Origin: Halopenitus persicus
GTDB taxonomy: Archaea; Halobacteriota; Halobacteria; Halobacteriales; Haloferacaceae
Reading direction: 5' to 3'
Assembly: GCF_002355635.1 (NCBI RefSeq)
Contig: NZ_AP017558.1
Coordinates: 868,001-932,000, forward strand
Length of the DNA stretch: 64,000 nt
Position numbers and translations under genes: made by a program
Shown here: in pieces, positions 1 to 64,000 of the stretch
Layout of the letters: every line of letters begins with the position of its first letter
Numbering within the stretch: position 1 is the first letter of the stretch
Notes under the pieces: generated by a model
What the model was told of the DNA's origin: nothing
The model's database searches: none
The model's input: the letters and a program-made list of their open reading frames with translations, nothing else

Positions 1-58
1 AGCAAACCGCGACCGCCGAACCGCGACCGCCGAACCGCGACCGTCGAACCGCGACCGG
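1..58. repeat. Short GC-rich tandem repeat at window start
   Basis: About four copies of a 14-base unit of the form cgaaccgcgaccgc run up to base 58, just before the nicotinate phosphoribosyltransferase gene. The repeat may be the 3' tail of a gene lying outside the window, in line with the 3'-end repeats seen elsewhere here, but that cannot be checked. Confidence 0.7.
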
Positions 59-113
59 CGGGTGGCGACGAGCGAGCCGAGTGGCTTTTTCCGACTGCAG
101 GCGAAGGGCGGGT

Positions 114-1274
114 ATGAGCGAGTTCGACATCGTCGGGGCCGACGCGATCCGGGCGGGCCGGGCGACGGACGCGTACTTCGACCGGACCGAACGGGTGCTC
201 GAGGCGTCCGACCGGAACCCCACCGTGGTCGCCGAGGTGACCGCCGACCAGTTCCCGGACGGGGACTTCGAGCTGTTCGCGGGCCTTGAGAACGCGGCCG
301 AGCTCCTCGCCGGACTCGACGTCGACGTCGACGCGATCCCCGAGGGGCGGCTGTTCGACGGCGGCCCCGTGATGCGGATCGAGGGACCATACCTCGCGTT
401 CGCGCGCTTCGAGACGTCGCTGCTTGGGTTTCTGTCACACGCCTCGGGGATCGCGACCGCGGCGCTGGACTGCCGAGCCGCGGCGCCGAACTCGACGGTG
501 CTCTCCTTCGGCGCGCGCCACGTTCATCCCGCGATGACCGCGACGGTCGAGCGGTCGGCGCTCGTGGCCGGGTTCGACGGGTTCTCCCACGTCGCGGCCG
601 GGGACGTGATCGGTCGCGAGGCCTCGGGGACGATGCCGCACGCGCTGGTGATCTGTTTCGGGAACGGAAACCAGGAGGCGGCCTGGCGGGCCTTCGAGGA
701 GGAGGTCGATCCCGACGTCCCGCGGATCGCGCTCTGTGACACGTACTCCGACGAGAAGGACGAGGTCATCCGGGCCGCCCGCGAGCTGGGCGACGATCTC
801 GACGGCGTCCGCCTCGACACGACCGGGTCACGGCGCGGCGACTTCCGACACATCGTCCGCGAGGTGCGGTGGGAGCTCGACGCGCGCGGCCACGAGAACG
901 TCGACGTGTACGTCTCGGGCGGTCTCACCCCCACCGATCTGCGGTCGCTGCGTGAGGTGGCGGACGGGTTCGGCGTCGGCGGCTACGTCTCGAACGCCGA
1001 TCCGGTCGATTTCGCGCTCGACATCGTGAGCGTGGACGGCGAGCCGGCCGCGAAGCGCGGCAAGCTCTCGGGGCGCAAGCAGGTCTACCGGACGCCCGAT
1101 GGGGGTCACCACGTCGGGCTCGCCGACCGCGAGGGCCCCGCGGACGGCGAGCCGCTGTTGGCGCCGCTGATCAGGGACGGGGAGATCGTCGAGGAACGGA
1201 CGTTCGACGTCGACGCGGCCGCCGAGCGGGCGCTCGCGGACGCCGATCGGGTCGGATACGGGTCCGAGGAGTAG
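114..1274 (+). CDS. Nicotinate phosphoribosyltransferase
   Basis: This 386-residue cytoplasmic enzyme is predicted to join nicotinate to PRPP, giving nicotinate mononucleotide for NAD salvage. The fold is that of the type II phosphoribosyltransferases shared with quinolinate phosphoribosyltransferase. The N-terminal part is followed by a conserved block around residues 131-139 (SFGARHVHP) whose Arg and His residues are typical of the phosphate and base site, and a late VYVSGGLTP block forms the barrel phosphate loop. The ATG at 114 is preferred to an in-frame ATG at 81 because the upstream 11 residues are basic and unlike the family, while MSEFDIVGAD is a normal haloarchaeal start. The gene stands alone; its 3' end faces the convergent AMMECR1 gene 21 bases away. 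Confidence 0.9.
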   Translation: MSEFDIVGADAIRAGRATDAYFDRTERVLEASDRNPTVVAEVTADQFPDGDFELFAGLENAAELLAGLDVDVDAIPEGRLFDGGPVMRIEGPYLAFARFETSLLGFLSHASGIATAALDCRAAAPNSTVLSFGARHVHPAMTATVERSALVAGFDGFSHVAAGDVIGREASGTMPHALVICFGNGNQEAAWRAFEEEVDPDVPRIALCDTYSDEKDEVIRAARELGDDLDGVRLDTTGSRRGDFRHIVREVRWELDARGHENVDVYVSGGLTPTDLRSLREVADGFGVGGYVSNADPVDFALDIVSVDGEPAAKRGKLSGRKQVYRTPDGGHHVGLADREGPADGEPLLAPLIRDGEIVEERTFDVDAAAERALADADRVGYGSEE

Positions 1275-1295
1275 TCGATCGAGCCGGGCCGTCGA

Positions 1296-1907
1296 TCACT
1301 CGGTCGAGAACGCCTCGACCGCGCCGCCGTCCTCGCGCTCGCGGAAGACCTGCCCCTCGATGAGCGTCACCATCGTCTCATCATCCTGCCAGGCCGTCGG
1401 CGGCAGCTGCGCCTTCCGACAGGCACGCGAGAGGAACTCGGCTTCCGACCAGTCGTTCTCGACGGGCAACATCGGATACATCCAGCCGTGGTTCCCGCCG
1501 GCGTCGATCGCCACGCCGTGAACGCCGAGCTCGAGGTCGGCGATCGGGTCGTCAGTGAGCGTGGTGCGTGAGACGACGCACACCGAGATCTGTAACGAGT
1601 CGAGTTCCTTGGGACCGACCTCGGAGCCACAGGAGTCGTCGGAGGCGGCAGTGATCGCCGCGTCGACGATCGCGTGGCCGAGCTGGTCGCCCTCGCTGTA
1701 GGTACCCGCACAGCCGCGGAGCCGGCCCCGGCCGCGCGTCGACTGGAGGCGAACGAACGCGCCGGTCCGGTTGTAGAAGGCGTCGCGCATACTGCCCGGC
1801 TGTTCGCGCTGGCCGTGTCGTACGAACGATTCGACCGATTCGCGCGCCAGTTCGACCGCTCGAGCGCCGTCCTCGTAGGAGAGCCGAACGGCCTGGGCCT
1901 CGGACAT
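1296..1907 (-). CDS. AMMECR1-domain protein
   Basis: This 203-residue protein belongs to the AMMECR1 family (TIGR00296), which is conserved from archaea to humans and whose biochemical role is not settled. Family signatures are visible: RGRGRLRGCAGT in the first third, where the LRGC core is the most conserved part, then SVCVVSRTTLTDDP and the closing GQVFRER. The length of about 200 residues is standard for archaeal members. No signal peptide or membrane segment is seen, so a cytoplasmic protein is expected. The gene is convergent with the phosphoribosyltransferase gene on its left and has an AT-richer spacer on its right that probably holds its promoter. Confidence 0.88.
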   Translation of the reverse strand: MSEAQAVRLSYEDGARAVELARESVESFVRHGQREQPGSMRDAFYNRTGAFVRLQSTRGRGRLRGCAGTYSEGDQLGHAIVDAAITAASDDSCGSEVGPKELDSLQISVCVVSRTTLTDDPIADLELGVHGVAIDAGGNHGWMYPMLPVENDWSEAEFLSRACRKAQLPPTAWQDDETMVTLIEGQVFREREDGGAVEAFSTE

Positions 1908-1996
1908 ATGAGGGTACAGGCGGGCTGGCGACTTGAACGTGTTCCTTCCGAGTGGATGATGATGAAGGATCCGATTACCGCAGCCGGCGCCGGCGG

Positions 1997-2533
1997 TCAG
2001 GGAAGGTAGCGAACGCTCACCACGCCGGGCTCCGAGCGCACCTCAACGCGGTTTACGCCCAACCTGGCGGCACGAGCGAGCGTCCCCTCCCGGTCCTCGA
2101 GGACGTCGGCGACCGCCTCCGCGGTCGTCTCCTCGGGCACCGTGAGCACGTGCAGCTCGCCGACGCCCGCACGCGGCTCCCGCGTGAGATCGCCGACTGG
2201 CTGGTCGGCGGCGATCGACCGTTCCTGTGGCGTCGGCGGTTCCTCGCTCTCCTCGATCGGAACGGTCCATCGGTCCTCGACGGCGACGACCTGATAGGTC
2301 ACCTCCAACGGCGGATCCGGGGCGATCGTGGCCTCAAGCACGTCCTCGGTTTCGACGCCGGGGTTCGTTTCCACGGTGTGCACCTGGCCGTCGTGAACGT
2401 CCCTGAGCACCGCCGAGTCCGTGTCGGCGTGGGTGACGAGGAAGGTTCCCGTCTTGCCGTCCACGGGATCATCATCGTCCCCACCATCCACCGTCCCGCC
2501 GGAGGAGGCCGGGGGGGTCTCGTCGTCGGTCAT
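1997..2533 (-). CDS. Acidic haloarchaeal protein, DUF5812-like
   Basis: This 178-residue soluble protein has a very acidic, glycine-rich N-terminus of about 25 residues followed by a beta-rich core (KTGTFLVTHADTDSAVLRD, then a segment ending VTYQVVAVEDRW). The C-terminal half (VGELHVLTVPEETTAEAVADV) looks like a small alpha/beta domain. I associate it with a haloarchaea-specific family of unknown function, DUF5812, from memory only. The ATG at 2533 is chosen because upstream in-frame codons read as arginine-rich non-coding sequence on the opposite strand of the next spacer. It may be transcribed together with the membrane protein gene at 2629-3135, which lies 95 bases upstream. No function can be assigned. 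Confidence 0.7.
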   Translation of the reverse strand: MTDDETPPASSGGTVDGGDDDDPVDGKTGTFLVTHADTDSAVLRDVHDGQVHTVETNPGVETEDVLEATIAPDPPLEVTYQVVAVEDRWTVPIEESEEPPTPQERSIAADQPVGDLTREPRAGVGELHVLTVPEETTAEAVADVLEDREGTLARAARLGVNRVEVRSEPGVVSVRYLP

Positions 2534-2628
2534 ACGCCCGATAGGCGGTCGGCCCTTTTCGGCGTTTCGAGCCGCGCCGTCCCCTTGCGACGGCGTATCG
2601 AGGGGACCGGATCCGTGACGACGGGCCC

Positions 2629-3135
2629 TCAGGTCCCGAGCCGCCGGTGGACGAGCACCATCACCACGGCAGCCGCGAGCGGCGGAAGGATCCCGAGAAT
2701 CGGGTGCGCGGCGTACAACAGTTCCAACAGCGCCGAGTCGGTGGGGGTCTGGAACGCCGGCGGCGCGGAGATCACGAGTGCGAGGTACAGCGACGCGAGG
2801 AACGCGTACCCACAGGCCGCCAGCGCCTGGTCGTATCGCGGATGGACGTCGGTTCCGAGACGGTGGCGTCGCGCGACCAGCAGGACCGGGGCCACGAGCG
2901 GGCCGACCGCGAGAAACCCGACGAGCACGAACAGCGACCGGGAGAAGGAGACGAGCCCGCCACGGACCAGCTCGGAGGTCCGGGCCAGCTCGACGACCAG
3001 CCCCATCGTGACCACCAGAGCGACGAACAGCGCCGCAAGCGATCCCACGAGCCAGTAGACGCGGAAGAACCACGAGTCGCTGGCGCGAACCGCGTACGGG
3101 AACGCGCCGAGCGCCCCGCGATACGCCTCGGTCAT
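2629..3135 (-). CDS. Four-helix membrane protein of unknown function
   Basis: This 168-residue protein has four clear hydrophobic segments, at about residues 28-50, 65-85, 105-125 and 138-162, with short polar loops rich in arginine between them. The cytoplasmic loop before segment 3 carries RRHRLGTDVHPRYDQ. It resembles small membrane proteins that are widespread in haloarchaea and have no assigned role. It begins with ATG at 3135, a few bases after an AT-rich promoter-like stretch, and lies 95 bases upstream of the acidic protein gene on the same strand. I see no catalytic motif; it could be an accessory or structural membrane protein. Confidence 0.72.
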   Translation of the reverse strand: MTEAYRGALGAFPYAVRASDSWFFRVYWLVGSLAALFVALVVTMGLVVELARTSELVRGGLVSFSRSLFVLVGFLAVGPLVAPVLLVARRHRLGTDVHPRYDQALAACGYAFLASLYLALVISAPPAFQTPTDSALLELLYAAHPILGILPPLAAAVVMVLVHRRLGT

Positions 3136-3232
3136 CGTGAATGCTTGGTGCCTACGAGCGATAAACCCCGCGACCTCGAACCGACCCCTTCGAACCGGAG
3201 TCGACGGTGAGATCGGCGGTGGGGGTCGACGG

Positions 3233-4378
3233 TCAGAACGCCTGCAACTCCTCGAGAACCGCGGCGGCGGACCCGTCGTCGATGGCCTCGCGCGCCGCCG
3301 TCAGCCCGTCCGCAAGCGTCTCGACGTCGTCGCGGGCGTAGATCCGGAACGCCGCGTTGAGCGCGATCGCGTCCGCGAAGCGGTCCGTCCGGTCGCCAGC
3401 GAGGACCGCCTCGGTGATCGCGGCGGAGTCGGCAGCGACGTCGTCGACGGCCAGGTCGTCCGTCTCGAAGTCCATCCCGTACTCCGCGGTCTCGATCTCG
3501 TAGTCCGTGAACGTCGGACCGTCGGCGGCGTCCGCGGCGGCATCGGCATCGGCGACCTCCTCGGCCGGATCGGCATCGGCGGCTCCGTCCGAAGCGCCAG
3601 CCGCCCGCCAATCGGCCACCTTCGTGTAGCCGGGACGGATGTCGTCGTACCCTTCCATCCCCTGGAACATGATCACTCGGTCCAGGTCGTGGAACCGGCT
3701 CGCCGCGAACGTGTCACAGATCTTCTTCGCGAACGCGAGGTGATAGAAGGATCCCAGGTGGACGTCCGCGCCCGCGGGGTTCGCGAGCGTCTCGATCGTG
3801 TTCACGAAGGTGCGGACGCCCATCCGATCGCGTCGCTCGTGGAGGGCGTCGATCGCGGGGTTAAATGCCGGCTGGTAATAGAATCCGAAGCCGGTCTCGT
3901 CGACCATCGCCGCGGAGTCCCGGGGGGTGAGCTCGGTCGCGACGCCGAGCTCGTCGAGGACGTGCTTGTAGGCGTCCTGCTTTTGGGTCGGCACGCGGTC
4001 GCCGGAGTGGGCGACGACCGGGGTGCCGGCGGCGGCGGCGACGATCCCCGCCGCGGCGCCGAGGATCGCCGTGTCGCCCTTGCCGTCGTAGTTGGCGCCG
4101 CAGTCGACCGGATCCGCGTCCGGCTCGGCGTACTCGACGCGTTCGCACATCACGTCGGTGAACGCCGCGAGCTCCTCGGGGACGTTCTTCTTCCAGCGGT
4201 TGGCGAGCCAGAACGCGCCCAGCGTCGTCGGATCCGGCTCGTCCGCCAGGATGCGCTCGAACGCCTCCGTCGCCTGCTCGCGCGTCAGGTCCGCGGCGGA
4301 TTTCGGTCCCGATCCGCAGACCTCGGTCATCAGCCGTTCGAGGGGCCACTCGCCGAACTCGAGGGTCGCGTTCGCCAT
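3233..4378 (-). CDS. Anthranilate phosphoribosyltransferase-like (TrpD2-type) protein
   Basis: This 381-residue protein belongs to the nucleoside phosphorylase/phosphoribosyltransferase family that includes TrpD. It starts with a helical domain (LTREQATEAFERILADEPD), and the middle contains DCGANYDGKGDTAILGAAAG, where TrpD would have a glycine-rich PRPP loop (DTCGTGGDD in the true TrpD of this window at 41386-42438). The loop is altered here, so the substrate may differ. A block on residues about 190-270 (NTIETLANPAG, FQGMEGYDD) matches TrpD-like paralogues. A long Ala/Asp-rich insertion near residues 290-330 is probably disordered. The ATG at 4378 is favoured over an earlier in-frame start whose extension is arginine-rich. 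True anthranilate transferase activity is unlikely, as the genuine gene is in the trp cluster. Confidence 0.78.
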   Translation of the reverse strand: MANATLEFGEWPLERLMTEVCGSGPKSAADLTREQATEAFERILADEPDPTTLGAFWLANRWKKNVPEELAAFTDVMCERVEYAEPDADPVDCGANYDGKGDTAILGAAAGIVAAAAGTPVVAHSGDRVPTQKQDAYKHVLDELGVATELTPRDSAAMVDETGFGFYYQPAFNPAIDALHERRDRMGVRTFVNTIETLANPAGADVHLGSFYHLAFAKKICDTFAASRFHDLDRVIMFQGMEGYDDIRPGYTKVADWRAAGASDGAADADPAEEVADADAAADAADGPTFTDYEIETAEYGMDFETDDLAVDDVAADSAAITEAVLAGDRTDRFADAIALNAAFRIYARDDVETLADGLTAAREAIDDGSAAAVLEELQAF

Positions 4379-4630
4379 ACGTCGACTTCGGTCGCCGGGC
4401 GCAAAAGCGTCCCGTTCGCCGGCCACGGGCGGCCGGCGATTCCGGCGTCGTCCGGACGTTCCTCGCCCCGACGCGTCCACACCGGCGTCGGGGTGTGACC
4501 GACGCCAACGACCAGACGCGACCTATGCCGTCGACGAGACCGACTCACGCCACGACGAGACACGAACCACGCCACGACGAGCGCGTCCCGCTCCGAAAGC
4601 CGTAGATACGCGGCGGCCCTACCGGGGATA

Positions 4631-5683
4631 ATGAGCCTCGACGCCGACTGGCGTGCGGACCTCGACGTCGTCGACGCCGCGCTGATCGACGGCTACCAGA
4701 GCGGCTTCCCGGTCGCCGATCGCCCGTTCGAGACCGTCGCGGACGCCATCGCCGCGGAGACGGGTCACGACGTCGACGGGGATGCGGTCCTCGAACGCGT
4801 TCGTCGCCTCCGCGAGGCGGGCGTCTTCCGCCGGTTCGGCGCCGTCCTGAATCCCCCCGTCATCGGCTCCTCGACGCTGGCCGCGGTCCGAGCGCCGGCG
4901 GACCGATTCGACGGGATCGCCGCAACGGTGAACGGCTACCGGCAGGTGAACCACAACTACCGCCGCGACCACGAGTGGAACATGTGGTTCGTCGTCACCG
5001 CGGGCTCCCGCCAGCGGCGCGACGAGATCCTCTCGGCGATCGAGTCGGAAACGGGGTGTTCGGTGCTCGCGCTCCCGATGCTGACCGACTACTACATCGA
5101 CCTCGAGTTCCCCGTCGTCAACCGTGACCGGTTCGCCCGCGAGTCCGTGGCCGGCGCGGACGCCTCGGCGACCCGGATCGCCGAGGACGCCCGCGGGGAT
5201 CTGTCGCCGCTGGAGGCCGACCTCCTGATAGCCATCCAGGACGGCCTCCCGCTCTCGCCGACGCCGTACCGGGACGTCGCCGCCGAGATCGACGCGTCGG
5301 CCGCGGACGTCCGGGCCGCGACCAGACGACTGCTGGGCGACGGTTGCATCAAGCGTATCGGGTGCGTCGTCAACCACGTCGTCACCGGCTTCCGAAACAA
5401 CTGTATGGTCGTCTGGGACGTACCGGACGACGACCTCGACGCGTACGGCGAGCGCGTGGGCAGCCTCCCGTACGTGACCTTATGTTATCACCGCCCGCGC
5501 CGCCCCGAGCAGGACTGGCCGTACAACCTGTTCACGATGATCCACGGCCGGGAGGCCGACGCGGTGGACGCCAAGATCGACGAGCTCGCCGCCGACTACC
5601 TTCCGGTCCCCCACGAACGCCTCTACTCGACGGAGACGCTGAAACAGACGGGGGCGCGCTACGAGGACCTCCTCGCGGAGTAA
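4631..5683 (+). CDS. Siroheme decarboxylase, AhbA/AhbB fusion
   Basis: This 350-residue protein is predicted to decarboxylate siroheme to didecarboxysiroheme in the alternative heme pathway used by archaea. It consists of two tandem units, each with an Lrp/AsnC-like winged helix followed by a ferredoxin-like domain. The first unit contains RRFGAVLNPP and the histidine-rich segment NHNYRRDHEWNMWF at about residues 109-122; the second contains CYHRPRRPEQDWPYNLFTM and MIHGRE, which are hallmarks of AhbB. In many organisms AhbA and AhbB are separate subunits; a fused form is usual in haloarchaea. Such proteins are often mislabelled as Lrp/AsnC transcription regulators. The gene ends in a sequence that starts a 21-base tandem repeat. 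Confidence 0.88.
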   Translation: MSLDADWRADLDVVDAALIDGYQSGFPVADRPFETVADAIAAETGHDVDGDAVLERVRRLREAGVFRRFGAVLNPPVIGSSTLAAVRAPADRFDGIAATVNGYRQVNHNYRRDHEWNMWFVVTAGSRQRRDEILSAIESETGCSVLALPMLTDYYIDLEFPVVNRDRFARESVAGADASATRIAEDARGDLSPLEADLLIAIQDGLPLSPTPYRDVAAEIDASAADVRAATRRLLGDGCIKRIGCVVNHVVTGFRNNCMVVWDVPDDDLDAYGERVGSLPYVTLCYHRPRRPEQDWPYNLFTMIHGREADAVDAKIDELAADYLPVPHERLYSTETLKQTGARYEDLLAE

Positions 5684-5813
5684 CGACAGCGTCTCGCGGA
5701 GTCACCACATCGTCTCGCGGAGTCACCACATCGTCTCGCGGAGTCACCACATCGTCTCGCGGAGTCACCACATCGTCTCGCGGAGTCACCACATCGTCTC
5801 GCGGAGGACCCCG
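5672..5813. repeat. 21-base tandem repeat derived from the stop region of the ahbAB gene
   Basis: Five identical 21-base units of the form ctcgcggagtcaccacatcgt begin at 5693 and follow one another to 5797, with a partial sixth copy. The segment 5672-5692, which carries the TAA stop codon of the upstream gene at 5681-5683, is a diverged copy with three mismatches. The array therefore appears to have grown from the gene's own 3' end. It fills nearly the whole spacer before the pyrophosphatase gene at 5869. Confidence 0.93.
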
Positions 5814-5868
5814 CGCCTCCGCCGTCGGCGACCGACGACTATTCGTGTCCGGTCGGCGAGCCTCCGAT

Positions 5869-6495
5869 ATGCTCACCTACGTGACGACCAATCCGGGGAA
5901 GATTCGGGAGGCGGAGTCGTACCTCCCCGACGAGTCGATCGACCGACTGGCGTACGACTACACCGAGATCCAGAGCGACGACCTGGGCCCGATCGCCGCT
6001 CACGGCGCCCGCGAGGCGTATCGACACGCCGGCGAGCCGGTCGTGGTCGACGACGCCGGACTGTTCATCGAGGGACTCGGCGGGTTTCCCGGACCGTACT
6101 CCTCGTACGTCGAGGACACCCTCGGCGTCGAGGGAGTCTGGGAGGTCGCATCCGAGCTCGCGGACCGGCGCGCAGCCTTCCGCTGCGTGCTCGCCTACTG
6201 CGACGGCGAGGAGTTCGCCGCGACGCCGGACCCGATCGACCGCGAGGACCGCGTCGCCGCGGCCGCGGCCGGCCCCGACGCCGACGCCGATCGGGCCGCG
6301 CTGCCCGTCAAGCTCTTCGAAGGATACGTCCCGGGAACGATCGTCGCCCCGCGCGGCGACGGCGGCTTCGGCTACGATCCGATCTTCGAACACGACGGCA
6401 CGACGTTCGCGGAGATGGCCACCGAACGGAAGAACGCGGTCTCCCACCGCGGCCGCGCGCTCGCGAAATTCGCCGAGTGGTTCGCCCAGCGGTAA
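5869..6495 (+). CDS. Non-canonical purine NTP pyrophosphatase (ITPase/HAM1 family)
   Basis: This 208-residue cytoplasmic enzyme hydrolyses ITP, dITP and XTP to monophosphates, keeping deaminated purines out of nucleic acids. Family signatures are clear: the start TYVTTNPGKIREAE, the nucleotide-site block VVDDAGLFIEGLGGFPGPYS at about residues 62-81, and the C-terminal GDGGFGYDPIFE with AVSHRGRALAKF. Compared with the usual length of about 185-200 residues it has an extra acidic/alanine-rich insertion near residues 125-145, common in halophilic versions. The ATG at 5869 gives the normal N-terminus; reading further upstream would run into the tandem repeat. In many archaea this gene neighbours the Kae1-Bud32 gene, but that is not in this window. 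Confidence 0.92.
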   Translation: MLTYVTTNPGKIREAESYLPDESIDRLAYDYTEIQSDDLGPIAAHGAREAYRHAGEPVVVDDAGLFIEGLGGFPGPYSSYVEDTLGVEGVWEVASELADRRAAFRCVLAYCDGEEFAATPDPIDREDRVAAAAAGPDADADRAALPVKLFEGYVPGTIVAPRGDGGFGYDPIFEHDGTTFAEMATERKNAVSHRGRALAKFAEWFAQR

Positions 6496-6786
6496 CGAGT
6501 CGTTCGGCCACGGCCGACCGCGGTCGATCCGGCGGCTCCGGAGGTATATACGTGATCGGGCGCCACCCGGTCGCGTGCCCGTTTCGCCGTCCTCGGCGCC
6601 CACGCGGTTGCGCGACACGCAGCGTCGAGGCGGGACGCTATCCACCTCGAAGCGCGTGTCGCCTGCTCGCCATCAACCTCGACCGACGCCAAAACGGGAC
6701 ACCGGATCGTTGCCGAGTCCACGGACGGCGGACCTGCGGGCGGCAGCCCGTGGACGTCACGAACTCACGACGGTGGCGCCACCTGA

Positions 6787-7464
6787 TTACCCGCGCGGGT
6801 CGCGGTCCGGACCGGGATACTCTCCCCCGACGACCGTCGGATAAACCCGTTCCGGGTCGAACACGGTGACGAACGCCTGCGGCTCCCGAACGCTGATCGG
6901 AACCCGATCGCGGAGCGCCACCCCGGCCGCGGCGCTCGTGAGGGCCGGATCGAACGAGAGCACGTGCATCGCGCCGCCGTGATAGGCCGCCGCGAGCGCG
7001 GGGTGATCGCCCGGCGGCTGCTCGATGAGCACGATCCGGTCCGCCGCGAGCGCGTGCCACGCGGACGCGAGGGCCGGATCGGCGAGGTCGGCGATGACAG
7101 CCCGCGCATCCGCGAGCAGCTGCCGGGTCGCGACGAGCGTGAGCCACGAATGGCGTCGGACCACGTCAAGCGCCGCACGGGCCTCCCCGCCGACCAGGAG
7201 ATCGGCCGCCAGCACGTCCGCGTCGGCGACGATCCGGTCGATGCTCGGGTCACTGCGGTCACCGTCGGCACCGTCGGCACCGGCGGTCGACCCGGCGCGG
7301 GGGTCGGAGACGTCCGCAGCCCCCGCCTCGTTCCTCTCGCCGTTCGACTCCGCCGAGCGTTGGCACTCGAGCGCCGTACGGACGTCCGCAACCGTGTGCT
7401 CCGCGGAGTGTCGATCGAAGAGGTTGCCCCAGTGCACGCTCCGTCGAAGGGTGCGGGCGACCAT
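6787..7464 (-). CDS. Haloarchaeal protein with PIN-like core
   Basis: The 225-residue product has an acidic low-complexity stretch (about residues 45-75) and then a compact domain. The domain opens with IVADADVLAADLLVGG, which looks like the first acidic strand and loop of PIN nucleases (usual form VDTNVLVSALL), and later has PGDHPALAAAYHGGAMHV followed by LSFDPAL, matching the second acidic cluster of PIN domains. No antitoxin-like gene is adjacent, so a toxin role is not indicated. It may be one of the conserved haloarchaeal orphan PIN-like families. The start at 7464 is the first ATG after a promoter-like spacer. Function as an RNase is inference from the motif pattern only. Confidence 0.65.
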   Translation of the reverse strand: MVARTLRRSVHWGNLFDRHSAEHTVADVRTALECQRSAESNGERNEAGAADVSDPRAGSTAGADGADGDRSDPSIDRIVADADVLAADLLVGGEARAALDVVRRHSWLTLVATRQLLADARAVIADLADPALASAWHALAADRIVLIEQPPGDHPALAAAYHGGAMHVLSFDPALTSAAAGVALRDRVPISVREPQAFVTVFDPERVYPTVVGGEYPGPDRDPRG

Positions 7465-7667
7465 CCCGTTTACGGACCACGTGGTTATGGCGACCCCACG
7501 GTCACGGAAGATCCCGGGTAGCCACCGCGATCGTCAGGTGACCGCCGCGCGTCTGACGTGGATTTATGGTCGCCGCGGCGCCCGGATCGACCGGGCGCGC
7601 ACCATCCGCAGTTCCCCCATCCTCACCCCGCGCGCCCCCCGTCACACGCTCGTTCGAAACGGCCGCC

Positions 7668-8321
7668 TCAGCCGAGGAGCGTCGACTCGACGTCCTCGAT
7701 CGCACCGGTGACCGCGAGTATCGCCAGCCTGTCGCCCGCCTCGACCGCGGTGCCCGGAAGCGGAATCGTCAATGGGTCGCCGTCACGGCCGTGCGCGTAG
7801 ATGCGTCCGTGGTCGCCGAGGTCGATGTCGTTGACGTGTGCGCCGACCACCGGTGCGTCCCCGTCGATCGTCACCACGATCAGCTGCAAGCCCTCGGTCA
7901 AGTCCCCGAGGGCGTTGAAATCGCCGCCGAGGATCGCGGTCTTCGCGCCGGCGGCGCCGAAGCGTTCGGGATAGATGACCTCGTCGGCGTCCGCCTCGTA
8001 CCGGTCGTACACGTCGGGATCGACGTCCTCGCTGAGACGCATCACCGTCCGACAGCCGTACTCGGAGCCGATCCGGCAGATGTGGTGGTTCGTCTCGACC
8101 GTGCCGGTGAGCCCGCCGACGGCCGCAGCCTCGTCGATCCCGCCCGTTTCGAGCACCGTGCGGTCGCTTCCGTCACCCTCGATCGTCGTGAACCCACGCT
8201 CCCGGGATCTGAGCACCTTCTCGTGGTCGTCGTCGACGACCGTCACCTCGTGGCCCTCAGCATCGAGCACCCGCGCGGTTCGTGCACCGACCCGTCCGAA
8301 TCCGACGACGAGTATTCGCAT
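7668..8321 (-). CDS. TrkA-N domain potassium channel/transport regulator
   Basis: This 217-residue soluble protein has an N-terminal Rossmann RCK domain. The nucleotide motif GFGRVG lies at about residues 7-12, and the acidic residue closing the second strand is present (VTVVDDD). The central part (GDGSDRTVLETGG, then ETNHHICRIGSEYG) is typical of TrkA-N proteins. Residues from about 135 form a TrkA-C-like module (APVVGAHVNDIDLGDHG). It would bind NAD(H) or ATP and gate a potassium channel or Trk transporter, but no channel gene is adjacent. The ATG at 8321 is chosen because MRILVVGFG is the standard family start; nine earlier codons are basic and non-conserved. Confidence 0.87.
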   Translation of the reverse strand: MRILVVGFGRVGARTARVLDAEGHEVTVVDDDHEKVLRSRERGFTTIEGDGSDRTVLETGGIDEAAAVGGLTGTVETNHHICRIGSEYGCRTVMRLSEDVDPDVYDRYEADADEVIYPERFGAAGAKTAILGGDFNALGDLTEGLQLIVVTIDGDAPVVGAHVNDIDLGDHGRIYAHGRDGDPLTIPLPGTAVEAGDRLAILAVTGAIEDVESTLLG

Positions 8322-8414
8322 ACGTCGGCGTACGGCGACGGGCATCAAAAACCTATGTGAGTGAGTACCACCCTCGTGCCGTCGCCGAGCGTACCGCCGG
8401 GAGGTGCCGACGTG

Positions 8415-9335
8415 TCATCGGGTCGAGCGCTGGCGCGCGACCTCGGCCCGGATCGCATCGCGTTTCACGAGAAGGAACCCGGCAAAGATGAAGAGAAATC
8501 CGACGATCGTTGCCGGCGTGATCGCCTCCGAGAGGAAGACCCATCCCGAAAGTGCCGCGAAGACGGGAGCCACGTACGAGACGAGGTTGATTTCGATCGG
8601 ACCGAGTCGTTCGAGGAGGTCGAAGAAGACGAGAAACCCGATCGCGCTGGCGCCGATCGACAGATAGCCCAGCGCGAGGACCGCCTCCAACGACCAGACG
8701 ACCTCGCCGATCGACTCGTCGAGGCCGACGGAGACCAGATGCATAACGGCCGCGCCGATGGCCATCGACCACGCCTCCATCGTCTCGATCTCCAATTCGG
8801 CGTCGACGGTGCGGGTGAGGACGGTGCCGAGCGCGAAGGCCGCCGCGGCGAGGAACACGAGGAGCTTCGGGACGGTCCCGTCGCCGAGGAGGTTCCCCGG
8901 GTCCGGTCGCGTGAGGACGGCGACGCCCACGAGCCCGACGATGAGTCCGACGGTTCCGATGGCGGTCAGCCGTTCACTTGGAAGGAAGCCGCGAGCGAAG
9001 ACGGTCGTCAACACCGGCGACAGACTGACGAGAACGGCGGCGACTGCGCTCGTCACGTGCGGGTCCGACTCGCCGACGAACAGAAAGACGTGATAGGCGG
9101 CGATGAGGAGGAGGCCGCCGATCGCGACGAGAGTCCACTCGCCGCGGGTGCGCGGTATCGGGTCCTCGACGACGAGGGCAGCGTACCCGAGCATCACGAC
9201 CGCGGCGACGTCATACCGGAACGCCGCGAACAGGACGGGCGGAAAGTACTCGAGCCCTGCGTTGATCGCCATAAACGCCGACCCCCAGAGGGCAGCGAGA
9301 ACGATGAACAGGAGGAGGTCACGGGAGCTGCTCAC
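8415..9335 (-). CDS. DMT-superfamily (EamA) transporter
   Basis: This 306-residue protein has ten predicted membrane helices arranged as two EamA repeats of five. The first repeat starts LALWGSAF-like (residues 13-20, AALWGSAF), a family hallmark, and the second repeat contains a GTVLTRT segment and FFDLLERLGP near the end. EamA proteins export metabolites such as amino acids or nucleosides; the substrate is not predictable from sequence. The reading frame is open upstream, but the first plausible initiator is a GTG at 9335 giving MSSSRDLLLF, directly ahead of helix 1. The C-terminal tail is short and positively charged, fitting a cytoplasmic end. It lies between two regulator genes on the same strand. 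Confidence 0.85.
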   Translation of the reverse strand: MSSSRDLLLFIVLAALWGSAFMAINAGLEYFPPVLFAAFRYDVAAVVMLGYAALVVEDPIPRTRGEWTLVAIGGLLLIAAYHVFLFVGESDPHVTSAVAAVLVSLSPVLTTVFARGFLPSERLTAIGTVGLIVGLVGVAVLTRPDPGNLLGDGTVPKLLVFLAAAAFALGTVLTRTVDAELEIETMEAWSMAIGAAVMHLVSVGLDESIGEVVWSLEAVLALGYLSIGASAIGFLVFFDLLERLGPIEINLVSYVAPVFAALSGWVFLSEAITPATIVGFLFIFAGFLLVKRDAIRAEVARQRSTR

Positions 9336-9418
9336 GTCGGCACTGGGATGGGAGACGCCATGAGGGTTTCGAAGCCCGACGGCGGAGCGAACCCGCAGCG
9401 AGGGACGCTGACGTGCGG

Positions 9419-9910
9419 TTAGTCCAACCCACGATCGCGGACGGCCCGGATCACGTCCTGTCTGGCGATGAGTCCGACGAGTCGGCCCTCGGAGTCGACG
9501 ACCGGAACCCGGTTCACGTCCGGGTCGCCGACGAGCAGGTCGAGGACGACGTCGGCGTCGGCGTCCGGCTCCACCGTGGCAACGTCGGTCGTCATCACCT
9601 CGGAGATCGGGCGACCGGACTCGCGGACGAAGTCGAGGCCCGTATCGATGTCGCTCCACGGAACGTCGATCTGGTAGGTGAGCGTGTCGACGAACGGCGG
9701 GAAGCCGATCGGGATCCAGAGCGTCTCGTCCTCGGGCTCGAAGAGGTCGACGAGGTCGGACTCGGAGACGATCCCGAGGAGATACCGGTCGTCGTCGACG
9801 ACCGGGAATCCCGAAAAGGAGACGCGCGCGAACCGCTTGAGCACGTCCGCCACATCGTCGTCGGGCGACACAGTCTGCACGTCGGTGATCATCAGATCAC
9901 GAGCCTGCAT
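9419..9910 (-). CDS. Two-CBS-domain protein
   Basis: This 163-residue protein consists almost entirely of one CBS pair. CBS1 starts at residue 3 (ARDLMITDVQTVSPDD) and ends with the FSGFPVVDDDRYLLGIVSE block; CBS2 begins at about residue 100 (ISEVMTTDVATVEPDADAD) and ends with VNRVPVVDSEGRLVGLIARQ. The linker of about 35 residues containing WIPIGFPPF is characteristic of a stand-alone CBS subfamily. CBS pairs bind adenine nucleotides or S-adenosylmethionine and regulate partner proteins; no partner domain is attached. The ATG at 9910 is chosen because the 27 codons before it are rich in glycine and arginine and unlike CBS starts. Confidence 0.86.
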   Translation of the reverse strand: MQARDLMITDVQTVSPDDDVADVLKRFARVSFSGFPVVDDDRYLLGIVSESDLVDLFEPEDETLWIPIGFPPFVDTLTYQIDVPWSDIDTGLDFVRESGRPISEVMTTDVATVEPDADADVVLDLLVGDPDVNRVPVVDSEGRLVGLIARQDVIRAVRDRGLD

Positions 9911-10016
9911 GTCCTCCCCTCGGTCGGCACGGAAGGTAAAAGGTCCGCCCACGGGACCGGTCGCTCCCCAGCCACGGATCCGGTCGCTCATACGGCTCGA
10001 GGTTCGATCCGAAGGT

Positions 10017-10562
10017 ATGACCGATGACTACGTGCGCCGGGTGCAGGAGAGCCGTGCGGAGAAGGACGAGTTCTTCGGCGACCATCCGCAGTCGCCGATC
10101 CCGCCGGAACGTCGCGATTCCTTCGACGGGCTGGCGTACTTCGATCCGGCTCCCGACTATCGCGTCCCGGCGACCGTGACGGTCCACGACGACCCCGAGC
10201 CGCTCGAGCTCGAGACGACCGCCGGCCCGAACGTCCGGTATCTTCGGGTCGTGACCTTTGCGTTCGAGCTGCACGGGACGGATCTGACGCTTGCGGCGTA
10301 CCGCCAGGAGGGCGAGCCGGACGCCGCCCTGTTCGTGCCGTTTCGCGACAAGACGACGGGGCAGGAGACGTACCACAACGGCCGCTACATCGAGCTCGAG
10401 CCGGACGGGGAGCTCGACGACGGCGACGAGGTCACGATCGATTTCAACCTGGCGTACAACCCGTTCTGTGCGTACACCGAGACGTTCTCGTGTCCCCTGC
10501 CGCCCGAGGAGAACTGGCTCGAGGTCGCCGTGTATGCGGGCGAGCGCACCCCGCCCTGGTGA
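10017..10562 (+). CDS. DUF1684 family protein
   Basis: The 181-residue product matches DUF1684, a family of soluble beta-rich proteins found in bacteria and haloarchaea with no established activity. Visible signatures are the N-terminal RVQESRAEKDEFFGDHPQSP, the central FVPFRDKTTGQETYHNGRYI and the C-terminal DFNLAYNPFCAYTETFSCPLPP, which are the three most conserved blocks. The invariant tyrosine, histidine and cysteine residues in these blocks suggest a metal or redox site, but this is inference. The ATG at 10017 is the obvious start. The stop codon overlaps the first unit of a 16-base tandem repeat. Confidence 0.85.
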   Translation: MTDDYVRRVQESRAEKDEFFGDHPQSPIPPERRDSFDGLAYFDPAPDYRVPATVTVHDDPEPLELETTAGPNVRYLRVVTFAFELHGTDLTLAAYRQEGEPDAALFVPFRDKTTGQETYHNGRYIELEPDGELDDGDEVTIDFNLAYNPFCAYTETFSCPLPPEENWLEVAVYAGERTPPW

Positions 10563-10640
10563 CTCACGGTTCGGGCGACTCACGGTTCGGGCGACTCACG
10601 GTTCGGGCGACTCACGATTCGGGTGACTCACGGTTCGACG
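10560..10640. repeat. 16-base tandem repeat starting at the DUF1684 stop codon
   Basis: Five units of gactcacggttcgggc (the fourth with two changes, the fifth with an altered end) run from 10561 to 10640. The TGA stop of the DUF1684 gene, at 10560-10562, overlaps the first unit by two bases. The array is not a CRISPR, as there are no spacers. Confidence 0.92.
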
Positions 10641-10714
10641 ATCATCACTGGGCGATCGTCGCCGGTGAGGAACGCGTCCACGAAGTTTTCAGCCGTCACG
10701 GCGTACCGCCGAGT

Positions 10715-11221
10715 ATGCCCACCGATCCCACGGATAAGGGCCCGGATCCGACGCGGATCCGCGTCATCGTCGTCCACGCCGACGACGTCGTGACCGCGCT
10801 CGAGGCACGGGAACGGGGCGCCCGACGGACGGTGCTCCGGGTGACGCCGCCGTTCTCGGGGCGGATGCGCGCGCGGATCCACGACGCGGCCGCCACGGAG
10901 TCGGATCCGCCGACGGACGACGGAGATTCGGGGACGTCCTCGGCCGGAGCGGTGCACGTCGATCCCCGATCCCTCGTCGCCGATCCCCCGCCGTATCCCG
11001 ACCCGGACGAGACCGAGGACCGACTTCGCAACCGGGGCATCTACGACGTCGAGACGCATCGGGAACGACACGTCGCGGCGGTCGCCGACTGGCGGGAGAC
11101 GGTTCGCGACCGGATCGCGGAGACCGTCGCGATCGAGATCACTGCGGCGGACCGATCACGGACTCACGAGGTTCGAGTGAGCGCGTTGGGACCGGCGAGC
11201 GAAGAACGGGGGGGATCCTGA
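10715..11221 (+). CDS. Conserved haloarchaeal protein of unknown function
   Basis: This 168-residue acidic protein opens with a short disordered segment and then has RIRVIVVHADDVVTALEARE, a strand-helix pair that looks like the start of an alpha/beta domain. Residues about 40-60 (RRTVLRVTPPFSGRMRARI) are basic and well ordered in appearance; a disordered acidic linker follows. The C-terminal part (ETHRERHVAAVADWRETV) is helical. I do not recognise a named family with confidence. The ATG at 10715 follows the tandem repeat and a short AT-containing spacer. The gene is convergent with the AAA ATPase gene, with 14 bases between their stop codons. Confidence 0.65.
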   Translation: MPTDPTDKGPDPTRIRVIVVHADDVVTALEARERGARRTVLRVTPPFSGRMRARIHDAAATESDPPTDDGDSGTSSAGAVHVDPRSLVADPPPYPDPDETEDRLRNRGIYDVETHRERHVAAVADWRETVRDRIAETVAIEITAADRSRTHEVRVSALGPASEERGGS

Positions 11222-11235
11222 ACGGACGGAGGGAA

Positions 11236-12660
11236 CTACGTGTCGTGGTCGTGGCCGGAGTCGCCGTGGTCGTGGCCGGAGTCGCCGTGGTCGTGGCCGG
11301 AGTCGCCGTGGTCGTGGTCGTGACCGTGTGACCCGGAGCCGCCGTCGCCGACGATCTCCGCGCCCTCGCCCTCGATCATATCCATGTTCTTCAAGTTGTC
11401 CCGCTCCTCGAAGTCCTCGACCGCGGCGACCACGTCCGCCTGGGTGAGGGTCATTCGCTCCTCGGTCAGCGCGCGGAGGACGGCCTCACGGAGGACCATC
11501 CGGAGGTCCGACCCGGTCAGCCCCGAGGTCAACTCGGCGATCGCGTCGGGGTCGAAGTCGGCGATGTCCATCTCCTGGGTGACGATCCGGAGGATGTCCG
11601 ACCGCATCTGGCGGTCGGGTTTCGGGAAGTTGACGATCTCGTCGAACCGCCGCCACGCGGCCGCGTCCAGCTGGTCCGGGTGGTTGGTCGCGCCGATGAG
11701 CAACACCTCGTCGCGGACCAGCGAGATGTCGTCGATCGACTTGAGCAGGGTGTTGACGGCGCGCTTGAGCGCGGCGTGTTCGTCCGAGCGGCGCGTCTTC
11801 GCGACCGAGTCGAACTCGTCGATGAAGAGGATACACGGGGAGAGCCGCTTGGCGACCTCGAAGGTCTTCTCGACGTTCTTGGCCGTCTCGCCGAGGTACT
11901 GGCTCGTGATCATCGACAGCTTCACCTCGACGAACGGCAGGCCGAGTTCGTGTGCGAGCGCCCGCGAGACGGTCGTCTTTCCCGTCCCGGGCGGCCCGAC
12001 GAACAGGAGCTTGCCGATCTCCCGGAGGCCGATGCTCGCGAGGTACTCGCGGTGCTCGATCGCCTTGACGAGCTTCTGGATCTCGTCCTCCTGGTCGCCG
12101 GTGAGCACCAGATCGTCGAGCGTCGTCTCGATCTCCTCCGGCGCGCGAACGTTGACGAGATCGAGCATCTCTGCGTCCTCCTCCTCGTCGAAGTACTCCT
12201 CGAGGAGGGCATCGATCCAGACGCGATCGGCGTGGATCGGACGGTTGTTATCCCGCGCCGCCTCGTGGGTGACGGTCGTCTCGAGGTCCGCGTGGTCCTC
12301 AAGGGCGGTCGCAAGCGTCGGGTTGGTCGCGATCCGGTCGTCGTCGGCCCGCTCGTGGACCCACTCGAGGGCCATCTCGGGCTGGGTGAGCGAGATCTCG
12401 CCGGAGAAGTCGGTTCGCTGCGTGAACAGGAGGTCGGAGACGGCCTCCCAGGGGTGTTCGACGCCGGTGGCGGTCCGGACCGTCGAGTCGGTGGCCTTGA
12501 GCGGTCGTTCCACGCCGCCGGGGCCGTCCTCACCGGGCGCGTCGGTCCAGAACACCTGTCGAAACCGTGGCGGGAGATCGTTCTCGTCGAGGTCGCGACG
12601 GTCCGTATAGAGGTGTGTCGTCAACACGAATTCGACCACGTCGAGGGCCGGGTCACTCAT
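11236..12660 (-). CDS. AAA+ ATPase with His/Asp-rich C-terminal tail
   Basis: This 474-residue protein has an N-terminal adaptor region (1-170) and a single AAA+ module. Walker A (GPPGTGKTT) is at 222-230, Walker B (ILFIDEFDS) at 277-285, sensor 1 in IGATNHPDQ at 322-330 and the arginine finger in WRRFD at 336-340, all intact. The C-terminal helical subdomain ends near residue 430. Residues 445-474 are a tandem repeat of HDHGDSG units, a likely metal-binding or flexible tail, encoded by a 21-base DNA repeat that reaches the stop codon. The module is closest to Cdc48/PAN-type unfoldases with one ring rather than two. The ATG at 12660 gives the conserved start MSDPALDVVEF; the longer open frame upstream is not protein-like. 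Confidence 0.87.
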   Translation of the reverse strand: MSDPALDVVEFVLTTHLYTDRRDLDENDLPPRFRQVFWTDAPGEDGPGGVERPLKATDSTVRTATGVEHPWEAVSDLLFTQRTDFSGEISLTQPEMALEWVHERADDDRIATNPTLATALEDHADLETTVTHEAARDNNRPIHADRVWIDALLEEYFDEEEDAEMLDLVNVRAPEEIETTLDDLVLTGDQEDEIQKLVKAIEHREYLASIGLREIGKLLFVGPPGTGKTTVSRALAHELGLPFVEVKLSMITSQYLGETAKNVEKTFEVAKRLSPCILFIDEFDSVAKTRRSDEHAALKRAVNTLLKSIDDISLVRDEVLLIGATNHPDQLDAAAWRRFDEIVNFPKPDRQMRSDILRIVTQEMDIADFDPDAIAELTSGLTGSDLRMVLREAVLRALTEERMTLTQADVVAAVEDFEERDNLKNMDMIEGEGAEIVGDGGSGSHGHDHDHGDSGHDHGDSGHDHGDSGHDHDT

Positions 12661-12807
12661 CCCCCAGAAGTTGGGACGGGCGGCGTTTAAGCGCGTCGAA
12701 GCAGCCGGTCGGAGACGCGCCTGGAGACGCGCGACGGTTCGGCGCCGCGGCGACCGCGGCGGCGTACGGTCCCCGTATTTAAGCCGGCGCCGGTCCGACC
12801 GATCGGT

Positions 12808-13950
12808 ATGTCGCAGGACACCACACCGGTGATCGCGGTCGCCCAACGGACGCCACAGGGGAAGGACGGCGGCGCCCTCAGCGAAGTGCGTAGCGAGGAC
12901 CTGTCGGTCGCGTTGATCGACCGGATCCTCGAGACCACCGGCCTCACCGCCGACCACGTCGACGACCTGATGTGGGGAGTCGCCCAGCAGCGCGGCGAAC
13001 AGGACAACAACGTCGCGCGGGTCATCGCGCTGCTGTCGGAGCTCGGCGAGCGCGTGCCCGCGACGACGATCAACCGGTGGTGTGCCTCCTCGATGCAGGC
13101 GATCATCTCGGCAGCGGACGCGATCGCGGCCGGCAACCGCGAGTGCATCATCGCCGGCGGCGTGGAGAACATGTCCCGGGTGCCGATGGATACGAGCACC
13201 TACGAGACCCTTCATCCGGAGCTGTCCGAGCGATACGACGTCTTCCAGCTACAGATGGGGATGACCGCCGAGACGGTCGCCGAGCGGTACGACGTGAGCC
13301 GTCGAACACAGGACGAATACGCGGTCCAGAGCCATCGACGGGCGGCCGAAGCCGCCGAATCCGGCCGGTTCGACCGGGAGATCGTCCCCATCGAGACGCC
13401 CGATGGGATCGTCGAGACGGACGAGGGGATCCGCCCGGACACCTCCCTGGAGGCGCTCGCCGAACTGCCGCCGGCATTCACCGGGGACGGCACGGTGACG
13501 GCCGGGAACGCCTCCCAGATATCCGACGGCGCGGCGGCGACGCTCGTCACGAGTCGGGCGTTCGCCGCGGACCACGGGCTCGACGTTCTCGCCGAGGTCG
13601 GCACGAACGCCGTCGCCGGCGTCGACCCGACGGTGATGGGGATCGGGCCCGTACCGGCGACTCGCGGCCTCCTCGAGCGGGCTGGGACGTCGATCGAGGA
13701 CTACGACCTGGTGGAGCTCAACGAGGCGTTCGCCTCGCAGTGCGTCCACTCGAAACGCGAACTCGGGATCCCGGACGACCGGTTCAACGTGAACGGCGGC
13801 GCGATCGCGATCGGGCACCCGCTCGGCGCCTCGGGAGCCCGGCTCCCGGTGACGCTGGTTCACGAGATGAACGTTCGCGACGTCGACCGCGGGCTTGCGA
13901 CGCTCTGTGTCGGGTTCGGACAGGGAGCCGCGATCGAGTTTAAACGATAG
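12808..13950 (+). CDS. Thiolase (acetyl-CoA C-acyltransferase family)
   Basis: This 380-residue cytoplasmic enzyme carries out thiolytic cleavage or Claisen condensation of acyl-CoA esters. The nucleophilic cysteine is C92 in [11 protein letters not shown], the catalytic histidine lies in [10 protein letters not shown] near residue 335, and the second cysteine is in [11 protein letters not shown] near the C-terminus. NEAFASQ, another thiolase signature, is also present. It fits FadA-type 3-ketoacyl-CoA thiolases used in fatty-acid breakdown more than the SCP-like archaeal acetyl-CoA acetyltransferase that supplies HMG-CoA synthase, but the sequence alone cannot fix the direction. A TATA-like element (gtatttaag) at about 12775-12783 and the ATG at 12808 give a short leader. 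Confidence 0.92.
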
Positions 13951-14001
13951 CCGACGGTCGATCTCGGACGGACTCCGGACGAACTCCGGAGGGAGGAGCG
14001 G

Positions 14002-14457
14002 TTAGCCCGAAAGATCGCGTTTCGCTTGTCGGGCGCGGTCGGCCATCTCCGGATGACCGTCGACGTCCGCCAGCGTTTCGACGGCCTCCATCGTCCGGAT
14101 GGAGTCGTCGAGGAACGACCGGACGTCGCCGGTGTACGCGTAGACCATATAATCGTCGGTCATCACGTCGACGATCGCGTTCGGGCCGAGTCCCTCGGCT
14201 CGCAGCTCGAGGAGATAGCGGGCGAACTTCCGCTCCGGACAGCCGCAGTAGGGGTTCTGATCGCAGTCGCAATCCAGGAAGTCCTCGGCGAAGTCGAGGA
14301 CCCGATCGCGGGTCGCCGAATCGAGCTTCGCGATCCCGTCGCCGGTGAACAGGAGATCGAGCGTCGCGCCGGCGAAGGCTCCCTTCGGCAGGCTCGCCTC
14401 TAGCTGGGATGCCAGCTGGCGGTGGTTCTTCACGTAGATCTTGTCCGTGATCGCCAC
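14002..14457 (-). CDS. Small Cys-rich protein, DUF5814-like
   Basis: The 151-residue product has a helical N-terminal part and a cysteine motif CDCDQNPYCGCPERKF at about residues 66-81, followed by YLLELRAEGLGPNAIVDVM. This cysteine block resembles one that occurs in accessory regions of archaeal superfamily 2 helicases, and I associate the family with DUF5814 from memory. It could bind zinc and act with nucleic acids, but no helicase is next to it. A GTG at 14457 (initiating MAITDKIYVKNHRQ) is preferred to the ATG at 14535, because the sequence between them contains an AT-rich, TATA-like stretch (ttttactc) and does not resemble coding sequence. Confidence 0.75.
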   Translation of the reverse strand: MAITDKIYVKNHRQLASQLEASLPKGAFAGATLDLLFTGDGIAKLDSATRDRVLDFAEDFLDCDCDQNPYCGCPERKFARYLLELRAEGLGPNAIVDVMTDDYMVYAYTGDVRSFLDDSIRTMEAVETLADVDGHPEMADRARQAKRDLSG

Positions 14458-14612
14458 AGTTGGGGCGAAATAGGCGGTGGGTGAGTAAAAGGGGCGTGGT
14501 GTCGTTTCATCCACTGATTCGGAGAAACGGATCATCAGCGTATGCCGAATCGTCGCACGGAACGGGGAAGTCGTAACGTATATCCGTCACACCGGGATAC
14601 GTACGGCTGCGT

Positions 14613-14685
14613 GTCCGGGTTGGGGTAGTGGTTATCCTTCAGCCTTGTGGAGGCTGAGACGCGGGTTCGATTCTCGCACCCGGAC
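14613..14685 (+). tRNA. tRNA-His (GTG)
   Basis: The sequence folds as a cloverleaf. The acceptor arms tccgggt (14614-14620) and acccgga (14678-14684) pair completely. The anticodon stem cagcc/ggctg encloses the loop ttGTGga, with the anticodon GTG at 14647-14649, and the T arm contains gggttcgattctcgc-type sequence. G at 14613 faces C at 14685, giving the extra G-1:C73 pair that identifies histidine tRNA. No intron is present. A T-rich run (aaatattttt) just after it probably ends transcription. The gene directly precedes the HNH endonuclease gene. Confidence 0.96.
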
Positions 14686-14749
14686 TCAAATATTTTTGAC
14701 ATAATCTATCTTCGAGAACCATTATTACTGAAGGCGCCACAGCTGGAAT

Positions 14750-15568
14750 ATGGCCCATCAATGTCCACAGTGTGAGAGATCATTTGATAGCCAACGCGGC
14801 CTGGGGGTCCACCACAGCCAAATACACGGCGAGAAGCTTCCGAACCGAACGTGCGACCACTGTGGCGAGCGATTTCACTCACCGTATGCGAAGCGGTACT
14901 GTTCCGAGGAGTGTCTCAAGGAGTCCGGAGCATATGCCGGGTCGAATAACCCGAATTATCGAGGAGGACCAACGACGTCCTCGTGTGAGCTGTGTGGATC
15001 CGAGTTCGAGTATTATCCGTCCGAGAAACCCGGACGATACTGTCGATCGTGTGTCGAGTCCGAGGATTGGCAGGATCCACCGGTCGTCTCGGGGACCAGC
15101 CATCCGAATTGGAGGGGCGGCAGGAAAGTGCGTGACTGTTCGATCTGTGGAACGGAGGTGAAACGACGCCCGTTCGAACGGGACCAATATGACGTGGTTC
15201 TGTGCAGCCGTTCGTGTCACGCCCGGTGGCTCTCGGAGTCGTTCACGGGCGAGGGCCATCCGAACTGGAGGGGTGGGGGAAGCGACCGAAACTACGGGCC
15301 GGGCTGGGCGGCGGTTCGCCGGCGGGCGCTCGAGCGGGACGGCCACGCCTGCGTGATCTGTGGCACGACGCGGGACGAGCTGGGACGCAATCCCGACGTC
15401 CATCACCTCCTGCCGGTGCGGCTGTTCGCGGAGTCGGACCGGCATACGGTCGCCGACGCCCATTACCTCGGAAACGTCGTCACGCTGTGTCCGGGATGCC
15501 ATCGACGGGCCGAATACGATGGGATCACCGAAACCCGGCTCCGCGAGGCGGCCGCGCTGACCGGATGA
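14750..15568 (+). CDS. HNH endonuclease with zinc-finger and repeated RGG modules
   Basis: This 272-residue protein starts with a C2H2-type finger (CPQCERSF, then VHHSQIHG). Three modules follow, each ending in an (N/H)PN(Y/W)RGG sequence: near residues 67-73, 118-124 and 174-180. Each is preceded by a CxxC zinc knuckle (CDHCGERF, CELCGSEF, CSICGTEV). The C-terminal domain is an HNH nuclease: CVICG, then DVHHLLPVRLF and LCPGCHRRAE supply the zinc and catalytic histidines. Such proteins are usually phage-borne or free-standing homing-type nucleases. The first half has clearly lower GC and different codon use from its neighbours, and the gene sits 65 bases after tRNA-His, both pointing to horizontal gain. 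No integrase is seen nearby. Confidence 0.85.
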   Translation: MAHQCPQCERSFDSQRGLGVHHSQIHGEKLPNRTCDHCGERFHSPYAKRYCSEECLKESGAYAGSNNPNYRGGPTTSSCELCGSEFEYYPSEKPGRYCRSCVESEDWQDPPVVSGTSHPNWRGGRKVRDCSICGTEVKRRPFERDQYDVVLCSRSCHARWLSESFTGEGHPNWRGGGSDRNYGPGWAAVRRRALERDGHACVICGTTRDELGRNPDVHHLLPVRLFAESDRHTVADAHYLGNVVTLCPGCHRRAEYDGITETRLREAAALTG

Positions 15569-15660
15569 ATTGCCGAACCGAGGAACGCAGCGGCGCAGTG
15601 GCTGCGTAGCCCGTCGATCCGACCCATACTGGTAAATACCCACGCGGTGATGGGTACCGT

Positions 15661-16956
15661 ATGCCGAATAACAAACCGTCGAACCGGCTGACCGACGTGT
15701 ACGCGGAGCGGATCGGAACGCCACGGACCGACGACGAGGTGCGCGGATACTGGCTGTTCGCGCTTGGGGTCGTCCTCACGCTGCTCGGCGTGGTTCTGTA
15801 TACGGCCGGAAACGCCGGCGGTTCGGGCGCGGGGGCGGTGAACTACGCGTATCGCCAGTACGGCGTCGTGCTCAGCGGGATCGGCGCCCCGGTGGTGATG
15901 CTCGGATCGATCGTTCGGTTCCCGCTCCGGAAACGAGCGACGACGCTGGCGACACTCGGTACGGGGATCTGTCTCGTCGCGATAGCCTGGTTCGTGGTGG
16001 TCTATCCGGGTGGCTGGGAGCCGGGCGCGGGACACACGGGCGTGATGGCCCTCTACGCGCTCGGGATCCTGCTCATCGCCCTCGCGGGAGCGATCGTTCC
16101 GATCGCCACCGATCCGGTGTACGAGGAACACGAGCAGCTACAGGAGACGGCTGCCGGGACGACGGCGGAGCTCGAGGAGACGGAGACCCGCGTTCGCGAG
16201 CTGGAGGAGGAGCTGGCGGCGACCGAGGGCGAGTTGGAGGCGGTCCGAAGCAGTCGGGCCCGATTCGAGCTGTACGCGGACGCCGCCGACGAGTACCGCT
16301 GGCGGCTTCGGCACCGGAACGGCAACGTCATCGCCGACTCCGGGCAGGGGTACAGCTCACGCCAGAAGTGCCAACAGGGAATGCACAGCGTGATGCGGAA
16401 CGCGCTCGGGGCCGGCGTGTTGCGGATCGAACCGGACGTGGCTCCGAAAGACGAGGCGCACGCGGCCGGCGGGGCCGATGCAACCGGCGGAGACGACGCG
16501 CGCGCGGTGGGCGATGAGGGCTCGGCGGACGCCTCGGTGCCCGATGACGCCGACGATCCGGACCTGGCGGTGCCCTCTGAATCGGCCCCAAGCCAGAGCA
16601 GCTTCGAACTCTTCGAGGACAACGCCGGCGAATGGCGCTGGCGGCTCCGGCACGACAACGGCAACGTCATCGCCGACTCGAGCGAGGGATACGCCTCCCG
16701 ATCCAACGCGGTTCGAGCGATGAACGGCGTCCGCTCGCACGTCGCGGGCGCGGACTATCTCCGGATCGACCCGACGGCGTTCGAGCTCTACCGGGACGCA
16801 GCCGGGAAATACCGGTGGCGGCTCATCCACGAGAACGGAGAGATCCTCGCGGACTCGGGACAAGGGTACTCCTCGCGGTCGAAGGCTCGCCAGGGGATCG
16901 AGAGCGTTCGATCGAACGCGGTCGAGGCCCCGCTTGAAATCCTCGACGACGAGTAG
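15661..16956 (+). CDS. Membrane-anchored protein with coiled coil and three DUF1508 repeats
   Basis: The 431-residue product has four membrane segments in residues 28-155, then a coiled coil at about 160-200 (ELEETETRVRELEEELAATE). Three DUF1508/YegP-like units follow, at about 200-250, 315-365 and 375-425. Each contains the core W/YRWRL(R/I)H(R/D/E)NG with (V/I)(I/L)ADS and a GY(S/A)S(R) turn. An acidic, disordered linker of about 60 residues lies between units 1 and 2. DUF1508 proteins are small beta-rich proteins of unknown function. The membrane part resembles a haloarchaeal DUF, so the protein may display DUF1508 domains in the cytoplasm or at the cell surface. The next gene has two more units of the same kind. 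Confidence 0.83.
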   Translation: MPNNKPSNRLTDVYAERIGTPRTDDEVRGYWLFALGVVLTLLGVVLYTAGNAGGSGAGAVNYAYRQYGVVLSGIGAPVVMLGSIVRFPLRKRATTLATLGTGICLVAIAWFVVVYPGGWEPGAGHTGVMALYALGILLIALAGAIVPIATDPVYEEHEQLQETAAGTTAELEETETRVRELEEELAATEGELEAVRSSRARFELYADAADEYRWRLRHRNGNVIADSGQGYSSRQKCQQGMHSVMRNALGAGVLRIEPDVAPKDEAHAAGGADATGGDDARAVGDEGSADASVPDDADDPDLAVPSESAPSQSSFELFEDNAGEWRWRLRHDNGNVIADSSEGYASRSNAVRAMNGVRSHVAGADYLRIDPTAFELYRDAAGKYRWRLIHENGEILADSGQGYSSRSKARQGIESVRSNAVEAPLEILDDE

Positions 16957-17067
16957 GACGTCGACGGGGCTCCTCGGGGGCGTCCGTCTCGGCCGATCAC
17001 GTCGCATCCCGTCGCGCCCCGGTCGGCGGTACAATTATGTCGCTGCCCGAACAGTAGTACTCGAACC

Positions 17068-17430
17068 ATGGGCGCAACCTTCGAGGTCTACGAGGACAAC
17101 GCCGGCAAGTGGCGCTGGCGGCTCCGACACGACAACGGCAACATCATCGCGGATTCCGGGCAGGGATACGCGTCGAAACGGAACGCGACGGACGCGGTCG
17201 AACGGGTACAAAACTACGTGCCGGACGCTGACGTCCTTGATTTCGAGGACGCCGCCTTCGAGGTCTACGAGGACAACGCCGGCGAGTGGCGCTGGCGGCT
17301 CCGCCACCGGAACGGCAACGTGCTCGCCGACTCCGGCGAGGGGTACACCTCGCGGTCGGCCGCGGTGGACGCGGTCGAAAGCGTCAAGCGGGACGCGCCG
17401 GGGGCGGACGAGACCGAAACGGACGGATAG
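17068..17430 (+). CDS. HVO_2922-like protein of two DUF1508 repeats
   Basis: This 120-residue soluble protein is two DUF1508 units, residues 1-55 and 62-115, joined by a short linker. Each has FEVYEDNAG(K/E)WRWRLRH followed by NGN(I/V)(I/L)ADSG and GY(A/T)S. The core sequences are nearly identical to the third-to-fifth units of the previous gene, suggesting duplication of a module into a free-standing gene. The family is known in haloarchaea as HVO_2922-type small proteins; no role is established. The start at 17068 is clear, about 40 bases after an AT-rich stretch (tacaattatg). Confidence 0.9.
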   Translation: MGATFEVYEDNAGKWRWRLRHDNGNIIADSGQGYASKRNATDAVERVQNYVPDADVLDFEDAAFEVYEDNAGEWRWRLRHRNGNVLADSGEGYTSRSAAVDAVESVKRDAPGADETETDG

Positions 17431-17520
17431 ACCGACCTCGACGTCCGGTCAGCGGCCGCTTCTCGTTCGACCACCGTCCATTCTCGTTCGACCATCGTCG
17501 CTGCTCGTGGCCATCGTCGC

Positions 17521-17640
17521 CCAGCGCGCGGCCGGTTACCGTTCGACCGAGGGCACGCCGCGATCGCCGCCCAGCGCGCGGCCGGTTACCGTTCGACCGA
17601 GGGCACGCCGCGATCGCCGCCCAGCGCGCGGCCGGTTACC
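17521..17640. repeat. 50-base tandem repeat spanning the 3' end of the site-2 protease gene
   Basis: Two full copies (17521-17570 and 17571-17620) and a partial third (17621-17640) of a 50-base unit follow one another without a mismatch. The stop codon of the protease gene (17586-17588, complement) lies in the second copy. As 50 is not a multiple of three, the same bases are read as Val-Thr in the partial copy and as the stop one unit later. Confidence 0.95.
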
Positions 17641-18803
17641 GCCGTCGGGCGGCCGCTGTTCCGGATGACGTTGAACGCCGTCATCAGGTCGGTCCGCGAG
17701 ACGAGTCCGACCAGATCCCCGTCCCCGTCGACGACCGGGAGGCGTCCGACGCCGTTGCGCTGCATCGTCTGGAGCGCGTCCATCGCCTCGGTGTCCGGCG
17801 AGACCGTCACCAGGTCGACCTCCATCACGTCCTCGACGCGGTAGGCGTCGCGTTCGACCTCGGCGACTCCGCGGGCGTCCTCCAGCGTCACCATTCCGAC
17901 GAGGACCTCGCCGTCCATCACGGGAAACCCGGTGTGGCGCTCGCGAAACATCCGGTCGATCAGCTCGGCGACGGTCGTCTCCTCCGTGACGACGTCGAGC
18001 TCGGGCGCCGGGGTCATCACGTCGGCGACCGTGACCCCCTCGAAGGCGGCGTTGAGGGTCGTCTGCTGTGCCTCGCCGGAGGCCGCGATGTAGATGAACA
18101 GCGCGAGGAAGATGAGGAACCAGTTGGAGAACAGCCCCACGATCGCGAGCACGAACGCAAAGGCCTTCCCGATCGCGGCGGCGCGCTGGGTCGCCTCCGC
18201 GTGCGGCGCGTTCCGCGCGAGCAGCGCCCGGAGGACCCGGCCGCCGTCCATCGGGAACGCCGGCAGCATGTTGAACACCGCGAGGACGACGTTCAACACC
18301 GCCAGATAGCCGAAGACGAACCGGACCGCGTCGATCCCGCCCGGAAAGCCGAGCGACCCCGACGGGATGCCGCTCGTGAGCAGGAGGAGGGCGTAACAGC
18401 CGACCCCGACCAGGATCGAGACGACCGGGCCGGCGATCGCGATCCAGAACTCGTGGCGCCAGTCCTCGGGGAACTCCGTGAAGCTGGCGAGCCCGCCGAG
18501 CAGCCACAGCGTGATCGAGTCGATCTCGTAGCCGTACCGCATCGCCACCAGCGAGTGCCCGAACTCGTGGAGCAGGACGCCGACGAACAGCCCGAGCGCG
18601 GAGGCGAGCCCGAGGACCCACGGCAGCGAGCCGCCCGAGAGGTTCTCGACGTCGATCGTCACCGGGAGCGCGCCGCCGATCGTCGACGCGATCATCGAGA
18701 TGTCCTGGCCGATCAGAAAGGCGAAGAAGGGCAGGACAAGCAGGAACGTCCAATTGAGTCTGATCGGGATGCCGAAGGCGGTCCCGATCTTGATGCCTCG
18801 CAT
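17586..18803 (-). CDS. Site-2 protease family metalloprotease with two CBS domains
   Basis: This 405-residue membrane protein is predicted to cleave substrate proteins within the membrane. The zinc motif HEFGH lies at 79-83 in a hydrophobic helix, and the third zinc ligand lies in NMLPAFPMDGGRVL near residue 185, the NxxPxxPxDGG form used by S2P proteases. About six membrane helices fill residues 15-240. Two CBS domains (about 255-310 and 320-380) form the C-terminal cytoplasmic part and probably sense adenosine nucleotides, as in bacterial SpoIVFB-like and archaeal relatives. The final 16 residues (TGRALGGDRGVPSVER) are encoded by the tandem repeat and are probably not ancestral. The start at 18803 gives the conserved N-terminus RGIKIGTAFGIPIRLNW. 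Confidence 0.9.
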   Translation of the reverse strand: MRGIKIGTAFGIPIRLNWTFLLVLPFFAFLIGQDISMIASTIGGALPVTIDVENLSGGSLPWVLGLASALGLFVGVLLHEFGHSLVAMRYGYEIDSITLWLLGGLASFTEFPEDWRHEFWIAIAGPVVSILVGVGCYALLLLTSGIPSGSLGFPGGIDAVRFVFGYLAVLNVVLAVFNMLPAFPMDGGRVLRALLARNAPHAEATQRAAAIGKAFAFVLAIVGLFSNWFLIFLALFIYIAASGEAQQTTLNAAFEGVTVADVMTPAPELDVVTEETTVAELIDRMFRERHTGFPVMDGEVLVGMVTLEDARGVAEVERDAYRVEDVMEVDLVTVSPDTEAMDALQTMQRNGVGRLPVVDGDGDLVGLVSRTDLMTAFNVIRNSGRPTAVTGRALGGDRGVPSVER

Positions 18804-18875
18804 GGGCGTCCGTTCGGACGCCTCAGTTAAAAGCGTACGGCGGAACGCCCGGCGGACGGCACGTCGGGGAACGAT

Positions 18876-19349
18876 CTACTCCAGCAACGGGTCGGCGTCC
18901 GCTCCGCGGAGCCCGGTGGCCTCCTCGATCGACAGCTCGTAGGGGATGGGCGACAGGCGACGCGCCTCGAGAACCGACAGGTCCGGCACCCAGGCGTTCT
19001 CGTCCATCAGCTTCCCGACGGTCGTTCGCTCGTCGGGCTCGATCGGGGACAGCGGCCCGCGAACGATGACGCTCCGCCAGTCGGTCGGCGACCGGTGCTC
19101 GACGACGGTCAGACACGCGCGGTCGGTCGCCTCCGTGAACGCGACCTTCCGGCTCTCGGCGCCGAACTGCCAGTAGACGAAGACGACCCGACCGGCGTCA
19201 TAGCCGAACGAGATCGGGATGGCGTACGCGTCGTTTCCGTCCGCGAGCGCGAGTACGCCCGCGCCGTGTGACTGAAGGGCGGCATCGATCGCCGCGTCGC
19301 TCATCGTCTCGCCCTCGATCGGCCGGTCGTCGGATGGCTGCGTCGTCAT
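18876..19349 (-). CDS. Pyridoxamine 5'-phosphate oxidase family flavoprotein
   Basis: This 157-residue protein has the split-barrel fold of PNPOx-like FMN or F420-binding proteins. Signatures are GVLALADGNDAYAIPISFGYD (first barrel strands, about residues 31-51), the SRKVAFTEATDRACLTVVEH block and the second barrel half WRSVIVRGPLSPIEP. The common haloarchaeal version reduces or binds a flavin with unknown substrate; it is too short for the genuine pyridoxamine oxidase. The ATG at 19349 gives a short disordered N-terminus; an internal ATG at residue 16 could also serve. A TATA-like stretch (ttatatat) lies about 85-95 bases upstream of the start and may belong to a different transcript. Confidence 0.85.
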   Translation of the reverse strand: MTTQPSDDRPIEGETMSDAAIDAALQSHGAGVLALADGNDAYAIPISFGYDAGRVVFVYWQFGAESRKVAFTEATDRACLTVVEHRSPTDWRSVIVRGPLSPIEPDERTTVGKLMDENAWVPDLSVLEARRLSPIPYELSIEEATGLRGADADPLLE

Positions 19350-19668
19350 TGGGACACGTCCTGTCGTGTGTGCCGCGACCGGGAACGGGTCGTCGCCCGT
19401 CCCCGCGGATGTACCGTACGTCGTGCGGACGTGCCTTATATATCCCGGACGGAAGGGACGCGAGTTCGGGCACGGTGGGATCCCCGTAAGCGAAGCGAAC
19501 GGGGGGTCAACCGTGCGTGACGAACGACGTGAGGAACGGGCACGGTGGGATTCGAACCGGAGGAAGACAGTCCTGCTCGCCTCGCTTCGCTCGGCTGTGC
19601 GGGCTGTGACTTCCAGGGATTCGAATCCCCTGGGTACCGGTTCGGTCGTCGCGACGCTCCTCCCTGTA
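19350..19668. other. Spacer with fragments of tRNA-Arg 3' sequence
   Basis: I see no gene here. The spacer holds a copy of the 3' end of the tRNA-Arg gene at 19536-19558 and a shorter copy at 19467-19481. It also has an inverted repeat (ccccgt ... acgggg, about 19482-19504) and a palindrome gggattcgaatccc at 19617-19630 resembling a tRNA T arm. These look like relics of past integration events. Confidence 0.6.
19536..19558. repeat. 23-base copy of the tRNA-Arg 3' end (possible att relic)
   Basis: Bases 19536-19558 are identical to 19668-19690, the 3' end of the tRNA-Arg gene on the minus strand including its discriminator base and T arm. A shorter 15-base match lies at 19467-19481. Duplication of a tRNA 3' end is what is left when an integrative element enters and is lost, but no integrase gene is present. 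Confidence 0.8.
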
Positions 19669-19743
19669 CGGGCACGGTGGGATTCGAACCCACGACCATC
19701 GGATTAGAAGTCCGACGCTCTATCCGGGCTGAGCTACGTGCCC
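19669..19743 (-). tRNA. tRNA-Arg (TCT)
   Basis: Read on the minus strand, the acceptor arms gggcacg (complement of 19737-19743) and cgtgccc (complement of 19670-19676) pair perfectly. The anticodon loop reads ctTCTaa, giving anticodon TCT for AGA codons, and the T arm gtggg-ttcgaat-cccac is intact. The discriminator base is G (complement of 19669). There is no intron. A copy of the 3' half lies 110 bases further along the transcript direction. Confidence 0.95.
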
Positions 19744-19877
19744 TCACTCGCACGTACGGTCGATCGCTTATAAGGAATGAGGTTCCTCCGTGCCGCTTGA
19801 CGACGATCGCGGCGCCGACGTCCCCGGTCGGGGGCGCTCCGCAGCGCTTAATGGCCGGCATGGCCGACGACCCGATA

Positions 19878-20585
19878 ATGCGAGTCATCGGTACCGTCGG
19901 GCTTCCCGGAAGCGGGAAGGGGGAAGCGGCGACGGTCGCGGACGAGGCTGGGATCCCGGTCGTCGTGATGGGCGACGTGATCCGCGAGGCGTGTCGAAAC
20001 CGCGGGCTCGACCCGGCCGAACACCACGGCCGGATCGCCGGCACGCTCCGCGAGGAGGAGGGCCCGGACGCGATCGCGGCCCGAACCGTCCCCCGGATCC
20101 GGGAGGCGATCGCGGACGCGGACTCGGGCGGGGACGACGACGCGAGCGACGCCGACACGGTGCTCGTCGACGGGCTCCGGTCGCCGGTCGAGCTCGAACG
20201 GTTCCAGGAGGCGTTCGGCGACGACTTCACGCTCGTGGCGATCCGGGCCCCCTTCGACGTCCGCGCGAAACGGCTCGCGGAACGCGGCCGCGACGCGGCG
20301 GACGCGGACGTCGAGGCCCTCCGGGAGCGCGACGAGCGGGAGCTCGAGCTGGGCCTCGGCGAGGTGATCGAGGCGGCCGACGTCGAGATCGACAACACCG
20401 AGTCGTTGTCGGCGTTCCGTGACCGGGTCCGGGACCTGCTCGGAGTCGAAGCGGCGAGCGCTGACGCGGCCGATGCTGACGACACCGACGACGCGGCCGA
20501 CACCGACGACGCGGCCGACACCGACGACGCGGCCGCCGGCGATGCCGTCCGGACCGACCGGGCCAACCGGGGTGGTGGAGCGTGA
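19878..20585 (+). CDS. Archaeal P-loop kinase (UPF0200/adenylate-kinase-like)
   Basis: This 235-residue protein is a P-loop nucleotide kinase of the archaeal UPF0200 group, related to dephospho-CoA and adenylate kinases. The Walker A motif GLPGSGKGE is at residues 8-16, followed by VVVMGDVIREACRNRG and a lid-like GRIAGTLREEEGPDAIA. The second nucleotide contact lies in VLVDGLRSP. The true substrate is unknown. After residue 190 the protein continues into an Ala/Asp-rich tail, in which the six-residue unit TDDAAD is encoded by an 18-base tandem repeat (about 20480-20538). The tail is not part of the family. The start ATG at 19878 matches the family start MRVIGTVGLPG. The stop overlaps the next start by four bases. 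Confidence 0.85.
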   Translation: MRVIGTVGLPGSGKGEAATVADEAGIPVVVMGDVIREACRNRGLDPAEHHGRIAGTLREEEGPDAIAARTVPRIREAIADADSGGDDDASDADTVLVDGLRSPVELERFQEAFGDDFTLVAIRAPFDVRAKRLAERGRDAADADVEALRERDERELELGLGEVIEAADVEIDNTESLSAFRDRVRDLLGVEAASADAADADDTDDAADTDDAADTDDAAAGDAVRTDRANRGGGA

Positions 20586-20995
20586 TCTACAGCATCGACG
20601 TACGGATCGAGGCGCCGGTCAACGACACGGAGGTGACCGACCGGGTCGCCGACGCGGTCCGGAACGTCTTCCCGGAGGCCGACCTGGAGTTTCGCGACCG
20701 GCGACTGATCGCGGAGACGCACACGCTCGATCCCTTCTCCGACGTGCTCCACGACCAGGAGATCCTCGATACGGCCCGTCGCGTGTTCTTCGAGACCGCC
20801 GACGAGGACGGGTTCGAGTTCGCGATCAAGAAGCAGCCGGCCTTCGAGGGCGTCGTCACCTTCGCGGTCGGCGCGCCGGACGAGCTCGGCGACATCGCGG
20901 TGTCGGTGACGGTCCGGGAGCCGGACGTGGAGTCCTTCATCGACCACGTCGCCCCGCGGACCGAGGACGGCGTGCCGATCGATCCGGACGTTTGA
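20582..20995 (+). CDS. UPF0201 family RNA-binding-like protein
   Basis: This 137-residue acidic protein belongs to UPF0201, an archaeal family with a fold similar to RNA-binding proteins. The core pattern begins VRIEAPVNDTEVTDRVADAV and continues DLEFRDRRLIAETHTLDPF, with a C-terminal FIDHVAPRTEDGVP. It starts with a GTG at 20582 inside the stop region of the kinase gene (overlap GTGA), so translation is probably coupled to it. The same gene pair, a UPF0200 kinase followed by UPF0201, occurs in many archaea, which suggests linked roles, perhaps in coenzyme A or RNA metabolism. No function is established. Confidence 0.85.
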   Translation: MIYSIDVRIEAPVNDTEVTDRVADAVRNVFPEADLEFRDRRLIAETHTLDPFSDVLHDQEILDTARRVFFETADEDGFEFAIKKQPAFEGVVTFAVGAPDELGDIAVSVTVREPDVESFIDHVAPRTEDGVPIDPDV

Positions 20996-21037
20996 ATCCC
21001 AACACCGTGAACCGGTGACGCCGGCAGCCGCGGCGCG

Positions 21038-22381
21038 CTACTCGACGTATTCGTAGGTGCGCTCGTTCATCCGGCCCCAGCCGGTGAAGACGAACTCGCC
21101 GTCAGGCACGGTGAACTCCTCGACGTCGACCGACTTGTCGTAATCGTGGACCTCGTGGACCTGCGTGTACTCCTCGAAGGACAGGTCGTACCGTGACGAG
21201 AGCTGCTCGTCGATGTCGATCGCCTCGATCTCCTCGCGCCAGCCGGGCTGGACCGTCTCGGAGTGGATCTCCGCCTGCGCGCCGGAGCCGTACGAGCCGA
21301 CCAGTAGGCGCTCGCCGACGAACTCCTCGTCGAGACCGCGCTCGGCCGCGTGCCGCAGCGCGCTGGTGCGGGCGAGGTGGACCGATCCCGTATACCAGTT
21401 GCCGACGACCCGCGAGAGCTCGAGGGTCGGCTCGATCGTGGCGGCGTACCACTCCCGGTACCGGTCGGTTCCCTTGAGCGCGTCCATGTACTCGCTGATC
21501 GCCTCCTCGTAGGCCTCCCGGGACTCGTAGTCGGCCTCCCGGGGCTGGCGCCCGATGGCGTCGGCCAGCTCGTCCTCGACCGGAGTGTTACGCGTGATGT
21601 GCCGGTAGGCGAAGAGACCGGCCTTGCGGACCATCCCCGGGAACGGCGTGTGGAACGGGGCGTACGCGACTGTGTCGGGCTCCACGGCGCCGGCGACCGA
21701 CTCGTAGTCCTCGAGCGCCTCGCGCATCCGCGCGAGGTACACCTGCATCGAGCGCTTGCCGTCGACGCTGGGGAACTGCTGGTTCGGCTTGAGAAAGTCG
21801 GTCTCGTCCATGCTCCCGTAGCCCTGATCCGTGGACAGTTCGACGATCGAGGGATCCTCGGTGACGAGCATCGCGACCGCGCCCGCCCCCTGGGTGGCCT
21901 CACCCGGGTCGCCGCGCTCGTACAGCGCCGTGTCCGTCGCGATCACCAGCGCCGCCCGCCCGCGGTTGCGTCCGGCGCGGATCCAGTTGTAGGCGTCGTC
22001 GATCGCCTGGGTACCGGAAACGCAGGCGAACTTCCGCTCGCCCTTGTTGGCGTGTCTGAAGTCGCCGTCGTAGACCTGCTCGAGACAGCCCGCGATGTAC
22101 GTCGACACCGGCTTCGAGTGGTCGAAGGCCGACTCGGTCGCGACGTCGATCCGGCCGATCTCGTCAGGCTCGATCCCCTTTCGGTCCAGCAACCGCTTGG
22201 CCGCGTTGGCCCCCATCGTGACGATGTCCTCGTAGACGTCCGGGAACGAGGACGTCTCGAGGCCCAGCCCCTTGGTGTACTTCTCGGGGTCCTCGCCCTT
22301 GCGCGGCGCGAAGGTGTTCGGCAGGTCGAGCTGTAGCTTGCCCGTTCGGATCTCGATCGCGTCGATGCCGACGGCAGTCAT
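21038..22381 (-). CDS. Hydroxymethylglutaryl-CoA synthase
   Basis: This 447-residue enzyme condenses acetyl-CoA with acetoacetyl-CoA to HMG-CoA, the first committed step toward mevalonate and archaeal membrane lipids. The nucleophile is C120 in KFACVSGTQA, and the proton-handling glutamate is in DVATESAFDHSKP (E83). A GYGSMDETDF segment and the later LVGSYGSGAQAEIHSE, which closes the active site, match the eukaryotic-like HMGCS found in haloarchaea. Length is normal. HMG-CoA reductase, the next enzyme, is coded at 44748-45962, not adjacent. The ATG at 22381 sits after a short spacer shared with the pilin-like gene. Confidence 0.94.
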   Translation of the reverse strand: MTAVGIDAIEIRTGKLQLDLPNTFAPRKGEDPEKYTKGLGLETSSFPDVYEDIVTMGANAAKRLLDRKGIEPDEIGRIDVATESAFDHSKPVSTYIAGCLEQVYDGDFRHANKGERKFACVSGTQAIDDAYNWIRAGRNRGRAALVIATDTALYERGDPGEATQGAGAVAMLVTEDPSIVELSTDQGYGSMDETDFLKPNQQFPSVDGKRSMQVYLARMREALEDYESVAGAVEPDTVAYAPFHTPFPGMVRKAGLFAYRHITRNTPVEDELADAIGRQPREADYESREAYEEAISEYMDALKGTDRYREWYAATIEPTLELSRVVGNWYTGSVHLARTSALRHAAERGLDEEFVGERLLVGSYGSGAQAEIHSETVQPGWREEIEAIDIDEQLSSRYDLSFEEYTQVHEVHDYDKSVDVEEFTVPDGEFVFTGWGRMNERTYEYVE

Positions 22382-22523
22382 ACCCCGGAGTTCGAGAACC
22401 GCCCATAAGGGCCTGTCGATGGGATGGTACGTCGTCCGTCGAAACGGCGGCGGCTGGGTATCCGAGTCGACCGGTTGATCCGACCGGCGTCAGACGTCCT
22501 CGTCGTCGTCCTCATCGTCAGCG

Positions 22524-23156
<633 letters not shown>

Positions 23157-23228
23157 GGGTGGATTCAGGGCGTGAAACGGTATAATTGTACCCCTCGAGG
23201 AGCGTCGGCGTCGGTCACGTCAACGCGC

Positions 23229-24626
23229 TCACGCGGGAGTGGCGCGCCGACGAAGCGCGAGGATCGCGCCGACGACGCCGAGGAGCGCGACCGCAGCGGC
23301 CCCGCCGGTCGAGACGTCGACCCCGAGGATACCACCGACGCCGGTGACCAGCGTGAACGCGAGAAAGACCGGCAGAACGACGGCGATCGCGTAGTACCAC
23401 GGGAGCTCGAAGAGACGGGCGATCGGCCCGGCGCCGCGTGCGTACTCCTCGCGGGCGATCCGTCCGAGCACCCAGCCGTCGAACAGCAGGAACCCGAGGA
23501 GCCCGGCCGTGAGGACGACGTTCGCGAGCGTGTCGGCGAGCAACGCGAAGACCGACGGCGAGAGGGCGGCAACGCTGCCGGTGAGTACAAAGAGTCCGCC
23601 CGTTCCGAGGGTCGCTCGTTGCCGAGAGAGGCCGTGTTCGTCGACGAGGTAGGCCACGAGCACCTCGAGGATGCTGATCGCCGAGGAGAGGGCGGCCAGC
23701 AGGACGACGCCGAAGAAGACGACGCCGACGAGGCGGCTGTAGGGAAGCTCGGCGAACGCGCCGGCGAGACCCACGAACAGCGCACCCGGACCGCCCTGGC
23801 CGGGCGAAACGCCCAACGAGAACAGCAGCGGGAAGATGACCAGGCCGGCGAGCACGCCGATCGCGGTGTTGAGGACGGCGATCAGGGTACCGTCGGCGGC
23901 CAGCGACCGGTCCTCGCCGAGATACGAGGAGTAGGTGAGCATCGTGCCGGCGCCGACCGAGAGGGTGAACAGCGCCTGTCCGGCCGCGGCCGGAAGTACG
24001 CTGAAGAGGTTCTCACGCAGGTACGCGACGTCCAGCGAGAGGTAGAAGTCGTAGCCGCCGCCGGCACCCGGCAGCGTCGACGCCCAGACCGCGAGCGCGC
24101 CGAAGAGGACGACGATCCCCGGCACCATCACCGTCGTCGACAGCTCGATCCCGCGCTCGACGCCGAGGTAGACGATGGCGACGGTCATCGCCAGAAAGAG
24201 GACGTGAAAGCCAACGGCGCCGAGCCCGTAATCGATCGCGGCGAAGTACTCCTGGGGCGCCGTGAAGTACGCGCCGGTCGTGCTCGCGACCGTGTACCGG
24301 AGGATCCAGCCGCCGACGACCGAGTAGAACGAGAGGATCACGGTCGACGCGAACAGCGCGATCGCGCCGAGCGGGCGAAACCACCGGCCGGCAAGCTCGT
24401 CGAAGGCTCCGACCGGGTTGCGGTTGCTGCGGCGACCGATCACGAACTCGCCGATGAGTCCCGGGACGCCGACCCCGACCACCAACAGGAGATACACCGT
24501 CAGGAACGCCGCGCCGCCGTTTTCGGCGGTCAACCACGGGAACCGCCAGATGTTCCCGATGCCGACCGCGCTTCCGACGGCGGCCAGGATGAACCCGATT
24601 CGGGTCCGCCACGTGGATCTCGTCAT
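23229..24626 (-). CDS. NSS family sodium-dependent transporter (first of two)
   Basis: This 465-residue integral membrane protein belongs to the neurotransmitter:sodium symporter family (LeuT fold). The N-terminal signature GFILAAVGSAVGIGNIWRFP at residues 11-30 is the sodium- and substrate-binding loop of helix 1, with the unwound centre. Later hallmarks are NGGAAFL, GGWILRY in helix 3 and an SVGAGTMLTYSSYLGED segment of helices 6-7. Eleven or twelve helices are predicted. The substrate is probably an amino acid or related sodium-coupled solute. It is followed by a similar gene on the same strand, suggesting tandem duplication. The start at 24626 gives the conserved MTRSTWRTRIGF. Confidence 0.9.
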   Translation of the reverse strand: MTRSTWRTRIGFILAAVGSAVGIGNIWRFPWLTAENGGAAFLTVYLLLVVGVGVPGLIGEFVIGRRSNRNPVGAFDELAGRWFRPLGAIALFASTVILSFYSVVGGWILRYTVASTTGAYFTAPQEYFAAIDYGLGAVGFHVLFLAMTVAIVYLGVERGIELSTTVMVPGIVVLFGALAVWASTLPGAGGGYDFYLSLDVAYLRENLFSVLPAAAGQALFTLSVGAGTMLTYSSYLGEDRSLAADGTLIAVLNTAIGVLAGLVIFPLLFSLGVSPGQGGPGALFVGLAGAFAELPYSRLVGVVFFGVVLLAALSSAISILEVLVAYLVDEHGLSRQRATLGTGGLFVLTGSVAALSPSVFALLADTLANVVLTAGLLGFLLFDGWVLGRIAREEYARGAGPIARLFELPWYYAIAVVLPVFLAFTLVTGVGGILGVDVSTGGAAAVALLGVVGAILALRRRATPA

Positions 24627-24719
24627 CGTCGTGCGCTCGGGTGCCGGCGCGAAAAAGGCTGACGAGACGGAGCGACGGCGGGATCAACGGGCCAAAAACC
24701 TGTCAACGGACGGCTGCGG

Positions 24720-26069
24720 TCAGAACGGGGCGAAGAAGGCCGCGTCCTCGACGAGGAACAGCTCGTTGATCCCGAGCGCGAGCGTGAGGAGGACGCCGCC
24801 GACGACCACGAGCCGGATCGTCCAGATCCAGACCGTGCCGAACGTCGCGTACGCCTCGGCGCCCGAGAGCAGCTCGTCGACGGCCTCCCGTCCCAGCACC
24901 CAGCCGACGAACAGGACGGTGAGCAGCACCGACAGCGGGAGCAGGAGCTGGTAGGCGATGTTGTCGAACCAGGTCAGCCAGCCGGTGTTCCACGCGGAGG
25001 GAACGCCGAGCAGGAAGAGCGCGACGCCGATGGCGACCGAGAGGGCCGGTCGCGGAACGTCATAATTGTCGTTGGCGTACGAGACCGTCACCTCGAGGAG
25101 GCTGATCGCCGAGGAGAGCGCGGCGATGAACACGACGGCGAAGAAGACGACGCCGAAGAGGCGGCCGAACGGCACCGACCCGAACCCGGCAGCGGTGGCG
25201 ACGAACAGGGCGCCGGCGCCGCCGGTCTCGGTCGTGATGTCCGCCCCCGCACCGATCGTCAGCAGGATCGGGAAGACGACGAGGCCGGCGAGGATTCCCA
25301 CGAGCGTGTTCGTGATGACGACCGACCCGCCGTCGAGGATGAGGTTGTCGTCGCGGCCGACGTACGAGGAGTAGGTGATCATGATCGCCATCCCGAGCGA
25401 GAGGGTGAAGAACGCCTGCCCGACCGCGAACGGGATGATGCTGCCGGCGTTTGCGACCATCGTCGAGAGATCCGGCGACAGGAAGAAGGCGTATCCCTCG
25501 CCGGAACCGGGCAGCGTCGAGACCCAGATCGCCAGCGCGACCATCAGGACGACGATGCTCGGGACCATCACTTTCGTCGCCTTCTCGATACCGTCCTCGA
25601 TGCCGAGCGCGACGATCCCGACGACGATCGCCAGGAAGACGGCCTGCGCGAGGACCGCGCCGGGACCGGCGGAGACGGCGGCGAAGTACTCGCCGGGGTT
25701 CGCGAAGTACGCGCCGTTCACGCTGCCGAGGATGTACCGCAGGACCCACCCGCCGACGACGTTGTAGTACGAGAGGATCCAGAAGCCGGTGACCACCGCG
25801 AGCGCGCCGGCGACCCGCCAGGGTCCGGATCCGAGTCGCCCGAACGCGTCGATCGCGTTTCGTTTCGTCCGGCGGCCGAGCACGAACTCGGAGAGCATCG
25901 CCGGGAAGCCGATCAGGAAGACGGCAGCGAGGTAGAAGACGACGAACGCCGCACCGCCGTTGGTCGCCGTCTTGAACGGGAACTGCCAGAGGTTCCCGAG
26001 TCCGACCGCGCTACCGATCGCCGCGAGGACGAACCCGACGCGGGTCGCCCAGGTTTCTCGTTGTGACAT
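24720..26069 (-). CDS. NSS family sodium-dependent transporter (second of two)
   Basis: This 449-residue paralogue of the preceding transporter gene has the same start, TRVGFVLAAIGSAVGLGNLW, and a matching helix 3 (GGWVLRYILGSVNGAY). It carries the helix-6 block FTLSLGMAIMITYSSYVGRD and about eleven or twelve helices. Sequence similarity with the 23229-24626 product is obvious along its whole length, and the two genes lie in the same direction 93 bases apart, so they probably arose by duplication and then diverged in specificity. The ATG at 26069 (MSQRETWATRVGF) fits the family. Upstream lies the spacer with two 29-base direct repeats. Confidence 0.9.
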   Translation of the reverse strand: MSQRETWATRVGFVLAAIGSAVGLGNLWQFPFKTATNGGAAFVVFYLAAVFLIGFPAMLSEFVLGRRTKRNAIDAFGRLGSGPWRVAGALAVVTGFWILSYYNVVGGWVLRYILGSVNGAYFANPGEYFAAVSAGPGAVLAQAVFLAIVVGIVALGIEDGIEKATKVMVPSIVVLMVALAIWVSTLPGSGEGYAFFLSPDLSTMVANAGSIIPFAVGQAFFTLSLGMAIMITYSSYVGRDDNLILDGGSVVITNTLVGILAGLVVFPILLTIGAGADITTETGGAGALFVATAAGFGSVPFGRLFGVVFFAVVFIAALSSAISLLEVTVSYANDNYDVPRPALSVAIGVALFLLGVPSAWNTGWLTWFDNIAYQLLLPLSVLLTVLFVGWVLGREAVDELLSGAEAYATFGTVWIWTIRLVVVGGVLLTLALGINELFLVEDAAFFAPF

Positions 26070-26126
26070 GTATCGGCGGATTTATCGTTGCCCCCGATAA
26101 CCCCTGTGATCCGACCGTCGAACGGG

Positions 26127-26184
26127 TTCGCGTCGCTGATCGCGAAACGCCACCATTCGCGTCGCTGATCGCGAAACGCCACCG
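26127..26184. repeat. Two copies of a 29-base direct repeat
   Basis: The unit begins ttcgcgtcgctgatcgcgaa and continues acgccacca; it occurs at 26127-26155 and again directly at 26156-26184. Each unit contains an imperfect inverted repeat (ttcgcg ... cgcgaa). It lies in the spacer between the divergent second transporter gene and the DapA-family gene. Confidence 0.88.
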
Positions 26185-26197
26185 GTCGTCGTGAGGC

Positions 26198-26227
26198 GGT
26201 TATTTATGAGGGTCGACCGATCGGTCG
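26198..26227 (+). promoter_or_regulatory. TATA element and 14-base palindrome ahead of the DapA-family gene
   Basis: A TATA-like box (gttatttatg, about 26198-26208) is followed by the perfect palindrome cgaccgatcggtcg at 26214-26227, three bases before the start codon at 26231. The palindrome falls where the transcription start is expected for a leaderless mRNA, so a bound regulator would block initiation. Its regulatory role is inference. Confidence 0.6.
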
Positions 26228-26230
26228 CAC

Positions 26231-27157
26231 ATGAACGTCCGAGAGCAACTCACCGGGATCACCGCGCCGATCGTCACGCCGTTCACCGACGGCGGGGTCG
26301 ACGCCAACTCCGGAGCCACCGACGACGGTGAGTCCGCCGTCGACGAGCAGGCGCTCGTCGCCCTCCTCGATCACCTCGAGGCGGGCGGGATCGACGGGGT
26401 CTTTCCGTGCGGAACGACCGGGGAGTTCCCGAGCCTGACCGCCGCCGAGCGCCGCCGCGTGATCGAAGTGACCGCGGAGACGGTCGACGTGCCGGTGATC
26501 GCCGGGGCCGCCGCCACGAACGTGCCGGACACGGTCGCCGCGATCGAGGCGGCCGAGGCGGCCGGCGCCGACGCGGCCGCCGTGGTCGCGCCGTACTTCG
26601 CGACCGCGACCGCGCCGGCGGGGAACCGTCGGGTGTTCGAGACGGTGCTCGACCGGTCGCCGCTTCCCGTGCTGTTATACAACATTCCGCAGTGCGTCGG
26701 CACCCGGATCGAGCCCGAAACGGTGGCCGCGGTCGCCGACCACGATCGGGCGATCGGGATCAAGGACTCCAGCGGCGACCTGGCGTACTTCTCGCGGCTC
26801 GTCCGGGAGACGCCCGACGCGTTCCGGTGTCTCCAGGGATACGACGCGCTGTTGGTTCCCGCGCTCCGGGCCGGCGGCGACGGCGGGATCAACGCGCTCT
26901 CGAACGTCGTGCCGCGGGTCCTCCGAGCGGCGTTCGAACACGCCGAGGACCCCCGTGGTCGTGAACTCCAGCAGGGCGCGATCAGCCCGCTCTTCGAGGC
27001 GTGTACCGACCACGGGTTCGCTCCCGCGACCAAGGCGGCGCTGGCACACCGCGGCGTGGTTTCGAACGCCGACGTCCGGCCACCCCTGCTACCGGTCGCC
27101 GACCGGTCCACGATCGGCGACCGGGTCGACGCGGCGTGCGCGGCGCTCGAGAACTGA
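26231..27157 (+). CDS. DapA-family (dihydrodipicolinate synthase/KDG aldolase type) lyase
   Basis: This 308-residue protein has the class I aldolase TIM-barrel fold. The Schiff-base lysine is in GIKDSSGDL at about residue 178, the catalytic tyrosine in LLYNIPQCVG at about residue 150, and the active-site loop is PCGTTGEFPS. An N-terminal insertion (about residues 24-40, rich in Ala/Asp/Gly) is unlike the canonical enzyme. The family includes dihydrodipicolinate synthase, 2-keto-3-deoxygluconate aldolase and N-acetylneuraminate lyase; with no lysine-pathway genes next to it, the substrate cannot be fixed. The start at 26231 sits directly after the promoter palindrome. It is followed by the crtI operon after a short spacer. 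Confidence 0.82.
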   Translation: MNVREQLTGITAPIVTPFTDGGVDANSGATDDGESAVDEQALVALLDHLEAGGIDGVFPCGTTGEFPSLTAAERRRVIEVTAETVDVPVIAGAAATNVPDTVAAIEAAEAAGADAAAVVAPYFATATAPAGNRRVFETVLDRSPLPVLLYNIPQCVGTRIEPETVAAVADHDRAIGIKDSSGDLAYFSRLVRETPDAFRCLQGYDALLVPALRAGGDGGINALSNVVPRVLRAAFEHAEDPRGRELQQGAISPLFEACTDHGFAPATKAALAHRGVVSNADVRPPLLPVADRSTIGDRVDAACAALEN

Positions 27158-27220
27158 ACGGCGAAGCGGACGGGACGGCTACGGTCGCGACGGACGGCGG
27201 AGTCGCGGCACGTCGCGCCG

Positions 27221-27230
27221 GCTTTTATAC
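27221..27230 (+). promoter_or_regulatory. TATA box of the crtI-lyeJ-cruF operon
   Basis: The sequence gcttttatac lies 23-33 bases before the crtI start codon at 27253, giving a transcript with almost no leader, as is usual in haloarchaea. Confidence 0.65.
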
Positions 27231-27252
27231 CGTGGACGCCCGTACGACCGCC

Positions 27253-28749
27253 ATGGACGTGGATCCGGAGATCGACTCGCTTGCGGGCGAGTCGGTCGTC
27301 GTCATCGGCGGCGGATTCGGCGGCCTCTCGACGGCCTGTTACCTGGCCGACGCCGGCGCCGACGTGACCCTCCTCGAGAAGAACGAGCAGCTCGGCGGCC
27401 GGGCCAGCCGGCTGGAGACCGACGGGTTCCGGTTCGACATGGGCCCGTCGTGGTACCTGATGCCCGACGTCTTCGAGCGGTTCTTCGGCCACTTCGACCG
27501 GTCGCCGTCCGACTACTACTCGATCTCCCGGCTGGACCCGCATTACCGTGTCTTCTGGAAGGACGGGGATCGCGTGGACGTGGGGCCCGACCGCGAGGCG
27601 AACAAGGAACTGTTCGAGTCCTACGAGCCTGGCGCCGGCAAGGCGCTCGAACGATACCTCGAGGAGGCGGAGTACACCTACGAGGTCGGGATGGAGCATT
27701 TCGTCTACGAGGACCGCCCGCGGCTGCGGGACTACGTCGACCGCGACGTCCTCCGGCACGCCCACGGGCTCTCGCTGCTCGGCTCGATGCAGGACCACGT
27801 CGAGGGATACTTCGAGCATCCGAAGCTCCAGCAGCTGATGCAGTATTCGCTCGTGTTTCTCGGCGGGTCGCCCACGAACACGCCGGGACTGTACAACCTG
27901 ATGAGCCACGTCGATTTCAATATGGGCGTCTACTATCCCGACGGCGGGATCGGCGCGGTCGTCGACGCGATCGTCGACCTCGGCGCGGAGCTGGGCGTGG
28001 AGTACGTGAGGAACGCCGAGGCCACCGCGATCGAGGGGCGTCGCGGCGGGTTCGCGGTCGACGCCGCGAACGGCGAGCGGTACCTCGCCGATCTGGTCGT
28101 CTCGGACGCCGATTACGCCCACACCGAGCGGGAGCTGCTGCCGCCGAACAAACGGCAGTACACCGACGAGTACTGGGAGTCCCGGACGTATGCGCCGTCG
28201 GCGTTTCTGATCTATCTCGGCGTCGAGGGCGACGTCCCCGAGCTGGCCCATCATACGCTCGTCCTGCCCACCGAGTGGGCGCAGCACTTCGATCGGATCT
28301 TCGAGACCCCGGAGTGGCCACGCGACCCCGCCTACTACCTCTGTGTCCCCTCGAAGACCGACGACACGGTGGCTCCCGCGGGCCACAGCAACCTCTTCGC
28401 GTTGGTGCCGATCGCCCCCGGATTGGACGACGACCCGGAGACGCGGGCGTGGTATCGGGACCTGATCCTGGAGGACGTCGCCGAGCATACGGGGACTGAC
28501 CTGCGCGACCGGATCGTCGTCGAGGAGACGTTCTCGGTGAGTGACTTCGCCGACCGATACAACAGCTACCGGGGGTCGGCGCTCGGGCTCGCGCACACGC
28601 TCCGGCAGACGTCGCTGCTCCGGCCGCCGCACGTCTCCGAGGCGGTCGACGGGCTCTACTTCACCGGCTCGTACACCACGCCGGGGATCGGCGTCCCGAT
28701 GTGTCTCATCAGCGGCCAACTGACCGCCGAGTACGTGACGGGATCGTGA
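27253..28749 (+). CDS. crtI: Phytoene desaturase (CrtI type)
   Basis: This 498-residue flavoprotein introduces double bases into phytoene, giving lycopene. The N-terminal FAD motif VVVIGGGFGGLST is at 15-27, and the early segment GGRASRLETDGFRFDMGPSWY is a carotenoid-desaturase signature. The C-terminal block GLYFTGSYTTPGIGVPMCL at about residues 465-483 is the second FAD contact and is strongly conserved in CrtI enzymes. The length is normal. It is the first gene of an operon: the lycopene elongase starts with a GTG overlapping the crtI stop codon, and cruF overlaps that gene in turn. In haloarchaea this set makes bacterioruberin. The ATG at 27253 follows a TATA box. Confidence 0.95.
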   Translation: MDVDPEIDSLAGESVVVIGGGFGGLSTACYLADAGADVTLLEKNEQLGGRASRLETDGFRFDMGPSWYLMPDVFERFFGHFDRSPSDYYSISRLDPHYRVFWKDGDRVDVGPDREANKELFESYEPGAGKALERYLEEAEYTYEVGMEHFVYEDRPRLRDYVDRDVLRHAHGLSLLGSMQDHVEGYFEHPKLQQLMQYSLVFLGGSPTNTPGLYNLMSHVDFNMGVYYPDGGIGAVVDAIVDLGAELGVEYVRNAEATAIEGRRGGFAVDAANGERYLADLVVSDADYAHTERELLPPNKRQYTDEYWESRTYAPSAFLIYLGVEGDVPELAHHTLVLPTEWAQHFDRIFETPEWPRDPAYYLCVPSKTDDTVAPAGHSNLFALVPIAPGLDDDPETRAWYRDLILEDVAEHTGTDLRDRIVVEETFSVSDFADRYNSYRGSALGLAHTLRQTSLLRPPHVSEAVDGLYFTGSYTTPGIGVPMCLISGQLTAEYVTGS

Positions 28750-29717
28750 CGTCGAGCGAGCCGGTCGGGGAGGACGACGCCGACGCAGCGCCCCCCGCGC
28801 CCGCACCGACTGCTCGCGACCGGCTTCGGTACCTGCTGGTGCTGTCGCGGCCCCGGTTCTGGTTCTATCTGGCCGGGCCGGTCGTCGTGGGCGTCGCCTT
28901 CGGCGCCGGTTCCGTCCCGGAGCTGGTCGCCCCGCCCGCGCTCGTCCTGTTCGGCTACTTCCTCGTGCCGGCCAACGTCCTGCTGTACGGCGTCAACGAC
29001 CGGTTCGACGCGGAGATCGACGCCGAGAACCCGAAGAAGGCGGCCGCGGAGGGACGCGAGGCGCGGTGGCGCGGCGATCGAGTCGTCACCGCCGCGATGG
29101 TCGCGGCCGGCGTGCTGGGACTCGTGACGGTCGCCGTGACGCCGTCGATCGCGTGGCCGTACCTCGTCGGCTTCTTCCTCCTCGCGGTCGGCTACAGCGC
29201 GCCGCCGGTCCGGTTCAAGACGACGCCGCTTCTCGACTCGGCCGCGAACGGCCTGTACGTCCTGCCGGGCGCGGCCGCCTACACGGCGGTGTCGGGAACC
29301 CACCCCCCGGTGGCCGCCCTCGCCGGCGCCTGGACGTGGGCGATGGCGATGCACACGTTCTCGGCGATCCCCGACATCGAACCCGACCGGGCGGCGGGGA
29401 TCCGAACGACCGCGACCGTGCTGGGCGAGCGGCGGACCTACGGCTACTGTGCCGGCTGTTGGACGCTTGCGGCGGCCGCGTTCGCACTCATCGATCCCCG
29501 GATCGGGGCGCTGTTGGGCGTCTACCCGGCCTTCGTCGTCGGCGTCGCGACGACCGGCGTGGCGGTCGACCGGGCCTACTGGTGGTTCCCGGCGCTCAAC
29601 ACCGTCGTCGGCACGCTCCTCACGATCGGCGGCCTGACCCGGATCGTGAGCCCGGCGGAAGCGTGGGACCTGCTCGAAATGCGGGCCCTCATCGGGGTGA
29701 TCGTGAGTGTCGCGTGA
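28746..29717 (+). CDS. lyeJ: Lycopene elongase/hydratase (UbiA prenyltransferase family)
   Basis: This 323-residue membrane enzyme adds C5 dimethylallyl units to lycopene on the way to C50 bacterioruberin and also hydrates the product. It is a UbiA-type prenyltransferase with about eight membrane helices. The first Asp-rich motif is NDRFDAEID at about residues 89-97; the second is DIEPDRAAG at about 214-222. Both have the spacing needed for magnesium-diphosphate binding. The GTG at 28746 is used as start: it overlaps the crtI stop codon and gives MTSSEPVGEDDADAA. The stop lies within the next gene, showing a tight operon. The assignment rests on the operon context as well as motifs. Confidence 0.9.
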   Translation: MTSSEPVGEDDADAAPPAPAPTARDRLRYLLVLSRPRFWFYLAGPVVVGVAFGAGSVPELVAPPALVLFGYFLVPANVLLYGVNDRFDAEIDAENPKKAAAEGREARWRGDRVVTAAMVAAGVLGLVTVAVTPSIAWPYLVGFFLLAVGYSAPPVRFKTTPLLDSAANGLYVLPGAAAYTAVSGTHPPVAALAGAWTWAMAMHTFSAIPDIEPDRAAGIRTTATVLGERRTYGYCAGCWTLAAAAFALIDPRIGALLGVYPAFVVGVATTGVAVDRAYWWFPALNTVVGTLLTIGGLTRIVSPAEAWDLLEMRALIGVIVSVA

Positions 29718-30663
29718 GGATTCGGGGACCGGAGCGCTCGAATCAACGACGAGCCGGCTCCCGCGAACGCGGGACGACGTCGAGGCCGCGTTCGACCGGA
29801 TCGTCGCGGAGAACCGGTTCACGATCGCGGTGGTGTTCCCCGTCGTCGGCGCGGTCTCGCTCGTCGCGAGCGCGGCGGGGTGGCTGCCGGACCCGCTGGC
29901 GTTCAACCCGTGGTTTCTGCTGGCCGGCGTGCTGGTGATGCGGTCCCCGCTGGTCGCCGGCGTGTTGCCGCTCGTCGACCGACGGGCAGCCGCGTGGCTG
30001 GGCGTGCTCGTGGCCTACACCTACGTGATCGAGGCGGTCGGCGTGGCCACCGGCTGGCCCTACGGCGCGTTCAGCTACGGGGTCGACCTCGGGCCGATGC
30101 TCGGCGGCGTCCCGCTCGCGCTTCCGGTCTTCTTCATCCCGCTCGTAGTGAACGCCTACCTGCTGTGTCTGTTGCTGTTGGGCCCACGAGCCGGCAACCC
30201 GGCCGTCCGCCTGCTGGCCGTGATCGCGACCGTGGTCGCGATGGACGTCGTGTTGGACCCCGGCGCGGTCGCGCTGGGGTTCTGGCGCTACGACGCCGGC
30301 GGCGCGTTTTACGGCGTCCCGCTCTCGAACTATCTCGGCTGGGTGCTCTCGGCGACCGTCGCCGTCCTCGCGCTCGATCGGGCCTTCGACCGCGACCGGC
30401 TGCTCGCCCGGCTCGAGTCGTGTCCGTTCATGCTCGACGACATGGTGAGCTTCGTGATCCTCTGGGGCGGGATCGGCCTCCGGTTCGGGGCCCTTCTGCC
30501 GGCCGCCGTGGCCGCGGCCTTCGGCGTCGGACTCGTCCGCGCCGACCGGTTCGACGCGCGCGTCTTCGACCCCCGCAAGCGCGGGACGTGGGGACGCGCC
30601 GGCGGTTCGCGGGACGTGCCCTCCGATGAGGATGCGTGCGATCCCGAGACCGATCGGAATTAA
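29707..30663 (+). CDS. cruF: Carotenoid biosynthesis protein CruF (bisanhydrobacterioruberin hydratase)
   Basis: This 318-residue membrane protein is the haloarchaeal CruF-type carotenoid hydratase that converts bisanhydrobacterioruberin to bacterioruberin. Seven or eight hydrophobic segments fill residues 40-290. Conserved polar residues lie in YVIEAVGVATGWPYGAFSYG and in DVVLDPGAVALGFWRYD, which are the main family blocks (about 100-120 and 178-195). The gene starts with a GTG at 29707, overlapping the 3' end of lyeJ by 11 bases. It ends close to a small zinc-finger gene that usually accompanies this cluster in haloarchaea. Membrane topology is inferred from hydrophobicity only. Confidence 0.88.
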   Translation: MSREDSGTGALESTTSRLPRTRDDVEAAFDRIVAENRFTIAVVFPVVGAVSLVASAAGWLPDPLAFNPWFLLAGVLVMRSPLVAGVLPLVDRRAAAWLGVLVAYTYVIEAVGVATGWPYGAFSYGVDLGPMLGGVPLALPVFFIPLVVNAYLLCLLLLGPRAGNPAVRLLAVIATVVAMDVVLDPGAVALGFWRYDAGGAFYGVPLSNYLGWVLSATVAVLALDRAFDRDRLLARLESCPFMLDDMVSFVILWGGIGLRFGALLPAAVAAAFGVGLVRADRFDARVFDPRKRGTWGRAGGSRDVPSDEDACDPETDRN

Positions 30664-30688
30664 GAGCTGTCGGCAGCTATTTCGCAGT

Positions 30689-30877
30689 ATGTCGGAGCAG
30701 GCGATCGAACCGGGGCAGGCGGGCGAATCGGGGCAGTCCGGAGAGTCGGGCCCGGCCGATGGTGGGGCCGGCGGACGACCCTGTCCGTTATGTTCGGAGC
30801 CGATGATCCACCGTCACTGCAAGTACGTCTGCCCGACCCACGGCGTGATCTACGACTGTAGCGACACCTTCTATTGA
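30689..30877 (+). CDS. Small zinc-finger protein, HVO_2523 type
   Basis: This 62-residue protein has a disordered Gly/Ser/Glu-rich N-terminus of about 30 residues and then a compact CPLCSEPMIHRHCKYVCPTHG segment in which four cysteines and histidines can bind zinc; it ends YDCSDTFY. It matches the haloarchaeal HVO_2523 family, which in other genomes lies beside the carotenoid genes, as here. The role is unknown. Zinc-finger microproteins of haloarchaea often act in regulation, but that is not shown for this one. The ATG at 30689 follows a TATA-like sequence (taagagc) loosely; transcription could also continue from cruF. Confidence 0.85.
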   Translation: MSEQAIEPGQAGESGQSGESGPADGGAGGRPCPLCSEPMIHRHCKYVCPTHGVIYDCSDTFY

Positions 30878-30920
30878 GGGGACCGACGACCCGCCTCGGT
30901 AGGGACACACGATCTGTCCG

Positions 30921-31060
30921 TTGACATCCTCCCCGCGCTGAAGCGCGAGGATTCCCACGGCACCGCGCCGCTGGGTTGGGATATTGTGGTTTACGACGTG
31001 ACCCGTTCTTGAGGCGCGAACGCGCCAGTCTCCTTGTCAAACAGGAACGTCGATGGCTGT
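30921..31060 (-). ncRNA. Possible omega-RNA (guide RNA) at the tnpB 3' end
   Basis: In TnpB elements the 3' end of tnpB and the right end of the element form the omega RNA that guides the nuclease, with the guide taken from the flank. Here the corresponding region includes the hairpin at about 30930-30950, and the guide would lie just below 30921. Only location and hairpin support this; the 5' boundary is arbitrary and the partner protein is broken. Confidence 0.35.
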
Positions 31061-31272
31061 GCCAACCAGCCGTTACTCCTATTCACCGACAGATTCGGTG
31101 AACTCGGAGATACTTTCTGCCGAATGTTCTCCGCCCCGTTCACGTCCGCGTTCGCCGTCGTCCCGCACTCGTCGCAGACGTACAGTCCGCGTTCAACACG
31201 GTTCCCATCCCGCTTGCGGCCACAACACGAACACGACTTCGACGTGTCACGCTCGGACACCTCCTCAACGGT

Positions 31273-31280
31273 GATGCCTT
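31273..31280. repeat. IS6 target-site duplication, left copy
   Basis: The 8-base sequence gatgcctt at 31273-31280 is repeated at 31978-31985 on the other side of the IS6 element. An 8-bp duplication is standard for the IS6 family. Confidence 0.93.
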
Positions 31281-31977
31281 AGTCGTGTTTAGTTTGTAGC
31301 ATTGTGCCAGACGGCGAAGGTGTGTAACCACGTTTCAGCTGTGCTTGGATCAACGTGGCTAAAACAGTTTGAGAACGAAGAGGTGCGTCGTTTTATCTCA
31401 CGGAAGATACGTTCGACGCTGTTACGATTTCCGTGGCGTTCGTATCTGAAATCGAGGCCGTGTCGTTGGAGCGCGGTTTGCAACCAATCCGCATCATCGA
31501 CAAGAAATAGCGTGTCATCAACATCGTGTTTCTCACGGAGCTCTCTGAGAAAGATCTCAGTTACTGCAGTCGTATACGTGGAAAAGAGCCGAATATGAAG
31601 GAAGTGGTTTGTAGATGGATCGACCGCCGCGTACAACCAGTACTGCTGATCATTGATTCGGATCACGCTCTCATCAACCGCCACTTGTTCCGGATTGGCA
31701 CCTCCGTCAAGTTGCAGATCGGCTTTCTGTACCCAATCGTGGACGGCTTTTCGGCTGCGTGTGACACCCAACTTATCAAGAATCGAGATGGTATTCGAAA
31801 GTGAGAGACCAGCAACGTGAAGTTGAATACCAAGCTTCATCGCCGATCGGGGTGTCCGCTCGCGCTCCACAAAATCCAAATCGATCCAGTCGCAACCACC
31901 GCTGAGGCGTGTGATTTCGGGCATAGACCACTCAGAAATCATCACGCCTCACTTTTCATAGTTAACTAAACACGACT
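31281..31977 (-). mobile_element. IS6-family insertion sequence
   Basis: This 697-bp element has perfect 14-base terminal inverted repeats (agtcgtgtttagtt at 31281-31294 and its complement at 31964-31977). It is flanked by 8-bp direct repeats gatgcctt. It holds a single transposase gene on the minus strand, is compact, and lies inside the tnpB gene, so it is younger than the tnpB element. Base composition is lower in GC than its surroundings, indicating a foreign source. Confidence 0.96.
31289..31945 (-). CDS. IS6-family DDE transposase
   Basis: The 218-residue protein carries the DDE catalytic triad of IS6 transposases: the first Asp in VAVDESVIRI, the second in FLVDDADWL, and the Glu in SVERIFREIKRRTSSF. 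The N-terminal helix-turn-helix-like part (GLSLSNTISILDKLGVTRSRKAV) binds the terminal repeats. The frame is intact and ends with TAA at 31289, eight bases inside the left end. The start could be the ATG at 31945 or the next one at 31942; either gives a product of normal length for small haloarchaeal IS6 enzymes. The gene is probably active, as no lesion is visible. Confidence 0.92.
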   Translation of the reverse strand: MMISEWSMPEITRLSGGCDWIDLDFVERERTPRSAMKLGIQLHVAGLSLSNTISILDKLGVTRSRKAVHDWVQKADLQLDGGANPEQVAVDESVIRINDQQYWLYAAVDPSTNHFLHIRLFSTYTTAVTEIFLRELREKHDVDDTLFLVDDADWLQTALQRHGLDFRYERHGNRNSVERIFREIKRRTSSFSNCFSHVDPSTAETWLHTFAVWHNATN

Positions 31978-32752
31978 GATGCCTTCCACCTCGGCCTTAT
32001 ACGTGAGCAGCTCCGTGAACCGGTCGAACGCCCACGAATGCAAGTCGAGATTGCCGTGTTTGCCCCAATTCTTCGACTCACCGTTCTCGTCATCCTCACG
32101 GATGCCGGACAGATCTCCAATCGCGATCGTCCCCACGCCCTTCTCAACACACCGCTGAACGATGTGCTTCGAGAGCGTGTGGAAGTAGTGCGTGCGGCGA
32201 GCCGACTTCTTCTGATTCAGCCGCGTGGCTTGCGCAGAGTTTGAGTCGGCACACTGCGCGAGTCGCTTGCTGAAGTAGTAGTCATCCTGCTTCAGACAGT
32301 TCAACGGGTAGAGATCGCTGTGGCCGTCTTCGTAGGCGAGTGCGGCGAAGTTGTTGATCCCGAGGTCGATACCGACGGTCTTCTCGCCGGGCGACTCAGC
32401 TACCTCACTCTCAACCTTACAGACGAAGTGAAGCACCCACGCATCGCCTGACCAAACCGCCTTCACTTGTTGGACGGTCTCCACGGCGGAGAGGTCAACG
32501 TCGGGACGAGTTTGGAATTTACAGAGGATGAAGTCCGACCAATACTCTTTGAGGTTCGATCCTTTAGAGAGTCGGACGCGGTCGTACTGAGTGTCGAGTT
32601 TGAAGCCGGCGGCTTTGAACGTCACCGTCGAACGCGGGTGGTCGTCACCGCGTTTGCGGTAGCCGGGCGGGTTCGCTCTCGTATCTCCGTTGCGTCGTTT
32701 GCCATACCACCCACTGAACGCTTCAGCGAGTTCTTGAAGGACTCGCTGTGCT

Positions 32753-32798
32753 CAATGAGCGAAGCTCATTGGCATCACGAGACGGCGAAGCCGTCTCG
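32753..32798. repeat. Pair of perfect hairpins inserted in tnpB
   Basis: Two inverted repeats sit side by side: caatgagc-gaa-gctcattg at 32753-32771 (8-bp stem) and cgagacggc-gaa-gccgtctcg at 32778-32798 (9-bp stem). Both have a gaa triloop. They lie in an insertion of about 55 bp that shifts the tnpB reading frame by one base. Confidence 0.88.
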
Positions 32799-33341
32799 AA
32801 CGAACTTGACTGAGAATGCAGGTCATCATAGCGGTCGTGGGTCTTGAGGGACGCTGTGAGTTCGGTGTGGTTTGGGATGTGTCCGATCTCGTCCCAGACC
32901 CGGCTGCATGTCCACCGTCCGACGTTCCAGAGTTTCGAGGCTGCGAACCCGAGGGCGTCAAGGTCGTCTTGCACCCGTGACTGATTCCGAATGGAAGCAG
33001 TATAGGTGCGCGTGACGACCTGTTTTGCCATACGTAATCTATGTAAATAAAATTACTTGAAGGTATGGATTATACAGCATAGAATATCCTGCCGTGCCAT
33101 CGAACCGAGGATTAGAGAAGAGTTGTCGGATTCATCCCCGCGCTGAAGTGTGGGGCTTTCTCCTTGATTCTCCGTAAGCGACGTATAATCGAGCCGATCG
33201 GCGTGCGGCGCCGTCGCCGGGGAGCGAAACCGCACGAACAATTATGGGTCTACGTCCCGTGTGATCCGATGGTATGGGAACCCGCACATCCACGTCCGAT
33301 CGCTCCGTGATGGCCGATCGCGACGCGCCGAGGGTGAACCG

Positions 33342-34328
33342 ATGATCGAGGACGACCGGGTCGCCCGCGGCAAGCGGATCCAGCAGCGAACGGGGGCGAC
33401 CTTCCACGTCGCCACGCGCCTGCTCCCCGAACGGATCCGATATCCCACGTACGTCCTCTACGGCTTCTTTCGCGTCGCCGACGAGGTCGTCGACGCGGCC
33501 GACGCCGCCCCGCCGGCCGAGCAACGGGCCGAACTCGAGCGGATCCGCCGGGTCGTCCTCGGCGAGGAGCCGCCGGGCGAGGACCCCGACGACGAGGTGC
33601 TCGCGGCGTTCCGGGACCTCAGAGCCGAAACGGGTATCGCCGAGGCCGACGTCGACGTCTTCCTCGCGGCGATGGCCAGCGACGTCGACCGGTCACGCTA
33701 CGAGACGTACGCCGATCTCGAGGCATATATGGACGGGTCGGCGGCGGCGGTCGGCCGGATGATGACCGCGGTGATGGACGTCGACGACCCCGAGCGGGCG
33801 CTCCCGCACGCCACGAAGCTCGGCGAGGCGTTCCAGATGAGCAACTTCCTCCGTGACGTCGGCGAGGACGTCCGCGAGCGCGACCGGGTCTACCTGCCCG
33901 CCGAGACGCTGCGCGAGCACGGCGCCTCCGTCGATCAGGTCCGGGAGCTGCGCTTCGACGAGTCGGTCGCGTCCGCGATCCGGGCGGAGCTTGCCCGCAC
34001 CGAGGGCCTCTACGCCGAGGGCGTGGCGGGGATCCGGTACCTGCCAGAGGACTGCCAGCTCGCGGTCCTGCTGGCGGCGGTCCTCTATGCGGACCACCAC
34101 CGGCTGATCCGTGATCTGGGATACGACACGCTCTCACAAACCCCCGAGCTTTCGCTCACGCGGCGGTTTCGCCTGCTCGCGCGCACCTGGTGGCTCTTCC
34201 GGCGATACGACGACCCCGAGGCCGTCTTCCACGCCGCCGTCGATTCCTTCGACGTCGACGCGCCGACTCGCACCACGCACGCGCACGGCTGGCGGAACTG
34301 TCGGATCGTGTCGTATCTCTCGCGGTGA
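33342..34328 (+). CDS. crtB: Phytoene synthase
   Basis: This 328-residue enzyme joins two geranylgeranyl diphosphates to form phytoene, the first committed step to carotenoids. Aspartate-rich motif 1 is VADEVVDAAD at about residues 46-55, and motif 2 is NFLRDVGEDVRERDR at about 168-182. YLPAETLREHG and the final CRIVSYL complete the pattern. The start at 33342 (MIEDDRVARGKRIQ) is preferred to an earlier in-frame ATG at 33261, as the extension is arginine-rich and not conserved. In other haloarchaea crtB lies directly next to the zinc-finger gene and crtI group; here the tnpB element is inserted between them. Confidence 0.94.
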   Translation: MIEDDRVARGKRIQQRTGATFHVATRLLPERIRYPTYVLYGFFRVADEVVDAADAAPPAEQRAELERIRRVVLGEEPPGEDPDDEVLAAFRDLRAETGIAEADVDVFLAAMASDVDRSRYETYADLEAYMDGSAAAVGRMMTAVMDVDDPERALPHATKLGEAFQMSNFLRDVGEDVRERDRVYLPAETLREHGASVDQVRELRFDESVASAIRAELARTEGLYAEGVAGIRYLPEDCQLAVLLAAVLYADHHRLIRDLGYDTLSQTPELSLTRRFRLLARTWWLFRRYDDPEAVFHAAVDSFDVDAPTRTTHAHGWRNCRIVSYLSR

Positions 34329-34413
34329 GCCGACCGGCGACAGCGAAAGCGAACCGACCCACGAAACCGCGACGAACCGAAAAACGAACGTCGGCGCCGT
34401 TATCGCTTCAGCT

Positions 34414-37400
34414 TCAGCACTCGGACCAGCCGCAGGACTCGCACGTCTTGCAGCCCTCCGAGAAGTAGAGGCTGAGGCCGCCACACTCCGGACACTCCGG
34501 CGACTCGCCGGCGGCGATGAGGTCCTGCGTGGCGTCCTGGTCGGGCTCGGCGGCCACGTCGTCGACGCTCGGCGCCTGACCGGCCTCGCCGGCCGCCGCG
34601 TCGGCGGCAACCCCGCCGCCGTCCGTCTGCTCCGCGCCGGTGGCGGGCACGTCCTCGGCGCCGTTCTCCTCGAGCTCGCTCAGGGACTGCTGTTGGGGGA
34701 TCCCCTTGTCGATCTCGTCGTCGAGGTAGCGCCGCAGCGCCGTGCCGATGGCGTCCGGGATCGACTGGATCTGCTCGCCCTTGTCCCAGGCGACCTTCGG
34801 GCTGCGGGTGCCCTGCAGCTCGTCGACGATCTCGACGGGGTCGACCCCCGAGCGGAGCGCCGTCGAGATGACCTTCGCGAGCGCCTCCGTGAAGGAGTTC
34901 GTGTAGCCGCCCGAGTGGCCGATGTTGGCGAACAGCTCGAAGGGCCCGCCGTTCTCGTCCTCGTTGATCGTCACGTAGAGCTTGCCGTAGCCCGTCTCGA
35001 TCCGCTGGGTGACGCCGTTCAGCGAGTCCGGACGGGGGCGCGTCTCCGCGTAGTTGACCGTCGGCCGCTCGCTGGCCTCGAGCAGCTCGTCGATCTCCGC
35101 GTCGAGCTGGGCTCGGACGTCCTCGTTGTCGAGGAACGCCTCGACGCCGCCGAAGACCTCCTGGATCTGCTCGACGATCGTCTCGGCCGCCTCGGACTCG
35201 TCGGCGAACTCAGCGTTCTTCGCGCGCGTCGTCAGCACCTGCTTCGAGCGCGTGCCGTCGCGGTAGACGGTGACGCCCTTCCCGCCGTGGTCGTAGATGT
35301 AGCGGTAGACCTCGTCCATGTCCTCGGCCGACGCCGAGTTGGGGAAGTTACAGGTCTTCGAGATGGCCGAGTCGACGCCGCGCTGACAGGCACACTGGAC
35401 GGCTGCGTGCTGTTTGCCCGAGAGGTCGCCGGTGACGACGAACAGCTCGCCGATGGGGTTCGGAACCGTCTCGAGCCCCTCGACGCCGTCGAACTCGTTG
35501 TTCGACATCTGTTCCTGGGCCTCGCGTTTGACCGCGTCGACGTCGATGTCGTTGGCCTCGAGCGTCCGCAGGAAGTAGTCGTCGAACTCGACGAGCATCT
35601 CGTCGCCCTGGACGTCGTCGGAGACGTTCTTGTAGTAGGCGACGTTGTAGATGGGCTCGCAGCCGCCGGTCGTGTTGCCGACCATCGAGGTCGTGCCGGT
35701 CGGTGCGATCGTCGTCGTGTTGTGGTTGCGGATCGGGTAGCCGTCGGCCCACTCGTCGGCGTCCTCGCCCGTGTGGTGTTCGAACCATTCGCGGTACTCG
35801 GTGGGGTCCGCGTACTTCGAGTCGGCCCAGTCGTTGAAGGAGCCGCGCTCCGCGGCCAGCTCGTGGGAGGTCTCCTTCGAGACGTGGTTGATGTGGGTCA
35901 TCAGCTGGCCGGCGATCTCGTTGCCGGTCTCGGAGCCGTACCGGACGCCGAGCTGGATGTACAGCTGGGCCAGCCCCATCACGCCGAGGCCGATCTTCCG
36001 CATGTCCCGGACCTTCTGCTCGATCTCCGGGACCGGGAAGTCCGACATCGTGACCACGTTCTCGAGGAATCGCGTGCCGTAGTCGATGCGCTCGTCGAAC
36101 GCCTCGAAGTCGATCGCCTCCTCGAGGAAGGCGTCGACGGCCGCCTCCGTCGAGTCGTACTCGTCGGCGTGCTCCTCGCTCCAGACGCGCCAGTCGGGCG
36201 CGTCCAGGTCCGCCAGCGTCGAGAGGTTGATGTGACCGAGGTTACAGGCCTCGTACTCCTCGAGCGGCTGTTCTCCGCAGGGATTCGTCGCGAGGATGCG
36301 GTGGTCGGGATGCTCCTCGACGTCGAAGGAGTGCTGCTTGTTGACCCGTTCAAGGTAGATGACGCCGGGTTCGCCGTTCTCGTGGGCGCCCTCGACCATG
36401 TGCTCCCAGATCTCGTCGGCCGGAACCGACAGCTCCTCGCCGACCTCGACGTGGTGGCCGAGGTCGAACATATCGTAGAGCTCCTTCGTCTCGGCGGTGG
36501 CGATGTGGGGTTCCTCGGTACGGGGGTTCGTGAAGGTGAACTCCTCGTCGTTGTACAGCGCCTCCATGAAGTCGTCGGTGACGCCCACGGAGATGTTGAA
36601 GTTCGAGAGGTGGCCCTCGACGGCGTTCCGGAGGTGTTTGGGGACGCGCCCCTCGTCGTCGATCAGCTCGCGGGCCTCATCGAGGGCGTCCTTGAAGGAG
36701 GTGTGGGTGTAGTCGTCCGGGTCGTTGAGCCGCAGCGAGTGCGCCAGGGAGACGTCCTTGTTCTTCGCGTGGATGAACTGGATGACGTCGGGGTGGGAGA
36801 CGCGCATCACGCCCATCTGGGCGCCGCGCCGGGCGCCGCCCTGTGCGATCGTCTCACACATCTGGTCGTAGGTCCGCATAAAGGTGATCGGCCCCGAGGC
36901 GATCCCGCCCGTGGAGCCGACGGCGTCGCCGTAGGGGCGTAATCGCCAGAAGGCATAGCCCATACCGCCCCCGCTTTGGAAGACCTCCGCGGCCTCCTTG
37001 GCGGTCTGGTGGATGTCGGTGATGTCGTCGTCGGGAGAGTCGACGAAACAGGCCGACAGTTGCTGGAGCTCGTCGCCGGCGTTCATCAGCGTCGGCGAGT
37101 TCGGCATAAAGGAGAGCGACTCCATCCCCTCGCGGAACGTCGACGCCGTCTCCTCGACGTGATCGCGCACTTCGGCCGGAAGCTCGGGGACGATCGTCTC
37201 GTAGGAGAACTTGTTGACGTTGTGTGCGGTCAGGGTCGTTTCGGCGTCGTCGCCGGCGGTGACGCCGGCGCCGAAGACCTCGCTCGCGAGCTCGTCGCGG
37301 CGCGGGTGGTCCGGCTTGATCTGGTCGGGCGTGACCGTGATCTCGACGTCCCGCTTTTCGGCCTCGTAGACCGCCTCCGCGAGCGCGACGTTCTTCGCGA

Positions 37401-37578
37401 CGCGGACGAACAGATCCTCCTGGGTTTCGATCTGGTTTCCGTCGGCGTCCTTCCGGAGATATCGGGCGGGCAGAATGTTGTGATAGGCGTTGGCCGTGAG
37501 CCGGTCCTCGAGCGTCTCGCCCGTGGTTCGTTTGATCGGCAGTTCGAGTTCGTCGGCGGAGAGATCGCTCCCGCTCAT
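34414..37578 (-). CDS. nrdJ: Ribonucleotide reductase, adenosylcobalamin-dependent (class II)
   Basis: The 1054-residue enzyme reduces ribonucleotides to deoxyribonucleotides using a cobalamin-derived radical, so it works with or without oxygen. It is a single long chain, as usual for class II. Signatures in order are the N-terminal LTANAYHNILPARYLRKD, the catalytic block SACFVDSPDDDITDIHQTAK, the finger-loop region GGMGYAFWRLRP and ETIAQGGARRGAQMG, the NPCGEQPLEEYEACNLGHIN site near residue 425, and a C-terminal CPECG/CESCG cysteine tail that shuttles reducing power. No intein is present, although this family often has them. An Ala/Asp-rich linker precedes the tail. The ATG at 37578 gives MSGSDLSADELEL; the upstream frame is not conserved. 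Confidence 0.95.
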   Translation of the reverse strand: MSGSDLSADELELPIKRTTGETLEDRLTANAYHNILPARYLRKDADGNQIETQEDLFVRVAKNVALAEAVYEAEKRDVEITVTPDQIKPDHPRRDELASEVFGAGVTAGDDAETTLTAHNVNKFSYETIVPELPAEVRDHVEETASTFREGMESLSFMPNSPTLMNAGDELQQLSACFVDSPDDDITDIHQTAKEAAEVFQSGGGMGYAFWRLRPYGDAVGSTGGIASGPITFMRTYDQMCETIAQGGARRGAQMGVMRVSHPDVIQFIHAKNKDVSLAHSLRLNDPDDYTHTSFKDALDEARELIDDEGRVPKHLRNAVEGHLSNFNISVGVTDDFMEALYNDEEFTFTNPRTEEPHIATAETKELYDMFDLGHHVEVGEELSVPADEIWEHMVEGAHENGEPGVIYLERVNKQHSFDVEEHPDHRILATNPCGEQPLEEYEACNLGHINLSTLADLDAPDWRVWSEEHADEYDSTEAAVDAFLEEAIDFEAFDERIDYGTRFLENVVTMSDFPVPEIEQKVRDMRKIGLGVMGLAQLYIQLGVRYGSETGNEIAGQLMTHINHVSKETSHELAAERGSFNDWADSKYADPTEYREWFEHHTGEDADEWADGYPIRNHNTTTIAPTGTTSMVGNTTGGCEPIYNVAYYKNVSDDVQGDEMLVEFDDYFLRTLEANDIDVDAVKREAQEQMSNNEFDGVEGLETVPNPIGELFVVTGDLSGKQHAAVQCACQRGVDSAISKTCNFPNSASAEDMDEVYRYIYDHGGKGVTVYRDGTRSKQVLTTRAKNAEFADESEAAETIVEQIQEVFGGVEAFLDNEDVRAQLDAEIDELLEASERPTVNYAETRPRPDSLNGVTQRIETGYGKLYVTINEDENGGPFELFANIGHSGGYTNSFTEALAKVISTALRSGVDPVEIVDELQGTRSPKVAWDKGEQIQSIPDAIGTALRRYLDDEIDKGIPQQQSLSELEENGAEDVPATGAEQTDGGGVAADAAAGEAGQAPSVDDVAAEPDQDATQDLIAAGESPECPECGGLSLYFSEGCKTCESCGWSEC

Positions 37579-38024
37579 CGCGGGATGACGCCCCCTCGAT
37601 CGTGTGCTGTCTCGTGCATCTATCGTGATATTGGACTGTCGCGGTGGACCCTTGTATCTTCCCTTCCCGGTCCACGTGGGCGATCGTGTCGAGTACTTGA
37701 GTAGTATTCGTCGGCGCGGCAACCGTCCCGCGCACGCACGTCTCCGTAATCGGTCGGCGACCCACATAAGGATGCCCCCTCCGGAGCGAAAGTGAATACG
37801 AAACCCCGGACATCGACAGCAGCCGGCGGTTTATACAGTGGAATCGAAGGGGTGTTCGGAGAACGGGAGAGGGTCAATCACACGGACACGCATCGACGAC
37901 GGAGCTCCGCGAAACGAGCCGAACATCGCCGATTCGACGTCGATCTAACTACATTCTTATAAATGTCGGACGGAGCGGGCGGCTGGGCCACAGACTTATG
38001 CCGTCGGTGTCCCTCCGGGACGGT
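37579..38024. other. Gene-free region between nrdJ and a small membrane protein gene
   Basis: No gene is seen. The nrdJ-proximal part has an inverted repeat with arms gtggacc (37644-37650) and ggtccac (37669-37675) enclosing a TATA-like tgtatc stretch on one side, and an imperfect palindrome tcgagtacttga near 37688-37699. Toward the other gene there are two TATA-like elements, tttataca near 37829 and ttcttataaatg near 37956. These may serve the divergent genes, but nothing proves it. Confidence 0.5.
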
Positions 38025-38273
38025 ATGAACGGCATCCTTCCCGTCCCGGAGACTGCGACGGTCACCGCCGACCTCGCGTCGACGGTCGGAACGCTTCCCC
38101 TGCAACCGGGCTTCGCGTCCACCCCGTTGGGACAGGTGCTGATCGCGCTCGTGGCGGTCGCGATCGTTATCGTGATCGGCCGGGTCGTGCTCGCGATCGC
38201 ATGGAAGCTCGTCACGATCGCCGCCGTCGTCGTCGCGCTGCTGTTGCTGCTGTCGACGTCTGGACTCCTGTAG
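38025..38273 (+). CDS. Small membrane protein
   Basis: This 82-residue protein has two neighbouring hydrophobic stretches: a strong one at about residues 38-56 (VLIALVAVAIVIVIGRVV) and another at about 60-80 (ITIAAVVVALLLLL-like). The N-terminal 35 residues are polar. It may form a hairpin in the membrane. The ATG at 38025 is chosen over one at 37998 because the earlier residues read MPSVSLRDG, unlike the rest. The stop codon TAG at 38271-38273 lies inside the first unit of an 18-base tandem repeat. No family could be named. Confidence 0.72.
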   Translation: MNGILPVPETATVTADLASTVGTLPLQPGFASTPLGQVLIALVAVAIVIVIGRVVLAIAWKLVTIAAVVVALLLLLSTSGLL

Positions 38274-38317
38274 CCGCCGGGAGTCCTGTAGCCGTCGGGG
38301 GTCCTGTCGCCACCGAC
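38264..38317. repeat. 18-base tandem repeat containing the stop codon of the small membrane protein
   Basis: Three units of the form (a/g)(c/g)tcctgtagccg(c/t)cggg start at 38264, 38282 and 38300. The first contains the TAG stop codon at 38271-38273; the third has decayed at its end. The array lies between convergent genes. Confidence 0.85.
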
Positions 38318-38355
38318 CGTCGGCCGGCATCGACCGGTTCGAACTCGCGGGACGA

Positions 38356-39030
38356 CTATCGCTCCATCGGAACCGTCGAGTCCGTCGACCCGATGGATCC
38401 CACTGCTTCCGCCGATTCCGCCGCCTCAGCGGCGGCCACCTCCGTCAGGAAGTTCCGAACGACGTCGTGGCCGACGCCCGTGAGGACGCTCTCCGGATGG
38501 AACTGGACGCACTCGATCGGACGTTCACGGTGGCGGATCCCCATCACGAGTTCCGTCCCGTCGTGGTCGGTCGTCGCCGAGACCACGAAGCAGTCGGGGA
38601 CGTCGGTCGCGATCAGCGAGTGGTATCGCCCCGCGCGGAACCCCTGATCGAGGCCGACGAAGACGCCCGCCCCGTCGTGGTCGATCGGGAAGGCCTTGCC
38701 GTGAACCGGCTCGGGAGCGTGACCGACCGAGCCGCCGTACTCGTGGACCGCGGCCTCGAGCCCGAGACAGACCCCAAGCGTCGGGATCGTCGGCGAGAGC
38801 TCGCGAAGCACGTCGGTCGTGACGCCGACGTCCCGGTCGTTCTTCGGGTGTCCCGGACCGGGGCTGATCACGATCGCGTCCGGGTCGGTTTCCCGAACGT
38901 CCGCAAGCGTCGCCCGGTTCTTCAGGACGGTCGTCTCGACGCCGCCCGGAAGCGGCTGTTCGGAGACGTACTCCACGAGGTTGTACGTGAACGAGTCGTA
39001 GTTGTCCACGAACGTGACGCGCGTGGTCAT
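38356..39030 (-). CDS. trpG: Anthranilate synthase component II (glutamine amidotransferase)
   Basis: This 224-residue subunit supplies ammonia from glutamine to TrpE. The class I amidotransferase triad is visible: Cys in GVCLGLEAAVHEYGG at about residue 82, and His/Glu in QFHPESVLT near 173-175; the oxyanion-hole block is SPGPGHP. The start ATG at 39030 overlaps the trpE stop codon (ATGA), so translation is probably coupled. It is the last gene of the trpDFEG operon. The C-terminal 25 residues, rich in Ala and Ser, extend past the usual end. Haloarchaea can also use PabA-like subunits, but the operon settles this one. Confidence 0.94.
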   Translation of the reverse strand: MTTRVTFVDNYDSFTYNLVEYVSEQPLPGGVETTVLKNRATLADVRETDPDAIVISPGPGHPKNDRDVGVTTDVLRELSPTIPTLGVCLGLEAAVHEYGGSVGHAPEPVHGKAFPIDHDGAGVFVGLDQGFRAGRYHSLIATDVPDCFVVSATTDHDGTELVMGIRHRERPIECVQFHPESVLTGVGHDVVRNFLTEVAAAEAAESAEAVGSIGSTDSTVPMER

Positions 39031-40745
39031 CGGTCCGCCTCACCCCCCGTCTCCCGGATCGCCTCGACCGCGGCGCGCACGCCGTCCATCTTCTGTTCGG
39101 TCTCCTCGTACTCGGCGGTCGGGTCCGAGTCGGCGACCAACCCCGCTCCGGCCTGGATCGTGATTCGGTCCGTGGGCCCGGTCTCGGAGGACGGCGCGTC
39201 CGGAACGGCCTCGATCGGAGCGTCGTCGATCGAAACGTCGTGGTCGATCGTCGCCGTCCGGATGACGATCGCGAAGTCGGCGTCGCCGGTCCAGGAGTAG
39301 TACCCGACGCCGCCGCCGTAGACGCCCCGGGGAGACCGCTCGAGTTCGTCGATGATCTCCATCGCTCGAACCTTCGGCGCGCCGGTGAGCGTCCCCGCGG
39401 GGAACGTCGCCCGCGTCGCGTCGAAGGCGTCGGCGCCGGCGGCGAGCGTCCCGGTCACGGTCGACTCGATGTGCTGGACGTGGCTGTACTTGAGGACGTT
39501 CATGAACTCCTCGACGCGCACGGATCCCGGCGCCGACACGCGCCGGACGTCGTTGCGTGCGAGGTCGACGAGCATCGTGTGCTCGGCGCGCTCCTTCTCG
39601 TCGGCGAGCATCTCGCCGGCGAGCCGCCGGTCCTCGACCGGGCTCTCCCCGCGGGAGCAGGTCCCGGCGATCGGGTTCGAGACGATCCGATCCCCCTGAA
39701 CCGACACGAGCGTCTCCGGGCTCGCGCCGACGATCGACCGGTCGCCGTGGCGCAGGAGGTACATATACGGCGACGGGTTGATCTCCCGGAGCGCGTCGTA
39801 GAGCCCCGTCGGGTCCACGTCGCCGTATAGCTCCCGCGTTCGGGAGATGACGCCCTGGTAGATCTCGCCGTCGAGGACGCGCTCCTTGGTCGTTCGAACG
39901 GCCGCCTCGTAGGCGTCCCGGGGATCCGCCGTCTCGGCGATCCCGGCGAACCCGCCGGGCGCCGGCTCCGCGGCATCCCGAAGATCGGTGCGGACGCCGG
40001 CAGCCTCCGCGATCCGGTCGTCGTAGACCGCGCCCGGGTCGTCGTCGGGAGTGACGACCGGCGTGAGGACGAGGTCGACGGTGCCGGCGACCTCGTCGAA
40101 GACGAGCGTCCGCGTCGTGAGACAGAACTCGGCGTCGGGAACGACGGGCTCGGGACGATCGACGCCGACCTCCTCGAGCCAGAGGTCGTAGATCGCGTCG
40201 TACGACAGGAATCCGACGAACCCGCCCGAGAGCGTCTGTCGGTTGGTTTCCGGGAATCCGCGGCGCTCCACGTCCGGGAACGCGCCCCGAACGCGGTCGA
40301 GGACGTCGCCGGCGTTCGGGCCGATCGCGTCGCCGGTCGAGTTCACATCCGCGTCCGCAGTCTCCGCGAGCAGGTCGGCCGCGGGCCCGAGCCGCGTCAG
40401 GTCGGTCCGGTCGGGATACACCGAGAGGACCGCCTCGGGGTCGTAGCCGACGAACGAGTACCGCGCGTGGCGGTCGGCGTCGGCGCCGGGCGCGAAGGCC
40501 CCGTCAGGGTCGCTCGAGGCGACCTTCTCGGCCGACTCCAGCAGGAAGCCGTGGTCGCTCCGGTCGGTCAACGCGGCGTAGGCGGTCAGCGGCGAGACGT
40601 CGACGTCGAGCTCGACCGCGATCCGGACCACGGCCGGGCCGTCGGCATCGGCGACGTGGTCGACGAACGCCTCCCGGGACAGCGACGGATCGAGGTCCAC
40701 GAGCGGATCGGCGATCCGATCGGCGGGTTCCGAACGAGACGTCAC
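39027..40745 (-). CDS. trpE: Anthranilate synthase component I
   Basis: This 572-residue enzyme makes anthranilate from chorismate with ammonia from TrpG. The chorismate-binding domain is recognised by GGFVGFLSYDAIYD, YQGVISRTRELYGD, SNPIAGTCSRGESP, HTMLVDLARNDVRRV and FPAGTLTGAPKVRAME, in order along residues about 200-480. An N-terminal segment of about 120 residues contains the ESAEK-type element (LLESAEKV), part of the feedback-inhibition site for tryptophan in this family. The GTG at 40745 is taken as start: it overlaps the trpF stop codon and gives MTSRSEPADRI. A longer open frame upstream has no resemblance to TrpE. Confidence 0.95.
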   Translation of the reverse strand: MTSRSEPADRIADPLVDLDPSLSREAFVDHVADADGPAVVRIAVELDVDVSPLTAYAALTDRSDHGFLLESAEKVASSDPDGAFAPGADADRHARYSFVGYDPEAVLSVYPDRTDLTRLGPAADLLAETADADVNSTGDAIGPNAGDVLDRVRGAFPDVERRGFPETNRQTLSGGFVGFLSYDAIYDLWLEEVGVDRPEPVVPDAEFCLTTRTLVFDEVAGTVDLVLTPVVTPDDDPGAVYDDRIAEAAGVRTDLRDAAEPAPGGFAGIAETADPRDAYEAAVRTTKERVLDGEIYQGVISRTRELYGDVDPTGLYDALREINPSPYMYLLRHGDRSIVGASPETLVSVQGDRIVSNPIAGTCSRGESPVEDRRLAGEMLADEKERAEHTMLVDLARNDVRRVSAPGSVRVEEFMNVLKYSHVQHIESTVTGTLAAGADAFDATRATFPAGTLTGAPKVRAMEIIDELERSPRGVYGGGVGYYSWTGDADFAIVIRTATIDHDVSIDDAPIEAVPDAPSSETGPTDRITIQAGAGLVADSDPTAEYEETEQKMDGVRAAVEAIRETGGEADR

Positions 40746-41386
40746 GCGAGCGTCACCTCCCGGCCGGCGTTGCGGACGAACCGGGCGAGCGCGTTGTGGT
40801 CCTTTCGACCGCCGGTCAGCTCCACGCCGGAGGCGACGTCGACCGCGTACGGGTCGGCGGTCTCGACGGCCTCGGCCACGTTCTCCGGGGTGAGCCCGCC
40901 CGCGAGCACGACCGGCGACGCGAGCCGGGCGGCCAGCCGGCCCGTCGACTCCCAATCGTGGGTCCGTCCGGTTCCGCCCGCGCCCTCCTCTGTCGTCGAG
41001 TCGACCACGAGCGCGTCGACCGCCTCGTCTGCCCGCTGGGCACGGGCGTGATCGTCGGCGTCCACGGTGAGCAGGACCTTCACGCCCGTCTCGGCGCGGA
41101 CGTAGCCGATCTCCTCGGCGGTCCACTCGCCGTGGAGCTGCAGCGCGTCGGGACCGACGGTCCGGACGAGCTCGACCGCCCGCTCCGGCGAGTCCGGCAT
41201 CGTCACGAGCGTGGCAGTCACGAACGGCGGCACGCCGGCCAGCAGGTCCGCCGCGGTCGCCGGGTCGACCTCTCGAGGCGTCTCGACCGGGACCTCGGTG
41301 ATGATCCCGATCGCGTCCGCGCCGGCTTCGATCGCCGCGCGGACGTCGGCGCCGCGCGTGAGCCCGCAGACCTTCGCGCGAGCCAT
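40742..41386 (-). CDS. trpF: Phosphoribosylanthranilate isomerase
   Basis: This 214-residue TIM-barrel enzyme performs the Amadori rearrangement of phosphoribosylanthranilate, the third step to tryptophan. Family blocks are the N-terminal AKVCGLTRGADVRAAIEAGADAIG with its catalytic cysteine, LQLHGEWT in the middle, VVLAGGLTPENVAEAVE and the closing DVASGVELTGGRKDH with the catalytic aspartate. The ATG at 41386 overlaps the trpD stop codon by one base (TGATG), so the gene is coupled to trpD. Its own stop overlaps the trpE GTG start. Confidence 0.95.
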   Translation of the reverse strand: MARAKVCGLTRGADVRAAIEAGADAIGIITEVPVETPREVDPATAADLLAGVPPFVTATLVTMPDSPERAVELVRTVGPDALQLHGEWTAEEIGYVRAETGVKVLLTVDADDHARAQRADEAVDALVVDSTTEEGAGGTGRTHDWESTGRLAARLASPVVLAGGLTPENVAEAVETADPYAVDVASGVELTGGRKDHNALARFVRNAGREVTLA

Positions 41387-42438
41387 CAGTCGTCCGCCTC
41401 GGCCCCGACGTCCGCGTCCCCGTGCGCCGACTCGGCCGTGTCGCCGCACAGCGCGTCGAGCTTCTCGGCGGCGGCGCCGGAGTCGATGGCCTCGGCGGCG
41501 GCGTCGACGCCCGCCTCGAGCGAGTCGGCCAGCCCCGCGACGTAGACGGCCGCGCCGGCGTTCGCGAGGATCAGGTCACGCTTCGGCCCGGTCACGTCGC
41601 CCGTGACGATCCCGCGGAGGTCGGCGGCGTTCTCCTCGGGGCCGCCGCCTGCGACGTCCCCGATCGGCGCGCGTTCGAGCCCGAGGTCGGCAGGTTCGAT
41701 CGTGTACTCGGTGACGTCCTCGCCCTCGACCTCCGCGACGACCGTCTCGTCGTGGAGCGCGATCTCGTCCATTCCGGAGCCGTGGACGACCAGCGCGTGC
41801 TCGACGGGCATGTGCGCGAGCGACCGGGCGATCTGCGGGACGAGGTCGGCGTCGTAGACGCCGAGGACCTGTCCCTCCGCTCCGGCCGGATTGGTGAGCG
41901 GGCCGAGCACGTTGAAGACCGTCCGCACGCCGAGCTCCTTGCGCGGCCCGATCACGGCCTTCATCGCGGGGTGGAACACCGGCGCGAGCATGAAGCCGAT
42001 CCCGTCCTCGTCGATCGCGGCCTCGACGGCCGGCGGCTCGGCCTCGACGTCGACGCCCGCCACCTCGAGCACGTCGGCGCTCCCCGAGGTGGAGGAGACC
42101 GAGTAGTTGCCGTGTTTGGCCACGGCGGCTCCGGCTCCCGCCGCGACGATGGCGGCGGTGGTGGAGACGTTGATCGTGTCGTAGTCGTCGCCGCCGGTGC
42201 CGCAGGTGTCGACGAGGTACTCGCGGTTCGGCTCGATCGTCCGGGCCGCGTCGCGCATTCCCGTCGCGAACCCCGCGATCTCCGCCTCCGTCTCGCCCTT
42301 CGCCCGAAGCGCCGCCAGCAGCGCCCCGATCTGGGCCTCCGTGGCCTCCTCGAAGACGATCCGGGCCGCCTCCCGAGCCTCCTCGACGCTCAGATCCTCG
42401 CCCGCCGTCACGCGCTCGATGATGGTTGTGATGTTCAT
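41386..42438 (-). CDS. trpD: Anthranilate phosphoribosyltransferase
   Basis: This 350-residue enzyme adds PRPP to anthranilate. The PRPP loop is DTCGTGGDDYDTINVST at about residues 79-95, followed by KHGNYSVSSTSGSADVLE, both diagnostic of TrpD. FHPAMKAVIGPRKELGVRT and NVLGPLTNPAGA are further signatures. A C-terminal extension rich in Ala, Asp and Glu follows residue 335. It is the first gene of the cluster, giving the order trpD-trpF-trpE-trpG known from Haloferax volcanii. The ATG at 42438 is chosen because the reading frame upstream contains the promoter region and the TGTACA boxes described separately. Confidence 0.96.
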   Translation of the reverse strand: MNITTIIERVTAGEDLSVEEAREAARIVFEEATEAQIGALLAALRAKGETEAEIAGFATGMRDAARTIEPNREYLVDTCGTGGDDYDTINVSTTAAIVAAGAGAAVAKHGNYSVSSTSGSADVLEVAGVDVEAEPPAVEAAIDEDGIGFMLAPVFHPAMKAVIGPRKELGVRTVFNVLGPLTNPAGAEGQVLGVYDADLVPQIARSLAHMPVEHALVVHGSGMDEIALHDETVVAEVEGEDVTEYTIEPADLGLERAPIGDVAGGGPEENAADLRGIVTGDVTGPKRDLILANAGAAVYVAGLADSLEAGVDAAAEAIDSGAAAEKLDALCGDTAESAHGDADVGAEADD

Positions 42439-42470
42439 TGTGGGCACCGATGTATAGGTTCGTCTTGTAG

Positions 42471-42497
42471 TGTACATATTTGTACATCGCCTTAAGC
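42471..42497 (-). promoter_or_regulatory. trp operon promoter with two TGTACA boxes
   Basis: Two TGTACA hexamers at 42471-42476 and 42481-42486 are separated by four bases, so their centres are one helical turn apart. On the minus strand the TATA-like element gcttaagg (about 42490-42497) lies just upstream of them, and the start codon of trpD is at 42438. TGTACA is the published TRP box bound by TrpY in Methanothermobacter. The position between TATA and the expected transcription start fits repression; TrpY itself is not in this window. Confidence 0.75.
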
Positions 42498-42558
42498 GTA
42501 TCGTCGGCGGGACGAACTGCCGGATGAAGACGTCAGTCGATGCCAAGCGGCGGGACGA

Positions 42559-42628
42559 AAATACGATGGTCGACGGGGGAGAGGAAATACGATGGTCGAC
42601 GGGGGAGAGGAAATACGATGGTCGACGG
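42559..42628. repeat. 26-base tandem repeat
   Basis: Two full copies of aaatacgatggtcgacgggg plus gagagg lie at 42559-42584 and 42585-42610, with a partial third copy (aaatacgatggtcgacgg). It lies 26 bases past the stop codon of the small zinc-finger gene on the minus strand. Confidence 0.92.
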
Positions 42629-42653
42629 AAAAATGGAGTATGCGGTCGACGAC

Positions 42654-42794
42654 TCACATATCCCGCGACTGCCCGATGTGCCACAGGTCGCCGCCGCAGT
42701 CGTCACAGGTCGGGGTCTCGGGATCGACCGTTCGAGCGAGACAGTCGAAACATTCGTACACCGATCCGGTCTCTGTGTTGGTTTCTGGGCGCAT
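42654..42794 (-). CDS. 46-residue rubrerythrin-like zinc-finger protein
   Basis: This tiny gene reads MRPETNTETGSVYECFDCLA at its start and then has CDDCGGDLWHIGQSRDM at its end. The two CxxC knuckles (ECFDC and CDDC) would bind one zinc ion, in the style of the rubrerythrin-like or DUF7129 microproteins of haloarchaea. A TATA element (gttatatatc, complement of about 42813-42822) lies about 25 bases before the ATG at 42794, so the mRNA would be leaderless. The gene is short and easily missed. The role is unknown. Confidence 0.85.
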   Translation of the reverse strand: MRPETNTETGSVYECFDCLARTVDPETPTCDDCGGDLWHIGQSRDM

Positions 42795-42859
42795 ATTTCA
42801 AATATAACGTCGCAGATATATAACTCGATCCCTGAAAGACCGTATATCGATCAGAGGCG

Positions 42860-42889
42860 GTGATGTCCGACGATCCCACTGGACATCAC
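42860..42889. repeat. Perfect 9-base inverted repeat
   Basis: The arms gtgatgtcc (42860-42868) and ggacatcac (42881-42889) enclose 12 bases. It lies in the spacer between the zinc-finger gene promoter and the end of the amidohydrolase gene. It may be an operator or a hairpin in a transcript. Confidence 0.6.
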
Positions 42890-42955
42890 GTTTCTCACCA
42901 TTCGCGGCGACGATCCACGCGACGGAGCTGGCTCGATCCGGTCGGTTCCCGGGTA

Positions 42956-42995
42956 CCCTTAAAAACCACCTCGGGACCACCCCACTGGTCCCGAG
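42956..42995 (-). terminator. Hairpin with T-run after the amidohydrolase gene
   Basis: The arms ctcgggacca (42970-42979) and tggtcccgag (42986-42995) form a perfect 10-bp stem with a six-base loop. On the minus strand it is followed by ggtggttttta (complement of about 42959-42969), giving the hairpin-plus-T pattern of an intrinsic terminator. It begins 18 bases past the stop codon of the gene at 43014-44585, which it would end. Confidence 0.75.
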
Positions 42996-43013
42996 AAACT
43001 CCCCGAGGGGACG

Positions 43014-44585
43014 TCACGGATCCCGATAAACGACGTCGCCATCGACGACCGTCAGGTCAACGTCGATGTCGCGGATCGACTCGGGACGGTCCCACGGCGA
43101 GTCGGCAAGCGCGACGAGGTCGGCCCGCTTCCCGACCTCGATCGTCCCCAGTCGGTCCTCGTCGAAGCCCGCGACCGCGCCGCCGGAGGTGTACGCGCGC
43201 AGCGCCTCGGTGACGGACAGCCGCTGGGCCGCGGCCGGGGCGTTGACCGCCCAATGAAGGCCGACGAGGGGATCCATCGGCATCCCGTCCGATCCGAACG
43301 CGAGCCGAGCGCCGGCGTCGAGGAGGTCTCGATAGCGGTTCGTTTCGGAGGTCCGATCGCCGATCCGTCGTTCATACAGCCCTCCGTCGCCGGCCCACTT
43401 GAGGAAGTTCGGCTGTACCGACGCGATCACGTTGTCGTCCGCGATCCGGTCGATCGCCTCGTCACTGGCGAGCTCGACGTGCTCGATCCGGTGGCGCTCG
43501 TCCCCGTCGGTCGCGTCGGCGATCTCGTAGGCGTCGAGCACGGCGTCGACCGCCTCGTCGCCGATCGCGTGTGCCGTGAACTGATAGCCCGCCCCCGTCG
43601 CGTCGGCGACCAGCTCGGCCAGGTCGTCGGGGTCGACGACCCACTGGCCGGTCTCGCCCGGCGCGTCGTCGTACGGAGTCGAGAGCTTCGCGGTTCGGCC
43701 GCCGAGGCTGCCGTCGGTGAACGATTTGATCGCACCGACCTGCACGAACTCGTCGCCGGCGTTCGTCGGGAGTCCCGCCTCGACGAGCGCCTCGAGGTGA
43801 TCGCTCCAGTAGTTGATCCGGACGCGCGTGGGCAACTCGGTCGCCGCCGCCAGCTCGCGGTAAACGCGGGGGGCGTGCGATCGTCGAACCATATCGTGGA
43901 CCGTCGTGATCCCGCGTTCGGCGGCGGCGTTCAGAGCCGATTCGACCAGCTCGCGCGTCTCATCCAGCCCGGGCTCGATGGCGTCGTTGATCGGGTCGAC
44001 GCCCTCCTCGACGAGGACGCCGGTCGGTTCGCCGTCGGTGGTTCGGATGCAGTCGTCGGGGATCGCCGCCGCGAACCGGTCGAGTGCGGCCGAGTTCACC
44101 GAGACGACGTGCATGTCCTCCCGGAAGGCGACCACCGGACGATCGTCGGCGACCGGATCGAGGTCCCCGCGGGTGAGATACCGGGCGGGCTCCCACGTCG
44201 ACTCGTCGTAGCCGTAGCCGATGACCCACTCGGTACCGTCGGCGTTCCCGGTGGCCGCAGCGCCGTCCGGTTCGGTCTCGAACGCCCGTTCCCGCAGCGC
44301 GTCAACGGCCTCCTCCGGGCTCGTGGCCGTCGACAGGTCGGCGTGGACGAGTTTCCGTCCAGCGACCGTCACGTGCGTGTGCGCGTCGACGAATCCCGGG
44401 AGAAGGACGCGTCCGTCGAGGTCGATGACGGTCGTATCGGTCCCGACGAGGAACTCGACGTCGTAGCTCGACCCGAGACGGACGATCCCGCCGTCTCGAG
44501 CCGCCAGCGCCTCGTAGGTCTCGTCCGGGTCCGTGAGCGTGTGGATCTCCCCGTCCAGCAGGACGAGATCCGCGGCGTCGGTCAT
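43014..44585 (-). CDS. YtcJ-like amidohydrolase
   Basis: This 523-residue protein is an amidohydrolase of the Amidohydro_3/YtcJ group, which hydrolyses amide or related bonds using a metal-dependent TIM barrel. The first metal motif is FVDAHTHVTVAGR at about residues 64-76, and later metal-site blocks include SFTDGSLGGRTAKL and RHRIEHVELASDE. AIGDEAVD and FGSDGMPMDPL complete the pattern, the latter carrying the catalytic aspartate. The substrate is unknown; family members act on small amides, N-acyl amino acids or formamides. The ATG at 44585 gives MTDAADLVLLDGEIHTL, the normal beta-sandwich start. Transcription probably ends at the hairpin at 42956-42995. Confidence 0.86.
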   Translation of the reverse strand: MTDAADLVLLDGEIHTLTDPDETYEALAARDGGIVRLGSSYDVEFLVGTDTTVIDLDGRVLLPGFVDAHTHVTVAGRKLVHADLSTATSPEEAVDALRERAFETEPDGAAATGNADGTEWVIGYGYDESTWEPARYLTRGDLDPVADDRPVVAFREDMHVVSVNSAALDRFAAAIPDDCIRTTDGEPTGVLVEEGVDPINDAIEPGLDETRELVESALNAAAERGITTVHDMVRRSHAPRVYRELAAATELPTRVRINYWSDHLEALVEAGLPTNAGDEFVQVGAIKSFTDGSLGGRTAKLSTPYDDAPGETGQWVVDPDDLAELVADATGAGYQFTAHAIGDEAVDAVLDAYEIADATDGDERHRIEHVELASDEAIDRIADDNVIASVQPNFLKWAGDGGLYERRIGDRTSETNRYRDLLDAGARLAFGSDGMPMDPLVGLHWAVNAPAAAQRLSVTEALRAYTSGGAVAGFDEDRLGTIEVGKRADLVALADSPWDRPESIRDIDVDLTVVDGDVVYRDP

Positions 44586-44747
44586 ACGCGTTCGACCGGC
44601 GCGAATCGGGTTAACGGTTCGGGCTCCGGATCGACGTCCCGCCGCCAGCCGGCGCCGATCGCCGCCGTCACGTGGGCCGGCGTACGTCCGTCAGCTCGCG
44701 TGCGTCGAACCGACACGCCTTAGCCCGCGCCGCGAGCACACCCGCGT

Positions 44748-45962
44748 ATGTCATCCGCCGAGGACCTCGCGGCGCGCGTTCGCGAGGGCGAGATCCGTCT
44801 GCACGAACTCGAGGACCACGCCGACGCGGACGCGGCGGCGACGGCCCGCCGGCTGCTCGTCGCCGAGGAGTCGGGCGCCGACCTGGAGACGACCGGCGCG
44901 TACGCCTTCGACGCGGCCGCCGCGGAGCCGAACGTCGAGAACATGGTCGGCGCGGTGCAGATCCCCCTCGGCGTTGCGGGCCCCGTGACGGTCTCGGGCG
45001 GGGCGCTCTCGGGCGAGCGGTATCTCCCGCTCGCGACCACCGAGGGCGCGCTCGTCGCGTCGGTCAACCGCGGCTGCGGCGTGCTCGATGCGGCCGGGGG
45101 CGCGACCGCGCGCGTGACGAAGACCGGGATGACCCGCGCGCCGGTTTTTAAAACGGACGGGATCGTCGAGTCGGAGGCGCTCGCGGAGTGGACGCGCGAC
45201 AACGCGGACCGGCTCCGCGAGGCGGCCGAGTCCACGACGAGCCACGGAGAGGTGACCGACGTCACGCCGTACGTGGTCGGGAACAACGTCTACCTCCGGT
45301 TCCGCTACGACACGAAGGACGCGATGGGGATGAACATGGCCACCATCGCCACCGGCGAGGCCTGCGAGCTGATCGAGGCGGAGACGGACGCCTCGCTCGT
45401 CGCGCTCTCGGGCAACCTCTGTACCGACAAGAAGCCGGCCGCGATCAACGCGATCGAGGGGCGCGGTCGGTCGGTGACCGCCGACGTGACCATCCCCGCG
45501 GCCGTGGTCGCCGACCGGCTCCACACCACCCCCGAGGCGGTCGCCGAGATAAACACCCGGAAGAACCTGGTCGGGTCGGCGAAGGCCGGCTCCCTCGGGT
45601 TCAACGCCCACGTCGCGAACGTCGTCGCCGCGATGTTCCTCGCCACCGGCCAGGACGCGGCGCAGGTCGTCGAGGGCGCCAACGCGATCACGACCGCCGA
45701 GGTGACCGACGACGGCGACCTCTACGTCTCCGTCTCGATCGCGAGCCTGGAGGTCGGCACCGTCGGCGGCGGCACGAAGCTCCCGACCCAGGCCGAGGGC
45801 CTCGAGATCCTCGGCGTCCGCGGCGGCGGCGACCCGGCGGGGAGCAACGCCGACGCGCTCGCGGAGGCGATCGCCGTCGGAGCGCTCGCCGGCGAGCTGT
45901 CCCTGCTGGCTGCGCTCGGGTCGCGACACCTCTCGTCGGCGCACGCGGACCTGGGCCGGTAG
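44748..45962 (+). CDS. hmgA: Hydroxymethylglutaryl-CoA reductase (NADPH)
   Basis: This 404-residue enzyme reduces HMG-CoA to mevalonate, feeding the isoprenoid lipids of archaea and the carotenoids made by genes at 27-34 kb. Class I signatures are ENMVGAVQIPLGVAGPV with the catalytic glutamate, MNMATIATGEACELIE, NLCTDKKPAAINAIEGRG with the catalytic lysine, and the C-terminal SSAHADLGR with the catalytic histidine. It is the target of mevinolin in haloarchaea. There is no membrane domain, as expected. The start at 44748 is clear. Its partner HMG-CoA synthase is at 21038-22381. Confidence 0.97.
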   Translation: MSSAEDLAARVREGEIRLHELEDHADADAAATARRLLVAEESGADLETTGAYAFDAAAAEPNVENMVGAVQIPLGVAGPVTVSGGALSGERYLPLATTEGALVASVNRGCGVLDAAGGATARVTKTGMTRAPVFKTDGIVESEALAEWTRDNADRLREAAESTTSHGEVTDVTPYVVGNNVYLRFRYDTKDAMGMNMATIATGEACELIEAETDASLVALSGNLCTDKKPAAINAIEGRGRSVTADVTIPAAVVADRLHTTPEAVAEINTRKNLVGSAKAGSLGFNAHVANVVAAMFLATGQDAAQVVEGANAITTAEVTDDGDLYVSVSIASLEVGTVGGGTKLPTQAEGLEILGVRGGGDPAGSNADALAEAIAVGALAGELSLLAALGSRHLSSAHADLGR

Positions 45963-45980
45963 TTCACCGCCCGGCTCACG

Positions 45981-46409
45981 CTAACAGCAGAAGATGAACG
46001 GATAGACCAGCGCGACCCGGTCGCCGTCCGCGAGCGCCGTGTCGAACCCCTCCTGGTTCTCGTTGAACCGGCCGTTCACGAGCACCCGGGCATACGCGAC
46101 CGTCTGTTCGCCCACGGGGTTCTTGCGCCACGTTCCCGGCAGCTCCTCGGGCGTTGGCGCCCAGCCGTGTGCGGTCGATTCGTCCTCCGACTCGGCGATG
46201 AGGAGGTCCTGCAGCTCGGGGTAGTCCGCGAAGAGCGCGTCGAGAAACTCCCGCAGCGTGTCGCCCTCGAACCGGTACTCGAACTCCGAGCGGTCGAGCG
46301 CGGTCCGGACGTGGCCCGTACAGCGAACGGTCACCGTCGTCTCCGTCGAGCGCTCCGCCGGCGCATCCGTCGACGCGTCCTGCCCCGCAGCCTCGGTGGT
46401 CGTCTGCAT
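45981..46409 (-). CDS. MoaD/ThiS-like ubiquitin-fold protein
   Basis: The 142-residue product has a disordered Thr/Ala-rich N-terminus and then a beta-grasp domain (EFEYRFEGDTLREFLDALFAD, later RVLVNGRFNENQEGFDTALADGDRVALVYPF). It resembles MoaD/ThiS sulphur carriers and archaeal SAMP proteins, but it ends FIFCC instead of the Gly-Gly needed for adenylation and conjugation. It therefore either uses another chemistry, perhaps through the cysteines, or has a structural role. An insertion of about 25 residues (GWAPTPEELPGTWRK) lies before the last strands. The ATG at 46409 is preferred to a GTG at 46430, as it directly follows a spacer, but both fit. Confidence 0.78.
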   Translation of the reverse strand: MQTTTEAAGQDASTDAPAERSTETTVTVRCTGHVRTALDRSEFEYRFEGDTLREFLDALFADYPELQDLLIAESEDESTAHGWAPTPEELPGTWRKNPVGEQTVAYARVLVNGRFNENQEGFDTALADGDRVALVYPFIFCC

Positions 46410-46470
46410 ATCGGACCGTTGGTTCTCCACGCCCCTATTCGCCGCTCCGAATATGTTCGTCCGTCGGTCC

Positions 46471-47223
46471 TCACCCGGTCGTCTCGGCCTCGAAGACGAC
46501 GTGTACCTGCACGTCGACGCTCACGTCGCCGGTCTCGATCGAGGTCGCCGCGCCGCCACCGCCTGCGTCCTCGGTGACCGCCATCGGCTCGGCTCGGTAC
46601 GGCGAGACGTGGTCGTCCATCGTCGAGATGGTGTAGACGTTGACGACCTCGAGGCCGGTGTTGTCGGCGAGCATCCGGGCGCGGCCGTCCGCGTTCTCGA
46701 CGGCGTTCTCGAAGGCCGTCGTCCGCAGCTCCGCCTCGCGTTCCTCGCTCAGTCCGAACCGCACGCGGTTGACGCTGTCGGCGCCGGAATCGACCGCGAC
46801 GTCGATGACCTCGCCGACCGCTGCCACGTCGTGGACCTCGATCTCGTACCGGTGAACGCCGACGTATTCGGGCTCGGCGCCCTCACGTTCCGCCTCCGGC
46901 CTCGGACGGCGCTCCCGAATGTCGTAGCGTGTCGTCCGGATCTGGTCGTCCTCGATCCCCCACTCCCGGAGGGCCGAGCGAAGCGACTGCCCGTCGGCGG
47001 CGATCTCCTCGCGGACGGCCGCCGAGGAGTTGCCCTGCGCCTCAACGGCCACGGTGATCGTCGCCCGGTCGGGCTCGGCCGTCGCCTCGCCGTCAGCGGT
47101 CACCTCGATCGTTCGGTCCGGTTCCCCGTCGTCGGTTGGCGTTGCGTCGCCGGCCACGCCCGCACAGCCCGCCAGGAGGAGGGTCGCGGCCACCGCCAGC
47201 ACGCCGATCAGTCGTCTGTCCAT
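46471..47223 (-). CDS. SIMPL-domain (DUF541) lipoprotein
   Basis: This 250-residue protein has a lipoprotein signal: basic MDRR, a hydrophobic run and the lipobox LLAGC, so C20 would carry the lipid after cleavage. The rest is a SIMPL/DUF541 domain: TIEVTADGEATAEPDRATITVAVEAQG at about residues 38-64, then NRVRFGLSEEREAELRTTAFENAVENA and the C-terminal VDVQVHVVFE. Family members are extracytoplasmic and of uncertain function, with links to cell-envelope stress in bacteria. The start at 47223 has a TATA-like sequence nearby (cttaag region). It is probably exported to the outside of the cell membrane. Confidence 0.86.
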   Translation of the reverse strand: MDRRLIGVLAVAATLLLAGCAGVAGDATPTDDGEPDRTIEVTADGEATAEPDRATITVAVEAQGNSSAAVREEIAADGQSLRSALREWGIEDDQIRTTRYDIRERRPRPEAEREGAEPEYVGVHRYEIEVHDVAAVGEVIDVAVDSGADSVNRVRFGLSEEREAELRTTAFENAVENADGRARMLADNTGLEVVNVYTISTMDDHVSPYRAEPMAVTEDAGGGGAATSIETGDVSVDVQVHVVFEAETTG

Positions 47224-47281
47224 ACCGGTACTGTGTGGGGAACCGGCCTTAAGTCACCGATGACACAAAGAACGATTTGTG

Positions 47282-47361
47282 TCAGTCCGAACGGTCGACG
47301 ATCAGTCCGAACGGTCGACGATCAGCCCGAACGGTCGACGATCAGCCCGAACGGTCGACCG
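47282..47361. repeat. 20-base tandem repeat with the stop codon of the DUF389 gene
   Basis: Four units of tca(g)tccgaacggtcgacga type begin at 47282, 47302, 47322 and 47342. Each starts with tca, the complement of TGA; the stop of the gene at 47342-48637 is the tca at 47342-47344. The copies beyond it lie outside the coding sequence. Confidence 0.93.
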
Positions 47362-48637
47362 TCAGGACGCGGACCTCGACCGCGACCGGCCCGTCGACGA
47401 CCGGCTGGATCCGGGCGTCGAGGCGGTCGGCGAGCCCGGAGACGGTTACTCCCGGCTCGGCACCGACGGTGATTACCACGCGTTCGGTCCGCAGGGGCGG
47501 TATTCGACCGGTCCGTTCCAGTTCGAGCTCGATGAGGTTCAGCTGTGCCTCCGCGAGCTCGAGTTCGGTTTCGACGGCCTCGCGGACGTCCTGTTCGGTC
47601 GTCGACGCGACGTAGGTGTCGTAGGTGACGCCGCCGAGGAAGACCGACAGCAGCGCGATCGCTGCCACCAGCAGCGCCGTCCGCTTGAACAGCGCCGACT
47701 TGGCCTCCGCCTCCCGGAACCACGAGTCGGGGCGATATCCCTCGTACCAGAGGACGACCAGCGCGGCGAGGTTGATCGAGAGGACGTTGACGAGCACGAG
47801 CACGCCGGCCCCGAGCGCGAGCCGCGGGATGCCGAAGGCGATCCCGATCCCGACCGCCGCGGCGGGCGGGATCAACGCGACGGCGATCATCACGCCCACG
47901 AGCGCGGAGGATACCCCGGTCATCAGCGAGAGGACGCCCGCGATCCCGGCACCCAGCGCCACCGCGAGGACGAGCACGTTCGGAGCGAGTCGCTCGGAGA
48001 CCTCCGCGAGCGCGAGCGGGTCGAGGCCGGGCGGGACGAGGTTGAGCGTCCGGAGCCCCGCCGCGAAGACGGCCGCGGATCCGACCGCCAGAAGGACGCC
48101 GAGCACCTGGAGCCGGACGCCGCGGCCGAACAGCGCGTCGTCGTCGACCACGGTTCCGACGGCGGCCGACATCGCGGGCCCGATGAGCGGCGCGATCACC
48201 ATCGATCCGACGACCGTCGCGGGCGAGTCGAGCAGCAGCCCGGCGGTGGCGATGACCGCCGAGATGACCGTCATCAGGACGTACGTCCGGGTCCCCGAGA
48301 CGAGGTCGGTCGCCTTCGCCTGGAGCTCCTCCTTGGCGATCCGGTCCTCGCTGTGTTCGGACTCCTCGGCGTATCGCTCCTCGAGCTGCTCGAACCGCCG
48401 GGATATTACCGTCTCGGCGTCGACGATGACGGTGTAGGTCTCCTCGTCGATCCCGGCCTCGCGCAGCCGGTCGAGAACCGGCTCGACGGCGGCCGTCGGC
48501 AGGGGAAACGAGACCACGCCGGTGTACTTGCGGCCGCTCGTCTCGTCGGTCACGACGTAGTCGATCCCCTCGTCGTCGAGCGCGTCGAGGATCGCCGCGC
48601 GCTTGCCGGCCGGGATCATCACCTGGACGAGTCGCAC
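47342..48637 (-). CDS. TIGR00341/DUF389 membrane protein
   Basis: This 431-residue protein has a soluble N-terminal domain of about 100 residues (LVQVMIPAGKRAAILDALDDEG, regulatory-like) and then a helical membrane core of about seven segments with the family block GSMVIAPLIGPAMSAAVGTVV at about residues 142-162 and SALVGVMIAVALIPPAAAVG. The C-terminal 100 residues are soluble again. DUF389 proteins are widespread in archaea and bacteria with no established function. The last residues DRSG and the stop codon are encoded in the first unit of a 20-base tandem repeat. The ATG at 48637 gives MRLVQVMIPAG. Confidence 0.87.
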   Translation of the reverse strand: MRLVQVMIPAGKRAAILDALDDEGIDYVVTDETSGRKYTGVVSFPLPTAAVEPVLDRLREAGIDEETYTVIVDAETVISRRFEQLEERYAEESEHSEDRIAKEELQAKATDLVSGTRTYVLMTVISAVIATAGLLLDSPATVVGSMVIAPLIGPAMSAAVGTVVDDDALFGRGVRLQVLGVLLAVGSAAVFAAGLRTLNLVPPGLDPLALAEVSERLAPNVLVLAVALGAGIAGVLSLMTGVSSALVGVMIAVALIPPAAAVGIGIAFGIPRLALGAGVLVLVNVLSINLAALVVLWYEGYRPDSWFREAEAKSALFKRTALLVAAIALLSVFLGGVTYDTYVASTTEQDVREAVETELELAEAQLNLIELELERTGRIPPLRTERVVITVGAEPGVTVSGLADRLDARIQPVVDGPVAVEVRVLTVDRSG

Positions 48638-48673
48638 AGTTGCCGGTGGCGTCGTGATGGGTTAAAAACTCGG

Positions 48674-48748
48674 GGTCCTCGAGACGGCGGTCCTCGAGAC
48701 GGCGGTCCTCGAGCCGGCGGTCCTCGAGCCGGCGGTCCTCGAGCCGGC
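48674..48748. repeat. 15-base tandem repeat between two genes
   Basis: Five copies of ggtcctcgag(a/c)cggc run without gap from 48674 to 48748, ending five bases before the stop codon of the SnoaL-like gene on the minus strand. The first two copies differ from the last three at one base. Confidence 0.93.
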
Positions 48749-48753
48749 GTGCG

Positions 48754-49128
48754 TCACCGCGTGTACGTCCGCAGAGTGATGAAGATCACGCCCGCCCCCT
48801 CCTCACGGTCGACGGTCTCGAAGACGTCGACGAACGCGAACAGCTCCGTGCCCTCGTCGTCGAGCAGCCGTCCTTGAACCGCCACGTCATCGCCGTTGGC
48901 GTACACGCCGTCGATCGCGTGGCGCGTGTCCGTCCGTGGTCGCTCCTCGCGCATGAAACCGAGGAAGCGGTCGCGTCCGTCCAGGGTTCGATCCGGGCGG
49001 TCGTGTACGAACGACGGCGCGAGCAGCTCACGGAGCGCCGCGTAGTCGCCGGCGTCGATCGTCTCGTAGTACCGCCGCGCTCGGTTCCGCGGCGTGGTCC
49101 CGTCCGGCGACGCGTCGTGCCCGCTCAT
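48754..49128 (-). CDS. SnoaL/NTF2-like protein
   Basis: The 124-residue product matches the NTF2-like superfamily, small cone-shaped domains that bind or isomerise small molecules. The helical start RARRYYETIDAGDYAALREL with LLAPSFVHDRPDRTLDGRDRF is typical of SnoaL-like proteins; the rest consists of beta strands (VAVQGRLLDDEGTELFAFVDVFE). No catalytic residues can be named with confidence. The ATG at 49128 gives an ordinary acidic N-terminus. The gene is divergent from radB, 128 bases away. Confidence 0.82.
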   Translation of the reverse strand: MSGHDASPDGTTPRNRARRYYETIDAGDYAALRELLAPSFVHDRPDRTLDGRDRFLGFMREERPRTDTRHAIDGVYANGDDVAVQGRLLDDEGTELFAFVDVFETVDREEGAGVIFITLRTYTR

Positions 49129-49256
49129 AAGGGGCCGGTGGGGTTCCCGGCCCAAAACGCCACGGATGCGAGTCCGAACGGGCTCCGGATCGCGGACGGC
49201 GACCAGTCCGTGGCCGATCCGCGCCGCTTTTCTCGGCGCCGCGCGTATCGCCGCGG

Positions 49257-49967
49257 GTGAGCGACCCCGTTTCACTCGGTTGTGATCCGATCGACGACCT
49301 GCTCGGCGGCGGGTTCGAGCGCGGCGTCGTCACGCAGGTGTACGGCCCGCCGGCCGCGGGCAAGACGAATCTGGCCCTCTCGGCTGCCGTCGAGGTCGCG
49401 ACTGAAGGGGGAAGCGTGCTGTACATTGACACCGAGGGCCTCTCGATCGATCGGTTTCGCCAGATCGCTGCCGCGAGATCCGACGGCGACGTCGAGTCGG
49501 TCGCTTCCCGGTTGATCATCACGGAGGCGTACGATTTCGCCGACCAGCAGGAAGCGGTCCGCGACGCCGCGGAGTTCGCGGCGGAGGTCGACCTGATCGT
49601 CCTCGATTCCGCGACGGGGTTCTACCGGCTCGAACGGACCGGGGACGCGGACCGTGGCGACTCGCTCCGGAACGTTGCCGACCAGGTCACGCATCTCCTC
49701 TCGCTGGCGCGGCGCCACGACCTGGCGGTCGTGATCACGAACCAGGTGTTCACCGACCCCGAAAGCGATCGCGCCCGGCCGCTTGGCGGGCACACTCTCG
49801 AACACTGGACCGGCGTGGTGCTCCGCGTCGACCGGTTTCGCGGCGGCAATCGCCGGGCGACCCTCGAGAAACACCGGTCGAAGGAAACCGGGGACCAGGC
49901 GACGTTCCGGATCACCGGATCGGGGATCGAGACTGCGGGCCCGTCGGGCGGGCCCGACCCCTTTTGA
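49257..49967 (+). CDS. radB: DNA repair and recombination protein RadB
   Basis: This 236-residue recombinase paralogue assists RadA in homologous recombination in euryarchaea. The Walker A motif is GPPAAGKTN at about residues 30-38, and Walker B is VDLIVLDSATG at about 102-112. An N-terminal part shortened compared with RadA (starting at PIDDLLGGGFERG) and the lack of the helix-hairpin-helix domain distinguish RadB. Other core blocks are TNQVFTDPESDR and GGHTLEHWTGVVLRV. It starts with GTG at 49257, common for this gene. It is about the standard length for haloarchaeal RadB. Confidence 0.93.
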   Translation: MSDPVSLGCDPIDDLLGGGFERGVVTQVYGPPAAGKTNLALSAAVEVATEGGSVLYIDTEGLSIDRFRQIAAARSDGDVESVASRLIITEAYDFADQQEAVRDAAEFAAEVDLIVLDSATGFYRLERTGDADRGDSLRNVADQVTHLLSLARRHDLAVVITNQVFTDPESDRARPLGGHTLEHWTGVVLRVDRFRGGNRRATLEKHRSKETGDQATFRITGSGIETAGPSGGPDPF

Positions 49968-50035
49968 GTCGGGCGACGTCGACACCGTCCAAGTCACGGG
50001 CAACCGATCGAAAAAGCGAGCGCCGTCGGCGACGG

Positions 50036-51175
50036 CTAGAGTTCGCCGAGCTTGCGGAGCAGCTGGCCGCGGTACTTCTCGTCGGCGTTGACGCCCTTGA
50101 GTTCGAGGACGTTCCGCTCGAGCTTGTCGAGCGCGACGTGGAAGCCGTGTTCGGCGCCGTAGCCCTCGCCGGTGCCGATGACCTGTCCCTTGCTCGTCCG
50201 CAGCCGGATCTGACACTGGATGAGCGGGGTGCCGCGGAGCTTCTCCTTGTGTTCCTGCAGCCGGACGTGCGCGTGGAACACCTGCATCTTCTCGTATTTG
50301 TTCGTCACGTCCTGGATCGACTCGATGACGTGGTCGCGGGAGATCGTGTCGAGAAGCTCGATGTTGGTGATCTGGACGTCCATCGACTCCTCCTCGGTGA
50401 AGGTGAGCGAGCGGAGGATGTCGGTCTTGGTGATGATCCCGGTGACCGAGCCCTCGTCATCCGACGTGACGACGAGCCCCGCCACGTCGTTGTCGAACAT
50501 CCGCTCGAGAGCGACTTTCGTGGTCTCGTCGGGGCGCGCGGTGAGCGCCGGACTCGACATCAGGTCGTAGACCGGTAGGTCCAGCATCCGATCGATGTCG
50601 CCCGCGCGGTCGCCGCTGCCCTGTCGGTCCTGGTCGCGGACGACGAAGTCGACGATGTCGTTGGTGGTGACGACCCCGGTGAGACCCCCGGCCTCGTTGT
50701 GCACCGGCAGTCGCGAGATGCCGTGCTTCCGGAGGCGGTTGATCGCCTGCCCCACGTGTTCCTTCTCGCCGATCGTGATCACGTCTGCCGTGTACACCTG
50801 GTCGACGGTGTTGGCGTCGAGGCTGTCGATGACGGCCTCGAGGATCGCGTCCTCGGTGATGATCCCGTACAGCTTCTCCCCGTCGTACACCGGCGCGATC
50901 TTGACGTTCCCCTCGATGAGCAGCCGGGCCGCCTCCCGGATGTCCTCACGGAGGGCGATCTCGGGCGCCGGCTTCATCACGGCCGAGACCTTGGTGTCGT
51001 CCCCCATCCGCGACCGGATCAGCTGTTTCTCTCCGACGACACCCGCGTAGTCGCCGTCCTCGGTAACGATGATGCCCTTCGGATTCTCCCGATCGAAGAG
51101 GGAGCGGACCTTGGCGAGACGCTCGTCGACGTCGACCTCGACGTATTCCGGCACCGCGATATCAGCAATGTTCAT
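50036..51175 (-). CDS. Four-CBS-domain protein with C-terminal HPF-like domain
   Basis: This 379-residue protein has four CBS domains in two pairs, over about residues 1-115 and 125-265 (blocks such as GIIVTEDGDYAGVVGEKQ, SRLPVHNEAGGLTGVVTT). The last 110 residues, beginning MDVQITNIELLDTISRDHV and followed by YEKMQVFHAHVRLQEHKEK, look like the ribosome-hibernation factor HPF/RaiA: strand-helix pattern, a basic VRLQEHKEKLRG stretch and the closing HVALDKLERNVLELK helix. Four-CBS proteins that dimerise ribosomes have been described in other archaea, so a role in ribosome hibernation is plausible. The sequence shows the domain resemblance only. Confidence 0.78.
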   Translation of the reverse strand: MNIADIAVPEYVEVDVDERLAKVRSLFDRENPKGIIVTEDGDYAGVVGEKQLIRSRMGDDTKVSAVMKPAPEIALREDIREAARLLIEGNVKIAPVYDGEKLYGIITEDAILEAVIDSLDANTVDQVYTADVITIGEKEHVGQAINRLRKHGISRLPVHNEAGGLTGVVTTNDIVDFVVRDQDRQGSGDRAGDIDRMLDLPVYDLMSSPALTARPDETTKVALERMFDNDVAGLVVTSDDEGSVTGIITKTDILRSLTFTEEESMDVQITNIELLDTISRDHVIESIQDVTNKYEKMQVFHAHVRLQEHKEKLRGTPLIQCQIRLRTSKGQVIGTGEGYGAEHGFHVALDKLERNVLELKGVNADEKYRGQLLRKLGEL

Positions 51176-51221
51176 GGTCCAAGCCGGACCTACAGCCGGA
51201 CGGGTATTGAAAGTACGGGAG

Positions 51222-51884
51222 TCACTCCTCGTCGATCGGCTCGTCGACGAGGATCTCCTCGATCAGTCGCGCCGATCCGCGACGGAGACGACCGCTGACG
51301 GCCGTTCGGGATATTCCGAGCAGCTCCGAGAGCCCCTCGAGGGTGACCTCGCGGGGATCGTCGTAGTAGCCGTTGCGGTAGGCGTTGACCAGCGCCTCGA
51401 TCTGCGGTTCGGTCAGTCCGAACGTCGACTCCTCGGCTACGTCCTCGGTTTGCCGGAGCTCGAGGACGTCGAACCGGATCCCGTTCCGGTCGGCGAAGGC
51501 GCTCAGTTCCTCCATGGTTTCGTGGTCCTGCAGCTCCAACCGGAGCTTCCACCCGTCGCGGTGGCTCCGCGATTCGAGCACGAGCCCGCCGGCCGCCGAG
51601 ACGGGCGGCGTGATAAGCGTCGCGGCGTCGGTGTACTCGATCCGGTAGGTGCGGCGCGGGTCGGCCTCGGTGACCGGCGTGAAGGACGCGACGGTGTGAT
51701 CCGCCGCCAGTGCCTCCTCGAACGCCTCGAAATCGGGAGCCTCGACCCAGAAGAAGTGGCCGGCGTGGACCGGGTCCGTCCCGGTGTCGGAGACGACGCC
51801 GATCGAGGCGTCCGGCAGCGCCCGGATCGTGGGCGAGAGCGCGAGGTCGGGATGGGCTACGTAGACGCTGGTCGAGATGATCAT
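51222..51884 (-). CDS. Bacterio-opsin-activator-like HTH regulator (first of two)
   Basis: The 220-residue protein has an N-terminal ligand-binding region (MIISTSVYVAHPDLALSPTI, then a beta-rich portion) and a C-terminal HTH-10 domain of the bacterio-opsin activator family: LTEPQIEALVNAYRNGYYDDPREVTLEGLSELLGIS followed by a TAVSGRLRRGSARLIE recognition helix. Such proteins regulate diverse haloarchaeal genes. The ATG at 51884 is preferred to an earlier one at 51953, as the extension is tryptophan- and arginine-rich and not conserved. A similar regulator lies 269 bases away on the same strand, with a weaker but related architecture, suggesting duplication. Targets are unknown. Confidence 0.82.
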   Translation of the reverse strand: MIISTSVYVAHPDLALSPTIRALPDASIGVVSDTGTDPVHAGHFFWVEAPDFEAFEEALAADHTVASFTPVTEADPRRTYRIEYTDAATLITPPVSAAGGLVLESRSHRDGWKLRLELQDHETMEELSAFADRNGIRFDVLELRQTEDVAEESTFGLTEPQIEALVNAYRNGYYDDPREVTLEGLSELLGISRTAVSGRLRRGSARLIEEILVDEPIDEE

Positions 51885-52153
51885 CGTGTGTGTCGAGACG
51901 GCTGTACGCGCCCCAACAGTCCACCACGCGGAACCGCTGCCTGGCGGCCGCAAGGGGTACCTCGATCGATCGTTGGACGTCGGGGAGAGGGTGGTTGACG
52001 GACGGTTGCGGGACGCCAGTCACGTCGTCGTCGACCACTCACCACGGAGACATCAGCTAGCACGGATCGTCGGATGCGCCATCTTCGTCGATCCGACATA
52101 AAACGTTTGCCCGAAGACGGACGGGACCGACGACGGGCGCTCTCGTGCAGTCG

Positions 52154-52846
52154 CTAGCGTGGGCGATCCGGCCGATCCACGAGGAGGGTTCGCTCGATCA
52201 ACGCGCGGGTCCCGCGCTTGAGGCGGCCGCCGGCCGCCGAGGCGGAGCAGCCGAGCTCCGCCGCGACGTCCGCCAGGGAGGCCTCGCGGGGATCCGCGAA
52301 GTAGCCGAGTTCGTACGCGACGACGAGCGCCGCCCGCTGTTTCTCCGTGAGCGCATCACGGACCGGATACTTCATGTCGGCGCCCGGCAGCTGCCGGACG
52401 TCGACGACCTCGAAGGAGAAGCCCGCCTCGCGGGCGTGTTCCCAGACGTCGTGGAGCGCCTCCCGATCGGGGAGCAGCCACTGTTCGTGCCAGCCTCGAG
52501 GCGTCGATTCGGAACGTGGCGCCGCGCTTCGGGCGTCGATCACGAACCCGCCGTGGCGCGTGACCTGGGGCGAAAGCAGGACGGCGGTCTCGGCGAAGGT
52601 GACCCCCCAGAGGTTCCGCGCGTCGAACTCGGGCATCGGATGCACCGTCTCGACGGTCCGGTCCCGTTCGAGTGCCTCGGCGACCACGTCGGGGGCCATC
52701 GCACCGAACTGGAGCACGTAGACCTCACGCTCGGGATCCGTGCTCGTCTCGGGCAGCACTCGGACGTCCAGCTTCGGGGTCGACGCGAAGGTGTCCGCGA
52801 GCGCGCCGTCCTCGTGGGCGAATCGGACCTCGGCGAAGGTGGTCAT
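52154..52846 (-). CDS. Bacterio-opsin-activator-like HTH regulator (second of two)
   Basis: This 230-residue regulator starts TTFAEVRFAHEDGALADTF and has a ligand-binding-like N-terminal half of about 150 residues. The C-terminal HTH-10 domain reads LTEKQRAALVVAYELGYFADPREASLADVAAELGCSAS followed by AAGGRLKRGTRALIERTLL. The family name comes from the bacterio-opsin activator Bat. The start at 52846 fits the family; upstream in-frame residues are not conserved. It stands next to another regulator gene of the same type and close to a third HTH-like protein gene, making a small group of regulators. Target genes cannot be guessed from sequence. Confidence 0.84.
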   Translation of the reverse strand: MTTFAEVRFAHEDGALADTFASTPKLDVRVLPETSTDPEREVYVLQFGAMAPDVVAEALERDRTVETVHPMPEFDARNLWGVTFAETAVLLSPQVTRHGGFVIDARSAAPRSESTPRGWHEQWLLPDREALHDVWEHAREAGFSFEVVDVRQLPGADMKYPVRDALTEKQRAALVVAYELGYFADPREASLADVAAELGCSASAAGGRLKRGTRALIERTLLVDRPDRPR

Positions 52847-52965
52847 CGACGGGGTATCCGATCGGAGGAACGCGCCCGTCCGGCAAAGTTCCACCGGCAG
52901 TAGCGGTCGATTCGTGCAGTCGAGAGCGGATCGGCGGATGGGCAGATCGGCGGAGCGGCGGCGAG

Positions 52966-54210
52966 TCACCGCGCGGCGGCGGACTCACGCAGACACGCGA
53001 TGATGTCCTCGCGGGTCGTCTCGCGTTCCCCCTCGGTCGCGAGCTGGCCGACGACGAACTCCAGGAGGTTCAGCTCCTTGAGCAGCTCGAGGGCGTCCTC
53101 CCGGTCGACGTCGACGTCACGTTTGACCTCGTAGATCGTGTTCGACCGCATCACCGTCTCGATGAGCGCGTCGACGGTCACGTCCTCGGGGAGCCCGATC
53201 CCGTCCGAGAGGACGACGGGCTCGTCGGCGTCGACGGACCGAGTCGAGTGATCGACGTCGGCGGACGGGCTCGGGTGATCGACGTCGGCGGACGGGCTCG
53301 GGTGATCGACGTCGGCGGACTCGGTCCCCGGCGCGGGTCGGTCGGTCTCCGGCGTGGCCCGGTCGCTCGCTCGCGACGGATCGGTCGACGATCCGACGTC
53401 GTCCTCCTGGTCGTCGCCGTCGTCCGCTGCATCGCCGGTCCGGTAGGTGTTCGGCTCGTGGATGTCGTAGTCGATCATGTACCGACGGACCGTCTCGCCG
53501 GTGACGTCCATCTCCAGGGCATCGGCCATCTCGGCGAACGTTTCGCAGGCCTCGTACACCTCCGCCAGCAGCTCGGGATCCTTAAAAGGCGGGACGTCAC
53601 GGTCGGACGTGAACGTGGCCGCCGTCTCACGACCGTCCGATTCCGTTCGAACGTCGGTCGGCGTCGCTCGAGCGTCGTCGGGGGACGTCGCCGCCGACGC
53701 TCCGGCGGCCGCCGGTCCATCGGCGGCGGCCGTCTCCGCTCCCGCCACGGCGGACAGCGCCGTTTCGGTCGCTTCCGCCGGGTCGGCGTCGGCCGCAGCA
53801 GCGCCGCCAGCGGTCCCGTCGTCCGCGTCCGCTTCCACGTCCGGGTCGGGCTCGGCGGCCCGCGAACGATCCGCCGGCACCGTTGCCGCGAGCGTCACGG
53901 TGAGGGTCCCATCCGGACGGAGGTCGGCGCCGGTCGGACGCGTCGAGACGTCGTGGTCGGTCGTGGGCGTCAGTGCGGTCGTCGACGCGAGGGCGAATCG
54001 AACCGTCCCGTCGGAGCCGACCCGCGGATCCCGAAGGGCGGCCCCGTCCGCGGTCGGATCGATCGACAGCGTCACCTCGAGGTCCGCCGTGAGCCGGTCC
54101 GCCTCGACGCCGGTGATCGTCGCCACGTCGACGTCGTCGATGGCCTCGCCGCGACGTTCACACTCGTCGAGGAACCGGCCCAGTTCCTGGAGTCGGTTAC
54201 CGATGCCCAT
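52966..54210 (-). CDS. HTH-like haloarchaeal protein with long disordered linkers
   Basis: This 414-residue protein starts MGIGNRLQELGRFLDECERR with a small N-terminal domain (to about residue 110, beta-rich). A disordered Ala/Asp/Thr-rich linker follows. A helical domain at about residues 215-260, PELLAEVYEACETFAEMADALEMDVTGETVRRYMIDY, has helix-turn-helix spacing and is common in haloarchaeal regulators. A second linker contains the repeat SADVDHPSP, encoded by a 27-base repeat. The C-terminal domain (DVDREDALELLKELNLLEF) is another helical unit. The start at 54210 is used; an ATG at 54225 is possible. A TATA element (tttaaaaacc) lies upstream on the minus strand. Confidence 0.7.
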   Translation of the reverse strand: MGIGNRLQELGRFLDECERRGEAIDDVDVATITGVEADRLTADLEVTLSIDPTADGAALRDPRVGSDGTVRFALASTTALTPTTDHDVSTRPTGADLRPDGTLTVTLAATVPADRSRAAEPDPDVEADADDGTAGGAAAADADPAEATETALSAVAGAETAAADGPAAAGASAATSPDDARATPTDVRTESDGRETAATFTSDRDVPPFKDPELLAEVYEACETFAEMADALEMDVTGETVRRYMIDYDIHEPNTYRTGDAADDGDDQEDDVGSSTDPSRASDRATPETDRPAPGTESADVDHPSPSADVDHPSPSADVDHSTRSVDADEPVVLSDGIGLPEDVTVDALIETVMRSNTIYEVKRDVDVDREDALELLKELNLLEFVVGQLATEGERETTREDIIACLRESAAAR

Positions 54211-54311
54211 GATATATGGGCCCATCGCGCTGCGTTCGCATGAAGGCACACGATGAATTATGAAGGTTTTTAAATCGACCACGGTCGCCCGGATCCGCAG
54301 CGACGGTCCGC

Positions 54312-54403
54312 GGAGGACGGGCTGGCGATGCCGTGGAGGACGGGCTGGCGGTGCCGTGGAGGACGGGCTGGCGGTGCCGTGGAAGATGGGCCGACGGCTG
54401 CGT
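54312..54403. repeat. 23-base tandem repeat between divergent genes
   Basis: Three close copies of ggaggacgggctggcggtgccgt begin at 54312, 54335 and 54358; a fourth at 54381 is degenerate. Unlike most arrays here it lies upstream of both flanking genes, not at a 3' end. Confidence 0.9.
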
Positions 54404-54485
54404 GAGTGTTCGTCACAGGTTGACACTCGGCGGCGAAACCGGCGAAGTGACACCGTTTTATTCCCGCATCACGCACGACGACGTA

Positions 54486-54755
54486 ATGAAACGGGTGAAG
54501 ACCGCACCGGGTCCGGACGCCGCGCACGCGTTCCGCCTGGGGCTGATCGCGGCCACCGTTCTCGGCGTGGTCGCGATGGCAGGCCTCTACGCGGCTGGCA
54601 AGGCCTCGCTGCTCCTCGTCGGCTTCCTTCTGGTGGCCTGCTTCCCGGTGTATCTCGTGTTCGTGGCGTCCGCGTTGAGCGTCTGGCTCGGATACGACAA
54701 GGACGCCACCGACCTCCGGCCGGTCTACCGTGAGCGCGACCGACGACGGGGCTGA
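54486..54755 (+). CDS. Small two-helix membrane protein
   Basis: The 89-residue protein has a polar N-terminus (MKRVKTAPGPDAAHAFRLG) and two membrane helices, at about residues 18-37 (GLIAATVLGVVAMAGLYAAG) and 42-68 (LLLVGFLLVACFPVYLVFVA). The C-terminus is charged (YDKDATDLRPVYRERD) and probably cytoplasmic. A TATA-like ttttatt box lies at about 54456-54462, about 25 bases before the ATG. It converges with the methyltransferase gene, 15 bases from its stop. I cannot name a family with confidence. Confidence 0.72.
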   Translation: MKRVKTAPGPDAAHAFRLGLIAATVLGVVAMAGLYAAGKASLLLVGFLLVACFPVYLVFVASALSVWLGYDKDATDLRPVYRERDRRRG

Positions 54756-54770
54756 GCCCGCCGTCCCGTC

Positions 54771-56126
54771 TTACTCCTCGGCCGCCTGCTTGGCGCTCAG
54801 CTTGGCCTGCTCGCGGGCGCTCGGATTGACCGACTCCTTGAACGGCACCTTCGCGACGGTGGCGAACACGGGCTCGCCGGGCGTCTCGGCGTACTCGTCG
54901 GGAAGGTGGACGCGGAACTCGGTGTCCAGGTCGGCGTCGTAGACGCGGTCGTCGAGCGGCGCCTCGAGCTTTTCGGCCGGGACGAACCCGAGCGCGATGT
55001 TGGTCTCGAGATCCGGACTCCACCACGGCGAGGTGACGTAGCCGCACTCCTCGCCCGTCTCGGGGTCGGAGATCAGCCAGAAGTCGGGCGCGTAATCGCG
55101 GATCGGCTCGCCGGCCATCTTCAGCCCGACGAGCTTGAGTGTGAACGGGTACTCGCCGTCCTCGATCCGCGCCTTCTGGCGCTCCAGCGCCTCCTTGCCG
55201 ATGTACTCGCCGTCCTTGTCGTCGGGGACGTGATAGCCGAGGTTGACTTGGAACGGGGAGGTCTCGTGATCCATGTCCTGGCCCCACGAGAGGATGCCGG
55301 CCGCGATCCGACGGTGGTGGCCCGGCGCGATCTGCATCCCGCCGTGGTCCTTGACGGTGTCGAGGACGGGGTCCCAGACGCGCTCGGCGTGTTTGGTCGC
55401 GTCCTTGACGTAGACCTCGAAGCCCTTCTCGCCGGAGAAGCCGGTCTGGCTCACGAGCACGTCCGCGCCGTTGATCTCCGCCTCCATCAGGCCGTAATAG
55501 GGGATCTCCGAGACCTCCTCGCCGACCACCTCGACCATTACGTCCTCCGAGAGCGGCCCCTGGATCTGCATCGGCGCGACGTCGATCTCGTCGACCTCCA
55601 CGTCGAAGTCCATCCCCACGTTGACGCCCTGGATCCACTGCATCAGCGTGGAGTCCGAGATGGAGAACCAGAACTCGTCCTCGTCGACCCGCAGCAGGAC
55701 GGGGTCGTTGAGGATCCCGCCGTCCTCGTTGCAGAGGATGACGTATCGGCCGTGCATCGGCTCGATCTCGGTCGCATCACGCGTGATGAGGTAGTCGGTC
55801 ATCGCCTCGGCGTCGGGTCCCTTGACCCGGATCTGGCGCTCGACGGCGACGTCCCAGAGGGTGACGCTGTTCGTCAGCGCCTCGTACTCGGCCATCGCGC
55901 CGCCGTCCTCGGGGTCGACGAGCCCGCGCGGGTGATAGATCCGGTTATAAACCGTACACCGCCAGGCGCCCTCCTCGTTGAACGACTTGTGGAAGAAGGG
56001 CGATTTGCGGACGCGCGTGGACACGAGCATCTCGATGCCCGGATCCCCCGTCTGTCGCAGGTTCCTGGGCAGGACGCGGTCGGACTGGTCGACGCTCGGG
56101 TAGTTCGGATGGTCGTCTCGTGACAT
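54771..56126 (-). CDS. GcvT-family folate-dependent methyltransferase, DmdA-like
   Basis: This 451-residue protein belongs to the aminomethyltransferase (GcvT) family. The folate-binding barrel holds blocks DVAVERQIRVKGPDA, GGILNDPVLLRVDEDEFWFS and ISDSTLMQW, which recall dimethylsulfoniopropionate demethylase DmdA more than glycine cleavage T-protein. Other typical parts are VSQTGFSGEKGFEVYVK and the C-terminal beta-barrel segment EECGYVTSPWWSPDLETN. In DmdA a methyl group is passed to tetrahydrofolate; sarcosine, dimethylglycine or glycine demethylation are alternatives. The ATG at 56126 is favoured, with a TATA element (ttttatag) about 30 bases upstream. A methylenetetrahydrofolate reductase gene lies in the same direction further on. 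Confidence 0.83.
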   Translation of the reverse strand: MSRDDHPNYPSVDQSDRVLPRNLRQTGDPGIEMLVSTRVRKSPFFHKSFNEEGAWRCTVYNRIYHPRGLVDPEDGGAMAEYEALTNSVTLWDVAVERQIRVKGPDAEAMTDYLITRDATEIEPMHGRYVILCNEDGGILNDPVLLRVDEDEFWFSISDSTLMQWIQGVNVGMDFDVEVDEIDVAPMQIQGPLSEDVMVEVVGEEVSEIPYYGLMEAEINGADVLVSQTGFSGEKGFEVYVKDATKHAERVWDPVLDTVKDHGGMQIAPGHHRRIAAGILSWGQDMDHETSPFQVNLGYHVPDDKDGEYIGKEALERQKARIEDGEYPFTLKLVGLKMAGEPIRDYAPDFWLISDPETGEECGYVTSPWWSPDLETNIALGFVPAEKLEAPLDDRVYDADLDTEFRVHLPDEYAETPGEPVFATVAKVPFKESVNPSAREQAKLSAKQAAEE

Positions 56127-56506
56127 CGGTATATGGTGTCGTTCCCCGACCACTATAAAAGAAAGGCGTCACTTTCGATACCACCACACGTCCGGGGCCC
56201 GATCCGAATGAATAATATCGCTAGATGGGCCCTATATCGCGCGTTCATCCGGGTATTCGACGATCGATGTGATTCGCATCGATCGGTCACGACCGTATTC
56301 TGAACCACTACATACCAAATAAAATATTTGTTGTGGTTTCGGACACGACGCGGTTCGGCCGGCGAGACGGAGCGACTCCCCGCCGCGGACCGAGCCGTCG
56401 ACGAGACCATTCCGTCTGCATCACGTAACCGGCGGTATGCGCCGGTATACCACCCGCTACGGTCGATTCCGGAATCCTTTCACGGGTCGGGCCCCAACGA
56501 ACGGAT
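56127..56506. other. Regulatory region with several dyads
   Basis: No gene is seen in this 380-base stretch, which is richer in A and T than its surroundings. It holds the TATA element of the methyltransferase gene (about 56152-56159, minus strand). It also has a perfect 9-base inverted repeat cgatcgatg/catcgatcg at 56261-56269 and 56277-56285, and a 6-base dyad caaata-aaa-tattgt-type (caaata/tatttg at 56316-56330) flanked by aaccac and gtggtt. The dense dyads suggest operator sites. Confidence 0.55.
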
Positions 56507-56698
56507 ATGACGAACCAGTCCACGACCGGAAGCGATTCCGCCTCCGACGACGCATCGCACGCCGACGGATCCGTCGGCTTCGAGAACTACCTTCCGGGAG
56601 CCCCGCTGCCGTCGACCGAGCCGGGCCGCGTCGAGCGGTTCCTGACGCGACTGTTCCGCCGCCGTGGCGGCCTCCGCGTCGTCTATCGGCGCAAGTAA
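56507..56698 (+). CDS. Small haloarchaeal protein of 63 residues
   Basis: This protein is polar and probably disordered at its N-terminus (Ser/Thr/Asp-rich) and has the segment ENYLPGAPLPSTEPGRVERFLTRLFRRR, ending in a basic tail GGLRVVYRRK. It has no zinc or membrane motif. Its placement between the DmdA/GcvT-like gene and MTHFR, though on the opposite strand, and its good codon usage suggest it is a real gene. The TAA stop at 56696-56698 is inside the first copy of a 21-base tandem repeat. I cannot assign it to a named family. Confidence 0.6.
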   Translation: MTNQSTTGSDSASDDASHADGSVGFENYLPGAPLPSTEPGRVERFLTRLFRRRGGLRVVYRRK

Positions 56699-56780
56699 CA
56701 CCTTTGATCGCCCACGAGAGGCACCTTCGATCGCGCAGGTAGCACCTTCGATCGCGCAGGTAGCGTTCTCGGCGGTACCC
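56691..56780. repeat. 21-base tandem repeat containing the stop codon of the 63-residue gene
   Basis: Units of the form gcaggtagcaccttcgatcgc lie at about 56691, 56712 (somewhat diverged), 56735 and 56756. The first copy (gcaagtaacacctttgatcgc) contains the TAA stop and differs from the later copies at three positions. Confidence 0.85.
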
Positions 56781-56800
56781 GGGGCGCGACGTCGAATCCG

Positions 56801-57658
56801 TCAGTTCTCGAGCCGACCGAGCCGCCAGGACTCGGTGTCCGGCACCTGATTGAACGTGTAGATGTGAACGCCGCGGATGTCGTAGTGGGGATCGGCGGCG
56901 TGGGGCGCGAGCCCGTCGATCAGCTCGTCGGGGGCGTACTGGCCGCGCGAGCCGACGATCTCCTTGATGAACCCGAGGATGCCGCTGGTTTTCCGAAGGA
57001 ACCGGACCGAGTCGCCGACGCCGACCTTCTTGGAGATGCCGAGCAGCCGCTGGTAGTTCATCACGCCGGGAATGCCGACCTCGACGGGGAGGTCGACGCC
57101 GCGGTCGCGGATCGTCTCGATCCACTCGAGGATCGTCTCGGGGTCGTAACACAGCTGCGTGACGAGATAGCTCGCGTATGGCGCTTTCCGGTCCATCGCG
57201 TCCGCGAGGGTCGCCTCGCTCAGGAAGTCGTGGCCCTCCGGATAGCCGGTGATGCCGACCTCCTCGAACTCGTACTCGAGGTCCTCCAGCGCAACGAGCA
57301 GGTCGTGGGCGGACTCGAACTCCCCCGCGGGCTCCTCCCGGTCGCCGCCGGGAACGAAGACGTCGGTGACCCCGGCCTCCCGGAGTCGCCCGGCGATCGA
57401 ATCCAGGTGATCTCGGTCCCGGACGTACCGCGCCGCGACGTGCGGGATGACCTCGTAGCCCGCCTCGCTTGCGGTCTCGGTCCACTCGACGGTGGCGTCG
57501 ATCCCGAGCGTCGGCGAGGTGGTGACCGCGATCGCCGCGCCGTCCGGGAGGTGCGTCATCTGTTCGCCGAAGCTGTCGAACGGCATCAACTCGAACCGGG
57601 GATCGGCGAGCAGTGCCGCCGCCCCGTCGTCCGTCGGTGTGGGTGTCTCGAGTGACAT
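56801..57658 (-). CDS. Methylenetetrahydrofolate reductase family protein
   Basis: This 285-residue flavoenzyme has the TIM-barrel fold of MetF-type reductases that interconvert 5,10-methylene- and 5-methyl-tetrahydrofolate. Matching blocks are DVFVPGGDREEPAGEFESAHDLL (folate and FAD site), TGYPEGHDFLSEATL, YLVTQLCYDPETILEWIE and EVGIPGVMNYQRLLG. The C-terminal GVHIYTFNQV is characteristic. The ATG at 57658 is used, but an in-frame ATG at 57730 preceded by a TATA-like sequence (tcaaatacc) is an alternative and would add 24 residues. It lies two genes upstream, in transcription direction, of the GcvT/DmdA-like gene, hinting at a shared C1 pathway. Confidence 0.85.
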   Translation of the reverse strand: MSLETPTPTDDGAAALLADPRFELMPFDSFGEQMTHLPDGAAIAVTTSPTLGIDATVEWTETASEAGYEVIPHVAARYVRDRDHLDSIAGRLREAGVTDVFVPGGDREEPAGEFESAHDLLVALEDLEYEFEEVGITGYPEGHDFLSEATLADAMDRKAPYASYLVTQLCYDPETILEWIETIRDRGVDLPVEVGIPGVMNYQRLLGISKKVGVGDSVRFLRKTSGILGFIKEIVGSRGQYAPDELIDGLAPHAADPHYDIRGVHIYTFNQVPDTESWRLGRLEN

Positions 57659-58006
57659 TGTGAAGTGGGGGGGCCGGTTCCCGGCACGGGCGACGAACCG
57701 ACTGGGTTCGACAAGGGTCGACACCGTCATTAGGTCTTTCCCGGTCGTCGGGTCGATCGGCTCGACGACAACACCTCACGGGTATTTGACGTGATGTGGA
57801 CGTGGCGGGACGATCCGCCCGAAAGGGACCGATCCAAAGCGATCGGCGCCATCTTGATGACGATCGGATCCCGTCTTCCGATGGGCAATGACTACCGTTC
57901 ACATTACACATACACACACATCACACGGACACGGGTTACGGTCGTGGCCAGGTGCCGACACGCTGCGATCGGTTCTGCAACGATGGAACACGGTCGGTGA
58001 TCGCCC
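57659..58006. other. Gene-poor spacer before the threonine ammonia-lyase gene
   Basis: I see no convincing gene. The middle contains a CA-rich stretch (acatacacacacatcacac, about 57903-57922). A TATA-like sequence on the minus strand near 57781-57789 could serve the MTHFR gene. A short open frame (57791-58000) has poor codon usage and I reject it. Confidence 0.45.
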
Positions 58007-59326
58007 GTGACCGCTCCGCCCCACGACCGGGGACCGGGCCGGCCGGTGACCGACGGCGGAACCGAGACGGTCACGTTCGCGGACGTCGAGGCGGCAGCAC
58101 GGCGGATCGACGATCCGACGGTCGTCAAGCCCACGCCGGTGGAGCGCAGCACCTCGCTGGAGGGGATGACCGGGGCGGACCGCGTCATGCTGAAGCTCGA
58201 GCATCTCCAGTGGACGGGGTCGTTCAAGACGCGCGGCGCATACAACAAGATCCGCGCGTGCCTCGAGGAAGGGAATCCGGACCACGTCGTGGCCGCGAGC
58301 GCGGGCAACCACGCACAGGGGGTCGCGCTCGCGGCCACCACCCTCGGCGTGGACGCCACGATCGTGATGCCGACGACCGCTCCGCAGACGAAGGTGGACG
58401 CGACCCGAGGATACGGCGCGAGCGTCGAACTGGTCGGCCAGGACTTCAGGGCGGCGATGGCGTACGCCCAGGAGCTCGTGACCGAGACCGACGCCGAGTT
58501 CATCCACGCGTTCGACGACCCGGAGATCGTCGCCGGGCAGGGAACCCTCGGCGTGGAGATGTGCGAGGACGTCCCCGACGTCGACACGATCGTCGTTCCG
58601 ATCGGCGGCGGCGGGCTGATCTCGGGGATCGCCATCGCCGTCGCGGAGCTGAGTCCCGAGACGCGCGTCGTCGGCGTGCAGGCCACGGGCGCCGCCACGG
58701 TTCCGGACAGCCTCGAGAAGGGGATCCCGCAGACGCTCGAGGAGGTCGACACGATCGCCGACGGGATCGCGACCGGCGGGATCTCGGAGCTGACGCTGTC
58801 GATCATCGAGCGCCACGTCGACGAGGTCGTCACCGTGACGAACGGCGAGATCGCCGACGCGATCCTGTTGTTGATGGAGCGGGCAAAGCAGGTGGTCGAG
58901 GGCGCGGGCGCGGCATCGGTCGCGGCGATCCGGAGCGACGACCTCGACGTCGCCGACGAGACGGTGATGCCGCTGCTGTGCGGCGGGAACCTCGATATGA
59001 CGATGCTACGGACCGTTCTCGTCCACGCGCTGACGCGCCGCCGGCAGATCCTCCGGCTGCAGGTCCACATCGAGGACCGCCCCGGCAAGATGGCCGAGAT
59101 CTCCAGCCTGATCGCCGACCACGACGCGAACATCCAGACGGTGCGACACGACCGCGCGCTCGAGGATCTCGACGTCGGCGAGGCCTACCTCATCTTCCAG
59201 GTCGAAACGAGCGGCGCCCAACACGCCCGCCGGATCGTCGACGCGATCGCCGACAGCGGCTACCCCGTCGACGTGATAAACCATCCCGACGTCGACGTAC
59301 TCGCCACGGACGCCGAGCACGAGTGA
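58007..59326 (+). CDS. ilvA: Threonine ammonia-lyase (PLP) with C-terminal ACT-like domain
   Basis: This 439-residue enzyme deaminates threonine to 2-oxobutanoate, the first step toward isoleucine. The PLP lysine is in GSFKTRGAYNK at about residue 73, and the phosphate-binding glycine loop is PIGGGGLISG. NIQTVRHDRALEDLD at about residues 380-394 belongs to an ACT-like regulatory domain, which suggests feedback control by an amino acid. The GTG at 58007 is used as start, after 18 bases of spacer; an alternative start lies at residue 15. The gene is not part of an obvious operon. Serine deaminases of this family are alternatives, but the ACT domain arrangement favours threonine. Confidence 0.9.
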   Translation: MTAPPHDRGPGRPVTDGGTETVTFADVEAAARRIDDPTVVKPTPVERSTSLEGMTGADRVMLKLEHLQWTGSFKTRGAYNKIRACLEEGNPDHVVAASAGNHAQGVALAATTLGVDATIVMPTTAPQTKVDATRGYGASVELVGQDFRAAMAYAQELVTETDAEFIHAFDDPEIVAGQGTLGVEMCEDVPDVDTIVVPIGGGGLISGIAIAVAELSPETRVVGVQATGAATVPDSLEKGIPQTLEEVDTIADGIATGGISELTLSIIERHVDEVVTVTNGEIADAILLLMERAKQVVEGAGAASVAAIRSDDLDVADETVMPLLCGGNLDMTMLRTVLVHALTRRRQILRLQVHIEDRPGKMAEISSLIADHDANIQTVRHDRALEDLDVGEAYLIFQVETSGAQHARRIVDAIADSGYPVDVINHPDVDVLATDAEHE

Positions 59327-59465
59327 GCCCGGGGCCAGTCGGTGCTGTTCCGGTGCTGACCGTTGCTGTTCCGGTGCCGATCGGTGCTGCTCGGGGACGG
59401 ACGGAAGTGTCCGACGACGTTTTCCGTCCGGCGTCGGACCCTCCGGCCCGTGTCCGTTCGGTTAC

Positions 59466-59513
59466 GGAGAATCAAGGAGAAAGCCTCGCGCTTCAGCGCG
59501 GGGAGGATGTCAA
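59466..59513. mobile_element. 48-bp mini-element formed from the ends of the tnpB element
   Basis: Preceded by TTAC at 59462-59465, the sequence ggagaatcaaggagaaagcc matches the left end of the tnpB element at about 33154-33173 base for base. It then has the hairpin tcgcgcttcagcgcgg and ends gaggatgtcaa, the right end at 30921. Only the two ends are present, so it is a non-coding derivative or deletion scar, like the palindrome-associated elements (PATEs) of haloarchaea. Confidence 0.83.
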
Positions 59514-59619
59514 GGAGAAACAGGGGGAACGCTCCGCCCGTCCGGAGGTGGCGGCCGTCAACGATACCGGAACCTGACGGGCTCGAAACGGCGAAGGCGG
59601 CCGATTCGACCGTCGAACC

Positions 59620-59680
59620 GTATTTAAAGACCGCCATAATTCCGGATGAACGTTTATTAATGATACTGTACGTACATATA
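59620..59680 (+). promoter_or_regulatory. AT-rich promoter with palindrome ahead of the BCCT transporter
   Basis: The region has two TATA-like elements, gtatttaaag near 59620-59629 and tttattaatg near 59654-59663, followed by the perfect palindrome tgtacgtaca at 59668-59677. The palindrome falls where a transcription start is expected from the second TATA element. Binding by a repressor is plausible but unproved. Confidence 0.55.
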
Positions 59681-59696
59681 TTGAGGCGCTGTCATA

Positions 59697-59800
59697 TGGT
59701 AACTACCAACACGACGACTTCGGCGGACGCGCCACCGAACGGATCGAGGTATCGTGTACCAAACGACCGCCGAACCGATCGTCGGGGGGTGGCCGCATGA
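59697..59800 (+). CDS. Possible leader ORF overlapping the BCCT start
   Basis: A 34-codon frame begins ATG at 59697 (MVTTNTTTSADAPPNGSRYR) and ends with a TGA that overlaps the BCCT start codon in the form ATGA. It lies after the likely transcription start. If translated, it would couple to the transporter gene or control it. The peptide itself has no clear motif. Confidence 0.4.
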
Positions 59801-61554
59801 GCGACGGCGAGGAGGAGGCCGTCGGCGAGATGTCCGAAGGGCTGCAGGTCGAACTGTTCCATCCCGACTCCGACCGGGAGCCGGGCGACACCAACATCCA
59901 GCGGTTCGGCTTCGACATCCATCCGATCGTGTTCCCGGTCGCGCTGTTGCTCATCGCCGCGTTCGTCGTGTTGACGATCGGACTGGGCGAGGACGCGGCG
60001 AGCGCGTACACGTGGCTGTTCAACTTCATCGGGGAGAACTTCGGGTGGTTCTACCTGTTGGCGGTGAACGTCTTCATCATCACGCTGCTGTTCTTCGCGT
60101 TCAGCAAGTACGGCAACATCAAGATCGGCGGCGTCGAGGCCGAAAAGGAGTTCAGCGACTTCGCCTGGATGGCGATGCTGTTCAGCGCCGGAATGGGGAT
60201 CGGCCTGATGTTCTTCAGCGTCTCCGAGCCGCTGTATTACCTCCAGACGGTGCCCGGCTTCTTCGGCGCCGAAGCGGGGACCGGAGCGGCCGCCTCGGCC
60301 GCGATGGCCCAGACGTTCTTCCACTGGGGCTTCCACCCGTGGGCGATCTACGGGCTCGTCGGCCTCGGGCTGGCGTTCTTCTCGTTCAACCGCGGCCTCC
60401 CGCTGACGTTCCGGTCGATCTTCTGGCCGCTGCTCGGCGACCGGATCTACGGCTGGCCCGGCCACGTCATCGACCTCGTGACGGTGTTCGCGACGCTGTT
60501 CGGCCTGGCGACCTCCCTCGGACTCGGCGTGGCACAGATCAACACGGGACTCTCCTACGTCGGCGGCGACATGCTCGGCCTGTTCTCGATCCCGACGGGG
60601 ACGATCCCGCAGATCGTGCTCATCGCGATCATCACCGGGATCGCGACCCTCTCCGTCGCTGCAGGACTGGAGGGTGGCGTCAAGCGGCTGAGCACGATCA
60701 ACCTCTATCTGATGTTCGCCCTGCTCGGATTCCTGCTGATCGTCGGTCCGACGGTCTACATCTTCGGAGCGTGGGTCGAGGGCCTCGGCGCCTACTTCGG
60801 CAACATCCTGGCGATCAGCTTCTTCACCGGGACGCTCGGCCAGGGCGGCTCGACGGTCACCGCCTGGACCGTCTTCTACTGGGGCTGGTGGATCGCGTGG
60901 TCGCCGTTCGTCGGGATGTTCATCGCACGCATCTCGCGGGGCCGAACCGTCCGCGAGTTCGTCCTCGGCGTCCTGTTCCTGCCGGCGCTGTTCTCGACCC
61001 TCTGGCTGTCCACCTTCGGCGGGAGCGCGCTGTTCAACACCCTCGAGGGGAGCGGCGCGGCGATAGCGACCTACAACGAACTCGGCCAGACGGTCGCGAT
61101 GTTCGCGATGCTACAGCAGTTCCCGCTGGGCGCCGTCACGGGGATCCTCGCGACGTTGCTCGTGGTGACGTTCTTCGTGACGTCCTCGGACTCGGGGTCG
61201 CTGGTCGTCGACCACCTGACCTCCGGCGGCAAACACGACGTGCCGCGCGCCCAGCGCATCTTCTGGGCGGTCACCGAGGGCCTCGTGGCCGCGATCCTGC
61301 TGTGGGGCGGCGGCCTGAGCGCGCTGCAGACGGCGGCGATCACGACCGGGCTGCCGTTCGCGTTCATCCTCTGTCTGATGTGTTACACCGTCTATCTCGG
61401 GCTCAGCAACGAGTACGAGATCCTCGAGTCCGAGGAGTTCGCCGAGACGATCGAGGAACTGACGGCGGACGAGGACGTGGACGTCGTCACGACCGGCGAC
61501 CAGATGGTGACCGACATCTCGGCCGAGGACGACGAGGCCGTGGGAGGTGACTGA
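59797..61554 (+). CDS. BCCT family transporter (betaine/choline/carnitine type)
   Basis: This 585-residue protein has twelve predicted membrane helices. Family blocks are SAGMGIGLMFFSVSEPLYY at about residues 130-148 and the tryptophan-rich helix-8 segment FYWGWWIAWSPFVGMFIARIS at about 362-382, including the binding-site aromatic residues. BCCT carriers import quaternary ammonium or sulfonium solutes such as glycine betaine, choline, carnitine or dimethylsulfoniopropionate, with Na+ or H+. The N-terminal 40 residues are acidic and cytoplasmic; the C-terminus is acidic, as in halophiles. In salt-loving organisms the substrate may serve as osmolyte or food. A demethylase-like gene and MTHFR lie nearby. 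The ATG at 59797 overlaps an upstream short frame. Confidence 0.93.
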   Translation: MSDGEEEAVGEMSEGLQVELFHPDSDREPGDTNIQRFGFDIHPIVFPVALLLIAAFVVLTIGLGEDAASAYTWLFNFIGENFGWFYLLAVNVFIITLLFFAFSKYGNIKIGGVEAEKEFSDFAWMAMLFSAGMGIGLMFFSVSEPLYYLQTVPGFFGAEAGTGAAASAAMAQTFFHWGFHPWAIYGLVGLGLAFFSFNRGLPLTFRSIFWPLLGDRIYGWPGHVIDLVTVFATLFGLATSLGLGVAQINTGLSYVGGDMLGLFSIPTGTIPQIVLIAIITGIATLSVAAGLEGGVKRLSTINLYLMFALLGFLLIVGPTVYIFGAWVEGLGAYFGNILAISFFTGTLGQGGSTVTAWTVFYWGWWIAWSPFVGMFIARISRGRTVREFVLGVLFLPALFSTLWLSTFGGSALFNTLEGSGAAIATYNELGQTVAMFAMLQQFPLGAVTGILATLLVVTFFVTSSDSGSLVVDHLTSGGKHDVPRAQRIFWAVTEGLVAAILLWGGGLSALQTAAITTGLPFAFILCLMCYTVYLGLSNEYEILESEEFAETIEELTADEDVDVVTTGDQMVTDISAEDDEAVGGD

Positions 61555-61629
61555 GCCGGGTCACGTCGCTCCGTCCCACGGGCCGCCTCGCTCGCGAACC
61601 GCCTCTTTTTCGGTCCGCTACCCGGCTCG

Positions 61630-61953
61630 TCAGTAGTACTTCCACTCGTCGTCCTCGTCCCCACGTTTGAGCGTCGCGCCGTCGCCCTCGTCGTCCGCCG
61701 GGCCACGCTCGTCGTCCGCCGGGCCACGCTCGTCGTCCGCCGGGCCACGCTCGTTGGCGGCGCCAGAATTCCACCCATCGGCCTCGTCGCCGGGTCGATC
61801 GTCGGGCCACTCGATGCCGCCGCGCAGGTGTTTGTACGCGATTCCGCCGAGCGCCACGAGGAACAGGACCAAAAGCAGCGTGCCGGCGAGCGCGGCCGCC
61901 TGTCCGGCCCACTCGAGGATTCCGCCGTCGATCTGAAGCGTCACGTGTCGCAT
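61630..61953 (-). CDS. Small membrane-anchored protein with acidic repeat tail
   Basis: The 107-residue product starts MRHVTLQIDGGILEWAGQAAA and has one membrane helix at about residues 18-42 (LAGTLLLVLFLVALGGIAY). After KHLRGGIEWPDD the tail is acidic and includes the repeat ERGPADD three times, encoded by a 21-base repeat near the 3' end. It ends DEDDEWKYY. The ATG at 61953 is preferred to an earlier one at 62148, where the frame reads through the 24-base repeat region. It resembles short haloarchaeal membrane proteins of unknown role. Confidence 0.7.
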   Translation of the reverse strand: MRHVTLQIDGGILEWAGQAAALAGTLLLVLFLVALGGIAYKHLRGGIEWPDDRPGDEADGWNSGAANERGPADDERGPADDERGPADDEGDGATLKRGDEDDEWKYY

Positions 61954-62053
61954 ACCGGATACACGGCGCCGATCCTGAAGTGTGATTCGGGGTCCCAAAC
62001 GTTTCGCTCGACGTGTGCGGCGGGCGTCGCTCGCGACGCCGGCGGTCATCGAC

Positions 62054-62149
62054 GCCGACGTGCACTCATCTCCCGATGCCGACGTGCACTCATCTCCCGA
62101 CGCCGACGTGCACTCATCTCCCGATGCCGACGTGCACTCATCCTTCAAC
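62054..62149. repeat. 24-base tandem repeat with the stop codon of the membrane protein gene
   Basis: Four units of gccgacgtgcactcatctcccgat type start at about 62054, 62078, 62102 and 62126. The fourth is diverged and contains the complement of TGA at 62138-62140, the stop codon of the gene at 62138-62794. Copies beyond it lie outside the gene. Confidence 0.93.
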
Positions 62150-62794
62150 GTCGGCGGGAGCGGTCCGCGAGCTGTGGATCCAGGTTCTGGTCAGCCCGCC
62201 CACCCCGACGGACGCCACCGCGACCCAGACGAGCGCGGCGCCCACGGCCGGGAGGAACAGCCAGCCGACCGCGCTGAGCGCCGCGCCGACCACCAGCCCG
62301 CTGCGAGCGCGTCGTCCCCCGATCAGGTCGGTCACGATCGTTCCGACGACCAGGAACCCGAGGCCGCCCAAAAGCGAGAGGCCGACGCCGAGGACGACGG
62401 GGGCGAGGTAGCCAACCGGGGGCCCGGCGAGGCCGATCCGCGTCAGCAGGTCGTTGGCGTACAGGCCCGCGAACGCGACGAGACCGTAGGCAACCAGGCC
62501 GTAGAGGGCCGCAACGGCCGGGCGGGCCATCGTGTCGGCGATCGCTCGGTCGAGCAGGTCGCGGCGACGAACGAGGATCCCGCCGCCGAACGCCGCGACG
62601 AGGAGAAACGACCCGACCGCCCTGACGACCGGCGAGGAGGGGTCGATGAGCCCCGAACCGAGCGTCGCCGGCTCGATGGGAACCGAACCGACCGGCCGTG
62701 CCGCGGCGACGCCCGGCACCGTCGCGAGCGCGATCAGGACGCCGAACACCCGTGCCACGTGGATCGGCGCCCGTCTCGAGTGGGTTGCACACAT
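62138..62794 (-). CDS. Polytopic membrane protein with signal-like start
   Basis: This 218-residue protein starts with a basic segment and a hydrophobic run (FGVLIALATVPGVAAARP), possibly a signal peptide or first helix. About five further helices follow: residues 56-74 (AVGSFLLVAAFGGGILV), 92-112, 123-148, 160-178 and 182-206. There is no catalytic motif. The final residues TAPADVEG and the stop are encoded in a 24-base tandem repeat. It is a typical haloarchaeal membrane protein of unknown role. Confidence 0.72.
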   Translation of the reverse strand: MCATHSRRAPIHVARVFGVLIALATVPGVAAARPVGSVPIEPATLGSGLIDPSSPVVRAVGSFLLVAAFGGGILVRRRDLLDRAIADTMARPAVAALYGLVAYGLVAFAGLYANDLLTRIGLAGPPVGYLAPVVLGVGLSLLGGLGFLVVGTIVTDLIGGRRARSGLVVGAALSAVGWLFLPAVGAALVWVAVASVGVGGLTRTWIHSSRTAPADVEG

Positions 62795-62874
62795 ACCGCG
62801 TGCGTGGGGAGTCGGGGTCGAAAAGCTGTCGGCTCGACGAGCGATTTATCCCCGTGTGCGAGAAATGGTAACAT

Positions 62875-63291
62875 GTGACGGGCGCGTTACACGCCATCCT
62901 GGTCGGTCTCAAGCGGGTCGGTGAACGGCTGGTCGCGCCGCTGCGCAGCGGTGAGGGACCCAACAAGTTCCGACTCTCGAGCGTCGACACGGCAACCACG
63001 ACCATCGACGGGTCCGTCGGGTGGCACAACCGGCCGCCGGCGACGCTCGCGTGCCCACAGTGCGGCAGCGATATCTACCACCGACACGCCCACGACGCCA
63101 TCGACTGTCCGCGGTGTCGTGCGACGTTCGACGGCAACGAGTTCGACGACCTCGAGCTGATCGCGTTCGAGTGTCCGGTCTGTCGCACCGAGATGCGACA
63201 CGGCACGCGTCATCCGGAGCGGTTCGGGTTCCCCGAGTGGGCGACCTGCGACGCCTGCCGGTACCACTGGGAGTTCAGACACTCGTACTGA
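62875..63291 (+). CDS. Zinc-ribbon protein
   Basis: The 138-residue protein has an unstructured-looking first third and three CxxC knuckles: ACPQCGSD and DCPRCRAT at about 59-84, ECPVCRTEMRHG at about 98-110 and TCDACRYHWE at about 124-133. The four pairs of cysteines would bind two zinc ions, in ribbons like those of RNA-polymerase or regulatory proteins. The GTG at 62875 is used as start; the first codons encode MTGALHAILVGLKRVGERL, helical. No partner is evident. It might bind nucleic acid, but this is inference. Confidence 0.8.
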   Translation: MTGALHAILVGLKRVGERLVAPLRSGEGPNKFRLSSVDTATTTIDGSVGWHNRPPATLACPQCGSDIYHRHAHDAIDCPRCRATFDGNEFDDLELIAFECPVCRTEMRHGTRHPERFGFPEWATCDACRYHWEFRHSY

Positions 63292-63376
63292 CCAGCCGGC
63301 GGAGAACGTGTTCGAGGTGGCCGGACCACCGGGGAAACGTATTCGTGGACGGGCGCCGTCGATGGGACGAACGACG

Positions 63377-63565
63377 ATGGTGAACTTCACGACGGGCGAC
63401 CCGGTCGCGGTCGCGCTGGCGGCGCTGGCGGTCGGCCTGTTCGCGGTCGCGCTGGTCGCGATGTCCACGGACCGCCTGACGGCCGCCGGGATGAGCTTCC
63501 TCGCCGCGAGTATCGTCATCTACTTCCGGGAGAGACGAGTTGCCGACCCGGACGCGGCCGAGTGA
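63377..63565 (+). CDS. Small membrane protein of 62 residues
   Basis: The protein has a polar start (MVNFTTGDP), one strong hydrophobic stretch at about residues 10-28 (VAVALAALAVGLFAVALV) and another at about 33-50 (LTAAGMSFLAASIVIYF), with a charged end. The ATG at 63377 is preferred, but one at 63362 is also in frame and would add five residues. Its function is unknown. It lies in the same direction as the zinc-ribbon gene, 85 bases downstream. Confidence 0.68.
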   Translation: MVNFTTGDPVAVALAALAVGLFAVALVAMSTDRLTAAGMSFLAASIVIYFRERRVADPDAAE

Positions 63566-63574
63566 CCGGCGCGG

Positions 63575-64000
63575 TCAGTCCTCGACGGACATCCGGTCGG
63601 TTATCACCGGCACCGAGGAGGTGCGAACGACCTTGTCAGAGGTGCCGCCGAGTATCGCCCGGAACTTGCCCTGGTACGCGCTCCCGAGGACGATGGCGTC
63701 CAGCCCGTTCTCCTCCGCGTAGTCGACGATCTCCTCCGCCGGCGATCCCGTTCGGACGGCGGCGGTACACTCGACCCCATGCTCGCTGGCCATCCCGCAC
63801 AGCTCCTCGGTCACCTGCTCGCCGTAGCCATGGTATTCCTCGCGGATCTGCTCCTCGTCGTCGCGGATGTAGACCGTTCGCGGCGCGCCCGGCAGGTCGA
63901 CCACGTACAGCGCGTGGACCGACGCTCCGAGGGCGGCCGCGAGTTCGATTCCGTGTTCGGCGCCACGCCGCGCTTCGTCGCTTCCGTCGTACGGGATCAG
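63575..64000 (-). CDS. Universal stress protein (UspA family), truncated by window end
   Basis: The visible part, 141 codons, includes LIPYDGSDEA near the start, with the conserved aspartate of the ATP-binding fold, and AEENGLDAIVLGSAYQGKFR, where the GxxG-type loop (GSAYQGKFR, then GGTSDKVVR) matches the Usp nucleotide-binding region, closing with TSSVPVITD. It is a single-domain Usp, typical of haloarchaea, with a likely role in stress response. The first few codons lie beyond the window. The end at 63575 gives DRMSVED, a normal C-terminus. Confidence 0.9.
   Translation of the reverse strand: MIPYDGSDEARRGAEHGIELAAALGASVHALYVVDLPGAPRTVYIRDDEEQIREEYHGYGEQVTEELCGMASEHGVECTAAVRTGSPAEEIVDYAEENGLDAIVLGSAYQGKFRAILGGTSDKVVRTSSVPVITDRMSVED

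Follow-up and report, generated by a model that had tools for sequence, protein, structure and literature searches.

A phased array of TGTACA boxes at both trp operons of haloarchaea, with a TrpY-family regulator as its predicted reader

The trpDFEG promoter of Halopenitus persicus carries an array of four TGTACA-like boxes in strict 10-bp phase, and the second, trpC-headed trp operon is preceded by an array of its own. It is almost certain that this four-box array represents an operator shared by trp operons, and a TrpY-family protein encoded elsewhere in the genome is, as predicted from sequence, its likely reader. TGTACA is reportedly the TRP-box consensus of TrpY from Methanothermobacter. 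Taken together, we consider it quite probable that, when tryptophan is available, TrpY-family dimers on a phased TRP-box operator repress trpDFEG and trpCBA. New here are the complete phased array, the finding that it precedes both trp operons and extends across the phylum, and the loss of trpY linkage and autoregulation.

The window analysed, a stretch of 64,000 nucleotides of the H. persicus genome, carries trpDFEG on the minus strand. The first gene, trpD (41386–42438), encodes anthranilate phosphoribosyltransferase, begins with an ATG codon whose first base is 42438, and is 95% identical to its Halopenitus orthologues in H. malekzadehii and H. persicus. It is followed by trpF (40742–41386), an open reading frame that identified trpF in 37 loci when used as tblastn query, by trpE (39027–40745, start approximate; Pfam matches Chorismate_bind and Anth_synt_I_N), and by trpG (38356–39030), an open reading frame identified by tblastn. 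The original prediction had placed the arrangement TGTACA-N4-TGTACA in the promoter of this operon, between the TATA element and the trpD transcription start. Both boxes occur exactly there on the minus strand, box 1 at 42481–42486 (array offset 0) and box 2 at 42471–42476 (offset +10), with their centres 10 bp apart. The BRE/TATA-like element (42491–42505, minus strand) consists of CTTAAG at 42491–42496 and a conserved CGA-A upstream of it. Transcription of trpD probably starts around 42467. Since CTTAAG lies at 42491–42496 and the start presumably near 42467, the pair falls between the two, as had been proposed.

Two further degenerate boxes in the same phase had been overlooked; in Halopenitus trpD they are recognisable solely through alignment of relatives. 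Putative box 3 (TATACA, 42451–42456, minus strand) is located at offset +30, and the weak putative box 4 (TGCCCA, 42441–42446, minus strand) at +40. The latter overlaps a GGTG element (42445–42448, minus strand) that forms a conserved column block directly 5' of the start codon and that we take to be a Shine-Dalgarno-like ribosome-binding signal; several Halorubrum sequences in the alignment have an exact TGTACA at +40. Between boxes 2 and 3, a CACAAnnCGAA block (window 42459–42470, approximately +16 to +27 from box 1) equals the boxes in its degree of conservation, with one C column reaching 2.0 bits. It is not itself a TGTACA box, and the boxes do not account for it; perhaps it is an initiator or leader signal. 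The stretch upstream of the promoter is unconserved among relatives. It holds a 26-bp tandem repeat (AAATACGATGGTCGACGGGGGAGAGG, 2.7 perfect copies, 42559–42628) approximately 60 bases upstream of the promoter. At 42655–42795, the minus strand encodes a 46-amino-acid protein that matches Pfam DUF7129 and whose four cysteines are arranged as two CxxC pairs, and a 20-bp tandem repeat (TCAGCCCGAACGGTCGACGA, 3.9 copies) is located at 47282–47359 of the window.

Haloarchaeal trpD upstream regions were aligned on the start codon, yielding 103 distinct sequences. The pair is perfect in 44 of these, matches at least 10 of 12 bases in 95, and at least 9 of 12 in 102, thus extending the predicted boxes to related haloarchaea. 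Only 0.84% of dinucleotide shuffles reached 10 of 12, and the high proportion of trpD promoters at this level therefore indicates that the TGTACA pair is no chance match. Genera with the pair include Halorubrum, Haloferax, Halobellus, Halorientalis, Halomicroarcula, Halorussus, Halomarina, Halorhabdus, Haloterrigena, and Natrinema. Column information in the trpD promoters amounted to 0.14 bits in the flank upstream of the promoter, 1.4 in the BRE/TATA region, 1.6 in box 1, and 1.7 in box 2. The trpC-headed operon displayed its own array, TTATGTACAGATNCGTACATTAGTGTACAGTAATGGACG, in all of the 30 haloarchaeal genomes compared, each trpC promoter reaching at least 9 of 12 bases; in Halopenitus it is located at C1:1943664, approximately 20 bases before trpC. 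This array runs from the TATA element to the start codon and lies within approximately 35 bases of the latter.

The phasing of the boxes was determined by comparing TGTACA with the sequence at every offset, from -20 through to the end of the alignment, with at least four of six matching bases regarded as box-like. In 88 aligned trpD promoters, only offsets 0, +10, +30, and +40 were box-like in more than half of the sequences (100, 100, 94, and 66%, respectively, the commonest form at +30 being CGTACA). In trpC of the 30 genomes, the only such offsets were 0, +10, +20, and +30. The order of boxes thus differs between the two operons. The boxes at trpC +30 and trpD +40 are the least certain ones because they overlap the start codon and GGTG, respectively. 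As all offsets are multiples of 10 bp, the boxes all face one side of the helix, and the earlier proposal of a common helix face for the two original boxes is strengthened by the strict phasing of all four.

The array is nearly restricted to trp promoters. The 3.1-Mb Halopenitus genome contains a single copy of the exact pair, and within the 64-kb window one pair with zero to two mismatches was found compared to 0.10 expected. The whole genome contains 23 two-mismatch pairs. Good-scoring near-matches in promoter position before a plausible gene were confined to trpD and trpC in this genome, while most others were located within open reading frames. A weak site with a two-mismatch pair occurs 38 bases before a secreted-protein gene in the Halopenitus genome. 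Two near-matches at C1:832038 and C1:833442 were considered as an additional promoter pair and rejected; one resides in a long open reading frame, and both lack a promoter setting. In ten other haloarchaeal genomes, the pattern TGTACN6GTACA yielded 22 sites compared to none for the reversed control. It was present at trpD in nine of the ten, and the other sites examined were mostly coding. The recurring sequence TGTACGATGAAGTACA was rejected as a further operator, as it codes for the glycine dehydrogenase motif GSCTMKYN. In each of two Haloferax-like genomes, TGTACCCGGCAGTACA lies approximately 90 bases upstream of a gene of the same type, possibly as an extra target or by chance.

The original prediction had called for a TrpY homologue in the genome. 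An ACT-domain search of the Halopenitus genome first revealed such a protein of approximately 165 amino acids, encoded outside the window at C1:1461875-1462363. Its assignment to the TrpY family is based on the NCBIfam model NF053754 (TrpY family transcription regulator), which matched residues 2–164 of 166 with 223.5 bits (curated cut-off 180). An ACT domain is weakly supported, scoring 22.4 bits, below the cut-off of 27, and searches of solved structures with the protein returned only marginal ACT-domain matches. No Pfam helix-turn-helix (HTH) match was obtained for the protein; an HTH-like block, IARELDVDRRVVDST, is conserved in the alignment. A TrpY-family gene, usually single-copy, was present in all 154 good haloarchaeal genomes and in 100 of 101 genomes across the phylum. 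In Halopenitus, trpY is located after hisB and before radA. A position directly after hisB recurs in several other haloarchaea, and the trp model does not account for this connection with histidine synthesis. None of 31 haloarchaeal loci had TGTACA within 110 bases upstream of trpY, which indicates that the classical trpY autoregulation is missing. Gene clustering of 80 loci revealed no conserved regulator beside trpDFEG, save for an Lrp-type gene flanking five loci.

To follow the array beyond haloarchaea, we searched 40 genomes from other families of the phylum, from which 37 trp loci of 13–18 kb were taken. At 19 of the 37 loci, a pair matching at least 10 of 12 bases was found no more than 260 bases before the first trp gene, compared to 1.8% of random windows, and several loci displayed arrays of three or four boxes spaced by 10 bp. 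No trpY match was found beside the trp genes in any of these 37 loci. In one family (f21), which we take to be Archaeoglobaceae-like, all seven trp loci lacked the pair in the corresponding 260-base interval. The alignment shows the presumed recognition helix as DRR(V/I/A)(V/I)(D/N)x(T/V) in lineages bearing the boxes and as DRKVV(V/L/I)xAIQ in f21. As f21 is a single clade, the helix change and the box loss count as one event, and since the near-universal TrpY also occurs in this box-less family, presence of TrpY alone is not diagnostic. On balance, it is somewhat more likely than not that TrpY with TRP boxes was the ancestral tryptophan repressor of Halobacteriota and, with Methanothermobacter, of a wider euryarchaeal group. 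Haloarchaea and many methanogens would have a narrow, trp-only, non-autoregulated system with phased four-box arrays, and the system would have been lost or re-purposed in box-less f21 along with the change in the recognition helix.

The arrangement suggests how the operator may work, with TrpY as the inferred binder and tryptophan as its inferred ligand. Two TGTACA boxes with centres one turn apart form a 16-bp palindrome, which would suit the binding of a single HTH dimer, so that four boxes could accommodate two. With each of its two recognition helices contacting one box, a TrpY dimer would read two successive boxes in adjacent major grooves along the same helix face, and a second dimer would occupy the remaining two. 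At trpD, the first pair would lie between TATA and the presumed start, and the second over the early transcribed region. Tryptophan filling the ACT domain would cause the dimers to cover the DNA that begins immediately downstream of TATA and reaches the start codon, thereby keeping TFB/RNA polymerase off both the trpDFEG and the trpCBA promoter. Without tryptophan, the dimers would release. From sites downstream of TATA, archaeal regulators usually block polymerase recruitment, as stated for the TrmB relatives TrmBL1/Tgr (PMC10817205). Because the array is located downstream of TATA, repression by TrpY at plentiful tryptophan is the most likely reading. The proposal that TrpY-like tryptophan control reaches haloarchaea is thus supported, with TrpY as the presumed binder and tryptophan as the presumed signal.

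Another factor, for example of the Lrp/AsnC or TrmB type, might instead read a real trp operator while TrpY serves a different pathway, which we regard as unlikely but deserving of serious consideration. The unlinked position of trpY, behind hisB in Halopenitus, and its own promoter without TGTACA were counted against TrpY as the reader. In Thermococcus, where TrpY homologues have other roles, the homologue fails to bind the trp promoter and exerts no trp control, so that TrpY homologues need not control trp genes (PMC6737238). For Haloarcula hispanica, a TrmB homologue, HAH_0923, was proposed by the authors of the respective study (PMC10817205). A TrmB-type reader is, however, at odds with the presence of the array in Halopenitus, whose genome gave no match to PF11495 (Regulator_TrmB), and most box-bearing methanogens tested had either none or weak PF11495 matches. 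In favour of TrpY, the boxes equal the TGTACA sequence that is said to be its published box, and the difference of the TrpY helix in box-less f21 was counted for TrpY as the reader.

It is improbable that the boxes serve activation, with TrpY or another factor helping to recruit the basal transcription machinery under tryptophan limitation. Activator sites are usually located upstream of BRE/TATA, and the flank upstream of the BRE in the trpD promoters is unconserved (0.14 bits). The array is instead located downstream of TATA, the usual blocking position for archaeal regulators (PMC10817205). Activation does have a precedent in Tar of Thermococcus kodakarensis, which activates trp genes (PMC6737238), and both trp operons of Haloarcula hispanica need positive input (PMC10817205). 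Even less credible is a role of the conserved stretch as a transcribed leader acting in RNA, or as core promoter plus ribosome-binding signals. Conservation does continue through the putative 5' leader to GGTG. However, boxes 1 and 2 of trpD lie upstream of the presumed start, and with its array so close to the start codon trpC would have almost no leader. In addition, solely multiples of 10 bp match the box, which indicates helical phasing on DNA, and such a near-restriction to trp operons would not be expected of core promoter signals. Chance neighbouring of two short palindromes, for which the 23 two-mismatch pairs of the genome might speak, is refuted by conservation that extends over more than 25 genera of haloarchaea and into several families of methanogens, and has next to no probability. 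TrpY-mediated repression at a shared trp operator remains our preferred reading.

In the open literature searched, TrpY of Methanothermobacter and Tar of Thermococcus are the only archaeal trp regulators described, and the function of haloarchaeal TrpY homologues is unexamined (PMC6737238). The two trp operons of Haloarcula hispanica respond jointly, and TrmB alters the expression of both, like the operator described here in addressing two operons. However, neither the 19-bp TrmB motif nor a TrmB ChIP peak occurs near these operons, so that another factor is called for (PMC10817205). The Halopenitus genome lacks a Regulator_TrmB match. The factor acting on the two trp operons of Haloarcula hispanica thus gains a named candidate, TrpY, and a defined operator. 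From this candidate and its operator, haloarchaeal trp promoters are predicted to be tryptophan-repressible, and the proposal is addressable in genetically tractable haloarchaea.

Tar (TK0271) of Thermococcus kodakarensis shares with the haloarchaeal system the control of archaeal trp genes via a short repeated DNA site. It is an activator encoded in the aro operon, mainly limited to Thermococcales, and reads TGGACA-N8-TGTCCA (PMC6737238). The Halopenitus site, in contrast, is TGTACA-N4-TGTACA.

The closest resemblance is to Methanothermobacter, where TrpY represses trp genes via TRP boxes according to work cited in PMC6737238. A TrpY-family regulator and TGTACA boxes overlapping the trp promoter region are shared with Methanothermobacter thermautotrophicus. 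The trpY gene of Methanothermobacter is reportedly adjacent to and divergent from the trp operon and autoregulated via TRP boxes, whereas that of Halopenitus is unlinked to trp and has a promoter without TGTACA. Furthermore, the haloarchaeal operator differs from that of Methanothermobacter in serving two separate trp operons and in comprising four-box arrays in strict 10-bp phase, with an order of boxes particular to each operon.
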